Positions 1 to 64,000 of a stretch of DNA of 64,000 bases are shown here, piece by piece. The DNA is from Bradyrhizobium retamae. Lineage in GTDB: Bacteria > Pseudomonadota > Alphaproteobacteria > Rhizobiales > Xanthobacteraceae. Every line of letters starts with the position of its first letter. The first letter of the stretch is position 1. Made by a program: the position numbers and the translations under genes. The DNA is taken from NCBI RefSeq assembly GCF_001440415.1, contig NZ_LLYA01000057.1, positions 62,001 through 126,000 on the forward strand, in the 5' to 3' direction. The notes under the pieces were generated by a model that made no database searches, was not told where the DNA came from, and worked only from the letters and a program-made list of their open reading frames with translations.

Positions 1-1931
<1,931 letters not shown>

Positions 1932-1945
1932 CAATTACCCCAAGC

Positions 1946-2065
1946 CGTCATGCCCGGGCAAAAGGCGCGCAGCGCTGTCTTCGCCCCAATGTCCCGGGCA
2001 TCCACGTCTTGCATTGTGAAAATTGTCTTAGGGCGTGGATGGCCGGGACGAGCCCGGGCATGACG
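1946..2065. repeat. Palindromic intergenic repeat between sucA and sucB
   Basis: Perfect 13-bp inverted arms CGTCATGCCCGGG (1946-1958) and CCCGGGCATGACG (2053-2065) enclose a second imperfect pair (about 1992-2008 against 2033-2047). It resembles the 32,571-32,690 spacer, so it looks like a dispersed repeat family. It lies in the transcribed sucA-sucB gap and would fold into a long hairpin. Confidence 0.7.
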
Positions 2066-2081
2066 CAAAGAGGAAAATACC

Positions 2082-3323
2082 ATGACTGAAATTCGTGTTC
2101 CGACGCTCGGCGAGTCCGTGACGGAAGCCACCATCGGCCGCTGGTTCAAGAAGGCCGGCGACGCGGTGGCGGTGGATGAGCCGTTGGTCGAGCTCGAGAC
2201 CGACAAGGTCACCATCGAAGTGCCGGCGCCATCCGCCGGCGTGCTCGGCGAGATCGCGGCCAAGGACGGCGAGACCGTCGCCGTCGGAGCGCTGCTCGGG
2301 CAGATCAATGAAGGTGCGTCCGGTGCCGCCAAGCCGGCCGCGGCCGCGCCCGCCAAGGCCGCCGCTCCGGCTGCAGCGCCCGCCGCTGCCCCTGCTGCGG
2401 CTCCGAAGGCTGCGGCAGCAGATGCGCCGCTGGCGCCGTCGGTGCGCAAACTTTCCGCCGAGAGCGGCATCGATGCCGCGACCGTGCCCGGCTCGGGCAA
2501 GGACGGCCGCGTCACCAAGGGTGACATGCTGGCCGCGATCGAGAAGGCGGCGTCGGCGCCGACCCCGGTCAATCAACCGGCCGCGTCCGTGCAGGTCCGT
2601 GCGCCGTCGCCGGCCGATGATGCCGCGCGCGAGGAGCGTGTGAAGATGACGCGGCTGCGCCAGACCATCGCGCGGCGGCTCAAGGACGTGCAGAACACGG
2701 CCGCGATGCTCACGACCTTCAACGAGGTCGACATGAGCCACATCATGGCAATGCGCGCGCAGTACAAGGACGTGTTCGAGAAGAAGCATGGCTCGAAGCT
2801 CGGCTTCATGGGCTTCTTCACCAAGGCGGTGGTGCAGGCGCTGAAGGACATCCCGGCGGTCAATGCCGAGATCGACGGCACCGATTTGATCTACAAGAAC
2901 TACTACCACATCGGCGTCGCCGTCGGCACCGACAAGGGCCTGGTTGTGCCTGTGGTGCGTGACTGCGACCACAGGTCGATCTCCGACATCGAAAAATCGA
3001 TCGCCGATTTCGGCCGCCGCGCGCGCGACGGCCAGCTCAAGATCGACGAGATGCAGGGCGGCACCTTCACCATCACCAATGGCGGCATCTACGGCTCGCT
3101 GATGTCGACGCCGATCCTGAACGCGCCGCAATCCGGCATCCTCGGCATGCACAAGATCCAGGAGCGGCCGATGGTGGTCGGCGGCAAGATCGAGGTGCGC
3201 CCAATGATGTATCTGGCGCTGTCCTACGATCACCGCGTGATCGACGGCAAGGAAGCGGTGACGTTCCTGGTGCGCGTCAAGGAAAGCCTGGAGGATCCGG
3301 CCCGCCTGGTGCTGGATCTCTGA
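2082..3323 (+). CDS. sucB: Dihydrolipoyllysine-residue succinyltransferase (E2 of 2-oxoglutarate dehydrogenase)
   Basis: E2 core of the 2-oxoglutarate dehydrogenase complex; it transfers succinyl from lipoate to CoA. The 413 residues show a biotinyl-lipoyl domain (1-75) with the lipoylated lysine at K42 in the ETDKVTIEV motif. An Ala/Pro-rich hinge (about 80-112) and a peripheral subunit-binding domain (about 115-158, with [10 protein letters not shown]) follow. The acyltransferase domain (about 185-413) carries the catalytic HRVIDG motif (H384, D388). The ATG at 2082 has a GAGGAAA ribosome-binding site 6-7 bases upstream. Length is normal, and the position between sucA and lpd fits. Confidence 0.97.
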
Positions 3324-3400
3324 CACAATACGCTTGCCGGCGTCGGCACTCGCCTGCGCCGCAAGCCGTGGATCGTGCACGTTGATTTGTGGGGCCTGAT

Positions 3401-4147
3401 GTGACGGACAAGGTTGTTGTGATCACCGGCGGCAGCCGCGGCATCGGCCGTGCGGCCGCCATCGCCGCCGCCGCGCGCGGTTTTCGCGTCGTGGTCGGCT
3501 ACGCCAGCAATGAGGCCGCGGCGAAGGAAGTCGTTTCGCAGATCGAAGGCAAGAACGGCAAGGCGATCGCCGTGAAATGCGATGTCGGCAGCGAGGCGGA
3601 CATTCTCGCGCTGTTCAAGGCCGCCGACGAATTCGGAACGCTTGGCGCGCTCGTCAACAATGCCGGCATTGTCGGTCCGTCGATACGGGTCGAAGACATG
3701 TCGGCCGAGCGCATCCAGCGCATGATGGCAGTCAACGTCACCGGCAGCATTTTATGCGCGCGCGAAGCCGTGAAGCGGATGTCGACCCGCAACGGCGGCG
3801 CGGGCGGCGTCATCGTCAATCTTTCTTCGGTGGCGGCGAAACTCGGCTCGCCCAATACGTATGTCGATTATGCGGCGTCCAAGGGCGCGGTTGATTCCTT
3901 CACCATCGGCCTTGGCTATGAGGTTGCCGGAGAGGGCATTCGGGTCGCCGCGATCCGGCCTGGACTGATCGATACGGATATTCATGCTTCCGGCGGCGAG
4001 CCCGACCGCGCGCATCGGCTCGCGCATATGGTGCCGATGAAGCGGGTCGGCACTGCAGAAGAAATCGCCAATGCCATCGTCTGGTTGATTTCGGACGAGG
4101 CTTCCTACGTCACCAGCGCCATCCTTGATGTATCGGGCGGCCGGTAA
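3401..4147 (+). CDS. SDR family oxidoreductase (3-oxoacyl-ACP reductase/glucose dehydrogenase-like)
   Basis: Classical short-chain dehydrogenase of about 248 residues with a Rossmann fold. The cofactor motif GGSRGIG is at the N terminus, NNAG follows about residue 88, and the catalytic Ser...YxxxK appears as LSS followed by YAASK. The basic residues just after the glycine motif and in the second strand suggest NADP(H), but substrate cannot be told. GTG at 3401 ([11 protein letters not shown]) fits family N termini better than the in-frame GTG at 3389. It sits between sucB and lpd on the same strand, so it is probably cotranscribed, though it has no known role in the dehydrogenase complex. Confidence 0.85.
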
Positions 4148-4182
4148 CACCTGACACCTTATCTCAGCTACAGGACTTCATC

Positions 4183-5583
4183 ATGGCTTCCTACGATCTC
4201 GTCGTCATCGGCACCGGTCCGGGCGGATATGTCTGCGCGGTGCGCGCAGCGCAACTCGGCATGAAGGTGGCCGTGGTCGAGAAAAACGCGACGCTGGGCG
4301 GCACCTGCCTCAATGTCGGCTGCATGCCGTCGAAGGCACTGTTGCACGCCTCCGAAATGTTCGAGGAGGCCGCGCATTCCTTTGCCAAGATGGGCGTCAG
4401 CATTTCCGCGCCAAAGCTCGATCTGCCGGCGATGATGAATTTCAAGCAGCAGGGCATCGACGGCAACGTCAAGGGCGTCGAGTTCCTGATGAAGAAGAAC
4501 AAGATCGATGTCCTCTACGGCGCCGGCAGGATTCTCGGCGCCGGCAAGGTCGAGGTCAGCGCTAACGGCAAGTCCCAGACGGTCGAGACCAAGAACATCG
4601 TTATCGCCACCGGCTCCGACATCGCGCGGCTGAAGGGCATCGAGATCGACGAGAAGCGCGTGGTTTCGTCGACCGGCGCGCTGTCGCTTGAGAAGGTGCC
4701 GGAGAGGCTTCTCATCATCGGTGCTGGCGTGATTGGGCTGGAGCTCGGCTCGGTCTGGAAACGGCTTGGCGCTGAGGTCATGGTCGTCGAATTCCTCGAT
4801 CGCATCCTGCCCGGCATGGACGGGGAAGTCGCCAAGCAATTCCAGCGCATTCTCGAAAAGCAGGGCTTTGCATTCAAGCTCGGCGCCAAGGTGATGGCCG
4901 TCGACGCTTCCGGCAAGACGTTGAAGGCGACGGTGGAGCCGGCGGCGGGCGGCGCAGCGGAAACGATTGAGACCGACGTGGTAATGGTCTGCATCGGCCG
5001 CGTGCCCTACACCGAAGGGCTCGGCTGCAAGGAAGCCGGCATTGCACTCGACAATCGCGGCCGCGTGCAGATCGACGGGCATTTTTCGACCAGCGTGAAG
5101 GGCGTTTATGCGATCGGCGACGTCGTGGCGGGACCGATGCTCGCGCACAAGGCCGAGGACGAAGGCGTCGCCTGCGCCGAAATCATCGCAGGGCAAGCGG
5201 GCCACGTGAACTACGATGTTATCCCGGGCGTCGTGTATACCACGCCGGAAGTGTCATCGGTCGGCAAGACCGAGGAAGAACTGAAGCAGGCCGGCGTCGC
5301 CTACACCTCAGGCAAATTCCCGTTCACCGCCAACGGCCGCTCCAAGGTCAACCAGACCACTGACGGTTTTGTGAAGATTCTCGCGGATGCGAAGACCGAT
5401 CGCGTCCTCGGCGTGCACATTGTCGGCCGGGAGGCCGGCGAAATGATTCATGAAGCCGCGGTCCTCATGGAATTTGGCGGTTCTGCCGAGGATCTGGCGC
5501 GGACTTGTCATGCGCATCCGACCCGCTCGGAAGCAATCAAGGAAGCCGCGCTTGCGGTCGGCAAACGCGCCATCCATATGTGA
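4183..5583 (+). CDS. lpd: Dihydrolipoyl dehydrogenase (E3)
   Basis: FAD-dependent E3 that reoxidises dihydrolipoamide with NAD+ for the 2-oxoacid dehydrogenase complexes. In 466 residues it shows the N-terminal FAD motif [10 protein letters not shown] and the redox disulfide in [13 protein letters not shown]. The NAD-binding motif [13 protein letters not shown] is present, as is the FAD-contacting [19 protein letters not shown] segment. The C-terminal catalytic HAHPTRSEA, whose histidine comes from the dimer interface, is also present. All catalytic residues look intact and length is standard. It is the last recognisable gene of the sucA-sucB-SDR-lpd group. Confidence 0.97.
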
Positions 5584-5702
5584 CCGGACCCGGTACATGC
5601 CGAATTCAAGAAGCGGCTATTCTCGAAAAGACCATGCTTGAACAAAGAGATCGAGCGGAGCGACCAATCAAGGACCTCATTCCGCTTTAGAGGTCACGAT
5701 CG

Positions 5703-6233
5703 ATGATGCGCCGCCTGCTTCAGCCGTTCTGGGTCCTGCTTGCGGTCATCTTCCTGATCGAAGCCTGGCTGTGGGATCATCTCGAGCCGATCGTCGAGCG
5801 CATCGTTGCGCTGATTCCGCTTCGCGCCTTCAAGCGATGGCTGTCCGATCGGGTCGATGCGCTGTCGCCGGCGATGACGCTGATCGTATTTGCCGTGCCG
5901 GTGATTCCGCTGTTTCCGCTCAAGCTGGTCGGCTTGTGGCTGCTGGCGAACGAATACTGGGTGAGCGCCGCCATCGTCATCGTATCAGGCAAATTCCTCG
6001 GCGTCGGCGTCACCGCGTTCATCCTCGACGTGACGCGGCCAAAGCTGCTGCAAATGGCGTGGTTCAAGAACCTCTATGAGTTCGTCATGGCGATGCGCGC
6101 CAAGGCGGCGGCGCTCGTCTATCCGATCAAGCAGCGCATCCGGAAGATTTTGCGCGGCGACGGTGTTAGCTGGTCATCGCGCATGCTGCGCACGATCGCG
6201 CGTTTCCGCAAGAGCGTGCACGAAGCGCGGTAG
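5703..6233 (+). CDS. Small conserved membrane protein, function unknown
   Basis: 176 residues with two clear hydrophobic stretches: residues 8-24, and a longer region about 56-105 that can form two helices. A basic, arginine- and lysine-rich C terminus follows. The ATG at 5703 starts MMRRLL. I recognise no enzymatic motif. It sits 119 bp after lpd on the same strand, so it could be read as the tail of that operon. Codon use resembles the neighbours, which supports a real gene. Confidence 0.7.
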   Translation: MMRRLLQPFWVLLAVIFLIEAWLWDHLEPIVERIVALIPLRAFKRWLSDRVDALSPAMTLIVFAVPVIPLFPLKLVGLWLLANEYWVSAAIVIVSGKFLGVGVTAFILDVTRPKLLQMAWFKNLYEFVMAMRAKAAALVYPIKQRIRKILRGDGVSWSSRMLRTIARFRKSVHEAR

Positions 6234-6246
6234 CCTCTCACTGTCG

Positions 6247-6333
6247 TTGCCCGGCTTGACCGGGCAATCCAGAGAAGCTTGAGCCGAAAGGCCGCGGCGT
6301 ACTGGATCACCCGCCTTCGCCTTCGCGGGTGAT
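6247..6333. repeat. Double-hairpin intergenic repeat
   Basis: Two perfect stems: TTGCCCGG (6247-6254) pairs with CCGGGCAA (6260-6267), and ATCACCCGC (6306-6314) pairs with GCGGGTGAT (6325-6333). It fills the space between two convergent genes, where it may end transcription from both sides. The arms resemble the repeat families at 1946-2065 and 32,571-32,690. Confidence 0.65.
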
Positions 6334-6349
6334 GACGAACCCCCGCCGC

Positions 6350-6940
6350 TCAATGCAAATGCAAAAGATGTGGCGCGTAGAGGCCGAGCGCGGTGATGCC
6401 GATGCCGGCGATCGCCAATATGCCGGAGACCCAGGCCAGCACGATCATGCCGGTGATGATGGTGGCCGACGCCAGTACGATGCCGATCTGGAAGGCGGCT
6501 GAAGCGATTTCGTAGTGGTGATATTTTGCGGTTGCCTCGTCGCGCTCGTGCTCGGCGTGCTTGGCGCGTTTTGCCAACTCTTCCGAACCTTCGCCGGTCT
6601 CCGGCTCCGAGCGATAGCGCTGCGCAGTCTTGTTCCAGTCGTCGATCTGCTTCTGCAGCGCCGCCTTTGCGCCATCGTCGCCGACGGTGCCGAGGCTGAG
6701 CTTGGCGTGTTCGGCGGTGGCCTGCACCACGGTGCGGCGGATGCTCTTGGCCTGGAAGAATGCCCAGAGATTCGAAGCCTCGACATTCTTGCTGATGGCT
6801 TCGGTCTGTGCGCCCTTGCCGAGCGTTTCCGACAGCGCCAGAAACAGGGCGATCACCGCGATCAGCAGCGCGATCTTCTTGTTCGACCCCGAAGCGTGCT
6901 CGGCGTGCTCCGCATGCTCCATGCTTTCATGTGCGCCCAT
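6350..6940 (-). CDS. DUF4337 domain membrane protein
   Basis: 196 residues. A short acidic/His-rich leader (MEHAEHAEHA) precedes a transmembrane helix about residues 25-42, then a long charged, probably coiled segment (about 45-140) with an SNLWAFFQAKSIR motif typical of DUF4337. Two C-terminal hydrophobic helices (about 145-192) end the protein. The family has no established biochemical function that I know of. It is convergent with the gene ending at 6233 and divergent from the one starting at 7066. Confidence 0.8.
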   Translation of the reverse strand: MGAHESMEHAEHAEHASGSNKKIALLIAVIALFLALSETLGKGAQTEAISKNVEASNLWAFFQAKSIRRTVVQATAEHAKLSLGTVGDDGAKAALQKQIDDWNKTAQRYRSEPETGEGSEELAKRAKHAEHERDEATAKYHHYEIASAAFQIGIVLASATIITGMIVLAWVSGILAIAGIGITALGLYAPHLLHLH

Positions 6941-7065
6941 TTATTCCCCTCTCCGATAAGATCCAAGCCCACGATTGACCGAACGTCCAGTTCAACGCAA
7001 GCGGTAGCAGTTATTTGAACTGATGCATTAAGGGATTTTTTTGTCAGCTCTCTTACGGTTTCGGC

Positions 7066-7629
7066 ATGACATTCGCGGAATTCATTGCTGCCTGCTTTTG
7101 GCCGCTCGTTGCGCTGTTTGGCTTTCTGCTGACTAGGACCAGGGACCGCATACTGAGCCGGTGGTTTTTGACCGCTGCTCTTGTTGCGGGTTTCAGCTAT
7201 TTTGGCCTGTGGGTTCTTTATCCGCAAAGTTCGATCATTGCGATCCTCAACTTCTATCTCCTAGGCGGACTCTTCGGGCTTTATGCGTTTGGTTGGGGCT
7301 GCAACAGTCTGCAATTCAAAAAGCCGATCGACGTTAAGAATAATCTGAAGGGGATTGGCATTCTGCTTTTTGGCGCGGTAATAGTCTGGTTCTTCATGAC
7401 AACCGTGTATCAGGACCTGTTCCAGGAGCGCATTGTGCTCGAAGGCCGTGCACAGAATCCGAGAAACCAAGCACGCTATCGCGGACTGGAGCACGTCGTG
7501 GATATTGCAGGTCGCACGGTGAAAGCGACAACACCCGTCTACGAACGTCTGAGGCTTCTGCCCTATGTGCGGGCCGAAATCGGTAGAGGCTCGAACTATA
7601 TTTACAAGGTCGAGTATCGGTCCAACTGA
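7066..7629 (+). CDS. Hypothetical membrane protein
   Basis: 187 residues with three to four predicted membrane helices in the first 115 residues (about 5-21, 32-50, 55-78, 95-113), then a soluble basic tail of about 70 residues. I recognise no family. GC content and codon use are visibly lower than in the neighbouring xerC and priA, which suggests later acquisition. It converges with xerC, leaving only 9 bases between the stops. No good ribosome-binding site is visible before ATG 7066. Confidence 0.6.
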   Translation: MTFAEFIAACFWPLVALFGFLLTRTRDRILSRWFLTAALVAGFSYFGLWVLYPQSSIIAILNFYLLGGLFGLYAFGWGCNSLQFKKPIDVKNNLKGIGILLFGAVIVWFFMTTVYQDLFQERIVLEGRAQNPRNQARYRGLEHVVDIAGRTVKATTPVYERLRLLPYVRAEIGRGSNYIYKVEYRSN

Positions 7630-7638
7630 TTTGAAACA

Positions 7639-8613
7639 TTATCCGCGCGGATGCGCGCTCTTGTACACTTCCAAGAGCCGCTCGCTGTCGATCCCGGTGT
7701 AGATCTGAGTGGTCGAGAGCGAGGCGTGGCCGAGCAGCTCCTGGATCGCGCGCAGATCGCCGCCGCGGCTGAGCAGGTGGGTTGCGAAGGAATGCCGCAG
7801 CGCGTGCGGGGTGGCGCTGTCGGGTAGCCCCAGCGCGCCGCGCAGTCGCTCCATGGTGAGCTGGATGATCCGTGGAGAAAGCGGTCCGCCGCGCGCGCCG
7901 ACGAAGATCGGGCCGGCCGGCGGCAATGAATGCGGGCACATCGCAACGTAATCGGCGATCAGCGCCAGCACGTTTTGCAGCACCGGCACCATGCGGGTCT
8001 TGTTGCCCTTGCCGGTGACGATAATAACGTCGCCTTCGCCCGGTTTGGGCACGTCCTGGCGTTTCAGTCCCAGCGCTTCGGAGATACGCAAGCCTGATCC
8101 ATAGAGCAGCGCCATTACCGCGGCGTCGCGCGCGAGAATCCAGGGATCACGTTCCTCGCCGGCGCGCTCGTCGGCATCGGCAAAGCGCCTGGCGGCGGCC
8201 ATCTGGATCGGCTTCGGCAGGCTTTTTGCAATTTTGGGCGCGCGGATCGCGGACAGAGCTCCGACCTTGCCTTTGCCCTCCCGTTCGAGGTAGCGGCCGA
8301 ACGAACGCAACCCCGCCAGCGCCCGCATCAGCGAGCGCCCGGCGATGTCGTCGGCACGGCGCATCGCCATGAAGGCCCTGACGTCGGTGGCTTCCAGCGC
8401 CGCAAATCGTTTCAGCGTGACTCTGCCGCCCCAATGTTCAGCGAGGAAAATGAGGCATTGGCGGAGGTCGCGGGCGTAGGCTTCGAGCGTCTTTGGCGAC
8501 AGCCGCCGTTCGGCGCGCAGATGCGTCAGCCAGCGTGTCATCTCCCGCGCGAGGCCCTCGTCGGCGCATTCGAGCTCGACCGCTTGCAGTGCCGGAACTT
8601 CCTTGGCCATCAT
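7639..8613 (-). CDS. xerC: Tyrosine recombinase XerC
   Basis: Site-specific recombinase that, with XerD, resolves chromosome dimers at dif. The N-terminal SAM-like DNA-binding domain (about 20-110) is followed by the catalytic domain. Catalytic residues are visible as R in SGLRISEAL, K in TGKGNKTR, the HALRHSFATHLL box, H/R in LLGHASLSTTQIY and the nucleophilic tyrosine in QIYTGID. The 324-residue length is normal. It is divergent from priA, a common arrangement in related genomes. Start is ATG 8613, or the adjacent ATG at 8610. Confidence 0.93.
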   Translation of the reverse strand: MMAKEVPALQAVELECADEGLAREMTRWLTHLRAERRLSPKTLEAYARDLRQCLIFLAEHWGGRVTLKRFAALEATDVRAFMAMRRADDIAGRSLMRALAGLRSFGRYLEREGKGKVGALSAIRAPKIAKSLPKPIQMAAARRFADADERAGEERDPWILARDAAVMALLYGSGLRISEALGLKRQDVPKPGEGDVIIVTGKGNKTRMVPVLQNVLALIADYVAMCPHSLPPAGPIFVGARGGPLSPRIIQLTMERLRGALGLPDSATPHALRHSFATHLLSRGGDLRAIQELLGHASLSTTQIYTGIDSERLLEVYKSAHPRG

Positions 8614-8757
8614 CCTTGCTTTCGAGAGCTTGTCTTGAGAGCTCGTCTTGGAGACGGTGATTCAGCGCATTATATCGCACCTCTTTCGTTTACCGTTCGC
8701 TAACCGCTCGGAGCGGCGCTAGCTTCCCTCCGGATACCTCAAGCCTGATTCCCCCTG

Positions 8758-10968
8758 ATGGACCACGCCACCCGCCAAACCAGCTCATCGGCCTCGTCGA
8801 CCCGCGTCGTCGACGTGCTGGTGCCGGTCGCACTCAATCAAAACTATTCCTACCGCGTGCCGCGCGGCATGGAGCTGAAGGCGGGCGATGTCGTCTGCGT
8901 GCCGCTCGGGCCGCGCGAGGTGGTGGCGGTGGTGTGGGCGGAGAACGCCAATCCCGATCCGCGTCTGCACAACCGCCTGAAGGACGTCGGCGAAAAGCTC
9001 GACGTGCCGCCGCTCAAAGAGGAGTTGCGCAGCCTCGTCGATTGGGTCGCCAATTACACGCTGTCCGCGCGCGGCATGGTGCTGCGCATGGCCTTGCGGA
9101 TGGGCGAAAACCTCGGGCCCGAACGGATGCGCCTCGGCGTGCGGCTGGTGGGCCCAGCGCCGCAGCGCCTGACGCCGGCGCGGCGGCGGCTGATCGAGGT
9201 GCTGTCGGACGGCCTGCTGCACGGCAAGTCGGATGCGGCGCGGGAGGCAGGCGTCAGCTCAGGCGTGGTCGACGGCCTCGTCGACGAGGGGACCCTCGCC
9301 GTCGAGGCGATGCCGCCGCCATTGGCGCCGCCGGCGCCCGATCCGTCCTTTGCGCAGCCGGAATTTTCCCACCAGCAGCGCGGGGCGGTCGACATGATGC
9401 GCGCGCTTGCCGCCAACGGCACGTTCCACGTCGCGCTGCTCGACGGCGTCACCGGATCGGGCAAGACGGAAGTCTATTTCGAGGCGATTGCGGAAGTCGT
9501 CCGGCGCGGCAAGCAGACGCTGATCCTGATGCCTGAGATCGCGCTGACTGGGCAATTCCTCGACCGCTTCGCCCAGCGTTTCGGCGTGCGTCCACTGGAA
9601 TGGCACTCCGAACTGACGCCGCGCACACGGCAGCGCAATTGGGCGGCGATATCGGCGGGTGAAGCGCCGGTCGTGGTCGGCGCGCGCTCGGCGCTGTTTC
9701 TCCCCTATGCGGATCTGGGTCTCATCATTGTCGATGAGGAGCACGACCAGGCCTACAAGCAGGACGATGGCGCGCATTACCATGCCCGCGACATGGCAGT
9801 TGTGCGCGCGCATATCGCCAGAATCCCGATCGTGCTGGCGTCCGCGACGCCGTCGCTCGAAACCGAAGTCAACGCGCGCAAGGGGCGCTATCAGCGCGTC
9901 GCGCTGCCGTCCCGCTTCGGCGGCCAACACATGCCGCATATCGAAGCGATCGATTTGCGACGCGCCCCGCCGCCGCGCGGCCGCTTTATCTCGCCGCCGC
10001 TCGCCGAGCAAATCCGGTTCGCGATCGAGAAACGCGAACAGGCGCTGTTGTTTCTGAACCGCCGCGGCTACGCGCCGCTGACGCTATGCCGCGCCTGCGG
10101 CCATCGCTTTGCCTGCACCATCTGCGACGCCTGGCTGGTGGACCATCGGTTTCGCCAGCGGCTGGTCTGCCACCATTGCGGTTTCTCGATGCCGCGCCCG
10201 AATATCTGCCCGCATTGCCAGGCTGAGGAATCGCTGGTTGCGGTCGGCCCCGGTGTCGAGCGCTTGCAGGAGGAGGCGGCTGCGCTGTTTCCGGAAGCGC
10301 GCACTATGGTGCTGTCGAGCGATCTGATCACCTCGATCGAGACCATGCGCAGCGAGCTGAACGAAATCGCCGAAGGGCGCGTCGATATCATCATCGGCAC
10401 GCAACTGGTCGCGAAGGGCCATAATTTCCCGCGACTCAATCTGGTCGGCGTGGTCGATGCGGATCTGGGGCTCGGCAATGGTGATCCGCGCGCTGCCGAG
10501 CGCACGTTCCAACTGCTCAATCAGGTGATCGGGCGTGCGGGGCGCGACCAGGGCCGCGGCGTCGGGTACTTACAGACCCATCAGCCTGAACATCCCGTGA
10601 TGAAGGCCTTGGTCGCCAATGACCGTGAGGCGTTTTACGCCAGCGAAATCGATTCCCGCGAGCGCACCGGCTATCCGCCGTTCGGTCGGCTCGCCAGCCT
10701 GATCATTTCTGCAGGCGACCGGCCGACTGCGGAAGGCTTTGCGCGCCGCCTCGCCGCTGTGGCGCCAATCGACGAGCGCATCCAGGTGCTGGGACCGGCC
10801 GAAGCGCCGCTTGCGGTGATCAAGGGCCGCTATCGGTTCCGGATCCTGGTGAAGTCGCTGCGCAACGTCGACCTCTCGGAATATTTGCGCGAGTGGCTCG
10901 CCGGCGGTCCGAAGACCAAGGGCAATCTCAAACTCGAAGTCGACGTCGATCCGCAGAGCTTTCTATGA
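8758..10968 (+). CDS. priA: Primosomal protein N' (PriA helicase)
   Basis: 3'-to-5' superfamily 2 DNA helicase that recognises stalled forks and restarts replication. In 736 residues there is an N-terminal 3'-end-binding domain (about 17-110), a Walker A motif GVTGSGKTEVYF about residue 227 and the DEEH Walker B box. Helicase motifs LASATPS and VIGRAGRDQGRG are present. The eight zinc-binding cysteines sit in CRACG, CTIC, CHHCG and CPHC pairs between about residues 445 and 485. Length and motifs are complete. ATG 8758 gives the family's VDVLVPVALNQNYSY start region within 20 residues. Confidence 0.96.
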   Translation: MDHATRQTSSSASSTRVVDVLVPVALNQNYSYRVPRGMELKAGDVVCVPLGPREVVAVVWAENANPDPRLHNRLKDVGEKLDVPPLKEELRSLVDWVANYTLSARGMVLRMALRMGENLGPERMRLGVRLVGPAPQRLTPARRRLIEVLSDGLLHGKSDAAREAGVSSGVVDGLVDEGTLAVEAMPPPLAPPAPDPSFAQPEFSHQQRGAVDMMRALAANGTFHVALLDGVTGSGKTEVYFEAIAEVVRRGKQTLILMPEIALTGQFLDRFAQRFGVRPLEWHSELTPRTRQRNWAAISAGEAPVVVGARSALFLPYADLGLIIVDEEHDQAYKQDDGAHYHARDMAVVRAHIARIPIVLASATPSLETEVNARKGRYQRVALPSRFGGQHMPHIEAIDLRRAPPPRGRFISPPLAEQIRFAIEKREQALLFLNRRGYAPLTLCRACGHRFACTICDAWLVDHRFRQRLVCHHCGFSMPRPNICPHCQAEESLVAVGPGVERLQEEAAALFPEARTMVLSSDLITSIETMRSELNEIAEGRVDIIIGTQLVAKGHNFPRLNLVGVVDADLGLGNGDPRAAERTFQLLNQVIGRAGRDQGRGVGYLQTHQPEHPVMKALVANDREAFYASEIDSRERTGYPPFGRLASLIISAGDRPTAEGFARRLAAVAPIDERIQVLGPAEAPLAVIKGRYRFRILVKSLRNVDLSEYLREWLAGGPKTKGNLKLEVDVDPQSFL

Positions 10969-10980
10969 GCTGGCGCTTCA

Positions 10981-10995
10981 CCCTCCCCTGGAGGG
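10981..10995. repeat. Short perfect inverted repeat after priA
   Basis: CCCTCC (10981-10986), a 3-base loop and GGAGGG (10990-10995) make a compact hairpin 13 bases after the priA stop. The same C-rich/G-rich motif recurs at 33,635-33,653 and 34,300-34,324, so it may be a small dispersed element that also helps end transcription. Confidence 0.45.
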
Positions 10996-11005
10996 TAAAC
11001 AAAAA

Positions 11006-11029
11006 CCTGCCGTCATTTGTGACGGCAGG
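11006..11029 (+). terminator. priA: Hairpin terminator after priA
   Basis: Perfect 10-bp stem CCTGCCGTCA (11006-11015), 4-base loop, TGACGGCAGG (11020-11029), located 38 bases after the priA stop. An A-run precedes it and a weak T-rich stretch (CATTTGTT) follows. It probably ends priA transcription, and the A-run could serve the opposite strand. Confidence 0.6.
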
Positions 11030-11101
11030 CATTTGTTGCCGCGGAAAGTTCCGCGACGCTTACGCAACGCAACGCTTACGCGATCTGATGGACCGGAAAA
11101 C

Positions 11102-11119
11102 GGCGCGCGATCGCGCGCC
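11102..11119 (-). terminator. rlpA: Palindromic terminator directly after rlpA
   Basis: A perfect 18-base palindrome made of two GGCGCGCGA half-sites abuts the rlpA stop codon at 11,120-11,122. On the minus strand it is followed by GTTTTCC, giving a rho-independent terminator shape. Confidence 0.55.
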
Positions 11120-11623
11120 TTAAGAGACGACCTCGGCGGTGACGTGGCCGACGCCGGCGCCGGTCAGGCCGATGGCCCGGGCAGCACCCTTGGACAGGTC
11201 GAGCACGCGTCCCTTGATGAAGGGACCACGGTCGTTGATCGTGACGATCACGCTCTGGCCACGATGGGTGACGCGGAGCTTGGTGCCGAACGGCAGCGAG
11301 CGGTGGGCTGCGGTCATGGCATTCTGATTGAAGCGCTGTCCAGAGGCGGTCTTGCTGCCGGATTCATTGCCGTAAAACGAGGCCTTACCCGAGAAGCCGC
11401 CGCGCCCTGTGCTCTGGGAGCCGATCGAGGCATTGGCGTCCAGCCAGTTGCCGCCAGCCGTCTTGGCCTTGCTGGCGTGATGGTGGTGGTGATGGCGATG
11501 ATGCCTGGATTTTGCAGAAGCTTCGGTGACGGCGCCACCGACCAGGAGAGTTGCGGCGATCAAGGCGAGCGCCCTACGCGACCGGGTTAGAGTTCCCGGC
11601 AGCACGTTACTGGTATGCAACAT
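11120..11623 (-). CDS. rlpA: RlpA-like septal ring/cell-wall protein (double-psi beta-barrel)
   Basis: 167 residues: a signal peptide (about 1-42, ending TEASA), an unusual His-rich segment just behind it (about 44-52), a short linker, and a double-psi beta-barrel domain (about 78-167). The RlpA motifs are GKASFYG, ASGQRFN, AAHRSLPFGT, VTINDRGPF and DLSKGAARAIG. RlpA proteins act in the periplasm, and in some bacteria cut peptide-free glycan strands at septa. There is no SPOR domain here, so septal targeting is not shown. No lipobox cysteine is evident, so it is probably a soluble secreted form. Confidence 0.85.
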   Translation of the reverse strand: MLHTSNVLPGTLTRSRRALALIAATLLVGGAVTEASAKSRHHRHHHHHHASKAKTAGGNWLDANASIGSQSTGRGGFSGKASFYGNESGSKTASGQRFNQNAMTAAHRSLPFGTKLRVTHRGQSVIVTINDRGPFIKGRVLDLSKGAARAIGLTGAGVGHVTAEVVS

Positions 11624-11636
11624 TAAACTAGTCCCT

Positions 11637-11664
11637 CAGATAGTATTTGCCACATACGTGACAA
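11637..11664 (-). promoter_or_regulatory. rlpA: Candidate sigma-70 promoter for rlpA
   Basis: On the minus strand TTGTCA (11,659-11,664), a 16-base spacer and TATCTG (11,637-11,642) lie just upstream of the rlpA start at 11,623. This leaves a short leader. Found by eye only. Confidence 0.4.
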
Positions 11665-12121
11665 ATGGAACCCCCGTCCCAACTTCAGAGGGCCGTTTGA
11701 TGAGGCAATGAGGCATGAATTGGGCAGTAAATCGGGAATGTATCGCGTTGACATATCTTGTTACCGTCGAGCGATATTCCGTAATCTTGCACGTTAATAG
11801 ATTTTTAATCAACTCAATACTTATTATTACTTAACAATACAGTCATCACACATCGAGTGAAGATCTGCGCAAGTAATGATCAAATGGAGGCGGGCCGCCC
11901 GTTTGGTTCCGAACGCTAGCGGTCATAGCGGCCATGCAAATATAGGTGGAACAAATCGGCTGGTCGGGACCGCTCCAGATCGCCTGCAGCCGCCGGTCAA
12001 AATTCCGGCGACTGATTCCATCAAGCTGCATTCGACCGGGCCTGAAAATTGACATGCAACAAGGCATCGCCCGCATGCGCCGTCATGTTGCACCTGCGCG
12101 CTTGCTATGTTAGCAAAGCCG
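11665..12121. other. Long AT-rich intergenic region, no gene seen
   Basis: Between the divergent rlpA and the atp operon lies about 600 bp with no convincing coding region. The segment 11,700-11,870 is clearly richer in A+T than its surroundings. A TTGACA at 11,748-11,753 on the plus strand could be a -35 box, but no clear -10 follows. A 76-codon minus-strand ORF (11,846-12,076) shows no family features. Confidence 0.6.
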
Positions 12122-12164
12122 CGATTTTAACGATCCCGGCACCTCTCGTGCCGGTCGAAAATCG
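12122..12164 (+). promoter_or_regulatory. Structured leader hairpin upstream of atpH
   Basis: Nested inverted repeats: outer arms CGATTTT (12,122-12,128) and AAAATCG (12,158-12,164), inner arms CCGGCAC (12,136-12,142) and GTGCCGG (12,148-12,154), loop CTCTC. It lies about 100 bases before the atpH start and is probably in the operon's 5' leader. No T-run follows, so it is not an obvious terminator. Confidence 0.5.
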
Positions 12165-12262
12165 AAGTCCCGCTTGAATTCCAAGGGCTTGGATCGCTAG
12201 GCGCCGCTACCCGTGGCGACGGTTTTTCCCTTGCGAGTTTGACATCTGAAAAGAGCGACTCT

Positions 12263-14352
<2,090 letters not shown>

Positions 14353-14447
14353 CGATTTTGCCGTTGAGGCCCGGCTCCTAGCCGGGTCCGACGAAAGAGT
14401 GGCTTGCGGTCGGATCCTCGAGGTCTGATCGCCGGGGTGAACTGAGA

Positions 14448-15329
14448 ATGGCTTCACTTAAAGACATGCGGGTCCGCATCGCCTCGACCAAGGCGACGCA
14501 GAAGATCACCAAGGCGATGCAGATGGTCGCGGCGTCGAAGCTGCGGCGCGCGCAGAGCGCCGCCGAAGCGGCCCGGCCCTACGCCGAAAAGATGGATGCG
14601 GTGATTTCCAACATCGCCGCTTCTGCCGCCGGCTCGCCCGGCGCTCCGGCGCTGTTGGCCGGCACCGGCAGGGATCAGGTGCATCTGCTGCTCGTCTGCA
14701 CCGGCGAACGCGGCCTGTGTGGTGCGTTCAATTCGGCAATCGTGCGTCTGGTCCGTGAGCGCGCGCTGTCGCTGATGGGCCAAGGCAAGGACGTCAAGAT
14801 ATTCTGCGTCGGCCGCAAGGGCTACGACCAACTCCGCCGCACCTTCGATAAGCAGATCGTCGAGCACGTCGATCTGCGCGGAGTTCGCCAGCTCGGCTTC
14901 GTCAACGCCGAAGATATTGCCAAGAAGATCCTGGCACGGTTCGAAGCCGGCGAGTTCGACGTCTGCACGCTGTTCTATTCGCGTTTCAAGTCCGTCATCG
15001 CGCAGATTCCGACCGCCCAGCAGGTCATTCCGTTGGTGGTCGAAGAGCGGGCCGCCAATGCCGGTCCGTCGACCGCTTACGAATATGAGCCGGAAGAAGA
15101 CGAGATTCTAGCTCGGCTGTTGCCGCGCAATCTTGCGGTGCAGGTCTTCCGCGCGCTGCTGGAAAACAACGCCTCTTTCTACGGCGCGCAGATGAGCGCG
15201 ATGGATAACGCCACCCGCAACGCCGGCGAAATGATCCGCAAGCAAACCCTGGTCTACAACCGAACCCGTCAAGCCCAGATCACCAAGGAGTTGATCGAGA
15301 TCATCTCCGGCGCCGAGGCGGCGGTCTAG
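14448..15329 (+). CDS. atpG: ATP synthase F1 gamma subunit
   Basis: Central rotor shaft of F1. 293 residues: the N-terminal helix [20 protein letters not shown] and the C-terminal helix ([21 protein letters not shown], about residues 265-284) form the coiled-coil axle. The middle is the Rossmann-like domain, with a [12 protein letters not shown] motif about residue 85. It is followed 54 bp later by atpD. Length is normal for the family. Confidence 0.97.
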
Positions 15330-15362
15330 CGCACGAATCAACCGACGGTCGTCCAAGTATAG

Positions 15363-16826
<1,464 letters not shown>

Positions 16827-16847
16827 GGAGCGAACGGCGAATAGGGA

Positions 16848-16894
16848 GTAGCGAATAGCGCTGCTCCCGTTCTTCGCCACTCGCTATTCGCTAC
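16848..16894. repeat. Inverted repeat inside the atp operon (atpD-atpC gap)
   Basis: Perfect 13-bp arms GTAGCGAATAGCG (16,848-16,860) and CGCTATTCGCTAC (16,882-16,894), flanked by further partial copies of the same GCGAATAG/CTACTCGC unit. A sister copy is at 35,444-35,507. It occupies nearly the whole spacer and would form a hairpin in the atpDC transcript. Confidence 0.7.
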
Positions 16895-16914
16895 TCGCTA
16901 CTCGCAGGTTCTCC

Positions 16915-17322
16915 ATGGCTACCTTTCATTTCGATCTCGTCTCGCCCGAAAAGCTCGCCTTCTCCGGCGAAGTCGATCAGGTTGACGTTCCCGGCGTGGA
17001 AGGCGATTTCGGCGTACTCGCCGGACATGCGCCGGTCGTGGCAGCGGTTCGTCCGGGCATTTTGACGATCACCGCGGACGGCGCGCACCAGAAGATCATC
17101 GTGCTCGGCGGTCTTGCCGAAATGTCGGAAAACGGACTGACCGTGCTGGCCGACGTCGCTACCTCGATGGCCGAAGTCGATCGCGCGCAGTTCGCCGAGA
17201 CCATCGCCGAGATGGAAGCCAAGCTCGCCGAGAAGGAAGGCACCGAGCTCGATCACGCCATCGAGCGGCTGGACCACTTCAAGAGCATCCAGATCGAGCT
17301 CAACGCCACCGCTATGCACTAA
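16915..17322 (+). CDS. atpC: ATP synthase F1 epsilon subunit
   Basis: Rotor-foot subunit of F1. 135 residues: an N-terminal beta-sandwich (about 1-85) with [20 protein letters not shown] and [17 protein letters not shown] motifs, then the regulatory two-helix C-terminal domain (about 88-125). Last gene of the atpHAGDC operon; two hairpins follow. Confidence 0.95.
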
Positions 17323-17395
17323 GCCCCGGGGCACCGCTCCGGGGCGTAGTGAGGGTCCTGATAACGCCAGCGCTCGTCACACCGTGACGGGCGCT
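17323..17395 (+). terminator. Tandem hairpin terminators of the atp operon
   Basis: First stem GCCCCGG (17,323-17,329) / CCGGGGC (17,339-17,345) starts right after the atpC stop. The second is a 12-bp stem with one G-U pair (17,369-17,380 / 17,384-17,395), loop ACC, then TTGCGGCAGTATTTCTC. The double structure separates atpC from the convergent protease gene. Confidence 0.65.
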
Positions 17396-17453
17396 TTGCG
17401 GCAGTATTTCTCTCCTAACGCTGGTGCCCGGGCACGGCTCGGCATCGCTCCAG

Positions 17454-18560
17454 CTAACGTCGCTGAACCGAGCCGCCGCTGTGGCTGCTGCTTGCTTCGG
17501 TGGCCGGTCCAACCGCAACGGTAACGGTTTGCGGCGCGCCGGAACGCTCAACGGTCAATCGCACCTGTTCGCCTATCCGCGCGAGTCCGATCCGGTTTCT
17601 CAACTGCGCGGCAGAGTGAATGGGGCGGTCGTCCGCCTTTAGCACGATGTCGCCCTTACGCAGGCCTGCCAATTCGGCCGGCGAGCCCGGGCTGACTTCG
17701 GCAATCCGCGCTCCCGCGCTGCGTCCGCCGTCGGCCGCGGGATTTAGTTCGCGCAGGGAGATGCCGATCCGGCCACGCTCCACGCGGCCGTTCTCGACAA
17801 TCTGTTCCATCACGCGCCGCGCCATATTGACGGGGATCGCAAAGCCGATGCCAACATTGCCGCCGGCCGGCGAAATGATCGCTGAATTGATGCCGACGAG
17901 CTCGCCCTTCAGATTGACCAGCGCGCCACCCGAATTACCCGGGTTGATCGCAGCGTCGGTCTGGATGAAATCCTCATAGCCCTGTTTACCGAGCCCGGTC
18001 CGGCCGAGTGCACTGACAAGGCCCGAGGTCACCGTCTGGCCGAGGCCAAACGGATTGCCGATGGCGAGGACGAAGTCGCCGACTTCGAGCGCGTCGCTGT
18101 CGCCGAATGCGATCGCCTTCAATGCGGACGGAGATTGAATCCGCAACACCGCAATGTCCGTGCCGGGATCGCGCCCGACCACCTTGGCCGAGAGTTGTCG
18201 GCCGTCCTTGGTCTTGATCTGAACTGTGGCGACCTGGTCGACAACATGGTTGTTGGTCAGGACATAGCCTTTCTGCGCGTCGACGATGACGCCAGAGCCG
18301 GTGGCGTTGATTTCCTTCTCGAGCTGCTTTGGGACGTCGAAAAACTCGCGGAACAGCGGATCGCGATAGAGCGGGTTGTCCTGACGAACCTTGCCGTGGA
18401 CGGCGATGTTGACCACAGCCGGGGTGACCTCGCGAACCAGCGGCGCCAACGTCGGCACCGTGCCGCCGGTTCGCAGGTTCGGAATTTGTCCCGAGGCCGG
18501 AGCTGCAATAGTCGCGGCGCCGAGCAGGCCCGCCAGCACAATCGCGAAAAGTCGGTTCAC
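17454..18560 (-). CDS. Secreted HtrA/Do-type serine protease with one PDZ domain
   Basis: Periplasmic trypsin-like protease of the DegP/DegS family (MEROPS S1C) for envelope protein quality control. From GTG 18,560, 368 residues: signal peptide (about 1-25, ending APASG), protease domain (about 45-260) with the triad H in TNNHVVD, D in DPGTDIAVL and S in NPGNSGGAL, then one PDZ domain (about 270-355, EVSPGSPAELAGLRKGD). The frame is open upstream to 18,794, but that part overlaps another gene and has no signal-peptide character. A single PDZ makes it more like DegS/HhoB than two-PDZ DegP; with a signal peptide it may be free or anchored. The heat-shock genes upstream suggest a shared stress role. 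Confidence 0.88.
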   Translation of the reverse strand: MNRLFAIVLAGLLGAATIAAPASGQIPNLRTGGTVPTLAPLVREVTPAVVNIAVHGKVRQDNPLYRDPLFREFFDVPKQLEKEINATGSGVIVDAQKGYVLTNNHVVDQVATVQIKTKDGRQLSAKVVGRDPGTDIAVLRIQSPSALKAIAFGDSDALEVGDFVLAIGNPFGLGQTVTSGLVSALGRTGLGKQGYEDFIQTDAAINPGNSGGALVNLKGELVGINSAIISPAGGNVGIGFAIPVNMARRVMEQIVENGRVERGRIGISLRELNPAADGGRSAGARIAEVSPGSPAELAGLRKGDIVLKADDRPIHSAAQLRNRIGLARIGEQVRLTVERSGAPQTVTVAVGPATEASSSHSGGSVQRR

Positions 18561-18699
18561 GTGGGTTCTCGTCCGCGGATTAAGAAGAGTTCGGATCAGG
18601 AGCCGGCTTGCGGTGCCGCGCCGTGCTGCAAGGCTAGCCATGCCGGTGCCCACAAGGCGGCTGCGTGGTTGACCCATGCAATGGCCAAAATGGTTGGTG

Positions 18700-19029
18700 T
18701 CAGCATGATGAGAGCCCCTGCAATACGGTTTTCCAACGCGGCCGGCATCGCGTGCTGATTTCGGCACGCGGCCGGAGTTCTTCGTCGCCGTCAAGCTGGC
18801 GCAGAGCGGCGAGGATGTCGGCGAGGCGGATGGTGTGATCCATGCCCGGAATCTCGCGCAGGCTCGGGCAGGATTCGACCGCGAACATGTCGGATGCCCA
18901 CGACGACAAAATCACCCGCTTCTCGGCGTCGGAAAGCTGCTGGTCGTTCAATACTTCATTTGGGGAGCCGTAATGTGCGGCGGGATGAAATAACGCAAAT
19001 TCAGTGGTGCTCAGATCGGCCTTGCTCAT
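18700..19029 (-). CDS. Conserved hypothetical protein near heat-shock genes
   Basis: 109 residues, mostly acidic in the first two thirds. The segment NDQQLSDAEKRVILSSWASD (about 28-47) looks like a small helical domain, and the C-terminal third is basic. I recall similar short proteins next to hsp20 genes in Bradyrhizobium but no defined function. The start has a nearby ribosome-binding site (AAGGAGA before ATG 19,029). It follows hsp20 by 78 bp on the same strand, so cotranscription with the heat-shock genes is likely. Confidence 0.65.
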   Translation of the reverse strand: MSKADLSTTEFALFHPAAHYGSPNEVLNDQQLSDAEKRVILSSWASDMFAVESCPSLREIPGMDHTIRLADILAALRQLDGDEELRPRAEISTRCRPRWKTVLQGLSSC

Positions 19030-19107
19030 CGACGCGTCTCCTTGCTCTCCTTTCGATCGAGACGTTGGTGGTAGTGGCGACGGCGTACTGCGCCGCCGCC
19101 ACTCTCG

Positions 19108-19608
19108 TTAGTGATTGACGATGGGGATACGCTTGACGGCCGAACGGGCCTGTTCAGATTTCGGCAGCGTGATGGTCAAGATACCGTCATGGAATTTGGC
19201 CTCGGCCTTGTCTTCTACGACGCCGTCGAGCGGGATCTGCCGTTCGAACGCGCCATAATAGCGCTCGGTGAAGTATTTGCCGCCATTGTCGGTCCGCTCG
19301 GATTTCTTCTCGCCGCGCAGCGTCAGAACGCCATTGGCGATCTCGACCTGGACGTCCTTTTCCGTCAGTCCGGGCAGCTCAGCCGATATCTTCAGCTCCT
19401 TGTCGGTTTCGTTGAGCTCGATGCTTGGCCATCCGAAGCGACCTTCCATCAGCGGAGTGCCGAAACGGGCAGGCGTCGCAAAACCGCGGAAAACCTCATC
19501 GAACAGCCGATTCATCTCCCGGTGCAGGGTGAAGAAGGGATCGAAGCTGCCGCGCGTGGGCACAAGCTCCTGGTTTCTCGACCAGGGGATCAGATCACGA
19601 AAAGCCAT
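19108..19608 (-). CDS. Small heat-shock protein Hsp20 (class B-like)
   Basis: ATP-independent holdase of the alpha-crystallin family; it binds unfolding proteins in the cytoplasm. 166 residues from ATG 19,608, which has a perfect AAGGAGG site 5 bases upstream; the longer in-frame start at 19,683 is unlikely. The N-terminal arm contains FFTLHREMNRLFDEVFRGF. The alpha-crystallin domain (about 50-150) has ISAELPGLTEKDVQVEIANG and GVLTLRGEKK, and the C-terminal tail carries the I-x-I anchor as RIPI. Second gene behind the thermometer element at 20,149-20,257. Confidence 0.92.
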   Translation of the reverse strand: MAFRDLIPWSRNQELVPTRGSFDPFFTLHREMNRLFDEVFRGFATPARFGTPLMEGRFGWPSIELNETDKELKISAELPGLTEKDVQVEIANGVLTLRGEKKSERTDNGGKYFTERYYGAFERQIPLDGVVEDKAEAKFHDGILTITLPKSEQARSAVKRIPIVNH

Positions 19609-19695
19609 AATGTCCTCCTTACAGAGATTGCTGATGTTGCATTGGCTCGCGCGCGGCCGGTTATCCGCGCGCCGAGCCCGCATTGCCGAAGCGGC

Positions 19696-20148
19696 TTAAG
19701 CCGCCTTCTGCTCGATCTGGTGGGAAGCGCCGGCGTTGCCGATCGGGATGCGCCGCGGCTTCATCGCGTTAGGCACTTCGCGAACGAGATCGACGATCAA
19801 CAGCCCGTCCTTGAACGAGGCCTGCTTGACCTGCACATAGTCGGCGAGATTGAACAACCGCCGGAACGGCCGGGCCGCGATGCCGTGATAGAGGTATTCG
19901 CGTTGCTCGGCGTCGGGCTTCTTGTCCTCGATGATCAGCGTGTCGCGTTCTGCGGTTACGTCAATATCGTCCATGCCGAAACCGGCAACCGCGAGCGAAA
20001 TCCGGTAGGCGTCTTCGCCGCAGCGTTCGACATTAAAGGGCGGGTAATTGTCGTCGGCCGAGTGCCGCAAGCTGCTGTCGAGCAGGTCGGCCAGATGATC
20101 GAAGCCGATCGTGGAACGCCACAGGGGCGAGAAGTCAAAGGTCCTCAT
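19696..20148 (-). CDS. Small heat-shock protein Hsp20 (IbpA-like, class A)
   Basis: Alpha-crystallin-type chaperone, 150 residues from ATG 20,148 with GGAGGA 7 bases upstream. The N terminus MRTFDFSPLWRSTIGFDHL is typical of IbpA/HspA proteins of rhizobia. The crystallin domain runs about 35-125 (YRISLAVAGFGMDDIDVTAE, GIAARPFRRLFNLADYVQV), and RRIPI gives the C-terminal I-x-I motif. A paired class A/class B hsp20 arrangement is common in Bradyrhizobium. Expression is probably controlled by the thermometer just upstream. Confidence 0.93.
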   Translation of the reverse strand: MRTFDFSPLWRSTIGFDHLADLLDSSLRHSADDNYPPFNVERCGEDAYRISLAVAGFGMDDIDVTAERDTLIIEDKKPDAEQREYLYHGIAARPFRRLFNLADYVQVKQASFKDGLLIVDLVREVPNAMKPRRIPIGNAGASHQIEQKAA

Positions 20149-20257
20149 AACCAAGTCCTCCTAAGAGCAAGATGGATACGAAGGAGCGTCGGACACCGTC
20201 CGGCGCCCGCTCAACTCGCCGGACCCAGGCTGGCATCCGGCACCGCTGTCGGCGGCA
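20149..20257 (-). promoter_or_regulatory. ROSE-type RNA thermometer in the hsp20 5' leader
   Basis: The leader of the first hsp20 gene ends with TTGCT, a short gap, and the GGAGGA Shine-Dalgarno before ATG 20,148. This is the anti-SD (UYGCU) and SD pairing that defines ROSE elements in rhizobia. Upstream is a stable 9-bp stem with one G-U pair (20,186-20,194 / 20,198-20,206), and further 5' a CCGGA/TCCGG stem. The leader of about 108 nt from the predicted promoter matches the usual size. At low temperature the SD would be masked; heat would open it. Confidence 0.72.
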
Positions 20258-20263
20258 GAAATC

Positions 20264-20291
20264 GAATTAGAGATCGATCGAAAAGTTTCAA
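20264..20291 (-). promoter_or_regulatory. Candidate promoter of the hsp20 operon
   Basis: Minus strand TTGAAA (20,286-20,291), 16-base spacer, TAATTC (20,264-20,269). The start point would fall near 20,257, giving a leader that covers the whole thermometer. The -35 also fits CTTGAAA of heat-shock sigma-32, but the -10 is more sigma-70-like, as known for ROSE-controlled genes. Confidence 0.5.
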
Positions 20292-20341
20292 GACCGGCGG
20301 GCCAACTTTTGGGGTCGCGCCGTCACGCCGGTGGTCGATGC

Positions 20342-20638
20342 TTAGTCGGGCGTCAAGCCGCCCGATCCCGATCCCGGTCCCGCCGATGCCGAAGGCGCCG
20401 TTCGCACGACTGGGTGAGGCCGGTCGCGCGCAACCGTTTGCCCGATGCGGGGCCCGCGCAGAGCCTGCATTTCATTCGGCCTTTGGCCGATGGCGAGCAG
20501 CATGAACAAGGTTCGGTAACCCTGATAGCGGGCGGCCAGCCGGCTGCGTTCTCGGCCGCTCATGATCGGTCTGCCGTTCTCGTCTGTTACCCGCCATTCC
20601 CAACTCCGGCGGCGCTTGGTTACGGTTACGTCCTTCAT
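20342..20638 (-). CDS. Small hypothetical protein
   Basis: About 98 residues from the internal ATG 20,638 (MKDVTVTKRRRSWEWRV); the upstream 24 codons (start 20,710) look non-coding. The N-terminal 50 residues resemble a small beta-rich module (SWEWRVTDENGRPIMSG), and the C-terminal part is low-complexity Gly/Ser/Pro. It may be a real gene in the stress cluster, but evidence is limited to reading frame and composition. No clear ribosome-binding site is visible. Confidence 0.4.
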   Translation of the reverse strand: MKDVTVTKRRRSWEWRVTDENGRPIMSGRERSRLAARYQGYRTLFMLLAIGQRPNEMQALRGPRIGQTVARDRPHPVVRTAPSASAGPGSGSGGLTPD

Positions 20639-20718
20639 GTCAGACAAACATTGGGTCACGCCGGTTATTCCCGGCCTTGGCTGGATCGGTCGATGAGCGG
20701 CACGCGGCAATGGACATC

Positions 20719-20949
20719 TCAGGCCGCCGACGAGATCGGCGGCTCCGGTCTGTGAGAATGCTGTTCCAGGGCCTGGGAAGTGAGCGGAAATGTAGAGGCA
20801 GCGAGTCTTTCCAGAGCCGACTGTTCTTCGAAGAGCCGATTTTCGATGTACTGCTGTTCAAGCTCTGTCAGCCTGGTTTTAAGAAGCCGGCGATAACGGT
20901 CGATATTGTCGCGATGCGTACGCAAACGGGCCAGTTTTTCGTCGATCAT
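20719..20949 (-). CDS. Small conserved helical protein, function unknown
   Basis: 76 residues from ATG 20,949, preceded by AAGGG nine bases upstream; an earlier ATG at 20,958 is also possible. The sequence is almost entirely helical and charged (EKLARLRTHRDNIDRYRRLL, LTELEQQYIENRLFEEQSA), suggesting a short amphipathic coiled coil. I recall comparable short proteins in Bradyrhizobium, of unknown function. It lies upstream of the preceding small gene on the same strand. Confidence 0.55.
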   Translation of the reverse strand: MIDEKLARLRTHRDNIDRYRRLLKTRLTELEQQYIENRLFEEQSALERLAASTFPLTSQALEQHSHRPEPPISSAA

Positions 20950-21103
20950 CTTCGTCATCCCTTGACGGTCGCTCTATCGTTCCTCTGAGTGGGTTCGGCG
21001 GACAATCCGCTTTGCGCAAAAAATATTCAGCAACGAGCCACTGTCAAGCGCCTCGCATCCGCCGTCTCGCAGACGCAGCCTAAATCTAGGGTTCTGATTG
21101 AAT

Positions 21104-21604
21104 CTAGCGGGCGAATTCCGCGAACTGCTGCACCACCATCCGGTACACATCGCGCCGGAACGGCACCACGAGGTCCGCGACACGGTCGAGCCGTTCCCAG
21201 CGCCAGGAATCGAATTCGGCCGGCTGGCCGTTGCGCTGCGTCAGCGGGTCGATCTCGTCGTCGCGGCCGGTGAACCGCAACGCGAACCATTTCTGCCGCT
21301 GGCCGCGGAATTTCGCCAAGCGATGGTCGACCGGCCCATCATACGGCGGAAATTCGTAATTCATCCAATCGGTCTCGCCGAGGTATTCGGCGCTGACCGC
21401 CCCAGTCTCTTCCCAGAGTTCGCGCATGACGGCATCGCGCGGGTTCTCGTCGGCGTCGATGCCGCCCTGGGGCATCTGCCATTCCAGACCCGGCAGGATG
21501 ATTTCCGGCCCGTCGTCACGGAAGCGGCGGCCGATCAGCACCCGACCAGAGGTGTTGAACAACGCGATCCCCACGTTGGGGCGATAGGGTTTATTCTCGG
21601 TCAT
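21104..21604 (-). CDS. rppH: RNA pyrophosphohydrolase (Nudix), copy 1
   Basis: Nudix hydrolase that removes pyrophosphate from 5'-triphosphate RNA ends and so starts mRNA decay; also related to dinucleoside polyphosphate hydrolases. 166 residues with the Nudix box GGIDADENPRDAVMRELWEETG (about 45-66) holding the metal-binding REVxEE glutamates. The N-terminal YRPNVGIALFN is typical of RppH. Length is standard. A second paralogue lies directly upstream on the same strand (21,647-22,150), so the symbol could belong to either. Confidence 0.88.
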   Translation of the reverse strand: MTENKPYRPNVGIALFNTSGRVLIGRRFRDDGPEIILPGLEWQMPQGGIDADENPRDAVMRELWEETGAVSAEYLGETDWMNYEFPPYDGPVDHRLAKFRGQRQKWFALRFTGRDDEIDPLTQRNGQPAEFDSWRWERLDRVADLVVPFRRDVYRMVVQQFAEFAR

Positions 21605-21646
21605 GGGCTTTGAGCGGCGCTGATGGACAGAGTTCGAGCAACCACA

Positions 21647-22150
21647 CTAACCGCCCGCAAGGCTAGCGAATTCCTTGACCACGCGCTCGTAGACCGGCCG
21701 CTTGAACGGAACGATCAGGTTAGGGAGGTTCTTCATCGGCTCCCAGCGCCAGCTAACGAATTCGGCCTTGTGCCCGCCGCCGGGGCTGGCGACGTTGATC
21801 TCATTATCCTTGCCGGTGAAACGCACCGCATACCATTTCTGCCGTTGCCCGCGATAACGGCCCTTCCAGGCGCGGCCGGCCACCGTGCGTGGAATGTCGT
21901 AGATCAGCCAATCCGGGACTTCGCCGAGCTTCTCCACCGAGCGAACGCTGGTTTCCTCGTAAAGCTCGCGCTTGGCGGCTTCCCAAGTATCCTCGCCGGG
22001 ATCGACCCCGCCCTGCGGCATCTGCCAGACGTGGGATTCGTCGACATGTTCAATGCCGCCAGCGCGCCGGCCAATGAAAACCAGCCCGGCTGCATTGATC
22101 AGCATCATGCCGACGCAGGTCCGGTAGGGCAGGTCCTCGTAGCGCGCCAT
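21647..22150 (-). CDS. Nudix hydrolase, RppH-like, copy 2
   Basis: 167 residues from ATG 22,150 ([19 protein letters not shown]); the frame is open to 22,210 but that extension has no family features. The Nudix box is [20 protein letters not shown] with all catalytic glutamates. It differs from copy 1 throughout but has the same layout, including [16 protein letters not shown] against RGQRQKWFALRFTGRD. The pair is probably an old tandem duplication. Which copy acts on mRNA caps cannot be decided from sequence. Confidence 0.85.
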
Positions 22151-22247
22151 TTCCGTCAGGACTCCTATTAGCTGCAGCAAGTCACCCGCAAACCGGCCGG
22201 GGCGGCGCAATCCGAGGGAGCCCGGATTGCTGCCATCAGGTTGATCT

Positions 22248-23459
22248 CTAGCCCGATTTTGATTTCAGCATCGCCGTTGTCAATGGCACAAGCATGATGC
22301 CGCGGGCCTCAAGAGTCTTGATCCAGGCGGCAATCCGCTCGATCGAAACCGGCAACGCCGAGGCGACGCCCACGGCCAGTCCGCGCTCCTTGGCGAGCGT
22401 CTCCAGTTTCACCAGCGTCCGGTCGATTTCGGCCGAGGTCGGCACGGCATCGATGGTGAAATCCGCCTTGGCGAAGGGCATCGATTGGGCTGCCGTCAGC
22501 GACGGCGCGGCGCTCCGCGGCGAGGAGCCGTCATCGAGATAGCCGAGGCCGCGCTTGGCTGCCTCCCGGATGATCGGCTGCATCACGGTGTCAGTGGCCG
22601 TGAAACGCGCTCCCATGAAATTGGCAATCCCGGCATAGCCCTGGAACCGGCTGAGGTGCCAGTACAGCCGGTCGATGTTCTGCTCCGACGTCAGCGTCGT
22701 GAGCAGGGTCTGCGGGCCGGGATCGTTATCGGGATAATCGAACGGCTCCATTGGAACCTGCAGCAGGATCTCGTGGCGCTGCGCGCGGGCCCGCTCGGCC
22801 AACTTGGCGGGATCCGCCCCATAAGGGGTAAACGCCAGGGTCACGGCCGGCGGCAGTTTCATGATGGCATCGGTCGTCTTGGCAGCGCCGACGCCGAGGC
22901 CACCGATGACGATAGCGACCACCGGCATCTTCGCGGCCTTGCTGCGGTCGGCGTCGGCCGCGTAGACAGTGAAGGGTTTCAGACCGTCGGCAACCGCCGG
23001 GATCATGCCGTAGCGTGAGTTTTCGAGGAGCCGCTGATCGATGCCGGCCATCGCGGTTGCCGGCCCGGAGTCTGAGCCGGACTTGTCGGCTGCATCGCTG
23101 CCGATCACGACGTCTTGGCGCTTGCCGCTGGAGCCATCGATGATGGTGACGGTCTTACTATCACCCTTATTGTCGCCGGCCGGGGCCTGCTGTATCGGAC
23201 TTTTTGCGGCCTGTTCGGTGTGGCTGGAAGCCGCCGGCTGCTTGTCGTCCCCCGCAGGCCCGCGCAATGCGACGTGGGCGACGGGCTCGCCACCCAACGG
23301 ATTGTCGTTAAACAGAGCGACCGTCAGGAAAGCGACCAGGAACAGGCCGAGCAGCATGGCCAGCGCCTGCACCGCGGTGAACGGCAGCCGAAACCGCCGC
23401 TTCTGGCGCTCCGTCTTCTGTCCAAGCGGCGTGCTCAGTTCGTCGGCCGTTTCCGTCAT
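22248..23459 (-). CDS. Divergent polysaccharide deacetylase family protein (YibQ-like)
   Basis: 403 residues: one N-terminal membrane helix (about 27-50) and a low-complexity, probably periplasmic linker (about 55-165). A C-terminal divergent polysaccharide deacetylase domain (about 175-400) follows, with [50 protein letters not shown] and [10 protein letters not shown]. Metal ligands of true deacetylases are not all conserved in this family and activity is unproven. It follows ctpA on the same strand after a terminator. The envC-ctpA-yibQ neighbourhood points to a cell-wall role. Confidence 0.82.
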
Positions 23460-23568
23460 AGACCTCCCCGAATCAACCTCGCCGACGATACCACGAGGAG
23501 TCCGGTTCGAGCGCTGCGCCGCGCGTAAAAGCCGCCTCGCCGGGCGCCGGACGGGTCAGAACCGCAAC

Positions 23569-23592
23569 AAAAAAGGCGGCCCGGAGGCCGCC
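23569..23592 (-). terminator. ctpA: Rho-independent terminator after ctpA
   Basis: Minus strand stem GGCGGCC / GGCCGCC (23,586-23,592 and 23,575-23,581), 4-base loop, then six U. It begins 26 bases after the ctpA stop. The plus strand shows AAAAAA before and TTT after, so it may work both ways. Confidence 0.8.
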
Positions 23593-23617
23593 TTTCCCGG
23601 AAATTACGGGGCTATGA

Positions 23618-24973
23618 TCAGTTCGCCGCCTTGGCTGGCTTGTCGACTGCCGCCTTGTCGCCGGTCGCCGGTGCGCTGCTTGCCGTCGACTTGATGCCGT
23701 GCAGCAGGTCGGCGGCGGTCTTCAGCGCCTTATCGTCCTTGGCGTCGGGCGGCACGTAGGATTGCGAGCCGGTCTTCTCGTCGCCGTCGGTCTTCAAATG
23801 GCCACGCAGCGAGGCCTCACCCTTGGTGTCGGTGCGCGCCTTCAATTCGTCCGGCACGTCCTGCAGCACCTCGATATCGGGCACGATGCCCTTGGCCTGG
23901 ATCGACTTGCCCGACGGCGTGAAGTAGCGCGCGGTGGTGAGGCGCAGCGCGCCGTTGCCGCTGCCGAGCGGGATGATGGTCTGCACCGAGCCCTTGCCGA
24001 ATGAGCGCGTGCCGACAAGCGTCGCGCGCTTGTGGTCCTGCAGCGCGCCGGCGACGATCTCGGAAGCCGAAGCCGAGCCGCCGTTGACCAGCACGATGAT
24101 CGGCTTGCCCTTGGTCAGGTCGCCCGAATGGGCGGCGCGGCGCTGGGTTTCCTCAGCGTTGCGGCCACGGGTCGAAACGATCTCGCCGCGCTCCAGGAAT
24201 GCGTCGGAAACGGTGACCGCTTCCTCCAGCAGGCCGCCGGGATTATTGCGCAGGTCGATGATGTAGCCCTTCAGCTTGTCGCCGATCTGGTTCGAGAGGT
24301 TGCCGATCTCGCGCTTCAGGCCTTCGGTGGTCTGTTCATTGAAGGTGGTGACGCGGATATAAGCGATGTCGTCCTGTTCGACGCGCGCACGGACGGAGCG
24401 GACCCGGATGTTGTCGCGCACCAGCGTCACTTCGATCGGAACGTCCTGGCCCTTGCGGATGATCTTGAGACGGATCTTTGTGTTGACCGGTCCGCGCATC
24501 TTCTCGACCGCCTGGTTGAGGGTGAGACCCTGCACGGCTTCGTCGTCGAGATTGGTGATGATGTCGTTGGCCATGATGCCGGCCTTCGACGCCGGCGTGT
24601 CGTCGATCGGCGAGACGACCTTGATCAGCCCATCTTCCATCGTGACCTCGATGCCGAGCCCGCCGAATTCACCGCGGGTCTGCACCTGCATGTCGCGGAA
24701 GCTCTTGGCGTCCATGTAGCTGGAATGCGGATCGAGTCCGGTCAGCATGCCCGAGATCGCCGATTCGACCAGCTTGGAGTCGTCGGGCTTCTCGACATAG
24801 TCGCTGCGCACGCGCTCGAACACGTCGCCGAACAAATTGAGCTGGCGGTAGGTGTCCGACGTCGCAGCACGCGCACTCGATCCCATCAGCACGGAACGAG
24901 GCTGCGTGACGAAGAGCGTCAAAGCCGCACCGGTGGCGGCGCTGAGAAGAATTACAGAAGTCTTGCGCATCAT
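23618..24973 (-). CDS. ctpA: Carboxy-terminal processing protease (S41 family)
   Basis: Periplasmic serine protease with a Ser/Lys dyad; family members trim envelope proteins and murein hydrolases. 451 residues: signal peptide or anchor (about 1-38), helical N-terminal domain, PDZ (about 90-175, GIEVTMEDGLIKVVSPIDD), and the S41 core. The core has the nucleophile in NGGSASASEIVAGAL (about residue 310) and the lysine in RSFGKGSVQT. The C terminus is Ala/Lys-rich and disordered. The start overlaps the upstream envC-like gene by four bases (24,970-24,973), so the two are translationally coupled and likely act on the same process. Confidence 0.93.
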   Translation of the reverse strand: MMRKTSVILLSAATGAALTLFVTQPRSVLMGSSARAATSDTYRQLNLFGDVFERVRSDYVEKPDDSKLVESAISGMLTGLDPHSSYMDAKSFRDMQVQTRGEFGGLGIEVTMEDGLIKVVSPIDDTPASKAGIMANDIITNLDDEAVQGLTLNQAVEKMRGPVNTKIRLKIIRKGQDVPIEVTLVRDNIRVRSVRARVEQDDIAYIRVTTFNEQTTEGLKREIGNLSNQIGDKLKGYIIDLRNNPGGLLEEAVTVSDAFLERGEIVSTRGRNAEETQRRAAHSGDLTKGKPIIVLVNGGSASASEIVAGALQDHKRATLVGTRSFGKGSVQTIIPLGSGNGALRLTTARYFTPSGKSIQAKGIVPDIEVLQDVPDELKARTDTKGEASLRGHLKTDGDEKTGSQSYVPPDAKDDKALKTAADLLHGIKSTASSAPATGDKAAVDKPAKAAN

Positions 24974-26349
24974 CCGCGAACCTTTTCGCCTTCACTTGCG
25001 GCCCACCATGGGCCAGAGTCAATTGGAGTGCCGTCCTTGCGGAACTCGACATAGAGCACCGGCTGGCTCGCGGTCGTCGCGAGAATGGATGCGACTTGGG
25101 ACGTCGTTCCCATGGTCGCGACCGGCTCTCCCGTAAGTACAAACTGGCCGATGTTTACCGAAATGCGCTCCATCCCGGCGATCAGGACATGATACCCGCC
25201 CCCGGCATTAAGGATCAAGAGTTGTCCGTAGCTGCGGAAGGGTCCGGCATAAACAACCCAGCCGTCACACGGTGTTGTGACCTGAGCTCCGGCGCGTGTC
25301 GCCAAAGAAATGCCTTTTTCCACGCCACCCGCGCCATCGGAACCGCCAAAATTGCGAATCTTGCGGCCATTGACCGGCAAGGCGAACAGCCCCTTGGCGG
25401 AGGCAAAGGCGATCGCCGGGCTCAGCCGGGCGGGGTCTTTCAATGCTCCCAGATTGGGCTTGCCGCTCGGGGCAGCCGGGGTGCCCTGCAGGCTGGCGGT
25501 TGCGGCCGCCTTGGCGGCGCTCTTCAAATCTTGCTCCATTTTCGCGATCAGGCCTTGCAGACCGTCGACCTGCCTTGACAGGTTGATGGCGCGTGCGCCT
25601 TCGGCCTCCATGTCCTTTTCGATCGCGCTCTGCTTGCGCTGTCGTTCTTCCACCAGCGCAGCCAGTCTGACAGAATCGTCCTGCAACCTGTCGCGGTCCC
25701 GGGCCAGCACGTCGCGCTCGGTGGCGATGGTCTTGCGCAAGTTCACCAACTCGCCGAGATCGGTAGCGAGTTTCTCCGCACGTCCGCGCAGTTCGGGGAC
25801 GACCGATCCGAGCAGCATGGCGGTGCGCAGCGATTGCAGCGCGTCCTCGGGCCTGACCAGCAGTGCGGGCGGGGTGCGCCGTCCGGCACGCTGCAAGGCG
25901 GCCAGCACCTCGACGATTTCGGCGCGCCGTGAATCGAGCGAAGCGCGGATCTGCTGCTCGCGGACATCGAGCGGGCGCAGCCGCCCCTCGGTCTCGCCGA
26001 TGCGTGTCTCGACGTTGCGAACCTGGGTGGCGATGTCGATCAGTTGCTGGTTGAGCTTGGAGCGGTCCTGTCCGATCGCCGCGATATCGGCCTTCAGCTT
26101 TTGTTGCAGCTCGGCCGCCTTGCGCTGCTGCTCGCGTGTGGCCTCCAGTTCCTGCTCGCGCTGCTTGATGGCATCGGGGGAAACGGCGGTCGCTTGCTGC
26201 GCGGTCGCCGAGGATTGCGCGACCGCCGGCGAAAGCGACGTCACGGCAAGGCTTGCGGACAGCAGGATCAGGGGAAGTGAGACGGCTGACATCAGCGCGC
26301 CGCGCTCGGCGGTGCCAGGGTAGGAATGAATGTTCCGCGTTGAGTGCAT
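24970..26349 (-). CDS. EnvC-like murein hydrolase activator (degenerate M23/LytM domain)
   Basis: 459 residues: signal peptide (about 20-45), a long coiled-coil region (about 50-285, rich in Glu/Gln/Arg/Leu), and a C-terminal LytM-like domain (about 330-455; GISLATRAGAQVTTPCDGWV, YGQLLILNAGGGYHVLIAG). The zinc ligands of active M23 peptidases are missing: no HxxxD after the first strand and no HxH in the last. This argues for an activator of amidases, like EnvC, and not a peptidase. ATG 26,349 is used here; ATG 26,292 is also possible. It is coupled to ctpA by a four-base overlap. Confidence 0.85.
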   Translation of the reverse strand: MHSTRNIHSYPGTAERGALMSAVSLPLILLSASLAVTSLSPAVAQSSATAQQATAVSPDAIKQREQELEATREQQRKAAELQQKLKADIAAIGQDRSKLNQQLIDIATQVRNVETRIGETEGRLRPLDVREQQIRASLDSRRAEIVEVLAALQRAGRRTPPALLVRPEDALQSLRTAMLLGSVVPELRGRAEKLATDLGELVNLRKTIATERDVLARDRDRLQDDSVRLAALVEERQRKQSAIEKDMEAEGARAINLSRQVDGLQGLIAKMEQDLKSAAKAAATASLQGTPAAPSGKPNLGALKDPARLSPAIAFASAKGLFALPVNGRKIRNFGGSDGAGGVEKGISLATRAGAQVTTPCDGWVVYAGPFRSYGQLLILNAGGGYHVLIAGMERISVNIGQFVLTGEPVATMGTTSQVASILATTASQPVLYVEFRKDGTPIDSGPWWAASEGEKVRG

Positions 26350-26389
26350 CCGGCCTATTCAGTGTTCTCTGTATTCACGTCACCGTGCC

Positions 26390-26872
26390 TTACGCGCGGT
26401 GGTACGGGTGGCCGGCCAGAATGGTGGCGGCCCGATAAATCTGTTCAAGAAGCATGACGCGAACCATTTGATGCGGCCAGGTCGCCGAGCCGAACGCAAT
26501 GCGTAATTTAGCCTTGCGCTGCAAATCGGGCGAAAGTCCGTCCGCGCCACCGATGGCGAAAATTGTGTTGGCGATCCCTTCATCCCGCCAATCGCCGAGT
26601 TGCCGGGCGAAGGTCGCGCTATCGATGTTCCTGCCGTGCTCGTCCAGCGCCACCAGCATGGATTTTTCCGGTATCGCCGCCGAAATCGCGGCGGCCTCCT
26701 CCGATATCCGGGTCGCAGTGTCGCGCGCGCGGCTTTCGGGAATTTCATGGACCGAAAGCCCGCGAAAACCGAGCTTGCGGCCGATGTCCTCGAAGCGCTC
26801 GCGGTAGCGTTCGGCCAGCTCCTGCTCGGGGCCCTGCTTCAGCCGGCCTATTGAAACCACGACGAGGCGCAT
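26390..26872 (-). CDS. rlmH: 23S rRNA (pseudouridine1915-N3)-methyltransferase
   Basis: SPOUT-family methyltransferase that modifies helix 69 of 23S rRNA on assembled ribosomes. 160 residues from ATG 26,872 (MRLVVVSIGRLKQGPEQELA); the upstream 19 codons are not conserved-looking. The knot motifs are visible as FAIGGADGLSPD (about 105-116) and the C-terminal LLEQIYRAATILAGHPYHR. Located between rsfS and the envC-like gene, the usual order. Confidence 0.93.
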   Translation of the reverse strand: MRLVVVSIGRLKQGPEQELAERYRERFEDIGRKLGFRGLSVHEIPESRARDTATRISEEAAAISAAIPEKSMLVALDEHGRNIDSATFARQLGDWRDEGIANTIFAIGGADGLSPDLQRKAKLRIAFGSATWPHQMVRVMLLEQIYRAATILAGHPYHRA

Positions 26873-26967
26873 GAATGCTGTTTCTGGCGTGCACTTTCCG
26901 GCACACGCGCTTTTCGCGCGCGCTGGCAAACTACATGCGCCCTAGCCGATTCGCATCGGCCGAGGTT

Positions 26968-27417
26968 TCAGATCGCTGCCGCCGCCGGGTTTTGCGTCCA
27001 CAACCTTTCAAGATTGTAGAATTCGCGCACCTCGGGTCTGAACACGTGCACGACCACATCGCCGGAATCGATCAGCACCCAGTCGCAATTGGGCAAGCCC
27101 TCGACATGGATGTTCTTGATGCCGGTTTCCTTCAGGGCTTTCGTGACGTTTTCCGCGATCGCGCCGACATGCCGGTTGGCCCGGCCTGACGTGACGATCA
27201 TGTAGTCGGAAAAGGCGGATTTGCCGCGAAGGTCGATGGTGATCGTTTCTTCCGCCTTCATATCGTCGAGGCGGGAGAGGATCATATTCAGCGTCTTGTC
27301 GGCGTCGGGTTGCGCCTTCAAGGCTGCAGCTTGCGTCGATGTTTTACCCGTGTTCTTGGCGGACTTGCCAGAAGTCTTGCTAGTTGCCTTGGGTAAAGCA
27401 GACTTGGACTTGGACAA
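26968..27417 (-). CDS. rsfS: Ribosomal silencing factor RsfS (Iojap/YbeB)
   Basis: Binds L14 and blocks joining of ribosomal subunits under starvation. The conserved domain begins about residue 40 (ADKTLNMILSRLDDMKAEE), with DLRGKSAFSDYMIVTSGRA, EGLPNCDWVLIDSGDVVVHVF and REFYNLERLW. The first 40 residues are a Lys/Ser/Thr-rich extension. The only upstream start is TTG 27,417 without a good ribosome-binding site, so the exact start is uncertain. Gene order nadD-rsfS-rlmH is the standard one. Confidence 0.9.
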   Translation of the reverse strand: MSKSKSALPKATSKTSGKSAKNTGKTSTQAAALKAQPDADKTLNMILSRLDDMKAEETITIDLRGKSAFSDYMIVTSGRANRHVGAIAENVTKALKETGIKNIHVEGLPNCDWVLIDSGDVVVHVFRPEVREFYNLERLWTQNPAAAAI

Positions 27418-27539
27418 TACAGATGTGGCCAGGGACCATTCCTTTCACTGTATCGCGAACGCCGAATCCCGACGTCCGCGGACCATATTAGGCATGTGGG
27501 GTTAATGGTTTCAATATTCCAGTGGCCCCACCCGCCGGT

Positions 27540-28196
27540 TCAGACCGAACTGTCACTTCTTTTTGCCTTCCAGCTCCCGTCGGAGTTCCGCAGGCCGGTC
27601 GACGACAGGTTCAGTTTCATGCCGGTAAGGAAAACCCAGGCCGGCGCCTGCTGATCCGCTAGCCGGGCAGCCTGATTCTCGGGCAACCTATACCGCGCCA
27701 GCGCCTGGGCAGAAGGCGCGGCGAGCGCCCGGAAACTCTGCGGCGGACGGTCGATCACGGCGAGCGGCACCTCGGCGGCGATGCGCCGCCAATCCTTCCA
27801 GCGATGGAACTGCGCGAGATTGTCGGCGCCCATGATCCAGACGAAGCGCGCGCCGGAAACGCGGCGGCGCAAATGAATGATCGTATCGACAGTGTACCTG
27901 GTGCCGATGACAGCTTCGAGACAACTGATATCGATGCGCGGATCGTCGGCGACGTCGCGCGCGGCACTCGCCCGGTCGCCAAGGCCGTGCAGCCGGCCGG
28001 TATCCTTGAGCGGATTGCCGGGGGTCAGCAGCCACCAAACGCGATCGAGCTTCAAGCGCTTCAGCGCAAACAGGCTGATGGCACGATGCGCCGCGTGCGG
28101 CGGATTGAATGAGCCGCCGAGCAGGCCGACGCGCATGCCATTGGTATGGAAGGGAATGGCTTGCGCGGCGGATTGCAACTTCATCGTACGGGTCAC
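27540..28196 (-). CDS. nadD: Nicotinate-nucleotide adenylyltransferase
   Basis: Joins nicotinate mononucleotide and ATP to deamido-NAD in NAD synthesis. 218 residues; [14 protein letters not shown] (about 24-37) is the nucleotidyltransferase HxGH region, [28 protein letters not shown] and the C-terminal LSSTGLR (usually ISSTxIR) are family motifs. Start ATG 28,196 or the nearby ATG 28,184. It lies 19 bp after proA. Confidence 0.92.
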
Positions 28197-28215
28197 CGCG
28201 GGCGCGGGCTGGCGG

Positions 28216-29508
28216 TCACGGCCGCGTCTGCCCGGTGCCGCGAACGCGGTATTTGAAGCTGGTCAGTTGCTCGGCTCCAACCGGCCCGCGGGCGTGGAAT
28301 TTGCCGGTGGCAATCCCGATCTCCGCGCCGAAGCCGAACTCGCCGCCGTCGGCGAACTGCGTGGAAGCATTATGCAGCACGATCGCCGAATCGACCTCCC
28401 TGAGGAATTTCTCGGCCGCCTTGGCATCCTCGGCCACGATCGCATCGGTGTGGCGTGAGCCGTGGTTTCGGATGTGCGTGATTGCCCCGTCAACGCCGTC
28501 GACGACACGCGCGGCGATGATGGCATCGAGATACTCGGTATCCCAGTCATCGTCGGACGCCGGCTTCACCCGCGCGTCGACCTTCTGCACGGCGTCGTCG
28601 CCGCGCACCTCGCAGCCGGATTCGATCAGCATCTCGATCAGCGGCTTCAGACTGGCGGCGGCGCCTGCGCGATCGACCAGCAGCGTCTCGGCGGCGCCGC
28701 AGACGCCGGTCCGGCGCATCTTGGCGTTCAACACGATCGACTTGGCCATATCGAGATTGGCAGTGCGGTCGACATAGACGTGGTTGACGCCTTCGAGATG
28801 CGCAAACACCGGCACGCGCGCTTCCGCTTCAACCCGCGCCACCAAGCTCTTGCCGCCGCGCGGCACGATGACGTCGATGCCGCCGTTCATGCCTGACAGC
28901 ATCAGCCCGACCGCTGCGCGGTCGCGTGTCGGCACCAGCGTGATCGCGGCTTCCGGCAGGCCGGCCTCACGCAGGCCCTGTATCAGGGCTTCGTGAATCG
29001 CTCGGCAGGAGCGGAAGCTGTCGGAGCCGCCGCGCAGGATCACCGCATTGCCGGACTTCAGGCACAGCACGCCGGCGTCGGCGGCGACATTGGGGCGGCT
29101 CTCGAAGATCACGCCGATCACGCCGAGCGGCACGCGCACCCGCTCGATGGTCATGCCGTTCGGCCGCTGCCAGCTTTCGGTGACGGCGCCCACCGGATCG
29201 GGGATGCCGCGCACGGTCGCAACGCCATCGGCCATCGCGTCGATGCGCGCCGGCGTCAGTGTCAGGCGGTCGATGAAGGCCGAGGTCGCGCCTGCGGCGC
29301 TGACTTCCGCGACGTCCTCGGCATTGGCCGCGAGGATCTTTGCCGCGTTGGCGCGGATCGCCCGCTCGATCGCCTCCAGCGCCCGGTTCTTCTGCTCCGG
29401 CGGCGCCAGCGCCAGCATCCGCGCGGCGTCGCGCGCATGGGAGGCGAGGTCGGTCATCAAAGCGGGCAGATCGGCGTTACCGTCGATAGCCTTGAGCGGC
29501 GCGGTCAT
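28216..29508 (-). CDS. proA: Gamma-glutamyl phosphate reductase
   Basis: Second step of proline synthesis: reduces glutamyl-5-phosphate to the semialdehyde with NADPH. About 430 residues from ATG 29,508 ([11 protein letters not shown]); a longer frame reaches 29,547. The aldehyde dehydrogenase fold carries the catalytic cysteine in [11 protein letters not shown] (about residue 285), [15 protein letters not shown] and [15 protein letters not shown]. It is downstream of proB with a 116-bp gap that could carry its own promoter. Confidence 0.94.
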
Positions 29509-29624
29509 CGGAGGTCTCGGGTCTGAGTTAAGGCCATGGCCTAGCACGAAAATCCCGCTGTTGCGAGGTCCGGGACCGGCATGGCTGGCTGGCGATATCG
29601 GAAACAGGCAGCTCGGCCAGTGGC

Positions 29625-30767
29625 CTACTTGGCCGGAATTGCCCCGGCCGGACCCACCACCAGATCGTCGCGGTGGATCATCTCAGCGCGACCGCTGATG
29701 CCAAGGATTGCCATCACGTCCGGCGAGGAGCGGCCCTTGATCTTCTCCGCATCCTCGGCGTCGTAGGCGACGAGGCCGCGGCCTATCTCGTGGGTGTCGG
29801 GGCCGCGCACCACCACTGCGTCGCCGCGGGCGAACTGGCCCTCGATCCGGATCACGCCGGCCGGCAGCAGGCTTTTTCCCGCGCGGAGCGCTGCGACCGC
29901 GCCGGCGTCGATGGTCAGCGTGCCCTTCGGCTCCAGCGAGCCCGCGATCCAGCGTTTTCGCGCGGTGATGGGATTGGCCGGCGTCAGGAACCAGGTGCAG
30001 CGTCCGCCGTCTGATATTGCCCGCAGCGGATGCTCGATCTTGCCTGACGCGATCAGCATATGCGTACCTGATGTCGTCGCGATTTTCGCCGCCTCGATTT
30101 TGGTGAACATGCCACCGCGCGACAGTTCGGATTCGGCGGCGCCCGCCATGCCCTCGATCTCCGAGGTGACGGACTCGACGATCGGAATCAGCTTTGCGTT
30201 GGGATTGGCGCCGGGCGGCGCGTCATAGAGCCCGTCGATATCGGACAACAGAATCAGCAGATCGGCGCTCGTCATGGTGGCAACGCGCGCGGCAAGACGG
30301 TCATTGTCGCCGTAGCGGATCTCGTTGGTGGCGACCGTGTCGTTCTCGTTGATCACGGGTACTGCGCGCCACTCCAGCAGTTTTGCGATGGTCGAGCGTG
30401 CGTTCAGATAACGGCGGCGCTCCTCGGTGTCCTGCAGTGTCACCAGGATCTGCCCGGCGCCGATGCCATGAGCGCCGAGTACTTCCGACCATATCCGCGC
30501 CAGCGCGATCTGCCCGACGGCGGCAGCGCCCTGGCTTTCTTCCAGCTTCAGTGGGCCACGCGGCAATTTCAACCGGCTGCGTCCGAGCGCGATCGAGCCT
30601 GACGAGACGACGAGAACATCGCGGCCCTCGCCGTGCAGCTTGGCGATATCGGCGGCCAGCGCCGACAGCCATGCCGAACGGACTTCGCCAGCATTGGAGT
30701 CGATCAGCAGCGAGGAGCCGACCTTGACGACGATGCGGCGGAAGTTTTTGAGCGCGGGGCGTTTCAT
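29625..30767 (-). CDS. proB: Glutamate 5-kinase with PUA domain
   Basis: First, feedback-controlled step of proline synthesis: phosphorylates glutamate. 380 residues: amino acid kinase domain (about 10-260) with [36 protein letters not shown] and the sugar-kinase-like [13 protein letters not shown], then a C-terminal PUA domain (about 275-370). ATG 30,767 gives a standard N terminus. It lies 90 bp after obgE on the same strand. Confidence 0.95.
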
Positions 30768-30857
30768 GATGCGGTCGGGTGATGCGGATGGTCGGAAGCA
30801 ATACGCGCCAGTCCCCTGATTTGGAAGTGGCGCGGCCGCGGGAAGGCTAACTTTGTA

Positions 30858-31922
<1,065 letters not shown>

Positions 31923-32013
31923 TTAGGGCAGAGGCCCCCGCGCGGCAACCCTCAAGGCTCGCAACATTGACGAAAAGCCTTAATTTTCGGGCCTTTTCGG
32001 AACCGGAAGCCTC

Positions 32014-32496
32014 CTATGAGGCCGGTCGCCGGCGAACCAGAAATTTCTGCATTCCCTCCAGCACGAGCTCCTTGCGCTGGTTGAACACGGTCGAGCGCAG
32101 CGTCACGACGCCGGTGGCGCGGCCGGGCGTGAGCTCGGTCACTTCCAGCGCGGGATAGAGCGTGTCGCCGGCATAGACCGGTTTCAGGAACTTGCTCGAT
32201 TGCTCGAGGAAGCCGACCAGCGATTCCTCGACGAGATAGGGAAACAGGCCTGCACCCGGCGCGGTGTGGACCAGGGTTTGGAAGCCATGCGCGAGCAGGT
32301 CCGGCATGCCGCGGGCGCGGCAATATTCGACATCATAGTGGATCGGATGGGTGTCGCCGCTCGCGGTCTGGAACGCGGCGAACACCGCCGACGTCTGGGT
32401 CCGGCTAGGAATCACGAAGCGTTCGCCGAGCACAAAATCCTCGAACCAGCGCTGTTCGCTCACCATGCGATGCTGGACGGGGTCGAACGCGCTCAT
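32014..32496 (-). CDS. MaoC family dehydratase
   Basis: 160 residues from ATG 32,496 (MSAFDPVQHRMVSEQRWFEDF). Single hot-dog fold with the hydratase 2 motif: the Asp/His pair in SGDTHPIHYDVEY (about 46-58) and the GMPDLLAHGFQTL segment. Members hydrate enoyl-CoA esters, but the substrate cannot be read from sequence. The open frame continues to 33,171, though that stretch is low-complexity and overlaps the DMT gene on the other strand. Confidence 0.85.
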   Translation of the reverse strand: MSAFDPVQHRMVSEQRWFEDFVLGERFVIPSRTQTSAVFAAFQTASGDTHPIHYDVEYCRARGMPDLLAHGFQTLVHTAPGAGLFPYLVEESLVGFLEQSSKFLKPVYAGDTLYPALEVTELTPGRATGVVTLRSTVFNQRKELVLEGMQKFLVRRRPAS

Positions 32497-32570
32497 CTCG
32501 GATTTCCTGCCGTTTTGGAGCGATACCGGTACCGCAGCGATGTGGCTGCGGCAATCGATCCGTCTCAATT

Positions 32571-32690
32571 GGTTGTACCCGGGCAATAGCGCGAAGCGCG
32601 TCTTCGCGCTAAAGGTCCCCGGGCATCCGCGTCTCGACAACGTGGCTAGCACCAAAAGTGGATGGCCGGACGCGCTGGCCATGACGAAGA
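32571..32690. repeat. Intergenic repeat related to the sucA-sucB element
   Basis: The divergent gap carries the units CCCGGGCAATAGCG, a strong inner hairpin (GCGCGAAGCGC.../GCGCTA), CCCCGGGCATCCGCGTCT and GTGGATGGCCGGACGC, in the same order as in 1946-2065. It is therefore a second, more diverged copy of the same family. Confidence 0.55.
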
Positions 32691-32709
32691 GCAACAAGCA
32701 GGAAACGTC

Positions 32710-33624
32710 ATGAGCCTGTTCGGCAAGATCTCGACCTATGACGAGCGCTCCGCACGCCTGGCCGGCATTGGATTGATGCTGCTGTCGATCTTCATGTTCT
32801 CGTTCGGCGATGCGCTTGGGAAATACATGGTCGCGACCTATTCGGTCGGGCAGTTGCTGTGGCTGCGCGCCTGCGCGGCGCTGCTGGTGCTGTTGCCGGT
32901 GATCTGGAAGCAGCGCGCCGAGTTCTCGCGCCTCGAGCGGCCGTGGCTGCAGCTGTTGCGCGTGACGCTCTCGACGCTCGAAGTCGCGGCGTTCTTTCTC
33001 GCCACCGTCTATCTGCCCCTTGCCGACGTCATCACCTATTATCTGGCCTCGCCGATTTTCGTCACCGCGCTTTCCGGCATCGTGCTCGGCGAGCGGGTCG
33101 GCTGGCGGCGCTGGACCGCGATCCTGGTTGGATTCTGCGGTGTCCTGATTGCGCTGCGCCCGTCCACGCAAACAGTAAGCTGGCCGGCGATGATCGCGCT
33201 CGGCGGCAGCCTGTCGTTCGCGTTGCTGATGCTGATCACACGCTCGCTGCGAGAGACGCCGGATATCGTCCTGACCACGTCGCAGTTCGGCGGCACGTTC
33301 CTGCTCGGCGCGCTGATGTCGCCGATCGGCTGGGTGACGCCGAGCGTCGGCAGTCTCGGCCTGTTTGCCGCGGCGGGCGTGGTTTCGGTCGTTGCACTCT
33401 TGTGCATCAACCGGTCGCTGAAACTTGCGCCGGCCAGCGTCGTGGTGCCGTATCAGTATTCGATGATCGTGTGGGCGGTGATCTTCGGCTTCGTCGTGTG
33501 GGGTGACGTGCCGTCAATCTCGACCCTCATCGGCGCTGCCATCATCATCGGCGCGGGCATCTATATCTTCCTGCGAGAACAGAAGCTCGGGCGCGAAGAA
33601 GCGGTGGTCAATCCGCCGGCGTGA
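32710..33624 (+). CDS. EamA/DMT-family transporter
   Basis: Inner-membrane exporter-type protein with two EamA repeats, about 304 residues from ATG 32,710 (MSLFGKISTYDERSARLAG). About ten hydrophobic helices. The first EamA repeat covers about 17-142 and the second about 155-290. The segment VSVVALLCINRSLKLAPASV and the YQYSMIVWAVIFGF end are typical of the family. Substrates in this superfamily range widely, so none is assigned. A ribosome-binding-like AGGAAA precedes the ATG; the open frame to 32,662 is extra. Confidence 0.85.
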   Translation: MSLFGKISTYDERSARLAGIGLMLLSIFMFSFGDALGKYMVATYSVGQLLWLRACAALLVLLPVIWKQRAEFSRLERPWLQLLRVTLSTLEVAAFFLATVYLPLADVITYYLASPIFVTALSGIVLGERVGWRRWTAILVGFCGVLIALRPSTQTVSWPAMIALGGSLSFALLMLITRSLRETPDIVLTTSQFGGTFLLGALMSPIGWVTPSVGSLGLFAAAGVVSVVALLCINRSLKLAPASVVVPYQYSMIVWAVIFGFVVWGDVPSISTLIGAAIIIGAGIYIFLREQKLGREEAVVNPPA

Positions 33625-33634
33625 GCCTTTGCCA

Positions 33635-33653
33635 CCTCCCCCTCCAGGGGAGG
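33635..33653. repeat. Small C-rich/G-rich hairpin repeat
   Basis: CCTCCCC (33,635-33,641), 5-base loop, GGGGAGG (33,647-33,653), in the 36-bp gap between the convergent DMT and GNAT genes. The same motif follows priA and rpmA. Possibly a shared terminator for both genes. Confidence 0.5.
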
Positions 33654-33660
33654 GTAAGAT

Positions 33661-34263
33661 TCACCGCTCCCTTCGCGTCGACGATCCCCAGTTCTTCAGC
33701 GATGCCCACACGCTGCGTGTCAGGCGGAAGCGGTCGACCGGGGTCGAGCATCCCAGCGCTTCGAAGCGGTGCAACTCGACGCCGCTCCACTGGAAGCCGC
33801 ATTTCTCCAGGATGTTTCGCGACGCCGGGTTGGCGACGCGGGCGCCCGAAATGAGATGTTCGGCATCGAACTCCTCGAAGAAAAAATCGATCACGGCGCG
33901 TGCGGCTTCGGTGCCGAAGCCCTGGCCCCAATGCGCCACGCCAAGCCAGTAGCCGAGTTCCGGTGCATCCGGGTCGGTGCGGTCGATGCCGACCATGCCG
34001 ACCGGCGAATAGTTGTGTTCGATCAGAAACACCGTCTCGCTGTTATCGGTGGCATTCGCCCGCACGAACTCGACCGCATGGTCCTGCAGGTAGGGATGCG
34101 GCAGCCTGCGAGTGTTTTCCGCAATGCGGCGATCATTGGCGAGACGCGCAATCGCTTTTACGTCCGCGAGCGTCGGCCGGCGCAGTGTCAGCCGTTCGGT
34201 CTCGAGGACGCAGCTACTCGTCTGACGCAGCGTCGGGGTCTGGATCGGGATGTCCTGCAACAT
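33661..34263 (-). CDS. GNAT N-acetyltransferase (RimJ/RimL-like)
   Basis: 200 residues with the Acetyltransf_3 layout: LETERLTLRRPTLADVKAI at about 21-39, core strand VGMVGIDRT, the acetyl-CoA-binding stretch LGYWLGVAHWGQGFGTEAAR (about 107-126) and SRNILEKCGFQ near the end. Such proteins acetylate N termini of ribosomal proteins or small amines; the substrate here is unknown. Convergent with the DMT gene, downstream of rpmA after a terminator. Confidence 0.85.
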   Translation of the reverse strand: MLQDIPIQTPTLRQTSSCVLETERLTLRRPTLADVKAIARLANDRRIAENTRRLPHPYLQDHAVEFVRANATDNSETVFLIEHNYSPVGMVGIDRTDPDAPELGYWLGVAHWGQGFGTEAARAVIDFFFEEFDAEHLISGARVANPASRNILEKCGFQWSGVELHRFEALGCSTPVDRFRLTRSVWASLKNWGSSTRRER

Positions 34264-34295
34264 GTCGGGCTCCTGATTGCGAATATGCGCAAATT

Positions 34296-34324
34296 AAAAG
34301 GGGAGGCCGGTTTCCCGCCTCCCC
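34296..34324 (-). terminator. rpmA: Rho-independent terminator after rplU-rpmA
   Basis: Minus strand GGGGAGG (34,318-34,324), 11-base loop, CCTCCCC (34,300-34,306), then UUUUAAUUUG. It stands 63 bases after the rpmA stop and just before the GNAT start, so it separates the ribosomal operon from the next gene. Confidence 0.75.
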
Positions 34325-34386
34325 TGGAGCCCATTTCGACTCCGCCGGTTCAACAGGATCCGGCAGACTCGAATTTTGTCCACCGT

Positions 34387-34656
34387 CTATTCGGCCGCCT
34401 CCGTCATCGGAACTACCGATACGAAGGTGCGGCCATTGGCTTTTGCACGGAATTCGACATGACCTTCGACTTTGGCAAAGAGAGTATGGTCGGTGCCCAT
34501 GCCGACATTAAGGCCGGGATGCCAGGTGGTGCCGCGTTGACGCGCGATAATGTTGCCGGGAATCACGTGTTCGCCGCCGTACGCCTTGATGCCAAGGCGC
34601 TTGCCCGCTGAATCGCGTCCGTTTCGCGATGAACCGCCTGCTTTTTTGTGAGCCAT
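34387..34656 (-). CDS. rpmA: 50S ribosomal protein L27
   Basis: 89 residues: [16 protein letters not shown], the N-terminal tail that reaches the peptidyl-transferase centre, then [22 protein letters not shown] and [10 protein letters not shown]. No Gram-positive-type N-terminal extension. Second gene of the L21-L27 pair. Confidence 0.96.
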
Positions 34657-34813
34657 GGCCCGTCTCCGATCTCTCGAATATTCTAGATCAATTCCTTGAC
34701 GGAATCATTCACTTTTTCTCACGCTTCAACTTTCGTCGAGGCGCATTACTTCCGGTCGCTCTAGCCGTTCGCGGCGGCCTTCTTGGCCGCTACTTCCTGG
34801 CGGCCTTCGGCGC

Positions 34814-35194
34814 CTAGTCGTCCTTGGCAGCCGGTGCGGCGACCTTTTCCCTCTTCGGCCGCGGGCCGATCGAAGGCTTGGCGTTGTCTGTCAGGATCTC
34901 GGTGACGCGAAGCACCGTGATCTCGTCGCGATAGCCGCGCTTGCGGCGCGAATTCTTGCGGCGACGCTTCTTGAACGCGATCACCTTGGGGCCGCGCTTG
35001 TGGTCCAGCACTTCGGCCGCAACGGAAGCGCCTGCCACCGTCGGCGCGCCCAGCACCGGCGTGTCACCGCCGACCACCAGAACTTCACCAAGCTGCACGA
35101 TCGTGCCGACTTCGCCGGCGATCTTGCCTATCTCGAGCACATCATCCGGAACGACGCGGTACTGCCGGCCGCCGGTTTTGATGACTGCGAACAT
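34814..35194 (-). CDS. rplU: 50S ribosomal protein L21
   Basis: 126 residues: MFAVIKTGGRQYRVVPDD at the N terminus, VLVVGGDTPVLGAPTV, and the KKRRRKNSRRKRGYRDEITVLRVTEI rRNA-binding tail. The first in-frame codons after the stop still read like the Ala/Lys tail of related L21 proteins (APKAARK), so the C terminus may have been shortened here; the core fold is complete. Cotranscribed with rpmA 157 bp downstream. Confidence 0.95.
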   Translation of the reverse strand: MFAVIKTGGRQYRVVPDDVLEIGKIAGEVGTIVQLGEVLVVGGDTPVLGAPTVAGASVAAEVLDHKRGPKVIAFKKRRRKNSRRKRGYRDEITVLRVTEILTDNAKPSIGPRPKREKVAAPAAKDD

Positions 35195-35366
35195 CGTTTT
35201 TTTCCTTCGTGTTCGATCCCGGCCTCGGACGTATTCCCGAAAGGGCTGTCCGGGTCGGCTTTTTGGTCAGTCGTTATGGGTACGATTTTCGCGCGGCCGG
35301 GGAGCAACCCGGTAAGATTTCGCGCAAAAACAAGCGGCGCGAGAAATCCCGCGCCGGATGCGGGGA

Positions 35367-35394
35367 CTTATAGCCGCAGAACGCCGTGAGTCAA
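35367..35394 (-). promoter_or_regulatory. rplU: Promoter of rplU-rpmA
   Basis: Minus strand TTGACT (35,389-35,394), 16-base spacer, TATAAG (35,367-35,372), close to consensus. The start near 35,360 would give a leader of about 165 nt before rplU, and L21 operon leaders are known to be regulated in several bacteria. Nothing else is seen in 35,195-35,360. Confidence 0.65.
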
Positions 35395-35443
35395 GGCAAA
35401 AGGGCCGGAAAACCCGCCGAAAAGGAGCCATTTTGGCCGAAAA

Positions 35444-35507
35444 GGCGAATAGCGAGTAGCGAATAGGTAGTCGGAGGCCACAATTGCCGTCCCATTCGCT
35501 ATTCGCC
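35444..35507. repeat. Second copy of the atpD-atpC palindromic repeat
   Basis: GGCGAATAGCGA (35,444-35,455) pairs with TCGCTATTCGCC (35,496-35,507). The AGCGAGTAGCGAATAG unit between them matches the element at 16,848-16,894. It sits between the divergent rplU promoter and the ROK gene. Confidence 0.65.
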
Positions 35508-35577
35508 ATTCGCCCTCTCTTGAAACCAATGGGTTCCCTGCCCGTTGTCGCCAGCGAGATCCGGCAGGGCGAGGGCC

Positions 35578-36675
35578 ATGGCAGAAGACATCACCACTAC
35601 GGGGATTGCCCACCATGGGGCCACCCGCCTGCCGTCGGTCGAAGTCGACAGTTTCAATGTCGAGCTGAAGGACGACGAGGGCTTTCTTGGCGACCGCGCC
35701 AGCAAGGGGGCTTTCCGCAAAATCCTGGATGGCTTGCGCAAGCCGCTCAGGAAGAACGGCGACGATCCCCTGGGCAAGAAGTCCGCCGGCGAGATTCCCA
35801 AGGGCGATCTCGACGAGGCGCTGGTCGGCGCCGATGTCGGCGCCGCCGCGCTGGTGCATAGCGCTATCGAGGAATTCGCCCAGGAACTGGCCTATGTGAC
35901 GCGGCGGTTCCTCAAGACCAAAGCGTGGGCCGATACCGAGCGCATCGTGGTGGGCGGTGGCTTCAGGCAGAGCCGGGTCGGCGAGCTCGCGATCGCCCGC
36001 ACCGACATCATCCTCAAGGCGGAGGGCTTTGAGGTCGATGTGATGCCGATCCGCTTTCATCCCGATGACGCCGGCTTGATCGGCACCCTGCATCTGGCGC
36101 CGTCGTGGATATTCGAGGGCCATGACAGCATCCTCGGCGTCGATATTGGCGGCACCAATATTCGCTGCGGCGTGGTCGAGACGCGCTGGAAAAAAGCGCC
36201 CGATCTTTCCAAGGCCGACGTATGGAAGTCCGAGTTGTGGCGGCACGCCGATGATGAGCCGACGCGCGAAGGCGCGGTCAAGCGGCTGGTCAAGATGCTG
36301 AAGGACCTGATCGCGGCCACAGAGGCCGAAGGCCTGAAGCTTGCGCCCTTCATCGGCATCGCCTGTCCCGGCGTGATCGACGAGGACGGCTCGATCGAGA
36401 AGGGCGCGCAGAACCTGCCCGGCAATTGGGAGAGCAGCACGTTCAACCTGCCGGAAAGCCTGGTGGAAGCGATCCCACAGATCGGCGATCACGACACCGC
36501 CGTGGTGATGCACAATGACGGCGTGGTGCAGGGCCTTTCCGAAGTTCCCTTCATGCAGGATGTCGAGCACTGGGGCGTCTTGACCATCGGCACCGGCCTC
36601 GGCAATGCGCGCTTCACCAACCGGCGCAAGGACAATGGCAAGGACGAGAAGAAGGCCAAGAAGGGCCGGGATTAG
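35578..36675 (+). CDS. ROK-like sugar kinase/glucokinase-family protein
   Basis: 365 residues from ATG 35,578 (MAEDITTTGIAHHG). The N-terminal half (about 1-170) is a domain I do not recognise. The C-terminal half has an ASKHA ATPase fold with phosphate motif LGVDIGGTNIRCGVV (about 188), the sugar/metal region GIACPGVIDEDGSIEKGAQNL and a second phosphate motif TIGTGLGNARF. The catalytic Asp of ROK kinases is expected in VMHNDGVV. No CXCGXXGC zinc motif is seen, so it is not a standard ROK kinase. Tail is Lys/Asp-rich. Sugar kinase activity is plausible but unproven. Confidence 0.7.
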   Translation: MAEDITTTGIAHHGATRLPSVEVDSFNVELKDDEGFLGDRASKGAFRKILDGLRKPLRKNGDDPLGKKSAGEIPKGDLDEALVGADVGAAALVHSAIEEFAQELAYVTRRFLKTKAWADTERIVVGGGFRQSRVGELAIARTDIILKAEGFEVDVMPIRFHPDDAGLIGTLHLAPSWIFEGHDSILGVDIGGTNIRCGVVETRWKKAPDLSKADVWKSELWRHADDEPTREGAVKRLVKMLKDLIAATEAEGLKLAPFIGIACPGVIDEDGSIEKGAQNLPGNWESSTFNLPESLVEAIPQIGDHDTAVVMHNDGVVQGLSEVPFMQDVEHWGVLTIGTGLGNARFTNRRKDNGKDEKKAKKGRD

Positions 36676-36984
36676 TAGCTTTTGCGCGGGTAGTAAGGTT
36701 GACTGGTTAGGTTAAAACCGGGTTCGCGTTGCCGTTTCGCACCGCCTTGCTACCGTCATTTCGTCGCTCCGGCTGACCGGCGAAGCCGCACTTCCCGGCC
36801 AGGATTTCAAAGCAGCGGCACGGGACCGCCAGTTTTTTGTCGCGTCTGGCGGTCCCACCTCTTTTCCAACAGCCGCCCGGGGCCGCTTTTGGCGAATTTC
36901 TCCGCCGCGCGCCTTGTCTGCCCCGGCTTCCTCGCCTAGAACACGGCCCGACCGCAGGGCCGAATCCGGCCCGCCTTGGCGCCT
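36676..36984. other. 309-bp gene-free region with one strong hairpin
   Basis: No protein gene is supported. A perfect 11-bp inverted repeat GGGACCGCCAG (36,822-36,832) / CTGGCGGTCCC (36,846-36,856) with a 13-base loop lies in the middle. It may end transcription of the ROK gene or belong to a small RNA. The rest shows nothing I can name. Confidence 0.55.
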
Positions 36985-37074
36985 GGAGAGGTGGCAGAGT
37001 GGTTGAATGCACCGCACTCGAAATGCGGCATAGGTGCAAGCCTATCGGGGGTTCGAATCCCTCCCTCTCCGCCA
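36985..37074 (+). tRNA. tRNA-Ser (anticodon CGA)
   Basis: Class II tRNA of 90 nt including an encoded CCA. Acceptor arm GGAGAGG (36,985-36,991) pairs with CCTCTCC (37,064-37,070); the discriminator G and CCA follow. The anticodon stem CCGCA/TGCGG holds the loop CTCGAAA (anticodon CGA, reads UCG). A long variable arm and the T loop GGGGTTCGAATCCC are present. It stands at the boundary between housekeeping and accessory DNA. Confidence 0.95.
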
Positions 37075-37077
37075 GTT

Positions 37078-37209
37078 CAGCAGATGTCCAGCCCGGACAC
37101 ATAGGTAACAAGATCGTACCTGAGACATGGGTGACAACCTCGCGTCGAACGGGTTGTCGAGCGGGTCCAAGGTTTTCTGCTCCAGGTCGAAGTATCCGAG
37201 ATCATAAGT
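37078..37209 (-). mobile_element. IS481-like transposase 3' remnant
   Basis: Minus strand reads YDLGYFDLEQKTLDPLDNPF...LSPMSQVRS, the conserved C-terminal end of IS481-type transposases as I remember them. After RS one extra T shifts the frame; removing it restores VTYVSGLD, then IC and a stop, as in intact elements. Only about 44 codons remain. It begins four bases after the tRNA-Ser gene. Confidence 0.65.
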
Positions 37210-37297
37210 GCATGAAGCTGACGAGCCAAATGCCGCCATCGCGACCGATGCGTCAGTGTCGCGCGGCATGTTCATTGCCCGTCTATCTCGATAATCC

Positions 37298-37800
37298 TCA
37301 AGCCGTTAAGGCTCCTCGTGCGAGGATTGACGTCTCGTCAGGCTCGGCGCCGTCGCGAAAGACTTTCACCGGGCGCGCAAATCGATTTCGGAAAGCGTTG
37401 GCATCTCGCGAAGTTGAAGCGCAGCTTCCAGATGAACGTCTCCGTGGAGCATTCCGAGAAACTGGCGGGCGCCGGCTTCGCAATCCGCGAGATCGATTTC
37501 GCCGTCCTGTCTCGCTTTCGAGAGAATTGTTGTAAGGACTGCGATGGCCGGCGTAGGGCCATGTTGCGCGTAGGCCCGCGTCGCATCGGGGTAGCGGTCC
37601 GCTTCGAGGATGGCTGTGTAACAGACCTCCAGCAACGACGGTGTCATCATCGTTTCGAGAAGATTGCGTCCAATGATGATGAGCAGTTCCCTTAGTGGCA
37701 AAGAAAGCTGGTCGGCGCTGACACTCAGTGCGTTGGATGAGTAATGGCTGACGACTTTGGTGAACTGGCCGACGAGACGTTGCTGCACGCTCTCGCGCCG
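37298..37800 (-). pseudogene. TetR/AcrR regulator C-terminal fragment
   Basis: The frame 37,366-38,085 ends in a typical TetR C-terminal domain: LPLRELLIIIGRNLLETMM, YTAILEADRYPDATRAY and ADCEAGARQFLGMLHGD. The HTH domain is absent. In its place the ORF continues into an unrelated protein (see 37,800-38,329). Just before the join, a shifted frame reads YSAKDQL, which resembles the end of a TetR HTH (Y-x-SKxxL), so a bit more of the gene survives out of frame. At the 3' end another one-base slip after EIDLRAR would give VKVFRDGAEPDE, ending at 37,298. The regulator is not functional as it stands. Confidence 0.6.
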
Positions 37801-38329
37801 AGTTGATCTTTCGCGGAGTAGCTGCCGGTAGAGACCGTGCGGCGTCCATGTCCAACTCGGTCGGCCCAGCAAGAACGCCGAGAGAACCGCGCAGTTAGAC
37901 CAACCGCGAAGCTGGCTCGCTTTGCCCGGGACCGCTTCGCGGACGCGAAGAATATCACCCGTCGCACCCCACCGGAGAAATATGACGGCATCAGCCGGCG
38001 GCAGGATGGTCACCATCATTCGCGTCCACCACGGCTCCACAAGCAGCCAGGTCCCCGTGCTTATGGGTCGCATGGCATAAGACATGCTTATGTCTGTGAT
38101 GGACGAAGCGATGCCACCATTGCCGTCGAAGGCCGGGCACGAAACAGACGATCCAGTCGGCGGGGTCGACTGTCACCAGGGATCCATTCTCGTCGATGCT
38201 GTTCGCCAGGTCCGCCGGGACGTCGCCGATGACCTTCAGTCTTGAAGGTTTCTCTCTCGGGCCAGACCGTCTTAACCGGGCAATATCATTGGCTGCGCTC
38301 ATCGCTTCATGCTCCTCGTTCTCGCGCAT
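37800..38329 (-). pseudogene. Frameshifted conserved protein fused to the TetR fragment
   Basis: Starts at ATG 38,302 (overlapping the stop of the MFS-TetR gene as ATGA, with GAGGAG upstream) and reads PADWIVCFVPGLRRQWWHRF...HKHV. There, an extra A/T pair at about 38,079-38,080 shifts the frame. Dropping it continues directly into YAMRPISTGTWLLVEPWW, LRWGATGDILRV, VPGKASQLRGWSNCAVL and WTWTPHGLYRQLL. I recall this as a conserved rhizobial protein of unknown function that ends near WTWTPHGLYR. Here it runs on without a stop into TetR sequence, giving a chimera. A sequencing error could explain the single-base shift but not the fusion. Confidence 0.6.
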
Positions 38330-40563
38330 CCACGAATGAAACTTTCGATCCTGGCTCTGACGCGGTCGGCGGCTGCGCCCTTTTGGCGCATTGCAGGACT
38401 CAGCATCAGCGCCTGGCAGAGCGGTTCCCTCAGTAGTCCCAGCAATTGCTCGGCGTATAGCTGAGCGTCCGATACCGACAGGATCCCCCGCTCATTTGCT
38501 GCGGACAGAAACTCGCGCAGCTTGAGTGTGACAATCGCTTGCCCCGCCTCGTGCACCCGCTTCTTGAGCGCAGGATTGCGTGCACCCTCGGTCATCATCA
38601 TTCGAATGAACCCGACCAGGGTGGTCGAATATTCCTTCCAGGCAACGCGTCCGAACGCGATGAGTGTTTCGCGTGCATCGTCCACGGTGCCGGGGCGCGC
38701 TCTCCTCACCAATGGCTGCGACATGAGGGAGGCTTTGTGTTCGGCGATCGCGACGATGAGATCGTCGACGCTCTCGAATGCCGATAGAACTTCTTTCTTC
38801 GAGTATCCGCTTCGATCCAAGATACTATCGAAGTCAGCGGGCGCGCCGCTCGGATTGGCGAGAGCCTCGCTGAACGCCAGCACGATCTCGGCGCGAGGGT
38901 CTGGCCTTGATACGACATTGTCTTGTCGGGAAGGTTTCGGCGCGGGATGTGTCATGTATGGCTCCTCGGTCCGGGCTAACTGCGCCACGCGTATCTTCGC
39001 GTGCAGGGCGAACGCGATCTTGATGGTGACCAGCACGGGCGCAGCGATGACGAAAAGAAGAGCGACTGCAGCGAACGCGGTGTCGAAGGCGATCACCGTG
39101 GATTGACCGGTGAGGGCTCGACCCAACAGACCCATCGCAGTCCGGCCGGCGGCCACGCTGTCCATCCCTCGTGCCGCGAGCATGGCACTCATCGTCGTCA
39201 GCCGCTCGCTGACCGCAGGAAGGCCTGCGGTGACACCGGCGCCGAGCACCGTGGCATTGGCAGCGACATTGTGATCGATCATTGTCTGGAGCCCGGCCAC
39301 GCCCATGAGGCCACCGAGCTGGCGCCCCGCGTTGAAAAGACCGATGCCGGACGCTCGATTGCGGCTGTTGAGGTCGCTGAAAGCGATAAGGGTGATCGAC
39401 AGGAAGAGGAAGCCAAGTCCAAAGCCGCGTAGCAGGATGGCGGCCATCATGTCGTCAGCGCCACTTTCGCTGGTCGAACCGGACAGCATCCACATAGAGG
39501 CCATGATCATCAGGATTCCGAACGGCACCGTGGCGATAGGGGGAGCGCCTCTGACCTGCATGAGAAAGGCAGCAATGAGGAGCGCGCCGACGAAAAGCGC
39601 GCCGCTTGGCAGCAGGAGCTGGCCGGCATCGGTAGGCGTGAACGCGAGAACGGACACGGCAAATGACGGGATCAGGAACGCGCTCCCGAACAAGGCGGCA
39701 CCGGCGACGAAACTGACGATGAAGGCGAAGGAAAAATCGCTCGACCGGAACAGGGTGAAATCCAGCAGGCCTTGGCTTTTGGCCATTACCTGTTGGCCGA
39801 GAAACGCCAGCAAAGCGGCTGCGCCGATCACCGTCAGCCACACGATGCGAGGCTCCTCGAACCAGCGCCATCGACTACCCTGATTGAGAACATAGGTGAG
39901 GCAGAGAAAGGTGACTGATATCAGTAGGAAGCCAGCCCAGTCGAACGGAGGCCGCGCAGTCGTAACGGGTCTCGGGCCCTCCGCGATCAACAGAAGTCCG
40001 ATGGCGGCGAGCGCCACCGGAACAACGCCGAAGAAAATCCATGCCCACGACTGGCTGTCGATCAACCATCCCTGGAGCGCCGGGGCGATGGTCGCAGGAG
40101 CGACGACAGATCCCATCGCAAACAGTGCCTGCAGGATCGGCTGGCAGGATCGCGGATAGGCGAGAAAAATGATCGACTGCCCCGCGACAAGCAACGTGCC
40201 GCCGGAGAAGCCCTGTATCATGCGGAGTGCGACCAGCAGGTCTAACCGATATGTGATGGCGGCGATGCCGCAGGCCGTCCCCATGACCAGCGTCGAACCG
40301 ATGATCAGGCGGCGCGGACTGGTGCGCGTCATGAGCCAGGAGGCGGCCATGAACCCGATCAGCTTCGTTGCGGTGTATCCGATGTCCAGCCAGGCGAACT
40401 CGTCGGGAGTAGCATGGGTGTCGCCAATGATGTCGTTGCGCCCGAGCGACAGGACGGTGCTTGCGATCGCCTCCGTCAGAGTAGCGAGCACGATGCCTGC
40501 GACAAGAATGCTTCCTGCCGCGCGCCTGTCATAGCCTGGCGTTGCGTCGGCGATCGCGGTCAT
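38299..40563 (-). CDS. DHA2-type MFS drug transporter fused to a TetR-like regulator
   Basis: 754 residues. Residues 1 to about 520 are a 14-helix EmrB/QacA-type proton antiporter (DEFAWLDIGYTATKLIGF, LRMIQGFSGGTLLVAGQ, SGIGLFNAGRQLGGLMGVAG). Residues 537-754 form a soluble, mostly helical part: ILDRSGYSKKEVLSAFESVDDLIVAI resembles a TetR HTH and its turn, and VGFIRMMMTEGARNPALKKRVHEAG resembles a TetR ligand domain. Methionine 537 (ATG 38,955) has a GAGGAG site 7 bases upstream, so the regulator may also be made alone. The start overlaps the upstream membrane fusion gene by ATGA. Likely role: efflux, with the regulator sensing the same compounds. It is unclear whether the full fusion is the main product. 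Confidence 0.82.
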   Translation of the reverse strand: MTAIADATPGYDRRAAGSILVAGIVLATLTEAIASTVLSLGRNDIIGDTHATPDEFAWLDIGYTATKLIGFMAASWLMTRTSPRRLIIGSTLVMGTACGIAAITYRLDLLVALRMIQGFSGGTLLVAGQSIIFLAYPRSCQPILQALFAMGSVVAPATIAPALQGWLIDSQSWAWIFFGVVPVALAAIGLLLIAEGPRPVTTARPPFDWAGFLLISVTFLCLTYVLNQGSRWRWFEEPRIVWLTVIGAAALLAFLGQQVMAKSQGLLDFTLFRSSDFSFAFIVSFVAGAALFGSAFLIPSFAVSVLAFTPTDAGQLLLPSGALFVGALLIAAFLMQVRGAPPIATVPFGILMIMASMWMLSGSTSESGADDMMAAILLRGFGLGFLFLSITLIAFSDLNSRNRASGIGLFNAGRQLGGLMGVAGLQTMIDHNVAANATVLGAGVTAGLPAVSERLTTMSAMLAARGMDSVAAGRTAMGLLGRALTGQSTVIAFDTAFAAVALLFVIAAPVLVTIKIAFALHAKIRVAQLARTEEPYMTHPAPKPSRQDNVVSRPDPRAEIVLAFSEALANPSGAPADFDSILDRSGYSKKEVLSAFESVDDLIVAIAEHKASLMSQPLVRRARPGTVDDARETLIAFGRVAWKEYSTTLVGFIRMMMTEGARNPALKKRVHEAGQAIVTLKLREFLSAANERGILSVSDAQLYAEQLLGLLREPLCQALMLSPAMRQKGAAADRVRARIESFIRGCARTRSMKR

Positions 40564-41597
40564 GTGCCGCTTCCTCGATCGATCTCGACACGCGCGGACA
40601 GGCCGGGTACGACGCGACCGGGCAATGGATTTCTGGCGAAGCGAATTTTCACAGGAACGCGTTGAACGACGCGAATGAAGTTCCCCGTCGCATTGTCAGT
40701 GGGGAGCAGGGTGAACGCAGACCCGCTGCCGGGCGCAAAGCTGTCCACCACGCCTTCGATCGTCTGGTTCGGATAGCCGTCCACTGTGATGCGGGCGCGC
40801 TGTCCAGGCCGGATATGTTCGATCTGGCTTTCCTTGAAGTTCGCCACCACCCACACGTCCTTGACCGGAACGATGTCGAGCAAGGAGGTGCCCGGCGCGA
40901 CAAGCCGGCCGACGCGGACCTGACGGTTGCCGACGACGCCGTCGACCGGCGCATGCACCACGGTATGGTCGAGATCGATCTGGGCGAGATCGCGTGCGGC
41001 GTGCGCCTGCGCCACTGCAGCAACTGCAGCTTCGCGCTGGCTTGCAAGGACGGCGATGCGTTGCCGCTGGGCCTCCACCGTTGCCGACGCCGCCGACACG
41101 CCCGCCTCGGTTCTCGATAGCGCCGCATCGCTTTCATCGACCTGCGCCTGGCTGACGGCGTTGGTGCGGATCAGCTCACGGCGGCGATCGGAGGCCTTGC
41201 GGGCCAGATTCATCTCGGCCACGCTCGCAAGTCTTTGAGCTTCGGCCTGCCGTATCAGGGCGTGCTGGAGTTGGGTCTCCGCATCGACATTGGCGAGGCG
41301 GGCTTGGGCGGCTTCGACATTGGCCTCGGCTTGCGCAAGGCGTGCGCGGTAGTCCCGATCGTCGATCCGGAACAGGACGTCGCCTGCACGAACGGTCTGG
41401 TTATCCTGAACCTCTACGGCCGTGACGTAGCCCGCAACCTTCGGCGCGAGCGAGGTCATGTCGCCGCGAATATAGGCGTTATCGGTGAACGTCTCGTTCG
41501 ATCGAGCATAGGCCCAGCCGCCAGCCACGACGCCGACGGCACCGAGGCACAGCACCAAGCCGATCATCTTTTTCGTTTTCGGTAAGAAAATGGTCAT
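40560..41597 (-). CDS. HlyD/EmrA-type membrane fusion protein
   Basis: Periplasmic adaptor partner of the MFS pump. 345 residues from ATG 41,597 with GAGGAA 5 bases before; the frame is open to 41,627. One N-terminal membrane helix (about 10-30), the lipoyl half motif (DNAYIRGDMTSLAPKVAGYV, RAGDVLFRIDD), a coiled-coil hairpin (about 80-185), then second lipoyl half and beta-barrel (DLDHTVVHAPVDGVVGN... region, GTSLLDIVPVKDVWVVANF). The stop overlaps the transporter start, so both are translated together. Confidence 0.9.
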   Translation of the reverse strand: MTIFLPKTKKMIGLVLCLGAVGVVAGGWAYARSNETFTDNAYIRGDMTSLAPKVAGYVTAVEVQDNQTVRAGDVLFRIDDRDYRARLAQAEANVEAAQARLANVDAETQLQHALIRQAEAQRLASVAEMNLARKASDRRRELIRTNAVSQAQVDESDAALSRTEAGVSAASATVEAQRQRIAVLASQREAAVAAVAQAHAARDLAQIDLDHTVVHAPVDGVVGNRQVRVGRLVAPGTSLLDIVPVKDVWVVANFKESQIEHIRPGQRARITVDGYPNQTIEGVVDSFAPGSGSAFTLLPTDNATGNFIRVVQRVPVKIRFARNPLPGRVVPGLSARVEIDRGSGT

Positions 41598-41627
41598 CGT
41601 TTCCTCGCCAAGTAACGTCACCAGCAA

Positions 41628-42374
41628 CTAAGCCAGTCCCAGGCCGCCGTCGACGGCGATCACCTGGCCCGTCATCCATTCCGAAGTGGGGCCAGCAAGC
41701 CGCACGATCCATTCTGCGACATCGTTCGGAACGCCGCGTCGCCCGAGCGGTATGCGCGCGCGCTCCTGCTCCTTGATTTCGGCCGCCTGTTCCGGGGAGA
41801 GTCCCATCATGCCAGTCAGTGCGCCCGATTCGGTGGGGCCCGCCGCGACGGCGTTCACCCTTATGCCGAGCGGTGCAAGCTCCAGCGCCCAGCAGCGGGT
41901 CAAGTGCTCCAATGCAGCCTTGCTGGCTGCGTAATGGGACCGCCCAGCCGCCGGCTTGTGGCCGAAGGTGCTCGAGACATTGACGATCGTGCCCCGTCTC
42001 GCCTTCAGGTGAGGCAAAGCAGCAGCAGCGAGCAGACTTGGGCCGAGCACGTTGACGGAGAAGATGTCCGTAATGCGATCAGCCGTCGTGTCGGCCAGCG
42101 GAAGGATTGCACCTGCGCCTGCGTTGTTGACCAACGCATCCAGCCTTCCCCAGGTGTCGACCGCCTTTGCGATGGTACGCTTGGCATCCTCGACGGAAGC
42201 GGCATCTGCGACCAATCCAGCGATGTTCGCATGCCCGGCCATTGTCTCTTCGATGGGTCCGGGGCGGCGGCCGGTAACGAGGACCTTGTTGCCTTGTCTG
42301 GCGAAGCGCAGCGCCGCTGCCCGTCCGATGCCGGAGCCGCCGCCCGTCACAATCACGACCTTTTCACTTTGCAT
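41628..42374 (-). CDS. SDR family oxidoreductase
   Basis: 248 residues with TGGGSGIG cofactor motif, VNNAGAG, catalytic VSS...YAASK (S about 138, Y about 152) and C-terminal VIAVDGGLGLA. TGRRPGPIEE in the second strand suggests NADP(H). It lies directly upstream of the efflux adaptor (30 bp) and downstream of bdhA (72 bp), so it belongs to the same transcription unit. Substrate unknown; a possible role is modification of the pump's substrate. Confidence 0.87.
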   Translation of the reverse strand: MQSEKVVIVTGGGSGIGRAAALRFARQGNKVLVTGRRPGPIEETMAGHANIAGLVADAASVEDAKRTIAKAVDTWGRLDALVNNAGAGAILPLADTTADRITDIFSVNVLGPSLLAAAALPHLKARRGTIVNVSSTFGHKPAAGRSHYAASKAALEHLTRCWALELAPLGIRVNAVAAGPTESGALTGMMGLSPEQAAEIKEQERARIPLGRRGVPNDVAEWIVRLAGPTSEWMTGQVIAVDGGLGLA

Positions 42375-42446
42375 GTTCGATCTCTTTCTGTGATCACCGA
42401 GGAAGGGGCGTACGCCGATGAGCTGATAAAGTTCGCCGTGCGCCTG

Positions 42447-43229
42447 CTACCGCGCAGTCCAGCCGCCATCGACGGAGATTGCGGTACCCGTTATCTGGTC
42501 CGCCGCGGCCGAACACAGGAAGGCGACGGTGCCGCCAAGCTGCTCCGGAGACGCGAAATCCAGAGACGGTTGTTTCTCAGCAAGGAGTTCGCTGGTTGCT
42601 TCCTTCTGGCTGATGCCTTTTTGAGCGGCGATATCGCTTATCTGCTTTTCGACCAGCGGCGTTCGCACCCAACCTGGACAGACCGCGTTGCAGGTCACCC
42701 CGCTTCCAGCGGTCTCGAGACCGACCACCTTGGTCAGGCCGACCAGCCCGTGCTTGGCCGCGACGTAAGCGGCTTTGTGGGTTGAAGCGACAAGGCCGTG
42801 CGCGGAGGCGATGTTGACAATGCGTCCCCAGCGCTGCTTCTTCATCTGGGGCACCGCCGCTGCAATGCCGTGGAACGCGGCGGATAGATTGATGGCGAGA
42901 ATTGCATCCCACTTGGCAGCCGGGAATTCTTCCACCGGGGCAGTGAACTGGATGCCGGCATTGTTGACGAGGATGTCGAGGCGTCCGAATTTTTCGACCG
43001 TCCTGTCAATCAACTCGCGCACAGCGTTGCCCTTTGACATGTCGGCGCCGTCATAGACGACTCGTACGCCGTGATCGCGTTCGATTCCGCTGCGGATCGC
43101 CTCGATCTCGCCCGCTTCGCCAAAGCCGTTCAACACCAGGTTAGCGCCCAGCTTGGCCAGCTCTTTGGCGATCCCCAGCCCGATGCCGCTGGTCGATCCG
43201 GTGACGATTGCTACCTTGCCCTTCAACAT
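42447..43229 (-). CDS. bdhA: 3-hydroxybutyrate dehydrogenase
   Basis: Oxidises (R)-3-hydroxybutyrate to acetoacetate with NAD+, the exit step of polyhydroxybutyrate use. 260 residues from ATG 43,229 (MLKGKVAIVTGSTSGIGLGIA). Family-specific features: VNNAGIQFTAPVEEFP, SAHGLVASTHKAAYVAAKHGLVG with the catalytic YxxxK, VCPGWVRTPLVEKQI and GTAISVDGGWTAR. The neighbouring acetoacetate decarboxylase and patatin fit the same pathway. Confidence 0.9.
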   Translation of the reverse strand: MLKGKVAIVTGSTSGIGLGIAKELAKLGANLVLNGFGEAGEIEAIRSGIERDHGVRVVYDGADMSKGNAVRELIDRTVEKFGRLDILVNNAGIQFTAPVEEFPAAKWDAILAINLSAAFHGIAAAVPQMKKQRWGRIVNIASAHGLVASTHKAAYVAAKHGLVGLTKVVGLETAGSGVTCNAVCPGWVRTPLVEKQISDIAAQKGISQKEATSELLAEKQPSLDFASPEQLGGTVAFLCSAAADQITGTAISVDGGWTAR

Positions 43230-43270
43230 GGGAATGCCTTTCGATGTTCTGAGAAATGGTACCTGCTGCC

Positions 43271-44449
43271 TCAATCGCGGCGGCGATGGACGTCATGAGT
43301 GACGATGCCGAGCTCGGGAGCCGGCGGGTCCAGGCGACCCGGATCGGCCAGCGTGCGGCGGATATCTTCCAGCCCGCTCTGCCAGTGCGCGCGCATCGCG
43401 CTCAGCCCGAACTCGTAATCCCTGGAATGGCCCTCGTAGGTCTTGGTTTGGTAGATCAGGTGGACGATGTTGTACGAGCGGTGGCGGGCCATATCCGCAA
43501 TGGCGCGGATTTCCGGCTTCGCCTTTGCGCTTTCGGGCAGCTCCTCCATCGTCCGCTGCAACGCCTGACGCATCTTCTGCATTCGCAGCACCTGGTCGGT
43601 AACGGCGCGCGTGCGGCTCGAATACTGGATGTCTTTCTGCCGGCTCGACACTTCCATCATGTCGTAGGGCACGCGCCCTCTGGCCGACCAGAGATCGATC
43701 TGGAATGTCAGGGTGTCACGGGGCTCGCCGGACAGCACACGGGAGAGAGGCGTGTTCGAAACCACGCCGCCATCCCAGTAGTGCTCGCCTTCAATCTCGA
43801 CGGCGGGGAATCCCGGCGGCAGCGCGCCGGAAGCCATAAAATGCTTCGGTCCCAGCCGGCGCTCGGCGGTGTCGAAATAGGTCAGGTTGCCGGTGCGGAC
43901 GTTGACCGCGCCGACGCTGACGCGCACTTCGCCCGAGTTCAGTCTGTCGAAGTCAACGAGCCGTTCCAGTGTCTGGTGCAACGGTGCCGTGTCGTAGAAG
44001 CTGGTCGCTGCATCACCAGAGAACGGCGACCAGAGCGGCGACGGGAAGCGCGGCTTGAAGAAACCGGGCTGGCCCTGGACCAACGCTCTCGTCGCCGCCA
44101 TCGCGTTGCGCACCGAGTTGATGTCGAACGCAAAGGGCAAGGCATTGGCCAACCCTTCGCCGGCAGGCCACTCTATCGAAAAGGCACAGATAGTTTCCCA
44201 GAACTCGCGCAGCCGTGCCACGCGCTCGGCTTCAGGGGAGCCCGCGATGATGGCGGCGTTGAGTGCGCCGATCGAAATGCCGGCCAGCCAGTTCGGCCGG
44301 ATGCCGGCCTCATGCAGGCCCTCATAGACTCCGGCCTGGTAGGCGCCAAGCGCTCCGCCACCCTGCAGCACCAGAGCAACGACATCGTAGGGCAGCGGCC
44401 TGGTTTGCTGCAGCACTGCACCGGGTTGCTCGCGCATCACGTTCAACAT
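43271..44449 (-). CDS. Patatin-like phospholipase family protein
   Basis: 392 residues from ATG 44,449, which has AAGGAG eight bases upstream; the open frame to 44,944 overlaps the next gene and is not coding. Patatin fold with oxyanion loop LVLQGGGALGAYQAG (about 25-39), nucleophile in GISIGALNAA (about 57-66) and catalytic Asp in YWDGGVVSNTP. The C-terminal part (about 225-390) resembles the DUF3734 extension found in this subgroup. Likely a lipase or esterase; link to PHB breakdown is suggested only by bdhA and adc on either side. Confidence 0.87.
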   Translation of the reverse strand: MLNVMREQPGAVLQQTRPLPYDVVALVLQGGGALGAYQAGVYEGLHEAGIRPNWLAGISIGALNAAIIAGSPEAERVARLREFWETICAFSIEWPAGEGLANALPFAFDINSVRNAMAATRALVQGQPGFFKPRFPSPLWSPFSGDAATSFYDTAPLHQTLERLVDFDRLNSGEVRVSVGAVNVRTGNLTYFDTAERRLGPKHFMASGALPPGFPAVEIEGEHYWDGGVVSNTPLSRVLSGEPRDTLTFQIDLWSARGRVPYDMMEVSSRQKDIQYSSRTRAVTDQVLRMQKMRQALQRTMEELPESAKAKPEIRAIADMARHRSYNIVHLIYQTKTYEGHSRDYEFGLSAMRAHWQSGLEDIRRTLADPGRLDPPAPELGIVTHDVHRRRD

Positions 44450-44481
44450 TGCCAAAACTCCTTGCATTGTGGCCGATCCGA

Positions 44482-45276
44482 TCAGCGAACATTCGCTTCG
44501 ATCAGAATCCCTGACCCGGGTGCGCGCACAGCCGCGCCCGGCGCTAAATAGTCGTGAACTACGGTGCCAAGCCCGAGGGTGAGATCGGCGACGAGGTGCT
44601 TGGCCGACAGCACTTGCAGGACTGGCAACTCGGCGACCGGCGCAAGCGCATGCGAGTAGAGGTCGAGCGCCGCCGGCCCGGTCCAGGCGCCCTTCACGGT
44701 GATCTCCTCGAGATGAAAGCGCACCAGCTCGCAGATGCGCGCCGTGCCGTCGACATGGGGGATGATCTTGATGAGGAAGTTCGGCGCGGCGAGTTTTTTG
44801 GCTTCGGCGGCGGTGTCGAGAGCGCGATGCTTGTAGCCCATGGTGCCGGTGGCGATGCGGACCGAGCCGTAGTTCAAGGTGCCCACCAGGGTGTCGGTCT
44901 CGACGGCCAGTTTCGGCTCTGCCAGCTTCTTCGGAAAACCCCACAGCTCACGCCCACCCGCAATCGGCGGATGGTCGTTGAGGAACATCTGATGGATGAA
45001 GCTGCCGGCCTGGCCCTTGTAGGACACCGGAATGACCTGACCGCTTTCGGTATAGTCGCCGAAGCCGGTTGAGTCGGGCATGCGGATGAACTCGTAGTTC
45101 ACCACGGGCTCGGTGAGTGCGAGCGGCTCCGGCACGATGCGGCGCAGCGCTTCGGGATCCGTCCGGTACCGGATGATGAAGTATTCGCGGTTGACGAACC
45201 GGTAAGGGCCGGGTGGGAAGGCCGGGTTCGTCAGCGGCATGGCGAACGCTGTCGCGCGCACATTCTCGTGTTTCAT
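44482..45276 (-). CDS. adc: Acetoacetate decarboxylase
   Basis: Converts acetoacetate to acetone and CO2 through a Schiff-base lysine. 264 residues from ATG 45,276 with GGAG upstream. The Schiff-base lysine lies in [14 protein letters not shown] (about residues 109-122), preceded by [19 protein letters not shown]. Length and motifs match clostridial-type Adc. With bdhA it gives a route 3-hydroxybutyrate, acetoacetate, acetone. Confidence 0.9.
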
Positions 45277-45308
45277 CGGGGTGAGCTCCAAATTGGTCTG
45301 ACATGAGC

Positions 45309-45339
45309 GGGCCGCGCTCCGCGTTTCGAAACGCGGCCC
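45309..45339. repeat. Hairpin between MBL-fold gene and adc
   Basis: GGGCCGCG (45,309-45,316) pairs with CGCGGCCC (45,332-45,339); inside it is a perfect 18-bp palindrome (45,319-45,336). A related hairpin with the same following CGCGGCCCGT-TCGCGTGA sequence is at 46,347-46,374. Could be a terminator or processing site. Confidence 0.5.
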
Positions 45340-45366
45340 GTGTCGCGTGAGGCGCTACACAAGCGG

Positions 45367-46296
45367 TCAGTAGTCCCAGAAGACCGGCACCCAACGAAAG
45401 GCGTCGCCGTCGACTGCCACATGGCCGACGGACGGGAACGGCAGGTGAGTGGCCACCAGCAGCCCACCGGTCTCAGTCAATTCCCGCAAAAGACTGATAC
45501 GAACGCGGGCCGACTCCTCGGGGTCGTGTTCGAAGCCGTTGTACCACTCGGGGTGCTCGAACCCGACCGCGAACACGAGGTCGCCGGCGAACGTCAGCCG
45601 GTCGCCGCCGGACGCCACGCGGACCACGCTGTGCCCGGGGGTGTGGCCGCCGGTGCGAGTGACGACCACTCCCGGTGCCACCTGGTACTCCTCCTCGAAC
45701 GGCCGCAGCTGGCTGCGGTACTCTTTCACAAACCGCTTGGCGGTCGATCGAAGCGCGTCCGGGAACCCCGGCGGCATGGAGACGTGGGAGAAATCGGGCG
45801 CCTCCCAGAACTTGACCTCTGCGGCCGCCACGTGGATCCGCAGGTCCGGACGTAGCCGTTCCTTGACCCCGTCGACGAGCAGCCCGCCAATGTGGTCCAT
45901 GTGCATGTGGGTCAGCACCACGTCGGTCACGGACGCAAGATCGATGCCGGCGGCCTCCAGTCGCTTGATCAATTGCCCGGCCCGCGGCAAGTGCAAGTCC
46001 GGGTCGAGCCCAAGCCCAGCATCGACGAGTATGGTCCGGTCGCCACTACGCACCACGACCACGTTCAGCGCCCAATCGTAGGCGTCCGGCGGCAGGAACA
46101 TGTCTTTCAGCCAGGTCGCCCGGACGGCCGGGTCGATGTTGTGGGCCAACATTGCGGTTGGGAGCGGTAGCACGCCATCGCTGACCACCAGCACGTCAAT
46201 GTCGCCGACCCGCACCGCGTAGCGCGATGGAACCAATTCGTTGGACACCGGTCCACCGGGATGTGAGGTGTTGGCTAGGCTCGTGTCTACGTCCAT
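45367..46296 (-). CDS. MBL-fold metallo-hydrolase
   Basis: 309 residues from ATG 46,296 with AGGAG 7 bases before; earlier ATGs at 46,314 and 46,320 are possible. The metal site is complete: THMHMDHIGG (HxHxDH), TGGHTPGHSV and the TFAGDLVF aspartate, plus a C-terminal THLPFPSVGH histidine. Such enzymes cleave esters, lactones or thioesters. Residues 1-15 look disordered. A 75-bp stretch of its 3' end is duplicated at 60,658-60,733. A lactonase or arylsulfatase-like role is possible; no specific substrate can be assigned. Confidence 0.83.
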   Translation of the reverse strand: MDVDTSLANTSHPGGPVSNELVPSRYAVRVGDIDVLVVSDGVLPLPTAMLAHNIDPAVRATWLKDMFLPPDAYDWALNVVVVRSGDRTILVDAGLGLDPDLHLPRAGQLIKRLEAAGIDLASVTDVVLTHMHMDHIGGLLVDGVKERLRPDLRIHVAAAEVKFWEAPDFSHVSMPPGFPDALRSTAKRFVKEYRSQLRPFEEEYQVAPGVVVTRTGGHTPGHSVVRVASGGDRLTFAGDLVFAVGFEHPEWYNGFEHDPEESARVRISLLRELTETGGLLVATHLPFPSVGHVAVDGDAFRWVPVFWDY

Positions 46297-46346
46297 GTTC
46301 GTCTCCTGTTTCATGTTCAAGGCTACTGGCTGGTCTCGGTTGAGCA

Positions 46347-46374
46347 GGCCGCGCAGCCAGCGAGAAGCGCGGCC
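46347..46374. repeat. Hairpin between NDH-like pseudogene and MBL gene
   Basis: GGCCGCGC (46,347-46,354) pairs with GCGCGGCC (46,367-46,374), 12-base loop. Flanks are similar to the hairpin at 45,309-45,339, so the pair brackets the MBL gene. Confidence 0.45.
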
Positions 46375-46391
46375 CGTTTCGCGTGAAGGGT

Positions 46392-47609
46392 CTAGAAGAA
46401 GCCACTCACGTCAGTCACACGCTCCGGATCGGCAGAGGCCAGCGCGGCAGCGCGCTCGGCACGCGGCGGATAGATCCAGACGGTGTTGATTTCCTGCTTG
46501 GTCTTCTTGCCGACGTCGCCGACCATCTTGACCTGGCGTTCCCAGCCAACGGTGAACAGCGCACCGGCTTCGCCGAGATCGAGGCAGGTGACGTAGCCCT
46601 TCTGGTGATATGGCTTGGTCGGAACGCCCAGCAGTTCGGCGGCGGCATTGTTGCCGGCAAAGGCGCCCATCCGCGTGGCGTGCTGGCACGACATCAGCGC
46701 GTAGTTGCCGATATCGTCACATGCTGCGCGAGCGGCGTCACCGGTGGCAAAGACGCCATCCACCGACGGCACGCGCAAATCCCGGTCGACAAGCAGCCGG
46801 CCGAAATTGTCGCGCTCGGCAGGAATCTGCTGGGTCAACGGGGCGGCACGAATGCCCGCCGCTTAGATCACGGTCTCGGCTTCAATGCGCTCGCCATCGG
46901 AAAGCGTGACGCCGGATTTGTCGAGCGACGCGACACCGGCGCCGAGCCGGGTCTCAACGCCGAGCTTGCGCAGGGCGTCCTCAATGACGGGGCGGGGACC
47001 CGCGCCCATATCGGGAGCGATCGCATTGTTCCGGTCGACGATGATGACGCGCGGCTTGGCATCGTTGCCGAGGACCGCACGAAGCCGCGCGGGCATCTCG
47101 GTTGCCGCTTCGATGCCGGTGAAACCACCGCCGGCGACGACGACCGTATCGCGCCCGTTCATTGCCGGACGATTGGCTAGGCTATGCAGATGCCGGTCGA
47201 GGGCAATCGCGTCATCGAGCTGGTCGACGCTGAAGCCGTGCTTGGCAAGACCGGGAATATTCGGGCGGAATAGCCGACTGCCGGTAGCCACGACCAGGCG
47301 ATCGTAGGAGAGAGTCTTTCGGGTGCCTTTGGTTGTAGCGACTTGCACCACGCGAGCCTTGGTGTCGATCGTTTCAGCGCTGCCTTGCACGTAGACAACG
47401 TCGATGGCGTTGAGGACATCGAGCAGCGGCGCCGTCAGGGTCTCCGGCTTCGATTCATAGAGCCGCGGGCGAATCACCAGCGTCGGCTCGGGTGCGATCA
47501 GCGCGATTTCGAGATCCTCGGGTGAGACGCCATGGATGTCGCGCAGGCGGGCAGCGGAAAGTGCGGCGTACATGCCGGCGAAGCCGGCGCCAATGATGAT
47601 AAGTCGCAT
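46392..47609 (-). pseudogene. NDH-2-like FAD/NAD(P) oxidoreductase with internal stop
   Basis: One continuous frame from ATG 47,609 to 46,392, broken by a TAA at 46,863-46,865. Upstream part (248 codons): FAD motif IIIGAGFAGMYAALSAAR, VVATGSRLFRPNIPG, and NAD motif VVVAGGGFTGIEAATEM. After the stop the same frame continues AAGIRAAPLTQQIPAERD, then GVFATGDAA and the C-terminal HATRMGAFAGNNAA region. In relatives the stop position is usually a Trp or Tyr (IWAAG/IYAAG). The enzyme would reduce quinone or another acceptor; as it stands only an N-terminal fragment lacking the C-terminal FAD contacts can be made. Confidence 0.8.
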
Positions 47610-47722
47610 GTGTTTGCTCCTGTGGGTTGAATTTTCTCGAACGTGCGCACGTCATCGCCGCCGCCCTGCATTGGCGGTAAGCCTCTTGCGATCGATGACG
47701 CAAAGATGATGTGAAACGGCTG

Positions 47723-48034
47723 TTAGGGTGCGGGGCAGTCCAGCATTAGCGGCATTGGCATGGGGCGTTCACATGCCGCTCGACAGCCTCCGGATCCCAA
47801 AGGCGAGCCGCGCTGGAAGGCCATCAACGGAGCCGGCTTCGCGGGCCAGTCCTTGTAGAAGATAATGGAACTGATGGGGCTGGCTGTTTGGAGGGCAGGT
47901 GCCGGAACTTCCGTTTCTTCGCCCGCTGCCGAGGTGAAGCGAACGCTCAACGAAAGTCCGTACATGAGTGCGGTCGCGACGACCCTCCGCCGCGGTGCGA
48001 TTGCAAACGGGTTAACGACGTTCATCCAGGCCAT
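47723..48034 (-). pseudogene. Truncated secreted alpha/beta hydrolase remnant
   Basis: ATG 48,034 has GGAGA 6 bases upstream and opens a signal-peptide-like stretch (RRRVVATALMYGLSLSVRFTSAA). Then SIIFYKDWPAKPAPLMAFQRGSPLGS resembles the N-terminal strands of chloroperoxidase-type hydrolases (usual IFYKDWG...VFHHGWPLS). The rest is out of frame and the catalytic residues are absent. Probably the 5' end of a decayed gene. Confidence 0.45.
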
Positions 48035-48135
48035 CGTTTGTCTCCATTCGGTGTTGGCGTTGGCGTCACGTTGATTTAGCGAATTAGCTTTGCGACTGCC
48101 CCAGAGCGATTGCCGTACCTGTAGAGCGATTGCTG

Positions 48136-49007
48136 TTACCGAATGCGCCGCCGCCAATCGCTCGGTGTCTCTCCGGTCAGCTTCCTGAACGCCGCAGCGA
48201 AGGCGGTCTGGGAGGAATAGCCAAGCGCCGCCGCGATCGAGACGACGGATTCGTCCGTGTCGCGCAGCATGTTCATGGCCGATGCTGGCGCAGCCAGGCA
48301 TGCGGTGAAAGTCCGGTACTTTCCTTGAAGGCGCGGCAGAAGTGGAAACGCGAGAGGCCGGCGTCTGCAGCCAGCGCCGCGAGGGAGACGTCCGAATCAG
48401 CGTCCGAGCGCAGGCGCTCGATGGCGCGCCGCAGTGCCGTCGGCGATAATCCACCGATGACTGGCTGAATCGCGACAGGTGGACCCGCATGCGCGGCCAG
48501 CAGGCGTGTCGCCAGCAGATCTGTCAATTGCTGCCTGAACAAGGCGTCCAGTGCGGCACTGTCTTCCAGTACATCTGCCGCGCTCAGCAGCAGTCGGGAT
48601 GTAATGGGATCGGGATGCGCCGATCGATCCATCAGATCGCCTGGGGAAGCCGTGCCGGCTTCCAGCGCAACGCGCTCGAGCGTTGTCTGCGGAAGATAGA
48701 GGTGAATCACGTTCAAGGATTCGGGAATGTCCCAGCGCGACGTCGAGCCGGCCGGGATGACCGTCACAGTGCCGGGACGCGCCGTTCCAACCACGACCGA
48801 TTTCCCGGTGCGCCGCTCGAAGCGCAGTGAGCCGGAGGGGAACGTCATGAGGACGTGGTCGGCCATCGGCCCGACGACGTCGTGCAGCGCGTCATGTTTC
48901 CAATGGGCGATCACGCTGCTGGACGGCTCAGATGCCATGCGAACTGGCGTCATCTTGAGCACGCGCGCCATTTCCGTATCGGCGTGAGGGGCCTCACCGA
49001 TCGGCAC
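48136..49007 (-). pseudogene. AraC-family regulator with 10-bp deletion (copy 1)
   Basis: The first 243 codons mirror the neighbouring gene 49,132-50,082: cupin-like sensor (HWKHDALHDVVGPMADHV) and the first HTH (DVSLAALAADAGLSRFHFCRAFKE). At GLSPHAWLRQHR the frame ends early. Compared with copy 2, ten bases are missing around 48,275; past the gap the other frame continues NMLRDTDESVVSIAAALGYS, the second HTH, up to TGETPSDWRRRIR and a stop at 48,136. The protein made would lack the second HTH and probably cannot bind DNA properly. Confidence 0.8.
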
Positions 49008-49131
49008 GTCGCGCGAGCTCGCCTCGGAAGTATCAGGCTGGTCCTGAAGGATCGCGCAAGATTGGCTTGCAGCTCATGCGCGTGTCCTCGGCAGTGTGGA
49101 GAAGCTTCGCTTACCGGTAGAACGATTGCTG

Positions 49132-50082
49132 CTAACGCACGCGCCGCCGCCAATCGCTCGGGGTTTCGCCGGTCATCTTCCTGAACGCCGCAGCGAAGGC
49201 GGTCTGCGACGAATAGCCAAGCGCGGCCGCGATCGAGACGACGGATTCGTCAGTGTCGCGCAGCATGTTCATGGCCTGCTCGAGCCGGTGCTGGCGCAGC
49301 CAGGCATGAGGTGAAAGCCCGGTGCTTTCCTTGAAGGAGCGGCAGAAGTGGAAGCGCGACAGTCCGGCATCTGACGCCAGCGCAGCGAGCGAGACGTCCG
49401 CGTCGCTATCCGAGCGCAGGCGTTCGATGGCGCGGAGCAGGACCTTCGGCGACAGCCCACCCATGGTCGGCTGGAACGTGGTGGGCGAGCCGGTGTGCGC
49501 AGCCAGGAGGCGTGTGGCCAGGAGGTCTGTCAACTGATGCCTGAACAGCATATCCAGGGCCCCATTGCCTTCCAAGGTATCCGCTGCACTCAAGAGCAAT
49601 CGGGACGTAATGGGGTCGGGATACGCCGTTCGCTCCAGGAGATCGGTCGGTGATGCGATCTCGGCTTCGTCGGCAACGCGTTTCAGCATTGCGTGAGGAA
49701 GATAGAGCTGAACGACATCAACAGGTTTCGGAATATCCCACCGGGAGCTTGATCCTTCCGGAATGATTATCACGACCCCGCGACGAAACGTTCCAATCGC
49801 AACCGATCTCCCTGTCCGCCGCTCCATGCGCTGCACCGTGCCGTTGTAAGCCATGATGACGTGATGGGCCATGGGTTCGACGACGTCGTGCAATGGGTCA
49901 TGTTTCCAGTGGGCGATCCCGCTACCGGAGGCATCCAAAGCCATGTGAAATGGCGTGGTCCCGAGAACGCGTGCCATCTCCACATCGGCAGACGGCCGGT
50001 GGCCATTTGGCTCACGGTCCCGGTGCGTCTCGGACGCGGCCCGCAGATTGTTCGACTGATCGCGTATGGTTTGCTTGCTCAT
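49132..50082 (-). CDS. AraC-family transcriptional regulator (copy 2)
   Basis: 316 residues. N-terminal cupin-like domain (about 45-150) and a helical linker with PDPITSRLLLSAADTLEG. The C-terminal AraC DNA-binding domain (about 205-316) has both HTH motifs: VSLAALASDAGLSRFHFCRSFKE and VSIAAALGYSSQTAFAAAFRKMTG. It is intact, unlike its tandem duplicate. Its target could be the metabolic/efflux genes downstream, but this is inferred only from position. Upstream about 360 bp has no gene. Confidence 0.88.
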   Translation of the reverse strand: MSKQTIRDQSNNLRAASETHRDREPNGHRPSADVEMARVLGTTPFHMALDASGSGIAHWKHDPLHDVVEPMAHHVIMAYNGTVQRMERRTGRSVAIGTFRRGVVIIIPEGSSSRWDIPKPVDVVQLYLPHAMLKRVADEAEIASPTDLLERTAYPDPITSRLLLSAADTLEGNGALDMLFRHQLTDLLATRLLAAHTGSPTTFQPTMGGLSPKVLLRAIERLRSDSDADVSLAALASDAGLSRFHFCRSFKESTGLSPHAWLRQHRLEQAMNMLRDTDESVVSIAAALGYSSQTAFAAAFRKMTGETPSDWRRRVR

Positions 50083-50445
50083 CGACTTGTGCTCACGTTG
50101 TAGCGCCAGGCGTCAGAACCAATGAAGCGCGACACTGCTGCTTCTGTGCTCCAACAATGACGGCAACCGCCGCCTGACGGAATCGTGCAGCAGGTCTGGT
50201 CTGGCAGGTTCGGCGGATAGATTGACCTGTACCTTGGGATAGTATCGGCGGGAGCCATGCCATACTGCGAGCGAAACGGAAGCCTATGAATGCTTCTGGC
50301 GAACGAATTCGCCAATGCGGGAATCGAGCCCGATGATTATCGGCGCTGGCAGCGTAAAGCGAAAATGCGCGCCGCCGGCCAAATGCCGTCGACACAGTGA
50401 TCCACCTCGAGAAGATTGCACGAGATTTGGAAGCTCAATCCGTGG
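50083..50445. other. 363-bp region without supported gene
   Basis: Between the intact AraC gene and the histidine kinase. The only coding-like stretch is plus strand 50,288-50,398, ATG to TGA, reading MLLANEFANAGIEPDDYRRW and ending PSTQ. It may be the end of a lost gene or chance. No strong promoter or repeat was seen. Confidence 0.45.
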
Positions 50446-52038
50446 TCAGTCCTGGCAGTCCGAATTGATAGGAACTGTGAACTGAAACGCCGCACCTTTT
50501 GGTACGTTAGCGGTCGCCCACAATCGTCCTCCGTGATCCTCGACGATCGAACGGCAGATGGATAGTCCCATGCCCAGGCCGCTCGACTTCGTCGTATAAA
50601 ATGCCTCGAAGGCTCGCTCGATAGTGTCTTCTGATAAACCCGGGCCAGAGTCTCGCACCGCGACGAGAACGCGGTCAGCTTCAGCCTGGGTGCTGATTAG
50701 CAATTCCCGACGGTCGTCGCTCATTTGGCTCATCGCCTCGATTGCATTTACGATCAAGTTCAGCATCACCTGTTGAATCTGGACCCGGCTGCCTTGAATG
50801 GCAGGTAAACCCTCCGCCAGTTGAGTCCGCACTTGAACGTCGTTTTTCAAGGCTTCCCCGCGCGTGAGTATGATAACTCCCGAAATGGCTTCATTAATCT
50901 CCAAGCGGTCCTTTCGCACGGGCTCCTTCCTAACCAACGCGTGCGTCCGGTCGACAACTTCACTTATACGCATGCCGTTCAGCACAGCTCGGTCAATTGC
51001 CTTTTTCGCCCTCTCAACATCTGGCTGCTGCCGAGTGAGGAAGCGCTGAGCGGTTTGGGTATTCAGGAGCGCGGCCGTGATCGGTTGCTTGACCTCATGC
51101 GTAATAGACGCCGTAAGTTGGCCCAAGGTTGCCAGCCGATTAGCATGGGCCAATTCCATCTGCATGTTGCGGAATCGCCGTTCGCTCTCACGCGCTTCTG
51201 TTTCTGCCCGCTTACGCTCGGTTAGATCGAGCACAAACGCGATACCTTGGCCCTCTGTCCCTTCAAGGCTCGCGACGCCGAGCAACACTGGAATACGGCT
51301 GCCATCCTTCCGGATATACTCCTTTTCGAAGGGCTGCACGGCTTGCTTGTTCTGTAGCTTGGATACTGTCATCGCATTGCGATCGCGCCATTCAGGGGGC
51401 GTCATGTCCGCCCAGCTCACTCGGCCGGACTGGAGATCGTGCTGATCATATCCAACTATGCGGAGAAACTCGTTATTGGCATCAAGAATCTGACCCTCCA
51501 CGTTCCAGATGACGATGCCGATGATGTTGGCATCGACGAGGCGGCGAATTTTCGCCTCACGTTGTTCAATCTCTCGCTGCATGCTTGCAATGGACCTCAA
51601 GTCCGCCTGCAACACGTCACGCCACTGCAACATCAGTCGGAGATAGAGCTCGCTGTATTCGTTGCTTTTCTTGTCGAGAACACAAATCGTTCCAAATATC
51701 TCGCCATCGGGCCAACTGATCGGCACGCCGAGGTAAGAGATCATGCCCAGTTTGATGTCAGGGTTTGATTTCCACGCCTCATCTTGCAGAGCGTCCGGTA
51801 CAATCAACGGTCGGCGAGTGTTCATTACAGTCTCACAATAGAGTCCTGTATTGAGACACGCGACCTCGCCCGGTTCGTAAGGATTTCCTTTGGACTCGCT
51901 GGAAACGAAGACTTTGATATTTGGCGGCTCTACCCTCATGATCAAGGCTGAGGGAACATGTAGAATATCGGCCAGGAGATCTACGATCTCCTGCCATTTT
52001 CGCATGACTTCCGCGGGCACTTGCATACTGTTGAGCAT
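50446..52038 (-). CDS. Soluble GAF-PAS sensor histidine kinase
   Basis: 530 residues from ATG 52,038 (GAGGTGG 6 bases upstream); a GTG at 52,056 is also open. No membrane helices. GAF domain about 15-155 (LNTGLYCETVMNTRRPLIV, GVPISWPDGEIFGTICVLD), PAS about 162-280 ending with LDLTERKRAE, and a HisKA-like dimerisation domain with the phospho-His in TASITHEVKQPI (about 314). The HATPase domain has N-box LNLIVNAIEAM, G1 RDSGPGL and G2 GLGMGLSI. Likely senses a soluble or redox signal and phosphorylates the receiver proteins encoded just upstream. Confidence 0.9.
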   Translation of the reverse strand: MLNSMQVPAEVMRKWQEIVDLLADILHVPSALIMRVEPPNIKVFVSSESKGNPYEPGEVACLNTGLYCETVMNTRRPLIVPDALQDEAWKSNPDIKLGMISYLGVPISWPDGEIFGTICVLDKKSNEYSELYLRLMLQWRDVLQADLRSIASMQREIEQREAKIRRLVDANIIGIVIWNVEGQILDANNEFLRIVGYDQHDLQSGRVSWADMTPPEWRDRNAMTVSKLQNKQAVQPFEKEYIRKDGSRIPVLLGVASLEGTEGQGIAFVLDLTERKRAETEARESERRFRNMQMELAHANRLATLGQLTASITHEVKQPITAALLNTQTAQRFLTRQQPDVERAKKAIDRAVLNGMRISEVVDRTHALVRKEPVRKDRLEINEAISGVIILTRGEALKNDVQVRTQLAEGLPAIQGSRVQIQQVMLNLIVNAIEAMSQMSDDRRELLISTQAEADRVLVAVRDSGPGLSEDTIERAFEAFYTTKSSGLGMGLSICRSIVEDHGGRLWATANVPKGAAFQFTVPINSDCQD

Positions 52039-52191
52039 GTCAGTCCACCTCAACACTTATGTCCGTAGCGCACAAATCATCCGAACGTGATCCTACTGCT
52101 CCATTCCCGGCGGAGACGCGAACGGCGATTCGTCCGTCTGTTACCGCCTTGTGGACGGGACTGACCATCGGAAAGCCTCTCTCGCTCGGCG

Positions 52192-52575
52192 TCAGATGAA
52201 ACGTCCAGTCAGCCTCATGGCGGACTGTAGATGCCGAAGCAGCGCTTCAGTTTCTATCGGCTTGGTCAGATAGGCATAGGCGCCATATCGCATGGCGTGC
52301 GACGGGGTCGCCGGATTGGTGTCGGCCGTGATGACGATCACCGGGATCGCGGAACCAATGCTCCGCAGGTGCTGCAGCAGGTCGAGCCCGCTATGGCCCG
52401 GCATGCGCACATCGGTAATCAGGCAATCGAAACTGCCTGCAACGTACTCTGCCATGAAGACCTCCGCTCGATCGAAAGTGCGACACGATAGATCCAGCAC
52501 CAGAAGGAGTTCGGAAAGGGCCTCTCGCACAGCTTCGTCGTCATCTACGATCGCGACTATAGGCGCTTTAGACAA
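52192..52575 (-). CDS. Stand-alone response regulator receiver
   Basis: 127 residues from TTG 52,575 (LSKAPIVAIVDDDEAV), the only sensible start before the receiver core; earlier frame overlaps the fixJ-like gene. Acidic pocket DDD, phospho-acceptor Asp in CLITDVRMPGHSGLD, conserved Thr in IVITAD and Lys in YLTKPIE. No output domain, so it would act as a phosphate relay or sink, like CheY or DivK-type proteins. Lies between the kinase and the FixJ-like gene. Confidence 0.75.
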   Translation of the reverse strand: MSKAPIVAIVDDDEAVREALSELLLVLDLSCRTFDRAEVFMAEYVAGSFDCLITDVRMPGHSGLDLLQHLRSIGSAIPVIVITADTNPATPSHAMRYGAYAYLTKPIETEALLRHLQSAMRLTGRFI

Positions 52576-52657
52576 GCCGGTGACCTTCGCTAGCGTGGCC
52601 GGATGGCCACCCCCGCATCTGGCCCATTGCTGGCCCGGACTGTAACCATCCTTTGGT

Positions 52658-53353
52658 CTAGGGTGATCCTTCTCGAATTCCCGCAGGCAACAGTTCCCAG
52701 GTGCGAATGAGCTGACCAATCGTCGTGGCCTGCATCTTCCTGGTCACGTTGCCGCGGTGCAGCTTGACGGTGATCTCGCTGATGCCGAGATCGAACGCGA
52801 TCTGCTTGTTGAGGCGGCCCTTTGCCACTTCGCGCAGGACTTCGCGTTCGCGCGCCGTCAGTTTTGTGTAGCGGTCGACGTGTTGTTTGATGCGTCGGGC
52901 CGCAGTCCTTTGCGCAACATCCTTCTCGATCCCGGCCGCGACCGCGTCAAGGAGCGTCTGGTCCCTCACGGGCTTCGTCAGGAAGTCAACGGCGCCCGCC
53001 TTCATCGCCTGGACAGTCATTGCGATGTCGCCATGACCAGTGAGAAAAATGATCGGTCTCGTATTGCCAGTCGCGGCGAGGCGCTGCTGGAGATCCAGGC
53101 CGCTGGCTCCCGGCATGCGCACATCGAGAATCAGGCAACCCGGCCGCTCCGGAAGATCGGCACTCAGCAATTCTTGCGTCGATCCAAAGCAACAGGCGTC
53201 GATTCCGACAGACAGCAGAAGTTCGCGAAGCGCGAACCTGACTTCCTCGTCATCGTCCACGATCAAGACAAGCGGATCCGTATTGTCGGCAGCTATGCTC
53301 ATGGGAAAGCGAGGTAAAGCAAATGAGCCGGCGAGTGCAGTTGTACCAACCAT
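52658..53353 (-). CDS. FixJ-family response regulator (copy 1)
   Basis: 231 residues. ATG 53,353 has AAGGAGG 6 bases upstream, which supports the longer N terminus. Receiver about 25-140 (DDDEEVR, phospho-Asp in CLILDVRMPGASGLD, Lys in FLTKPVRDQ), then LuxR-type HTH about 165-225 (LTAREREVLREVAKGRLNK and ISEITVKLHRGNVTRKM). Starts 13 bases after the stop of the esterase gene, so both are cotranscribed. Very similar to the gene at 57,616-58,335. Confidence 0.92.
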   Translation of the reverse strand: MVGTTALAGSFALPRFPMSIAADNTDPLVLIVDDDEEVRFALRELLLSVGIDACCFGSTQELLSADLPERPGCLILDVRMPGASGLDLQQRLAATGNTRPIIFLTGHGDIAMTVQAMKAGAVDFLTKPVRDQTLLDAVAAGIEKDVAQRTAARRIKQHVDRYTKLTAREREVLREVAKGRLNKQIAFDLGISEITVKLHRGNVTRKMQATTIGQLIRTWELLPAGIREGSP

Positions 53354-53365
53354 TGCGTGCCTCCT

Positions 53366-54340
53366 TCATTCAAGAATGGACCGGAGAAGGGCGTTGGTCT
53401 GGGCAATAGCGCCTCGGGCGGCAGGAGTATCGGCCAACGCGTTGAGCATGACGAAATCATGGATGGTGCCGTTGTATCTCGTAGAGGTGACACGTACCCC
53501 CGCGCGAGCCAATTTGCGCGCATAGCACTCACCCTCATCACGGAGCATGTCGTTCTCGGCGACTATGATCAGCGCGTCCGGAAGGCCGGTCAGTTGATCA
53601 ATCGAGGCGTTGAGTGGTGCCGCGGTGATATGCTTGCGCATGGCGACGTCCGGAAGATAGGCGTTCCAGAACCCTTCCATCGCTTGCCTGGTCAACCACG
53701 GACCATTTGCGAACGAGGCGTAAGACCCGGTGTCGAACATTGAGCTGACGGCGGGATAGAACAGCACTTGCACGTCTATCTTGGGACCGCGCCGCTCCTT
53801 CGCCATCAGAGTGACCGCGGCGGCCATGTTGCCGCCGATGCCGTCGCCAACAATGGCCAGGCGCGTCGAATCAATTCCTAGATGCCCAGCGTGTTCTACC
53901 AGGTACCTGGTGGCGGCATAGACTTGTTCGATTGCTACGGGATATCTGGCCTCCGGCGAGCGATCGTAATCCACGAAAAACAACGCAACGTGTGCGCCGA
54001 CCGCGATTTCGCGGATCAAGCGGTCGTGTGTCTCCTTGCTGCCGAAGGTCCAGCCGCCATGGACATATACCAATGCAGGCAGCGTTTCACTTGCTCTCTC
54101 CGGTCGAACGATGCGAATCGGCACCGCTCCGGTGGAGCCGGTAGGGATTATCATATCCTCAAGACGCACGGCTGGCTTGCCGATGACGCCTGATTGGATC
54201 TCCGCCAGAAATCTTCTTGCGTCTTCGGAAGACAGGTCGCGCATCACCGGGCCGTCAGCGATCGAATCGACAAACTGCTGCGTCAGGGGCTCAAGCAACG
54301 CTGCGTCGGGGATATCTGCTGGTGCGGGTTTCTCAAGCAT
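53366..54340 (-). CDS. HSL-family alpha/beta hydrolase lacking the nucleophilic serine
   Basis: 324 residues, alpha/beta hydrolase fold of the hormone-sensitive lipase group: oxyanion HGGW (94-97; usually HGGG), acid residue in AENDMLRDEGE and histidine in GTIHDFVML. The nucleophile elbow should read GDSxGG but is GDGIGG, with Gly167 (codon GGC, 53,840-53,842) where Ser belongs. Either the enzyme is inactive or it binds ligand without hydrolysis. It is followed without gap by the FixJ-like regulator, so a sensor or partner role is conceivable. Length and fold are otherwise complete. Confidence 0.85.
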   Translation of the reverse strand: MLEKPAPADIPDAALLEPLTQQFVDSIADGPVMRDLSSEDARRFLAEIQSGVIGKPAVRLEDMIIPTGSTGAVPIRIVRPERASETLPALVYVHGGWTFGSKETHDRLIREIAVGAHVALFFVDYDRSPEARYPVAIEQVYAATRYLVEHAGHLGIDSTRLAIVGDGIGGNMAAAVTLMAKERRGPKIDVQVLFYPAVSSMFDTGSYASFANGPWLTRQAMEGFWNAYLPDVAMRKHITAAPLNASIDQLTGLPDALIIVAENDMLRDEGECYARKLARAGVRVTSTRYNGTIHDFVMLNALADTPAARGAIAQTNALLRSILE

Positions 54341-54528
54341 CGATATCCATCCGAAAGGGAGCGCTCGACATTCATCATGCGCGCTCCCGCGATAGAAACC
54401 CTAACCAAAACTTGTGAATTCGCGCAAAAAACCGGAAGGAGGTGCGAAACCTCACCATGAATCGTTGTGAATTTTCGTGAAATCTCAGCCCGTGGGATGT
54501 GAAACGGCCTGCTTTGGACACGTCTGCG

Positions 54529-57465
54529 CTAGGGATGCCCCGAGAGTTCATCCAACAAACTCTTCGCGGCCTTAAGATCGTTGGTTTCGTAGCCCTCGTT
54601 GAAGCGGCTATAGAGCGGCGAGAGCAGCTCGTATGCGTCTCCTGCCCGCCCCTGATCTCGCCGCAGTCGCGCCAGGCAAGTTGTGGTGCGCAGCTCCCAC
54701 GCGAGAGCCTCCTGCGTTCGGGCCAACTCTATCGATTCCTGAAAATCTTCCTCGGCCTTGCCCGCGGCGTAAATAGCATCCTGCTGCAAACCGACCACGC
54801 CCTTGATCCGCAACAGCTCCGGACTAAACCAGCGCTCTTCGCTCTGCTCGCTTCGTCCGATCGCTTCGTCGATCGTGGCCTCTGCCAATATGGCGTCTCC
54901 GGCGACCGCCAGCCCCTCGGCCAGCGCACCCAGGAAGGTCGTGAGATACTGGACGAATCTGGCTCGGCGGAGCTCGTCGATACCAGCTTTGAGCTGCTGC
55001 AATCCGGCAGCGAGATCGCCGCGCTTGACGTTCAGTTCTCCTTCGAAGCAGCGCCCGTAAGCGCGCCAGATATCAAGCTCATCGCTGGCAGTCTGATCGA
55101 GCAGCATCTTTGTGTAGCGCTCCGCAGCCAACAGATCGCCAGCCATTAGCGCAACCGGACACGCCGCTTGAGCAAGCGCGTTGCAGAGCGAAAGCCTGTG
55201 ATTGATCGAAAGAGCCTCGCTGACATTAATTTCGATACAGCGTAACGCCTGATCCGCAAACCCTTGCAGCCATAGCACGCGCGCGAGCGTGATGCGTGCT
55301 GTCACCCGTTGATCGAATTGGAAGCGCACCGCATGTGATCGACGGACTGGAGTTACGTAGCGCGCCAGCATTCGCTCAATGTGCTGTCTCGCACTCGATT
55401 GTCTGCCCAGGAAATGCAGCGTCGCACCTGTCAATCGGTCGCCGAGCAGTCGATCATTGATATCCGCCGTGTTCTGGGCAACGGAAGAAAAACGCTTTGC
55501 GAGGACCAGAGCTTCGCCGAACTTTCCCCGATTAACTCGCGAAGCCCACATTCCCCAGAGCGCCCTTAAACGGTAATCAGTATCGTCCAACCCTTCCGCG
55601 ATTTCGAACGCAGTCGTCCATGCCACACCGGTGTCGCGGGCCGATGCCGTTGTGTACATCTGCGACCAGGCCACCGCGGCATAGAGATGCATCCGGCGGC
55701 GGTCATCCTTCGTTGTGCTTTCCTCAAGCGTCGTCAGCGCACGCTCGGCCCGCGTGCGACATTCCTCCATCAGCGACATCTCGAACCAAAGGGGCCCCGC
55801 CGCGACTGTCAGCTCTACACCGAGGCCAACATCGCCGCTCGGCGAGAAGGCCCAATCAAGCGCGCTGCGTATATCGTCGATTTGGGCGGCGTGAGCGGAC
55901 AACCATTCGGTCGTGGGCCGCGTCTCCCACTCGGCATGGGCCCGCTCGAACCGATCGAGTTGGTAAAGCGCGTGTCGTCTCCTCACAGCCTGCGCTTCAT
56001 CATCCTCGGTCAGCCTTTTCAAGGCGTAGGCTCGCGCTGTATCGGTTAGGCGATAATATACGGTCGTGCCTCCCACATCCGCCACGACGAGCGACTTCTC
56101 GACAAGGTCGGCAACGAGCCCGTCTACCTCGGACGGGATAATCCTGGCGTCTCCGGCGACGGCGGCTGCCGCCTCCATCGTAAAGCGCCCGACAAAAATG
56201 CCCAGGCGGCGCATGACGACGCGTTCGATCTCGGAGAGTAATTCGTAGCTCCAATCGAACGCCGCACGAAGCGTCTGATGCCGTGGCAGAGCGGTGCGCC
56301 GACCGCGTGTCAACAAATGAAATCGATCGTCCAGGCGACTGGCCACTCCGCGAACCCCAAAGGCGTCAACGCGACATGCAGCAAGCTCGATTGCCAGCGC
56401 GATTCCGTCGAGTCGACGGCAGATTTGCGTGACAGTTGGGACATCTTCATCTTTGAGCTCGTATCCACCAGCGCTCGCTGCCGCACGCTCGACAAAGAGT
56501 TGTACCGCCGGGTAGCTAAGCGCTTCCATAACTGTAAGTCCTGCCTCGGCAGGAGCGGTTTCCAGTGGCGGGAGACGCTGCACGCGCTCATCTTCGGCGC
56601 GTAAAGGTTCTCGACTGGTGGCAAGGATGTGAACACCCGGTGCTCGCTTCAATAGTTCTTCAGCCAGCGCTGCGGCTGCCAGCAAGACATGCTCGCAGTT
56701 ATCGAACAGCAGCAGCATCTGCTTGTCCCTCAGAAAGGAAGCTAGTGCGGGATATGGATTCTCCGAGCGTATGGCAACGCCAAGCACAGAAGCGAGCGCG
56801 CTTGGCACAAGCTGAGGGTCGTTGAGTGGGGCAAGGTCGACAAACCGTCCGCCATCTCTGTAAGAGGCAATGAGCTGGTCGGCGACCGCCAGCGCAACCG
56901 TTGTCTTTCCGATTCCGCCCGGTCCGACAATCGTGACGAAGCGGCCTCGCTGCAATCGACTGCACACCATGGCAACGATATCAGCGCGGCCGATCGGTCG
57001 GCTGAGGCGGTCGGGAAAGTTGTGCCCTTTGTGAGGGACGGCGGGGAAGGCTTGGGCTGCATCGCCCGTGAACCGTACAACCGTCGCAACGAAGCGATAC
57101 CCTCGACCAGGCACCGTGACGATGTAATTCTCGCCGGTCCCGCCTTCCGCGAGTGCGCGCCGCACGGCATTGATTTGGGCCCGGAGATTCGAGTCTTCGA
57201 CGGTGAGGCCAGGCCACACGCGGGCAATGAGTTCATCCTTGTCGGCGACCTCGCCGGCGTGCTCAACCAAGGCTACGAGAATTTCAAACGCTCGACTTCC
57301 GAGCGAAACCGGATTTTCGCCTTGAAGGAGTAGTTGCTGTCGCGGGAAAAGGCGAAATGGGCCAAAGGTGAAGGTGAGCTCGACCGATGCGCTCACGCCA
57401 CTACGTGCGTCAGCTGCCGTCACGGGCGAAGGATGATCACGGTCACCTCTGATAGCGGGTGCCAT
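54529..57465 (-). CDS. Winged-helix regulator with ATPase and TPR-like domains
   Basis: 978 residues. N-terminal OmpR-type winged helix (about 30-130; LGSRAFEILVALVEHAGEV, VWPGLTVEDSNLRAQINAVR, VPGRGYRFVA). Next is a NB-ARC/STAND-type ATPase (about 155-450) with P-loop VGPGGIGKTT (180-189), LLLFDNCEHVL and LATSREPLRAEDERV. A long helical repeat region (about 480-978) of TPR type follows. Such one-component activators bind a signal or partner through the repeats and switch DNA binding through the ATPase. No receiver or membrane helix. Regulated genes unknown; the esterase-fixJ-kinase run directly downstream is a candidate. Confidence 0.85.
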   Translation of the reverse strand: MAPAIRGDRDHPSPVTAADARSGVSASVELTFTFGPFRLFPRQQLLLQGENPVSLGSRAFEILVALVEHAGEVADKDELIARVWPGLTVEDSNLRAQINAVRRALAEGGTGENYIVTVPGRGYRFVATVVRFTGDAAQAFPAVPHKGHNFPDRLSRPIGRADIVAMVCSRLQRGRFVTIVGPGGIGKTTVALAVADQLIASYRDGGRFVDLAPLNDPQLVPSALASVLGVAIRSENPYPALASFLRDKQMLLLFDNCEHVLLAAAALAEELLKRAPGVHILATSREPLRAEDERVQRLPPLETAPAEAGLTVMEALSYPAVQLFVERAAASAGGYELKDEDVPTVTQICRRLDGIALAIELAACRVDAFGVRGVASRLDDRFHLLTRGRRTALPRHQTLRAAFDWSYELLSEIERVVMRRLGIFVGRFTMEAAAAVAGDARIIPSEVDGLVADLVEKSLVVADVGGTTVYYRLTDTARAYALKRLTEDDEAQAVRRRHALYQLDRFERAHAEWETRPTTEWLSAHAAQIDDIRSALDWAFSPSGDVGLGVELTVAAGPLWFEMSLMEECRTRAERALTTLEESTTKDDRRRMHLYAAVAWSQMYTTASARDTGVAWTTAFEIAEGLDDTDYRLRALWGMWASRVNRGKFGEALVLAKRFSSVAQNTADINDRLLGDRLTGATLHFLGRQSSARQHIERMLARYVTPVRRSHAVRFQFDQRVTARITLARVLWLQGFADQALRCIEINVSEALSINHRLSLCNALAQAACPVALMAGDLLAAERYTKMLLDQTASDELDIWRAYGRCFEGELNVKRGDLAAGLQQLKAGIDELRRARFVQYLTTFLGALAEGLAVAGDAILAEATIDEAIGRSEQSEERWFSPELLRIKGVVGLQQDAIYAAGKAEEDFQESIELARTQEALAWELRTTTCLARLRRDQGRAGDAYELLSPLYSRFNEGYETNDLKAAKSLLDELSGHP

Positions 57466-57615
57466 TTTCGGCTCGCCTCGTTGAGACCGAAGGAGGGGAA
57501 ACTAAGCACGCACGATGGAACCGGTCAATGCCCGGTCCATGTTAAGCTGGACTCGTGCGAAATTTCGACAGATTCTCAGATCATTGCGCCGCGTCGGATT
57601 GTTTCCATCCTGGGT

Positions 57616-58335
57616 CTAGGGTGATTTTTCCGGTCGGATCTCCGCAGGCAACAGTTCCCAGATGCGAATGAGTTGCCCGACGGTCGTTGCCTGCATTTTT
57701 CTCGTCACGTTGCCGCGGTGCAGTTTGACGGTGATTTCGCTGATACCGAGATCGAATGCGATCTGCTTGTTGAGGCGGCCCTTGGCCACTTCGCGCAGGA
57801 CTTCGCGTTCGCGCGGAGTCAGCGTCGCGTAGCGGTCGACATGTTGCTTGATCTGCCGGGCCGCGGTTCGTTGCGAGATGTCTTTCTCGATCCCCGCTGC
57901 GACGGCATCGAGGAGCGTCTGGTCTCGTACCGGCTTGGTAAGGAAGTCAAAGGCTCCCGCCTTCATCGCCTGGACGGTCATGGCGATATCGCCATGACCG
58001 GTGAGGAAAATGATCGGTCTCATATTGCCAGTCGCGGCGAGGCGCTGCTGGAGATCCAGGCCGCTTGCTCCCGGCATGCGCACATCGAGGATCAGGCAAC
58101 CTGGCCGCTCCGGAAGATCGGCACTCAGTAAGTCTTGCGTCGATCCAAAGCAACAGGCGTCGATTCCAACCGACAGCAGAAGTTCGCAAAGCGCAGACCG
58201 GACGTCCTCGTCGTCGTCCACGATCAAGACGAGTGGGCGATCCGTTTCGAGGTCGGCCTTTGCTGGACGAGGGGCCGCCGCGGTCGACCACGCGGACGAA
58301 GCGGAGAGTGCATGTGTCTGCATCGGCATAGGCAT
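57616..58335 (-). CDS. FixJ-family response regulator (copy 2)
   Basis: 239 residues; receiver with the same DDD pocket, LILDVRMPGASGLD and TKPVRDQ, and LuxR HTH LTPREREVLREVAKGRLNK. Over about 205 shared residues I count around 16 differences from copy 1, the DNA is also very similar, and the identity stops near the N terminus and after the stop codon. No kinase gene is adjacent, so it may be driven by the kinase at 50,446-52,038 or by another. The start is ATG 58,335 with AAGGA close by. Confidence 0.9.
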   Translation of the reverse strand: MPMPMQTHALSASSAWSTAAAPRPAKADLETDRPLVLIVDDDEDVRSALCELLLSVGIDACCFGSTQDLLSADLPERPGCLILDVRMPGASGLDLQQRLAATGNMRPIIFLTGHGDIAMTVQAMKAGAFDFLTKPVRDQTLLDAVAAGIEKDISQRTAARQIKQHVDRYATLTPREREVLREVAKGRLNKQIAFDLGISEITVKLHRGNVTRKMQATTVGQLIRIWELLPAEIRPEKSP

Positions 58336-58437
58336 TGATCCTTGGCGCTGGACGTGCCCGACGTTCTACCGGGGACTCCCGCCAAGGTCGTTGGCGGGCT
58401 TCCTAAATCTCGCTAATCGCCCGACCTGCCTGTCGCA

Positions 58438-59994
58438 TCAGCGCTCCGCGACCCCGATTAGACGCAGGCCGCGGTAGTGGCGCTCATGCCCGGCGAGGTA
58501 GGTGGGATCGTCGGAGAAAACCCGCGCGCGCAGACTATCGATCGTGAGGCGATAGCCCCCCATCGCCTCGCACCATGAGTCGAGCGACCTTCGTCCCTCC
58601 TCGATCCGGCCCGCAAGGGCAAGCGAGGCAGCGAGAAAAGTCGCACAATAGACCAAGCTGGGAGCAAGGTCGGTGGCTCGCACGAAATGCGGAATTGCGA
58701 GCTCGTCGCGCCCATGCCAGAAGTCGTATTGGCCTAAGAAATGATGCCACAGGCCCACGCCGCGGTCGCGCGGACTAAGCGCAAGCGCATGCTGGATTGG
58801 TGCCCGCATTTCCTCAAGACGGCCCATCAGGAAATGGACATGGCCTGTATAGGCAAGGGCCTCGGCGTCACATGGATCGAGCGACAAGGCCCGACCGAAA
58901 GCGATCAGCGCCGCGTCGAAGCGGCGCTGACACTCCCGCACGTAGCCACGGCAAAACCAGGCTCGAGGCCAGTCCGGCGCTCGCGCGACCGCCCGCGTCG
59001 CCAGTTCGTCGGCCTGCCGCAGCTCGTCACGATCCGCAAGATCACGACTTTGCGCAGTGGCCCTTATGTTCTCTGCGACAATCGTGTAGGCCGACCCCGC
59101 CAGAGCCGACGCGTTCGATGGATCGGCGAGGAGCGCGCGGTCGAACCATCGCCTTGCCTCGGCGAGATCCTGGGGGACCCACAGCTCGCGATTCAGGGCG
59201 CTCCAACCGCGCAAGGCGCTGTGCTGCGCGCCAGCGGTGTGCGACGCCTCTTCGGATGGGCCCTGGGCGGCTTCCCGATCCACTAGCTCCATGATCACCG
59301 CGCGTGCCAGCCGGCCTGAGATCTCTCCCTCCATCGGGCTGAGGCCGATGTGCCGGTGCTGGAACCGATCCGCCCAGATGGTCGCTCCGGTGGCGGCATC
59401 ATCGATCATGGCAATGACCTGGACCCCGCCCTCCACTGGCCGGATCGACGTGCGCAGGACATAGCGGGCGTCGCCCCCGCCGATGACCACCGCATCGGGC
59501 ACGCGCGAGAGCTGCACCGTGAGATGCCGCCTGACCTCGACTCCAAGCGATTGAGACTGCTCGTCGTCGAGCAGGCTTTGGACGGGTGGTATCAGAATGG
59601 AAATGCCTCGGGCCTCTAGCTGCCTGCCGACGTGAACCGTCGATCCGCCGGGCACACTACTCCCCTCGGCCTGCGCGACCGCGACGGGCATGACGAAGCG
59701 ATAACCGCGACCATGCTCGGTTCGAATGTAGTTGTCGGCCTCCCCCCCGTCGCGGAGCGCGCGGCGAAGGGCCGCCATGTGTACGGTGAGGTTATTCTCC
59801 GCGACGACCCGGTCACCCCAGACTGCATGCAGCAGATCGTCCTTGGTGACGAGTTCGCCCGCTCGCCTCAGCATGAGCAACAGCAGTTCCGTTGCCCGGG
59901 AGTTGAGCAGCACCAATTCGCCTTGCTTTTCCAGGCGGCGGCTTAGAGCGTGAAACGCGAAAGGCCCAAAGGCGAAACTGGAGGGTGCCTCCAT
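58438..59994 (-). CDS. CadC-like winged-helix regulator with TPR repeats
   Basis: 518 residues: OmpR-type winged helix (about 5-105; NSRATELLLLMLRRAGELV, VWGDRVVAENNLTVHMAALR, HGRGYRFVMPV). A middle domain with ISILIPPVQSL and VQVIAMIDDAATGATIWADRF resembles the FlgO-like/adenylate-cyclase-associated TolB-N module found in this family. C-terminal TPRs run about 270-500 (ARRWFDRALLADPSNASAL, ALIAFGRALSLDPCDAEALA). No transmembrane helix is obvious, so it may act in the cytosol. It belongs to a different subfamily from the 978-residue regulator. Neighbours give no clear target. Confidence 0.83.
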   Translation of the reverse strand: MEAPSSFAFGPFAFHALSRRLEKQGELVLLNSRATELLLLMLRRAGELVTKDDLLHAVWGDRVVAENNLTVHMAALRRALRDGGEADNYIRTEHGRGYRFVMPVAVAQAEGSSVPGGSTVHVGRQLEARGISILIPPVQSLLDDEQSQSLGVEVRRHLTVQLSRVPDAVVIGGGDARYVLRTSIRPVEGGVQVIAMIDDAATGATIWADRFQHRHIGLSPMEGEISGRLARAVIMELVDREAAQGPSEEASHTAGAQHSALRGWSALNRELWVPQDLAEARRWFDRALLADPSNASALAGSAYTIVAENIRATAQSRDLADRDELRQADELATRAVARAPDWPRAWFCRGYVRECQRRFDAALIAFGRALSLDPCDAEALAYTGHVHFLMGRLEEMRAPIQHALALSPRDRGVGLWHHFLGQYDFWHGRDELAIPHFVRATDLAPSLVYCATFLAASLALAGRIEEGRRSLDSWCEAMGGYRLTIDSLRARVFSDDPTYLAGHERHYRGLRLIGVAER

Positions 59995-60105
59995 GAATAC
60001 CGAACTGATTAGCAGATTTTAGGAATCTATAGCAATGCATCGCGGCTGCATCAACGGAAATCGGCGCCGGTGAGCTCGAACCCATCCCGAGACGGAGAGT
60101 GTAAG

Positions 60106-60603
60106 ATGCGAATGGTCGAAAATGATGTGCGGATCAGGTCCATGGTGCGCCAGGACATGCCCGAGCTGCTGCGGCTGATGGAGGGCATCGTCAAGTTCGA
60201 GCGCGGCACAGACTTCCGATTCACTGAGGCCGAACTGCTGCACCGCGGCTTCGGCGAACGTCCTGAATTCGGCGCCTTCGTCGCCGACCGCGGCGACAGC
60301 ATGCTCGCCGGCATGGCCGTGCACTACGAGATTCCTCTCATGCACACGCTGCGGCCGCTGCTCATGATGAAGTGGCTTTTCGTGGACCCGGATGTGCGAG
60401 GCCGCGGGATCGGCCGACGACTAATGGGGCGCATGGCTCGCCATGCGATGGATACAGGGCACGAAAGGTTCTGCTGGTTCGTGCTGAAGGATAACGCACC
60501 AGCCCAGGCTTTCTACAAGGGCGTCGACGCGGCCCCCGATCCGGACTGGGATCGCTGGCAATTGGGAGCGGAGGCGATCGCCCACTTGGCCGCCGATGGC
60601 TAG
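60106..60603 (+). CDS. GNAT N-acetyltransferase
   Basis: 165 residues from ATG 60,106 with GGAGAG 9 bases upstream; an in-frame GTG at 60,070 is possible. The acetyl-CoA loop reads VRGRGIGRRLMGRM (about 98-111), preceded by MMKWLFVDPD and followed by KDNAPAQAFYKGVDA. Resembles diamine or small-molecule acetyltransferases of the spermidine acetyltransferase type. It is the first plus-strand gene after the regulatory block and ends in a palindromic sequence. Confidence 0.82.
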   Translation: MRMVENDVRIRSMVRQDMPELLRLMEGIVKFERGTDFRFTEAELLHRGFGERPEFGAFVADRGDSMLAGMAVHYEIPLMHTLRPLLMMKWLFVDPDVRGRGIGRRLMGRMARHAMDTGHERFCWFVLKDNAPAQAFYKGVDAAPDPDWDRWQLGAEAIAHLAADG

Positions 60604-60639
60604 GGCGTGAACTCATTAACGCTATGAGTACGCGCCCTA
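60601..60639. repeat. Imperfect palindrome after the GNAT gene
   Basis: 16-base arms (60,601-60,616 and 60,624-60,639) match at 13 of 16 positions, loop TAACGCT. It begins at the GNAT stop codon. No T-run follows. It could be a terminator or the joined ends of a small mobile element; I cannot decide. Confidence 0.45.
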
Positions 60640-60657
60640 GTTCAGCCCCTAACCCAA

Positions 60658-60733
60658 CAAGCGGTCAGTAGTCCCCAGAAGACCGGTACCCAACGAAAGA
60701 CGTCGCCGTCGACCGCCACCCGGCCGACGGACG
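60658..60733 (-). pseudogene. Duplicated 3' end of the MBL-fold hydrolase gene
   Basis: 76 bases align with 45,360-45,434 with about five mismatches and one inserted C, covering the last ~20 codons and stop of the MBL gene plus its flank. The copy stops abruptly at GACGGACG (60,733), where unrelated regulator sequence begins. Confidence 0.8.
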
Positions 60734-61190
60734 TATTCTTCTGGCCGGCGGTTTCGCAACTGCCGAAGAGCTCGCAGATCGACTAGTGGCACACCCCCAA
60801 TCCCACTCCTTGGGTTCCTATCTCCACGTCGGATACGCCTACAAAGCCACGTTGGCCATCCGCCGCGGCAATGCAAAAGGTGGGGTGGAAACGCTTCAGG
60901 ATTGCCTGAAGCACTGCCACGCGATGCGTTACGAGATGCGCAATACGGAGACCAAGATTGCTCTCGCGTAGGGCCTCATGGCGGTCGGACAGGTCGACAA
61001 GGCGATAACATTGATCGACGACACGATTAGCCAGGTCGAGGAGAATGGAGACTTCTTCTTCATGCCAGAGGCGCTACGTGCGCGTGGCGCCGCGAAACGC
61101 AGGGCGCCCGGGAAAACGAGATGTAATCCAGGGCCAAGGCCAGCAGCTCAGAGCGATGCCCTATTCTGTCGACCGGCCAGCTCACCCTAG
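60734..61190 (+). pseudogene. C-terminal remnant of a winged-helix/ATPase/TPR regulator
   Basis: Plus-strand frame reads LLAGGFATAEELADRLVAH, GYAYKATLAIRRGNAKGGVE, a TAG stop at 60,969-60,971, then in the same frame GLMAVGQVDKAITLIDDTI and NGDFFFMPEALRARG before losing similarity. These are TPR-like motifs of the large ATPase regulators. At the stop relatives usually have Gln (LAQGL), so it is a CAG to TAG change. No start, DNA-binding or ATPase part remains. Confidence 0.7.
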
Positions 61191-61544
61191 ACCAGGAGAC
61201 TAGGAACACGAGCCTCTCGTAGAATAGCCCGAACGGCTTCATGCGACGCATCCTCACCGCCATCTCGTCAAAAGCAAGCGGAGAGGGCGATGTCTATCAC
61301 CGAGGGGCGACAACAAGGGGAGAAGCCAACTCCAAGGTCACGTCGATCTCAGGGAGGCCCGCCTGCATCCGGCCACGTGCCGATCCGCTCAGCCGCGACC
61401 CCACCTAATTGCCTCGACAACAGTCCGAGGCCCTTGCGCGGACCGTCCGACGCGGCGAGCCATGACGGGCCGGTCTATGCCGTTTACCGAGCAAGGGAGT
61501 CGGAGTCGCGATGTCCTCCGGGGCGCGCATCGCGCGATCGGAGG

Positions 61545-62141
61545 ATGGATCACCGCTTTGTGGAGGAAGACGTCTCCGACGAGGTGCTTCTAAAGAACAT
61601 TGCGGACGGCGACAAAGCGGCCATGCACATCATGTTCGCTCGCCACCGCAAGAGAGTGTTCGGATTCATCCAGCGGATGGTTCGCAATCCGGCGATCGTC
61701 GACGATCTCGTCAGCCAGGTGTTCCTCGATGTATGGCGCTCCGCAAACCGGTTCGAAAGCCGCGCGCGCGTTTCCACATGGCTGCTCTCGATCGCCCGAT
61801 TCCAGGCAATGAACTCCCGGCGAGAGCGAACGCATGAGGATATCGAAGATGATGCGCTTGGAATCGCCGATGCCGGGGATATGCCTGATGTCGCCCTGGA
61901 CCGCAAGAAAACGCAGGACCTCTTGCGCGCGTGCATCGACAAACTGTCTCCGGCTCATCGCGAAATCATCGACTTGTTCTATTATCGCGACAATTCTGTC
62001 GCTGAGGTCAGCGCGATGATCGGCATCCCGCAGGCCACCGTGAAGAGCAGGATCTTCTACGCGCGCAAGCAGCTTGCGAAAATCCTCGTGAGCGCGGGTT
62101 TCGAGACTGCGGCGACCCGAACAAGCTCCGCCAGCTTCTAA
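61545..62141 (+). CDS. ECF-type RNA polymerase sigma factor
   Basis: 198 residues from ATG 61,545 (MDHRFVEEDVSDEVLL), with GGAGG right before it; the frame is open from 61,290 but the added 85 residues look non-coding. Region 2 covers about 25-95 (MFARHRKRVFGFIQRMV, DDLVSQVFLDVWRSANRFE), and region 4 about 130-185 (LSPAHREIIDLFYYRDNSVAEVSAMIGIPQATVKSRIF). No anti-sigma gene is adjacent; the downstream ABC genes are convergent. Control may come from another locus. Confidence 0.87.
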   Translation: MDHRFVEEDVSDEVLLKNIADGDKAAMHIMFARHRKRVFGFIQRMVRNPAIVDDLVSQVFLDVWRSANRFESRARVSTWLLSIARFQAMNSRRERTHEDIEDDALGIADAGDMPDVALDRKKTQDLLRACIDKLSPAHREIIDLFYYRDNSVAEVSAMIGIPQATVKSRIFYARKQLAKILVSAGFETAATRTSSASF

Positions 62142-62857
62142 CTCACCATCTCACAAACGAGCTCGCCGCCACCCCTTTCGGTGATCTCGGCGATCTTGCC
62201 GTCGACGATGTGGATGCGGCGGTCGGCGCGGGCGGCGAGCGCTGGATCGTGGGTCACCACGACCACGGTCTGGCCCTGGTCGGCGATGTCGCGGAGGATC
62301 GAAAACACCTGTTCCGTCGATGCTGTGTCGAGGGCGCCTGTCGGCTCGTCGGCGACGATGATCTCGGGGCGGTTGGCAAGCGCGCGGGCGATCGCGACGC
62401 GCTGGCGCTGGCCGCCGGAGAGCTGGTTGGGACGCTTGTTGGCGTGCTCGCCAAGTCCAAGCGAGCCCAGCAGCGCAAGGCCGCGCTCGCGCATCTCGCC
62501 TTCGGTCATCCTGCCGGCTGCGCGCATCGGCAGCAGCACGTTGTCGAGCGAGGTGAACTCCGGCAGCAGGAAATGAAACTGGAACACAAAACCGCATTTG
62601 GTCAGGCGAACGTCGGCTCGCTCCGTCTCCGATAGTTTCGAGGTCGGCTGGCCGCAGATCATGATCTCGCCTTCACTGGGAGCATCGAGCAGGCCCAGGA
62701 GATAGAGCAGCGACGATTTGCCCGATCCCGAAGGCCCGGTAATGGCGACGAATTCGCCCTTGTTCACCGCAAGGTCAATGCCGTTGACGAGGGTGTGCGA
62801 AACCACGCCTTCGATGCGGCGAACCAGCTCGACTGCCTGCAAAGCGACTTCGGTCAT
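62138..62857 (-). CDS. ABC transporter ATP-binding protein (MacB/LolD type)
   Basis: 239 residues from ATG 62,857. Walker A GPSGSGKSS (about 42-50), Q-loop FVFQFHFLLPEFTSLDNV, signature LSGGQRQRVAIARALA, Walker B IIVADEPTGALD and H-loop VTHD. The start overlaps the stop of the permease upstream (ATGA, 62,854-62,857). Its stop overlaps the sigma gene's stop by four bases in convergent orientation. Probably powers export or lipoprotein release. Confidence 0.93.
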   Translation of the reverse strand: MTEVALQAVELVRRIEGVVSHTLVNGIDLAVNKGEFVAITGPSGSGKSSLLYLLGLLDAPSEGEIMICGQPTSKLSETERADVRLTKCGFVFQFHFLLPEFTSLDNVLLPMRAAGRMTEGEMRERGLALLGSLGLGEHANKRPNQLSGGQRQRVAIARALANRPEIIVADEPTGALDTASTEQVFSILRDIADQGQTVVVVTHDPALAARADRRIHIVDGKIAEITERGGGELVCEMVS

Positions 62858-64000
62858 GATGCCCCCCGGATGATGTCGACTGGATGTACGCGCGTTGCCT
62901 TGCGTGCCGGGAAATAGGCCGCACCTGCGCAGCAGAGCAGCGATATGCCGCCGGCGACCACATAGTGCATCGCAGAGTAATAGATCTGCAGCGGAACGGT
63001 CGTGCCGGTCAGCGGATTGAAGATCGTGATCTTCGACCAGCCGTAGCAGAGCAGGTAGCCGAGGATCCACCCGAACAGGATGCCGACCACGCCGATAATG
63101 ATGGATTCGATGATGAATATCCGCCGCACCGCATACTCGCGCATGCCCAGCGATTTCATGATAGCGATGTCCTGACGCTTCTCGTGCGTGATTGTCGAGA
63201 TGATGTTGTAGGTGGCAAAGGACGATGTCAGCAGCATCGCTCCCATCACCGTGAGCACGATGAAATCGCGCACGGTAAAGGTCGACAGCAGGTCAGCATT
63301 GGCTTCCTGCCAGGACACCGACTTGTAACCGGTCTGCGCTTCGACCTGGGCGGCAACCTTTTGCGCCGACATCGGATCGTTCAACCGCAGCCGCAACTGG
63401 TTGACGACCCCGCTTTGCCCCATCATGAGCTGCGCCGTCCCGGCCAGCGAATAGATCTGGCTCTCATCGACGCGCTTCAAGCCGGAGCGAAACAGCCCGG
63501 CCACCGTCGAATTCAGTCGGGTGTCCTGGCCGCCGACCAGGAGGACGGTATTGCCGGTTTTCACGCCGAGTTTTTCGGCGAGCGCCTCGCCGACGATGAT
63601 GCCGTTCGGCGCGCGTGAAAGATCGTCGAGCTTTCCCTCGCGCATTTGCGCGGCGAGTTTCGAGACCTGGACCTCACGGCGGGGGTCGATGCCGGTCAAG
63701 GTGATGCCGATGCGGGCGCCGCCATGATCGATGATCGCACTGGTCGTCACCGAGGGCGCCACGTCGCCGGGTATCCAGGAGCGCAGCGAGCTCATCACCG
63801 ATTCCGGATACTTGATACCGGGGCGCTTGCCGACATTGGCGATGTCGGCCATTTGGACCGCCGCATATTCCTGCTCGGCGGGTTGCGTCGGCACGGAGCG
63901 CCGTTCATCATCGACCGTGATGTGCGGCATGGTGTCGACGAGCTGCCGCAGGAAATCGATCTGCGAGCCCTGCATCAGGCCGGCCATCATGATGGTGAAG
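62854..64000 (-). CDS. FtsX-like ABC transporter permease (5' end outside window)
   Basis: The frame stays open to the right edge, so the true start lies beyond 64,000. The visible 382 codons show a large periplasmic domain (about 1-245 of the visible part; LVDTMPHITVDDERRS, GIIVGEALAEKLGVKTGNTV, the MacB_PCD fold). Three membrane helices follow: SFATYNIISTITHEKRQDIAIMKSLG is the conserved cytoplasmic loop after the first. Architecture fits LolC/LolE or MacB-like permeases. Stop overlaps the ATPase gene start. Confidence 0.88.
   Translation of the reverse strand, partial: FTIMMAGLMQGSQIDFLRQLVDTMPHITVDDERRSVPTQPAEQEYAAVQMADIANVGKRPGIKYPESVMSSLRSWIPGDVAPSVTTSAIIDHGGARIGITLTGIDPRREVQVSKLAAQMREGKLDDLSRAPNGIIVGEALAEKLGVKTGNTVLLVGGQDTRLNSTVAGLFRSGLKRVDESQIYSLAGTAQLMMGQSGVVNQLRLRLNDPMSAQKVAAQVEAQTGYKSVSWQEANADLLSTFTVRDFIVLTVMGAMLLTSSFATYNIISTITHEKRQDIAIMKSLGMREYAVRRIFIIESIIIGVVGILFGWILGYLLCYGWSKITIFNPLTGTTVPLQIYYSAMHYVVAGGISLLCCAGAAYFPARKATRVHPVDIIRGAS

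Follow-up and report, generated by a model that had tools for sequence, protein, structure and literature searches.

Pumps and the TetR proteins that regulate them are normally separate proteins with common ligands. What, then, is a TetR-like domain doing at the end of a pump? The question is raised by a window of 64,000 nucleotides from Bradyrhizobium retamae, a soil bacterium in the genus of the soybean symbionts (the whole stretch of DNA analysed, from contig NZ_LLYA01000057.1), in which a single open frame of 754 codons, at 38299-40563 on the minus strand, runs through a pump part and a TetR-like part with no stop between them. A preliminary description of this locus had called the frame an in-frame fusion, with an internal start from which a free regulator might also be made, and had supposed that the regulator works, whether tethered to the membrane or free. 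The frame itself, its coordinates, its length of 754 amino acids and the lack of a stop within it were all borne out. The features concerned, numbered within the window, are these:

38959-40563, minus strand: DHA2/EmrB-type MFS pump part, residues 1-535 of the fusion (TIGR00711, MFS_1; the HMM match stops at residue 507)
38896-39018, minus strand: linker, residues 516-556, holding the old gene junction (dN/dS 0.50; the start of the relatives' free gene aligns here)
38953-38955, minus strand: internal ATG, residue 537, former start of a free TetR-like gene (GAGGAG upstream, 6-base gap)
38719-38895, minus strand: HTH-like helices, residues 557-615 (helices in the structure model, no TetR_N match; dN/dS 0.26)
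38302-38718, minus strand: effector part, residues 616-754 (TetR_C_7 at 647-737; FrrA the nearest solved relative)
37366-38302, minus strand: partner gene, encoding a W-rich N-terminal domain and TetR_C_7, its start codon overlapping the stop of the fusion (frameshift near 38079)
40560-41597, minus strand: HlyD/EmrA adaptor gene, overlapping the start of the pump gene (HlyD_D23, E 5.9e-22; TIGR00998, 246.6 bits)
41628-42374, minus strand: SDR oxidoreductase, upstream of the adaptor (adh_short, E 3.7e-50; position differs among relatives)
42447-43229, minus strand: second SDR, resembling 3-hydroxybutyrate dehydrogenase

In the N-terminal part, residues 26-421 match MFS_1 (109.8 bits, E 1.8e-31) and residues 20-507 match TIGR00711, the DHA2/EmrB model, with 235.6 bits, above its curated cut-off of 230.2, so the pump falls within that subfamily. 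Its description as a 14-helix protein is a prediction that depends on the subfamily match, since the 23 segments of a hydropathy scan overlap and yield no clean helix count; none of them starts beyond residue 530. In the C-terminal part, TetR_C_7, which models the AefR-like effector domain, covers residues 647-737 (E 5.6e-13; 52.2 bits against a cut-off of 22). Across the TetR part there are no stops in the coding frame and from 1 to 10 in each of the other five.

The adaptor gene lies directly upstream of the fusion. Its HlyD Pfam domains exceed their cut-off, while its 246.6 bits against TIGR00998 fall short of the curated cut-off of 390.8. A pump above the TIGR00711 cut-off, with an overlapping EmrA/HlyD adaptor gene directly upstream, is the arrangement of EmrB and EmrA, and the fused permease is thus predicted to be the pump part of an EmrAB-type system with a role in export. 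It differs from EmrB/DHA2 pumps in its roughly 218 extra residues with TetR_C_7; homologues in the genus that lack the domain have about 530-620 amino acids.

The SDR gene at 42447-43229, presumably for 3-hydroxybutyrate dehydrogenase by sequence resemblance, is not a fixed companion: upstream of 15 fused copies it is full length in seven, a 3' remnant in three and not found in four, and in one the contig ends. Farther upstream on the same strand are a patatin-like frame and another that is presumably related to acetoacetate decarboxylase, both named by sequence resemblance. A study of B. japonicum (PMC4070704) describes a genistein-induced locus, BjG30, with similar types of genes: acetoacetate decarboxylase, hydroxybutyrate dehydrogenase, an efflux pump and TetR genes. 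The likeness is one of gene content; the BjG30 pump is described as RND.

Is the fusion more than an accident of one assembly? The whole fusion protein was searched against 265 Bradyrhizobium genomes, and the pump loci were read in all 36 that gave a match at E<=1e-100. The in-frame fusion is present as 15 copies in 14 genomes, records of B. valentinum and B. yuanmingense among them; the 15 include one copy whose pump part is broken by a frameshift (G286b) and one that ends at a contig end (G039). In a scan of named Bradyrhizobium records, the 754-codon frame was read in three of six loci; of the genomes corresponding to the other three, two also have 754 codons and the third is cut by a contig end. 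A search of related genomes, proposed in the preliminary description, thus finds the same fusion, in frame and with no stop between the parts, and its presence in 14 genomes excludes chance and sequencing error. That two genes were joined by faulty sequencing or assembly might be suspected of a genome in 235 contigs, where the next downstream gene is frameshifted, but the relatives refute it and leave it practically no chance.

The remaining loci show what the pump looks like without its appendage. Five of the 36 genomes have the TetR-like part as a separate gene of 220 amino acids directly downstream of the pump. Five others have lost it save for a stretch that resembles, by eye, its first residues, and since these relatives retain at most a short remnant, the domain is dispensable. 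A further 12 genomes have no TetR part (11 with closer pump homologues and one with two distant ones), and the fused genome G028 has, besides its fusion, a second pump without one. Outside Bradyrhizobium, 189 other genomes from the class yielded one match at E<=1e-60, covering the pump part only. A tblastn search of plasmids with the fusion gave 879 records, 20 of which were listed, and counted four records with 80% of the query covered by one place. Two of these were read, both on Sinorhizobium plasmids (82-93% query cover), and were rejected as fusions: past the pump there is no TetR homology and a stop comes soon after. No report of an MFS-TetR fusion was recognised in the literature searched, whose partial coverage makes this weak evidence of absence. 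Pfam possibly lists architectures of TetR_N with MFS_1 elsewhere.

The relatives with two separate genes suggest how the fusion arose. In four of the five, the pump ends in CCG or CCC followed by TAA, a single C and the ATG that opens the TetR-like gene; this ATG has GAGGAG or AAGGAG upstream. The fifth has a mutated stop, and its pump continues for about 10 residues in a different frame. Ten of the 15 fused copies read GAGGAG-CCG/CCA-TAC-ATG, three retain GAGGAG and ATG with different bases between, and two (G113 and G020) have lost the internal ATG with the frame still open. Residue 537 is what the preliminary description said it was, an ATG at 38955 with GAGGAG upstream, and the gap between them is 6 bases. 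In the five unfused relatives the free gene starts at the aligned position, and the ATG is retained, with its ribosome site, in 13 of the 15 fused copies. The common TAC-ATG form is what loss of a single base in the stop region, TAA-C-ATG, would give.

Did this happen once? A tree of the TetR domain, rooted on the free homologue from Microvirga, groups all 15 fused copies together (96/86), apart from a clade formed by the five free copies (100/100). In the pump-gene DNA tree, however, 14 fused rows are scattered over three places, with four changes forced by the starred branches (the pump protein tree has three changes, two of them forced), a pattern that several independent fusions might also give. 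Both pump trees leave out G286b, with its frameshifted pump, and the short G332, and the DNA tree also omits two distant rows from G010. We read the trees as the trace of a probable single fusion, followed by loss or recombination.

Then there is the gene that follows. Its product joins a W-rich N-terminal domain of about 170 residues to a TetR_C_7 domain of its own, and it stands after 14 of the 15 fused copies (G020 is without it). In 13 of these it is intact, encodes 336-353 amino acids and has its start 4 bases ahead of the point where the fusion ends; in the window a single frameshift near 38079 leaves it in two pieces. It also follows all five separate copies of the TetR-like gene, and it was not found at the 17 pump loci that lack the TetR part. 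Two stray occurrences were seen. In G019 the W gene is fragmented, what precedes it is no more than the final 61 residues of the TetR part, and 12 kb of sequence contain no pump. In G039 there is a second copy of the partner gene, cut off by the contig end.

The same pair of genes occurs elsewhere. Plasmids of Microvirga terrae, Sphingobium indicum UT26S and Sphingopyxis indica carry a TetR-like gene (57%, 45% and 32% identity, respectively, to the fused part) that overlaps a gene for a W domain and TetR_C (81%, 71% and 52% identical to the one in B. valentinum). In all three the TetR-like gene is free, in contrast to the fused form. The Microvirga pair lies before an adaptor and a pump; that of Sphingobium is divergent from genes for an outer-membrane factor, an adaptor and a DHA2 pump; and within 5 kb of the Sphingopyxis pair no pump is annotated. 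The fused TetR domain derives from this overlapping two-gene module.

The W-rich domain is highly conserved and under strong constraint, with a dN/dS of 0.06 against 0.12 for the TetR_C part of the same protein (13 copies, 78 pairs). At E<=1e-10 it was found in none of 384 other genomes from the class. Neither Pfam, PHROG and phage records nor, for the whole protein, NCBIfam gives it a name, and the PDB offers no credible match (best E 0.019, to a designed protein). An origin in phage was considered and dropped, finding no support in any of these five sources. The order of His and Cys residues possibly resembles that of papain-like hydrolases. A structure model of the protein was unusable (pLDDT 34).

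Does the TetR part still bind DNA? TetR_N (PF00440) finds no match at E<=10 in any of five members of the group, namely the fused domain and the free homologues from Bradyrhizobium, Microvirga, Sphingobium and Sphingopyxis, whereas all four ordinary TetRs from the same loci match it at 56-64 bits. The HTH-like segment carries a net charge of -5 in the window and of -4 to -5 in three homologues, as against +1, -2 and -1 in the corresponding segment of three ordinary TetRs. A modest structure model of the fused domain (pLDDT 68, pTM 0.64) has helices at 20-33, 42-49, 53-59 and 63-78, the order of a TetR HTH; the model is all-helical, its HTH-like blocks having pLDDT 62-87. Its best Foldseek matches are TetR structures, in keeping with an effector/dimerisation domain.

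The nearest solved relatives are structures of FrrA (PDB 6g87, 6g8g, 6g8h), both by phmmer (E 2.6e-7, residues 38-211 aligned) and by Foldseek E-value, where they take ranks 1-4 (2.4e-4) with TM scores of 0.44-0.49, several other TetRs scoring higher TM. A FasR model matches weakly (residues 10-142, E 0.001) and also crosses the HTH. Because the FrrA and FasR matches cross it, the HTH has diverged and not been deleted; on the profile evidence, the DNA-binding part appears to have diverged beyond recognition by Pfam. The TetR similarity claimed for residues 537-754 therefore reaches Pfam in the effector domain and, in the HTH, stands on pairwise matches. FrrA itself is a free, flavonoid-responsive regulator, to which the fused domain, with its missing TetR_N match, is 22% identical. 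According to PMC4070704, FrrA is encoded beside the freCAB pump genes.

In all five unfused genomes a divergent TetR gene and two copies of GGTAAC-N4-ATTACC stand before the adaptor; this TetR is ordinary in G084 by its TetR_N match and in the other four by homology. Its orthologue is absent in all five fused genomes tested (G000, G028, G086, G102 and G020), where the best match outside the locus has 31-32% identity and the fused domain itself 30-35%. The double operator is absent from the same five, with 0, 0, 1, 0 and 0 matches to the pattern against 1, 1, 1, 1 and 0 for a reversed control; in the unfused G084 the pattern finds exactly the two operator sites. These results bear on the idea of an anti-repressor, a TetR whose HTH is dead and which would pair with an ordinary one, strip it from DNA and, once fused, hold it at the membrane. 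In Microvirga, Sphingobium and G084 the free form does have an ordinary TetR with TetR_C_7 as a neighbour, and the other four unfused Bradyrhizobium have a homologous divergent TetR, but with orthologous repressor and double operator both gone from the five fused genomes, the idea is quite improbable.

There remains the repressor envisaged at the outset, a TetR part, tethered, free or both, that binds DNA near the operon until pump occupancy or ligand releases it. The HTH-like helices are predicted, are as conserved as the effector part (a dN/dS of 0.26 indicates purifying selection) and lie within the weak TetR matches, so that DNA might be bound through an unusual surface, and the internal start would supply a free product in 13 of the 15 copies. 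Against this stand the failure of TetR_N in the whole group, the acidic HTH-like segment, and the use by unfused relatives of a separate, ordinary TetR facing two operators that were not found in the window or its genome (only that operator pattern was sought). There is also little room for a promoter of the adaptor's own in six copies: the adaptor starts about 30 bases past the SDR gene in the window and G038, and within tens of bases of the dehydrogenase gene in G102, G020, G297 and G243. Other fused copies have a different region upstream of the adaptor, in which it may have its own promoter. We consider such a repressor improbable. Of the preliminary description, then, the natural fusion with its internal start is supported and the working repressor, tethered to the membrane or not, is not.

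Whatever it does, the fused domain is not drifting. Among fused copies the median dN/dS is lowest in the pump (0.15), reaches 0.24 in the effector part and 0.26 in the HTH-like part, and is highest in the linker (0.50; 14 copies, 91 pairs, or 89 for the HTH-like part; G039, at its contig end, is left out and G286b enters only from about residue 239). The TetR-type domain is thus shown to be under purifying selection. The five free copies give 0.67 for the HTH-like part and 0.15 for the effector part, on few data (10 pairs).

The free protein made from the internal start may be the one that matters, read-through from pump to TetR being near neutral and tolerated. This is the strongest of the rival explanations: 13 of the 15 fused copies retain the old start together with its ribosome site, and the effector part in free copies has a low dN/dS, but we think it unlikely. 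G113 and G020 no longer have the internal ATG and so cannot depend on a product made from it, yet their frames are open. Moreover, not one of the 15 copies has acquired a stop in the linker, 41 residues long, despite its dN/dS of 0.50.

We propose instead, tentatively and as something approaching an even chance, that an EmrAB-type permease captured an FrrA/AefR-like TetR whose HTH had diverged, and that the captured protein now serves the pump as a module for ligand sensing and dimerisation. Capture would have come about when the stop that separated two neighbouring genes was lost, the HTH having already diverged. The TetR-type domain would then follow the last helix of the pump, in the cytoplasm, with TetR_C as its dimerising part. 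Its putative ligand is an aromatic or flavonoid-like compound, proposed because of the resemblance to FrrA and the rhizobial setting. Transport would be tuned after translation, with no regulation of transcription, perhaps by a direct response of the pump to what it carries. The retention of the internal ATG and ribosome site in most fused copies would suit a free product.

The proposal extends to the neighbouring gene, whose W-domain/TetR_C protein may dock on the pump. TetR proteins dimerise through the C-terminal effector part, and in most cases inheritance has kept the two genes side by side; an economical idea is therefore that the two TetR_C proteins pair, which in the fused lineages would bring the W domain to the pump. 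In a bolder reading they would form an alphaproteobacterial TetR heterodimer that operates outside transcription, one partner with a dead HTH and the other with the new, near-invariant W domain in place of its HTH; with the first partner joined to the pump, the ligand pocket of a regulator would have become a substrate sensor or docking site. We regard this bolder reading as doubtful. G020 keeps the fusion with no partner gene, and the partner gene of the window is broken; in the window, since that gene is frameshifted, either the fusion acts alone or the module is decaying.

The relatives of B. retamae display the states before and after fusion, and in the fused genomes tested both the repressor and the double operator are missing. 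A second target for study is the two-gene module, whose W-rich domain combines strong constraint with no match in the libraries searched. The fusion itself opens a test of whether a transporter may be controlled directly through the ligand pocket of a TetR.

On plasmids of Microvirga, Sphingobium and Sphingopyxis (L112, L117 and L118), where the TetR-like gene stands free of the pump, that gene, with its diverged HTH, overlaps a W-domain/TetR_C gene, the W domain having no match in the libraries searched. The annotation of the Sphingobium UT26S TetR-like homologue (L117:3808-4995) adds about 190 N-terminal residues that have no Pfam match, and these could be a matter of start choice or a further fusion.

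In relatives the partner gene is intact, unlike the copy in the window, where the frameshift may be either a true mutation or an error of the draft.

37366-38302, minus: frameshifted partner gene, encoding a W-rich domain followed by TetR_C_7
41628-45291 region, minus, upstream of the fusion: acetoacetate-decarboxylase-like, patatin-like and hydroxybutyrate-dehydrogenase-like frames
48273-50082, minus: two adjoining frames, by appearance tandem AraC-type regulators, one shorter

The names of these upstream frames are presumptive, given by sequence resemblance. The SDR gene in the same region (41628-42374, minus) differs in location from relative to relative. The gene content here resembles that of the genistein-induced Bradyrhizobium japonicum locus BjG30 (PMC4070704).

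One Bradyrhizobium genome (G286) carries an intact fused copy and, elsewhere, a second (L074) in which a frameshift around residue 236 disrupts the pump part. At this and two further fused-copy loci (L021, L024), the dehydrogenase gene upstream of the adaptor is reduced to its last 39-49 residues, as might be left by a move of the pump cassette or by replacement of its flank.
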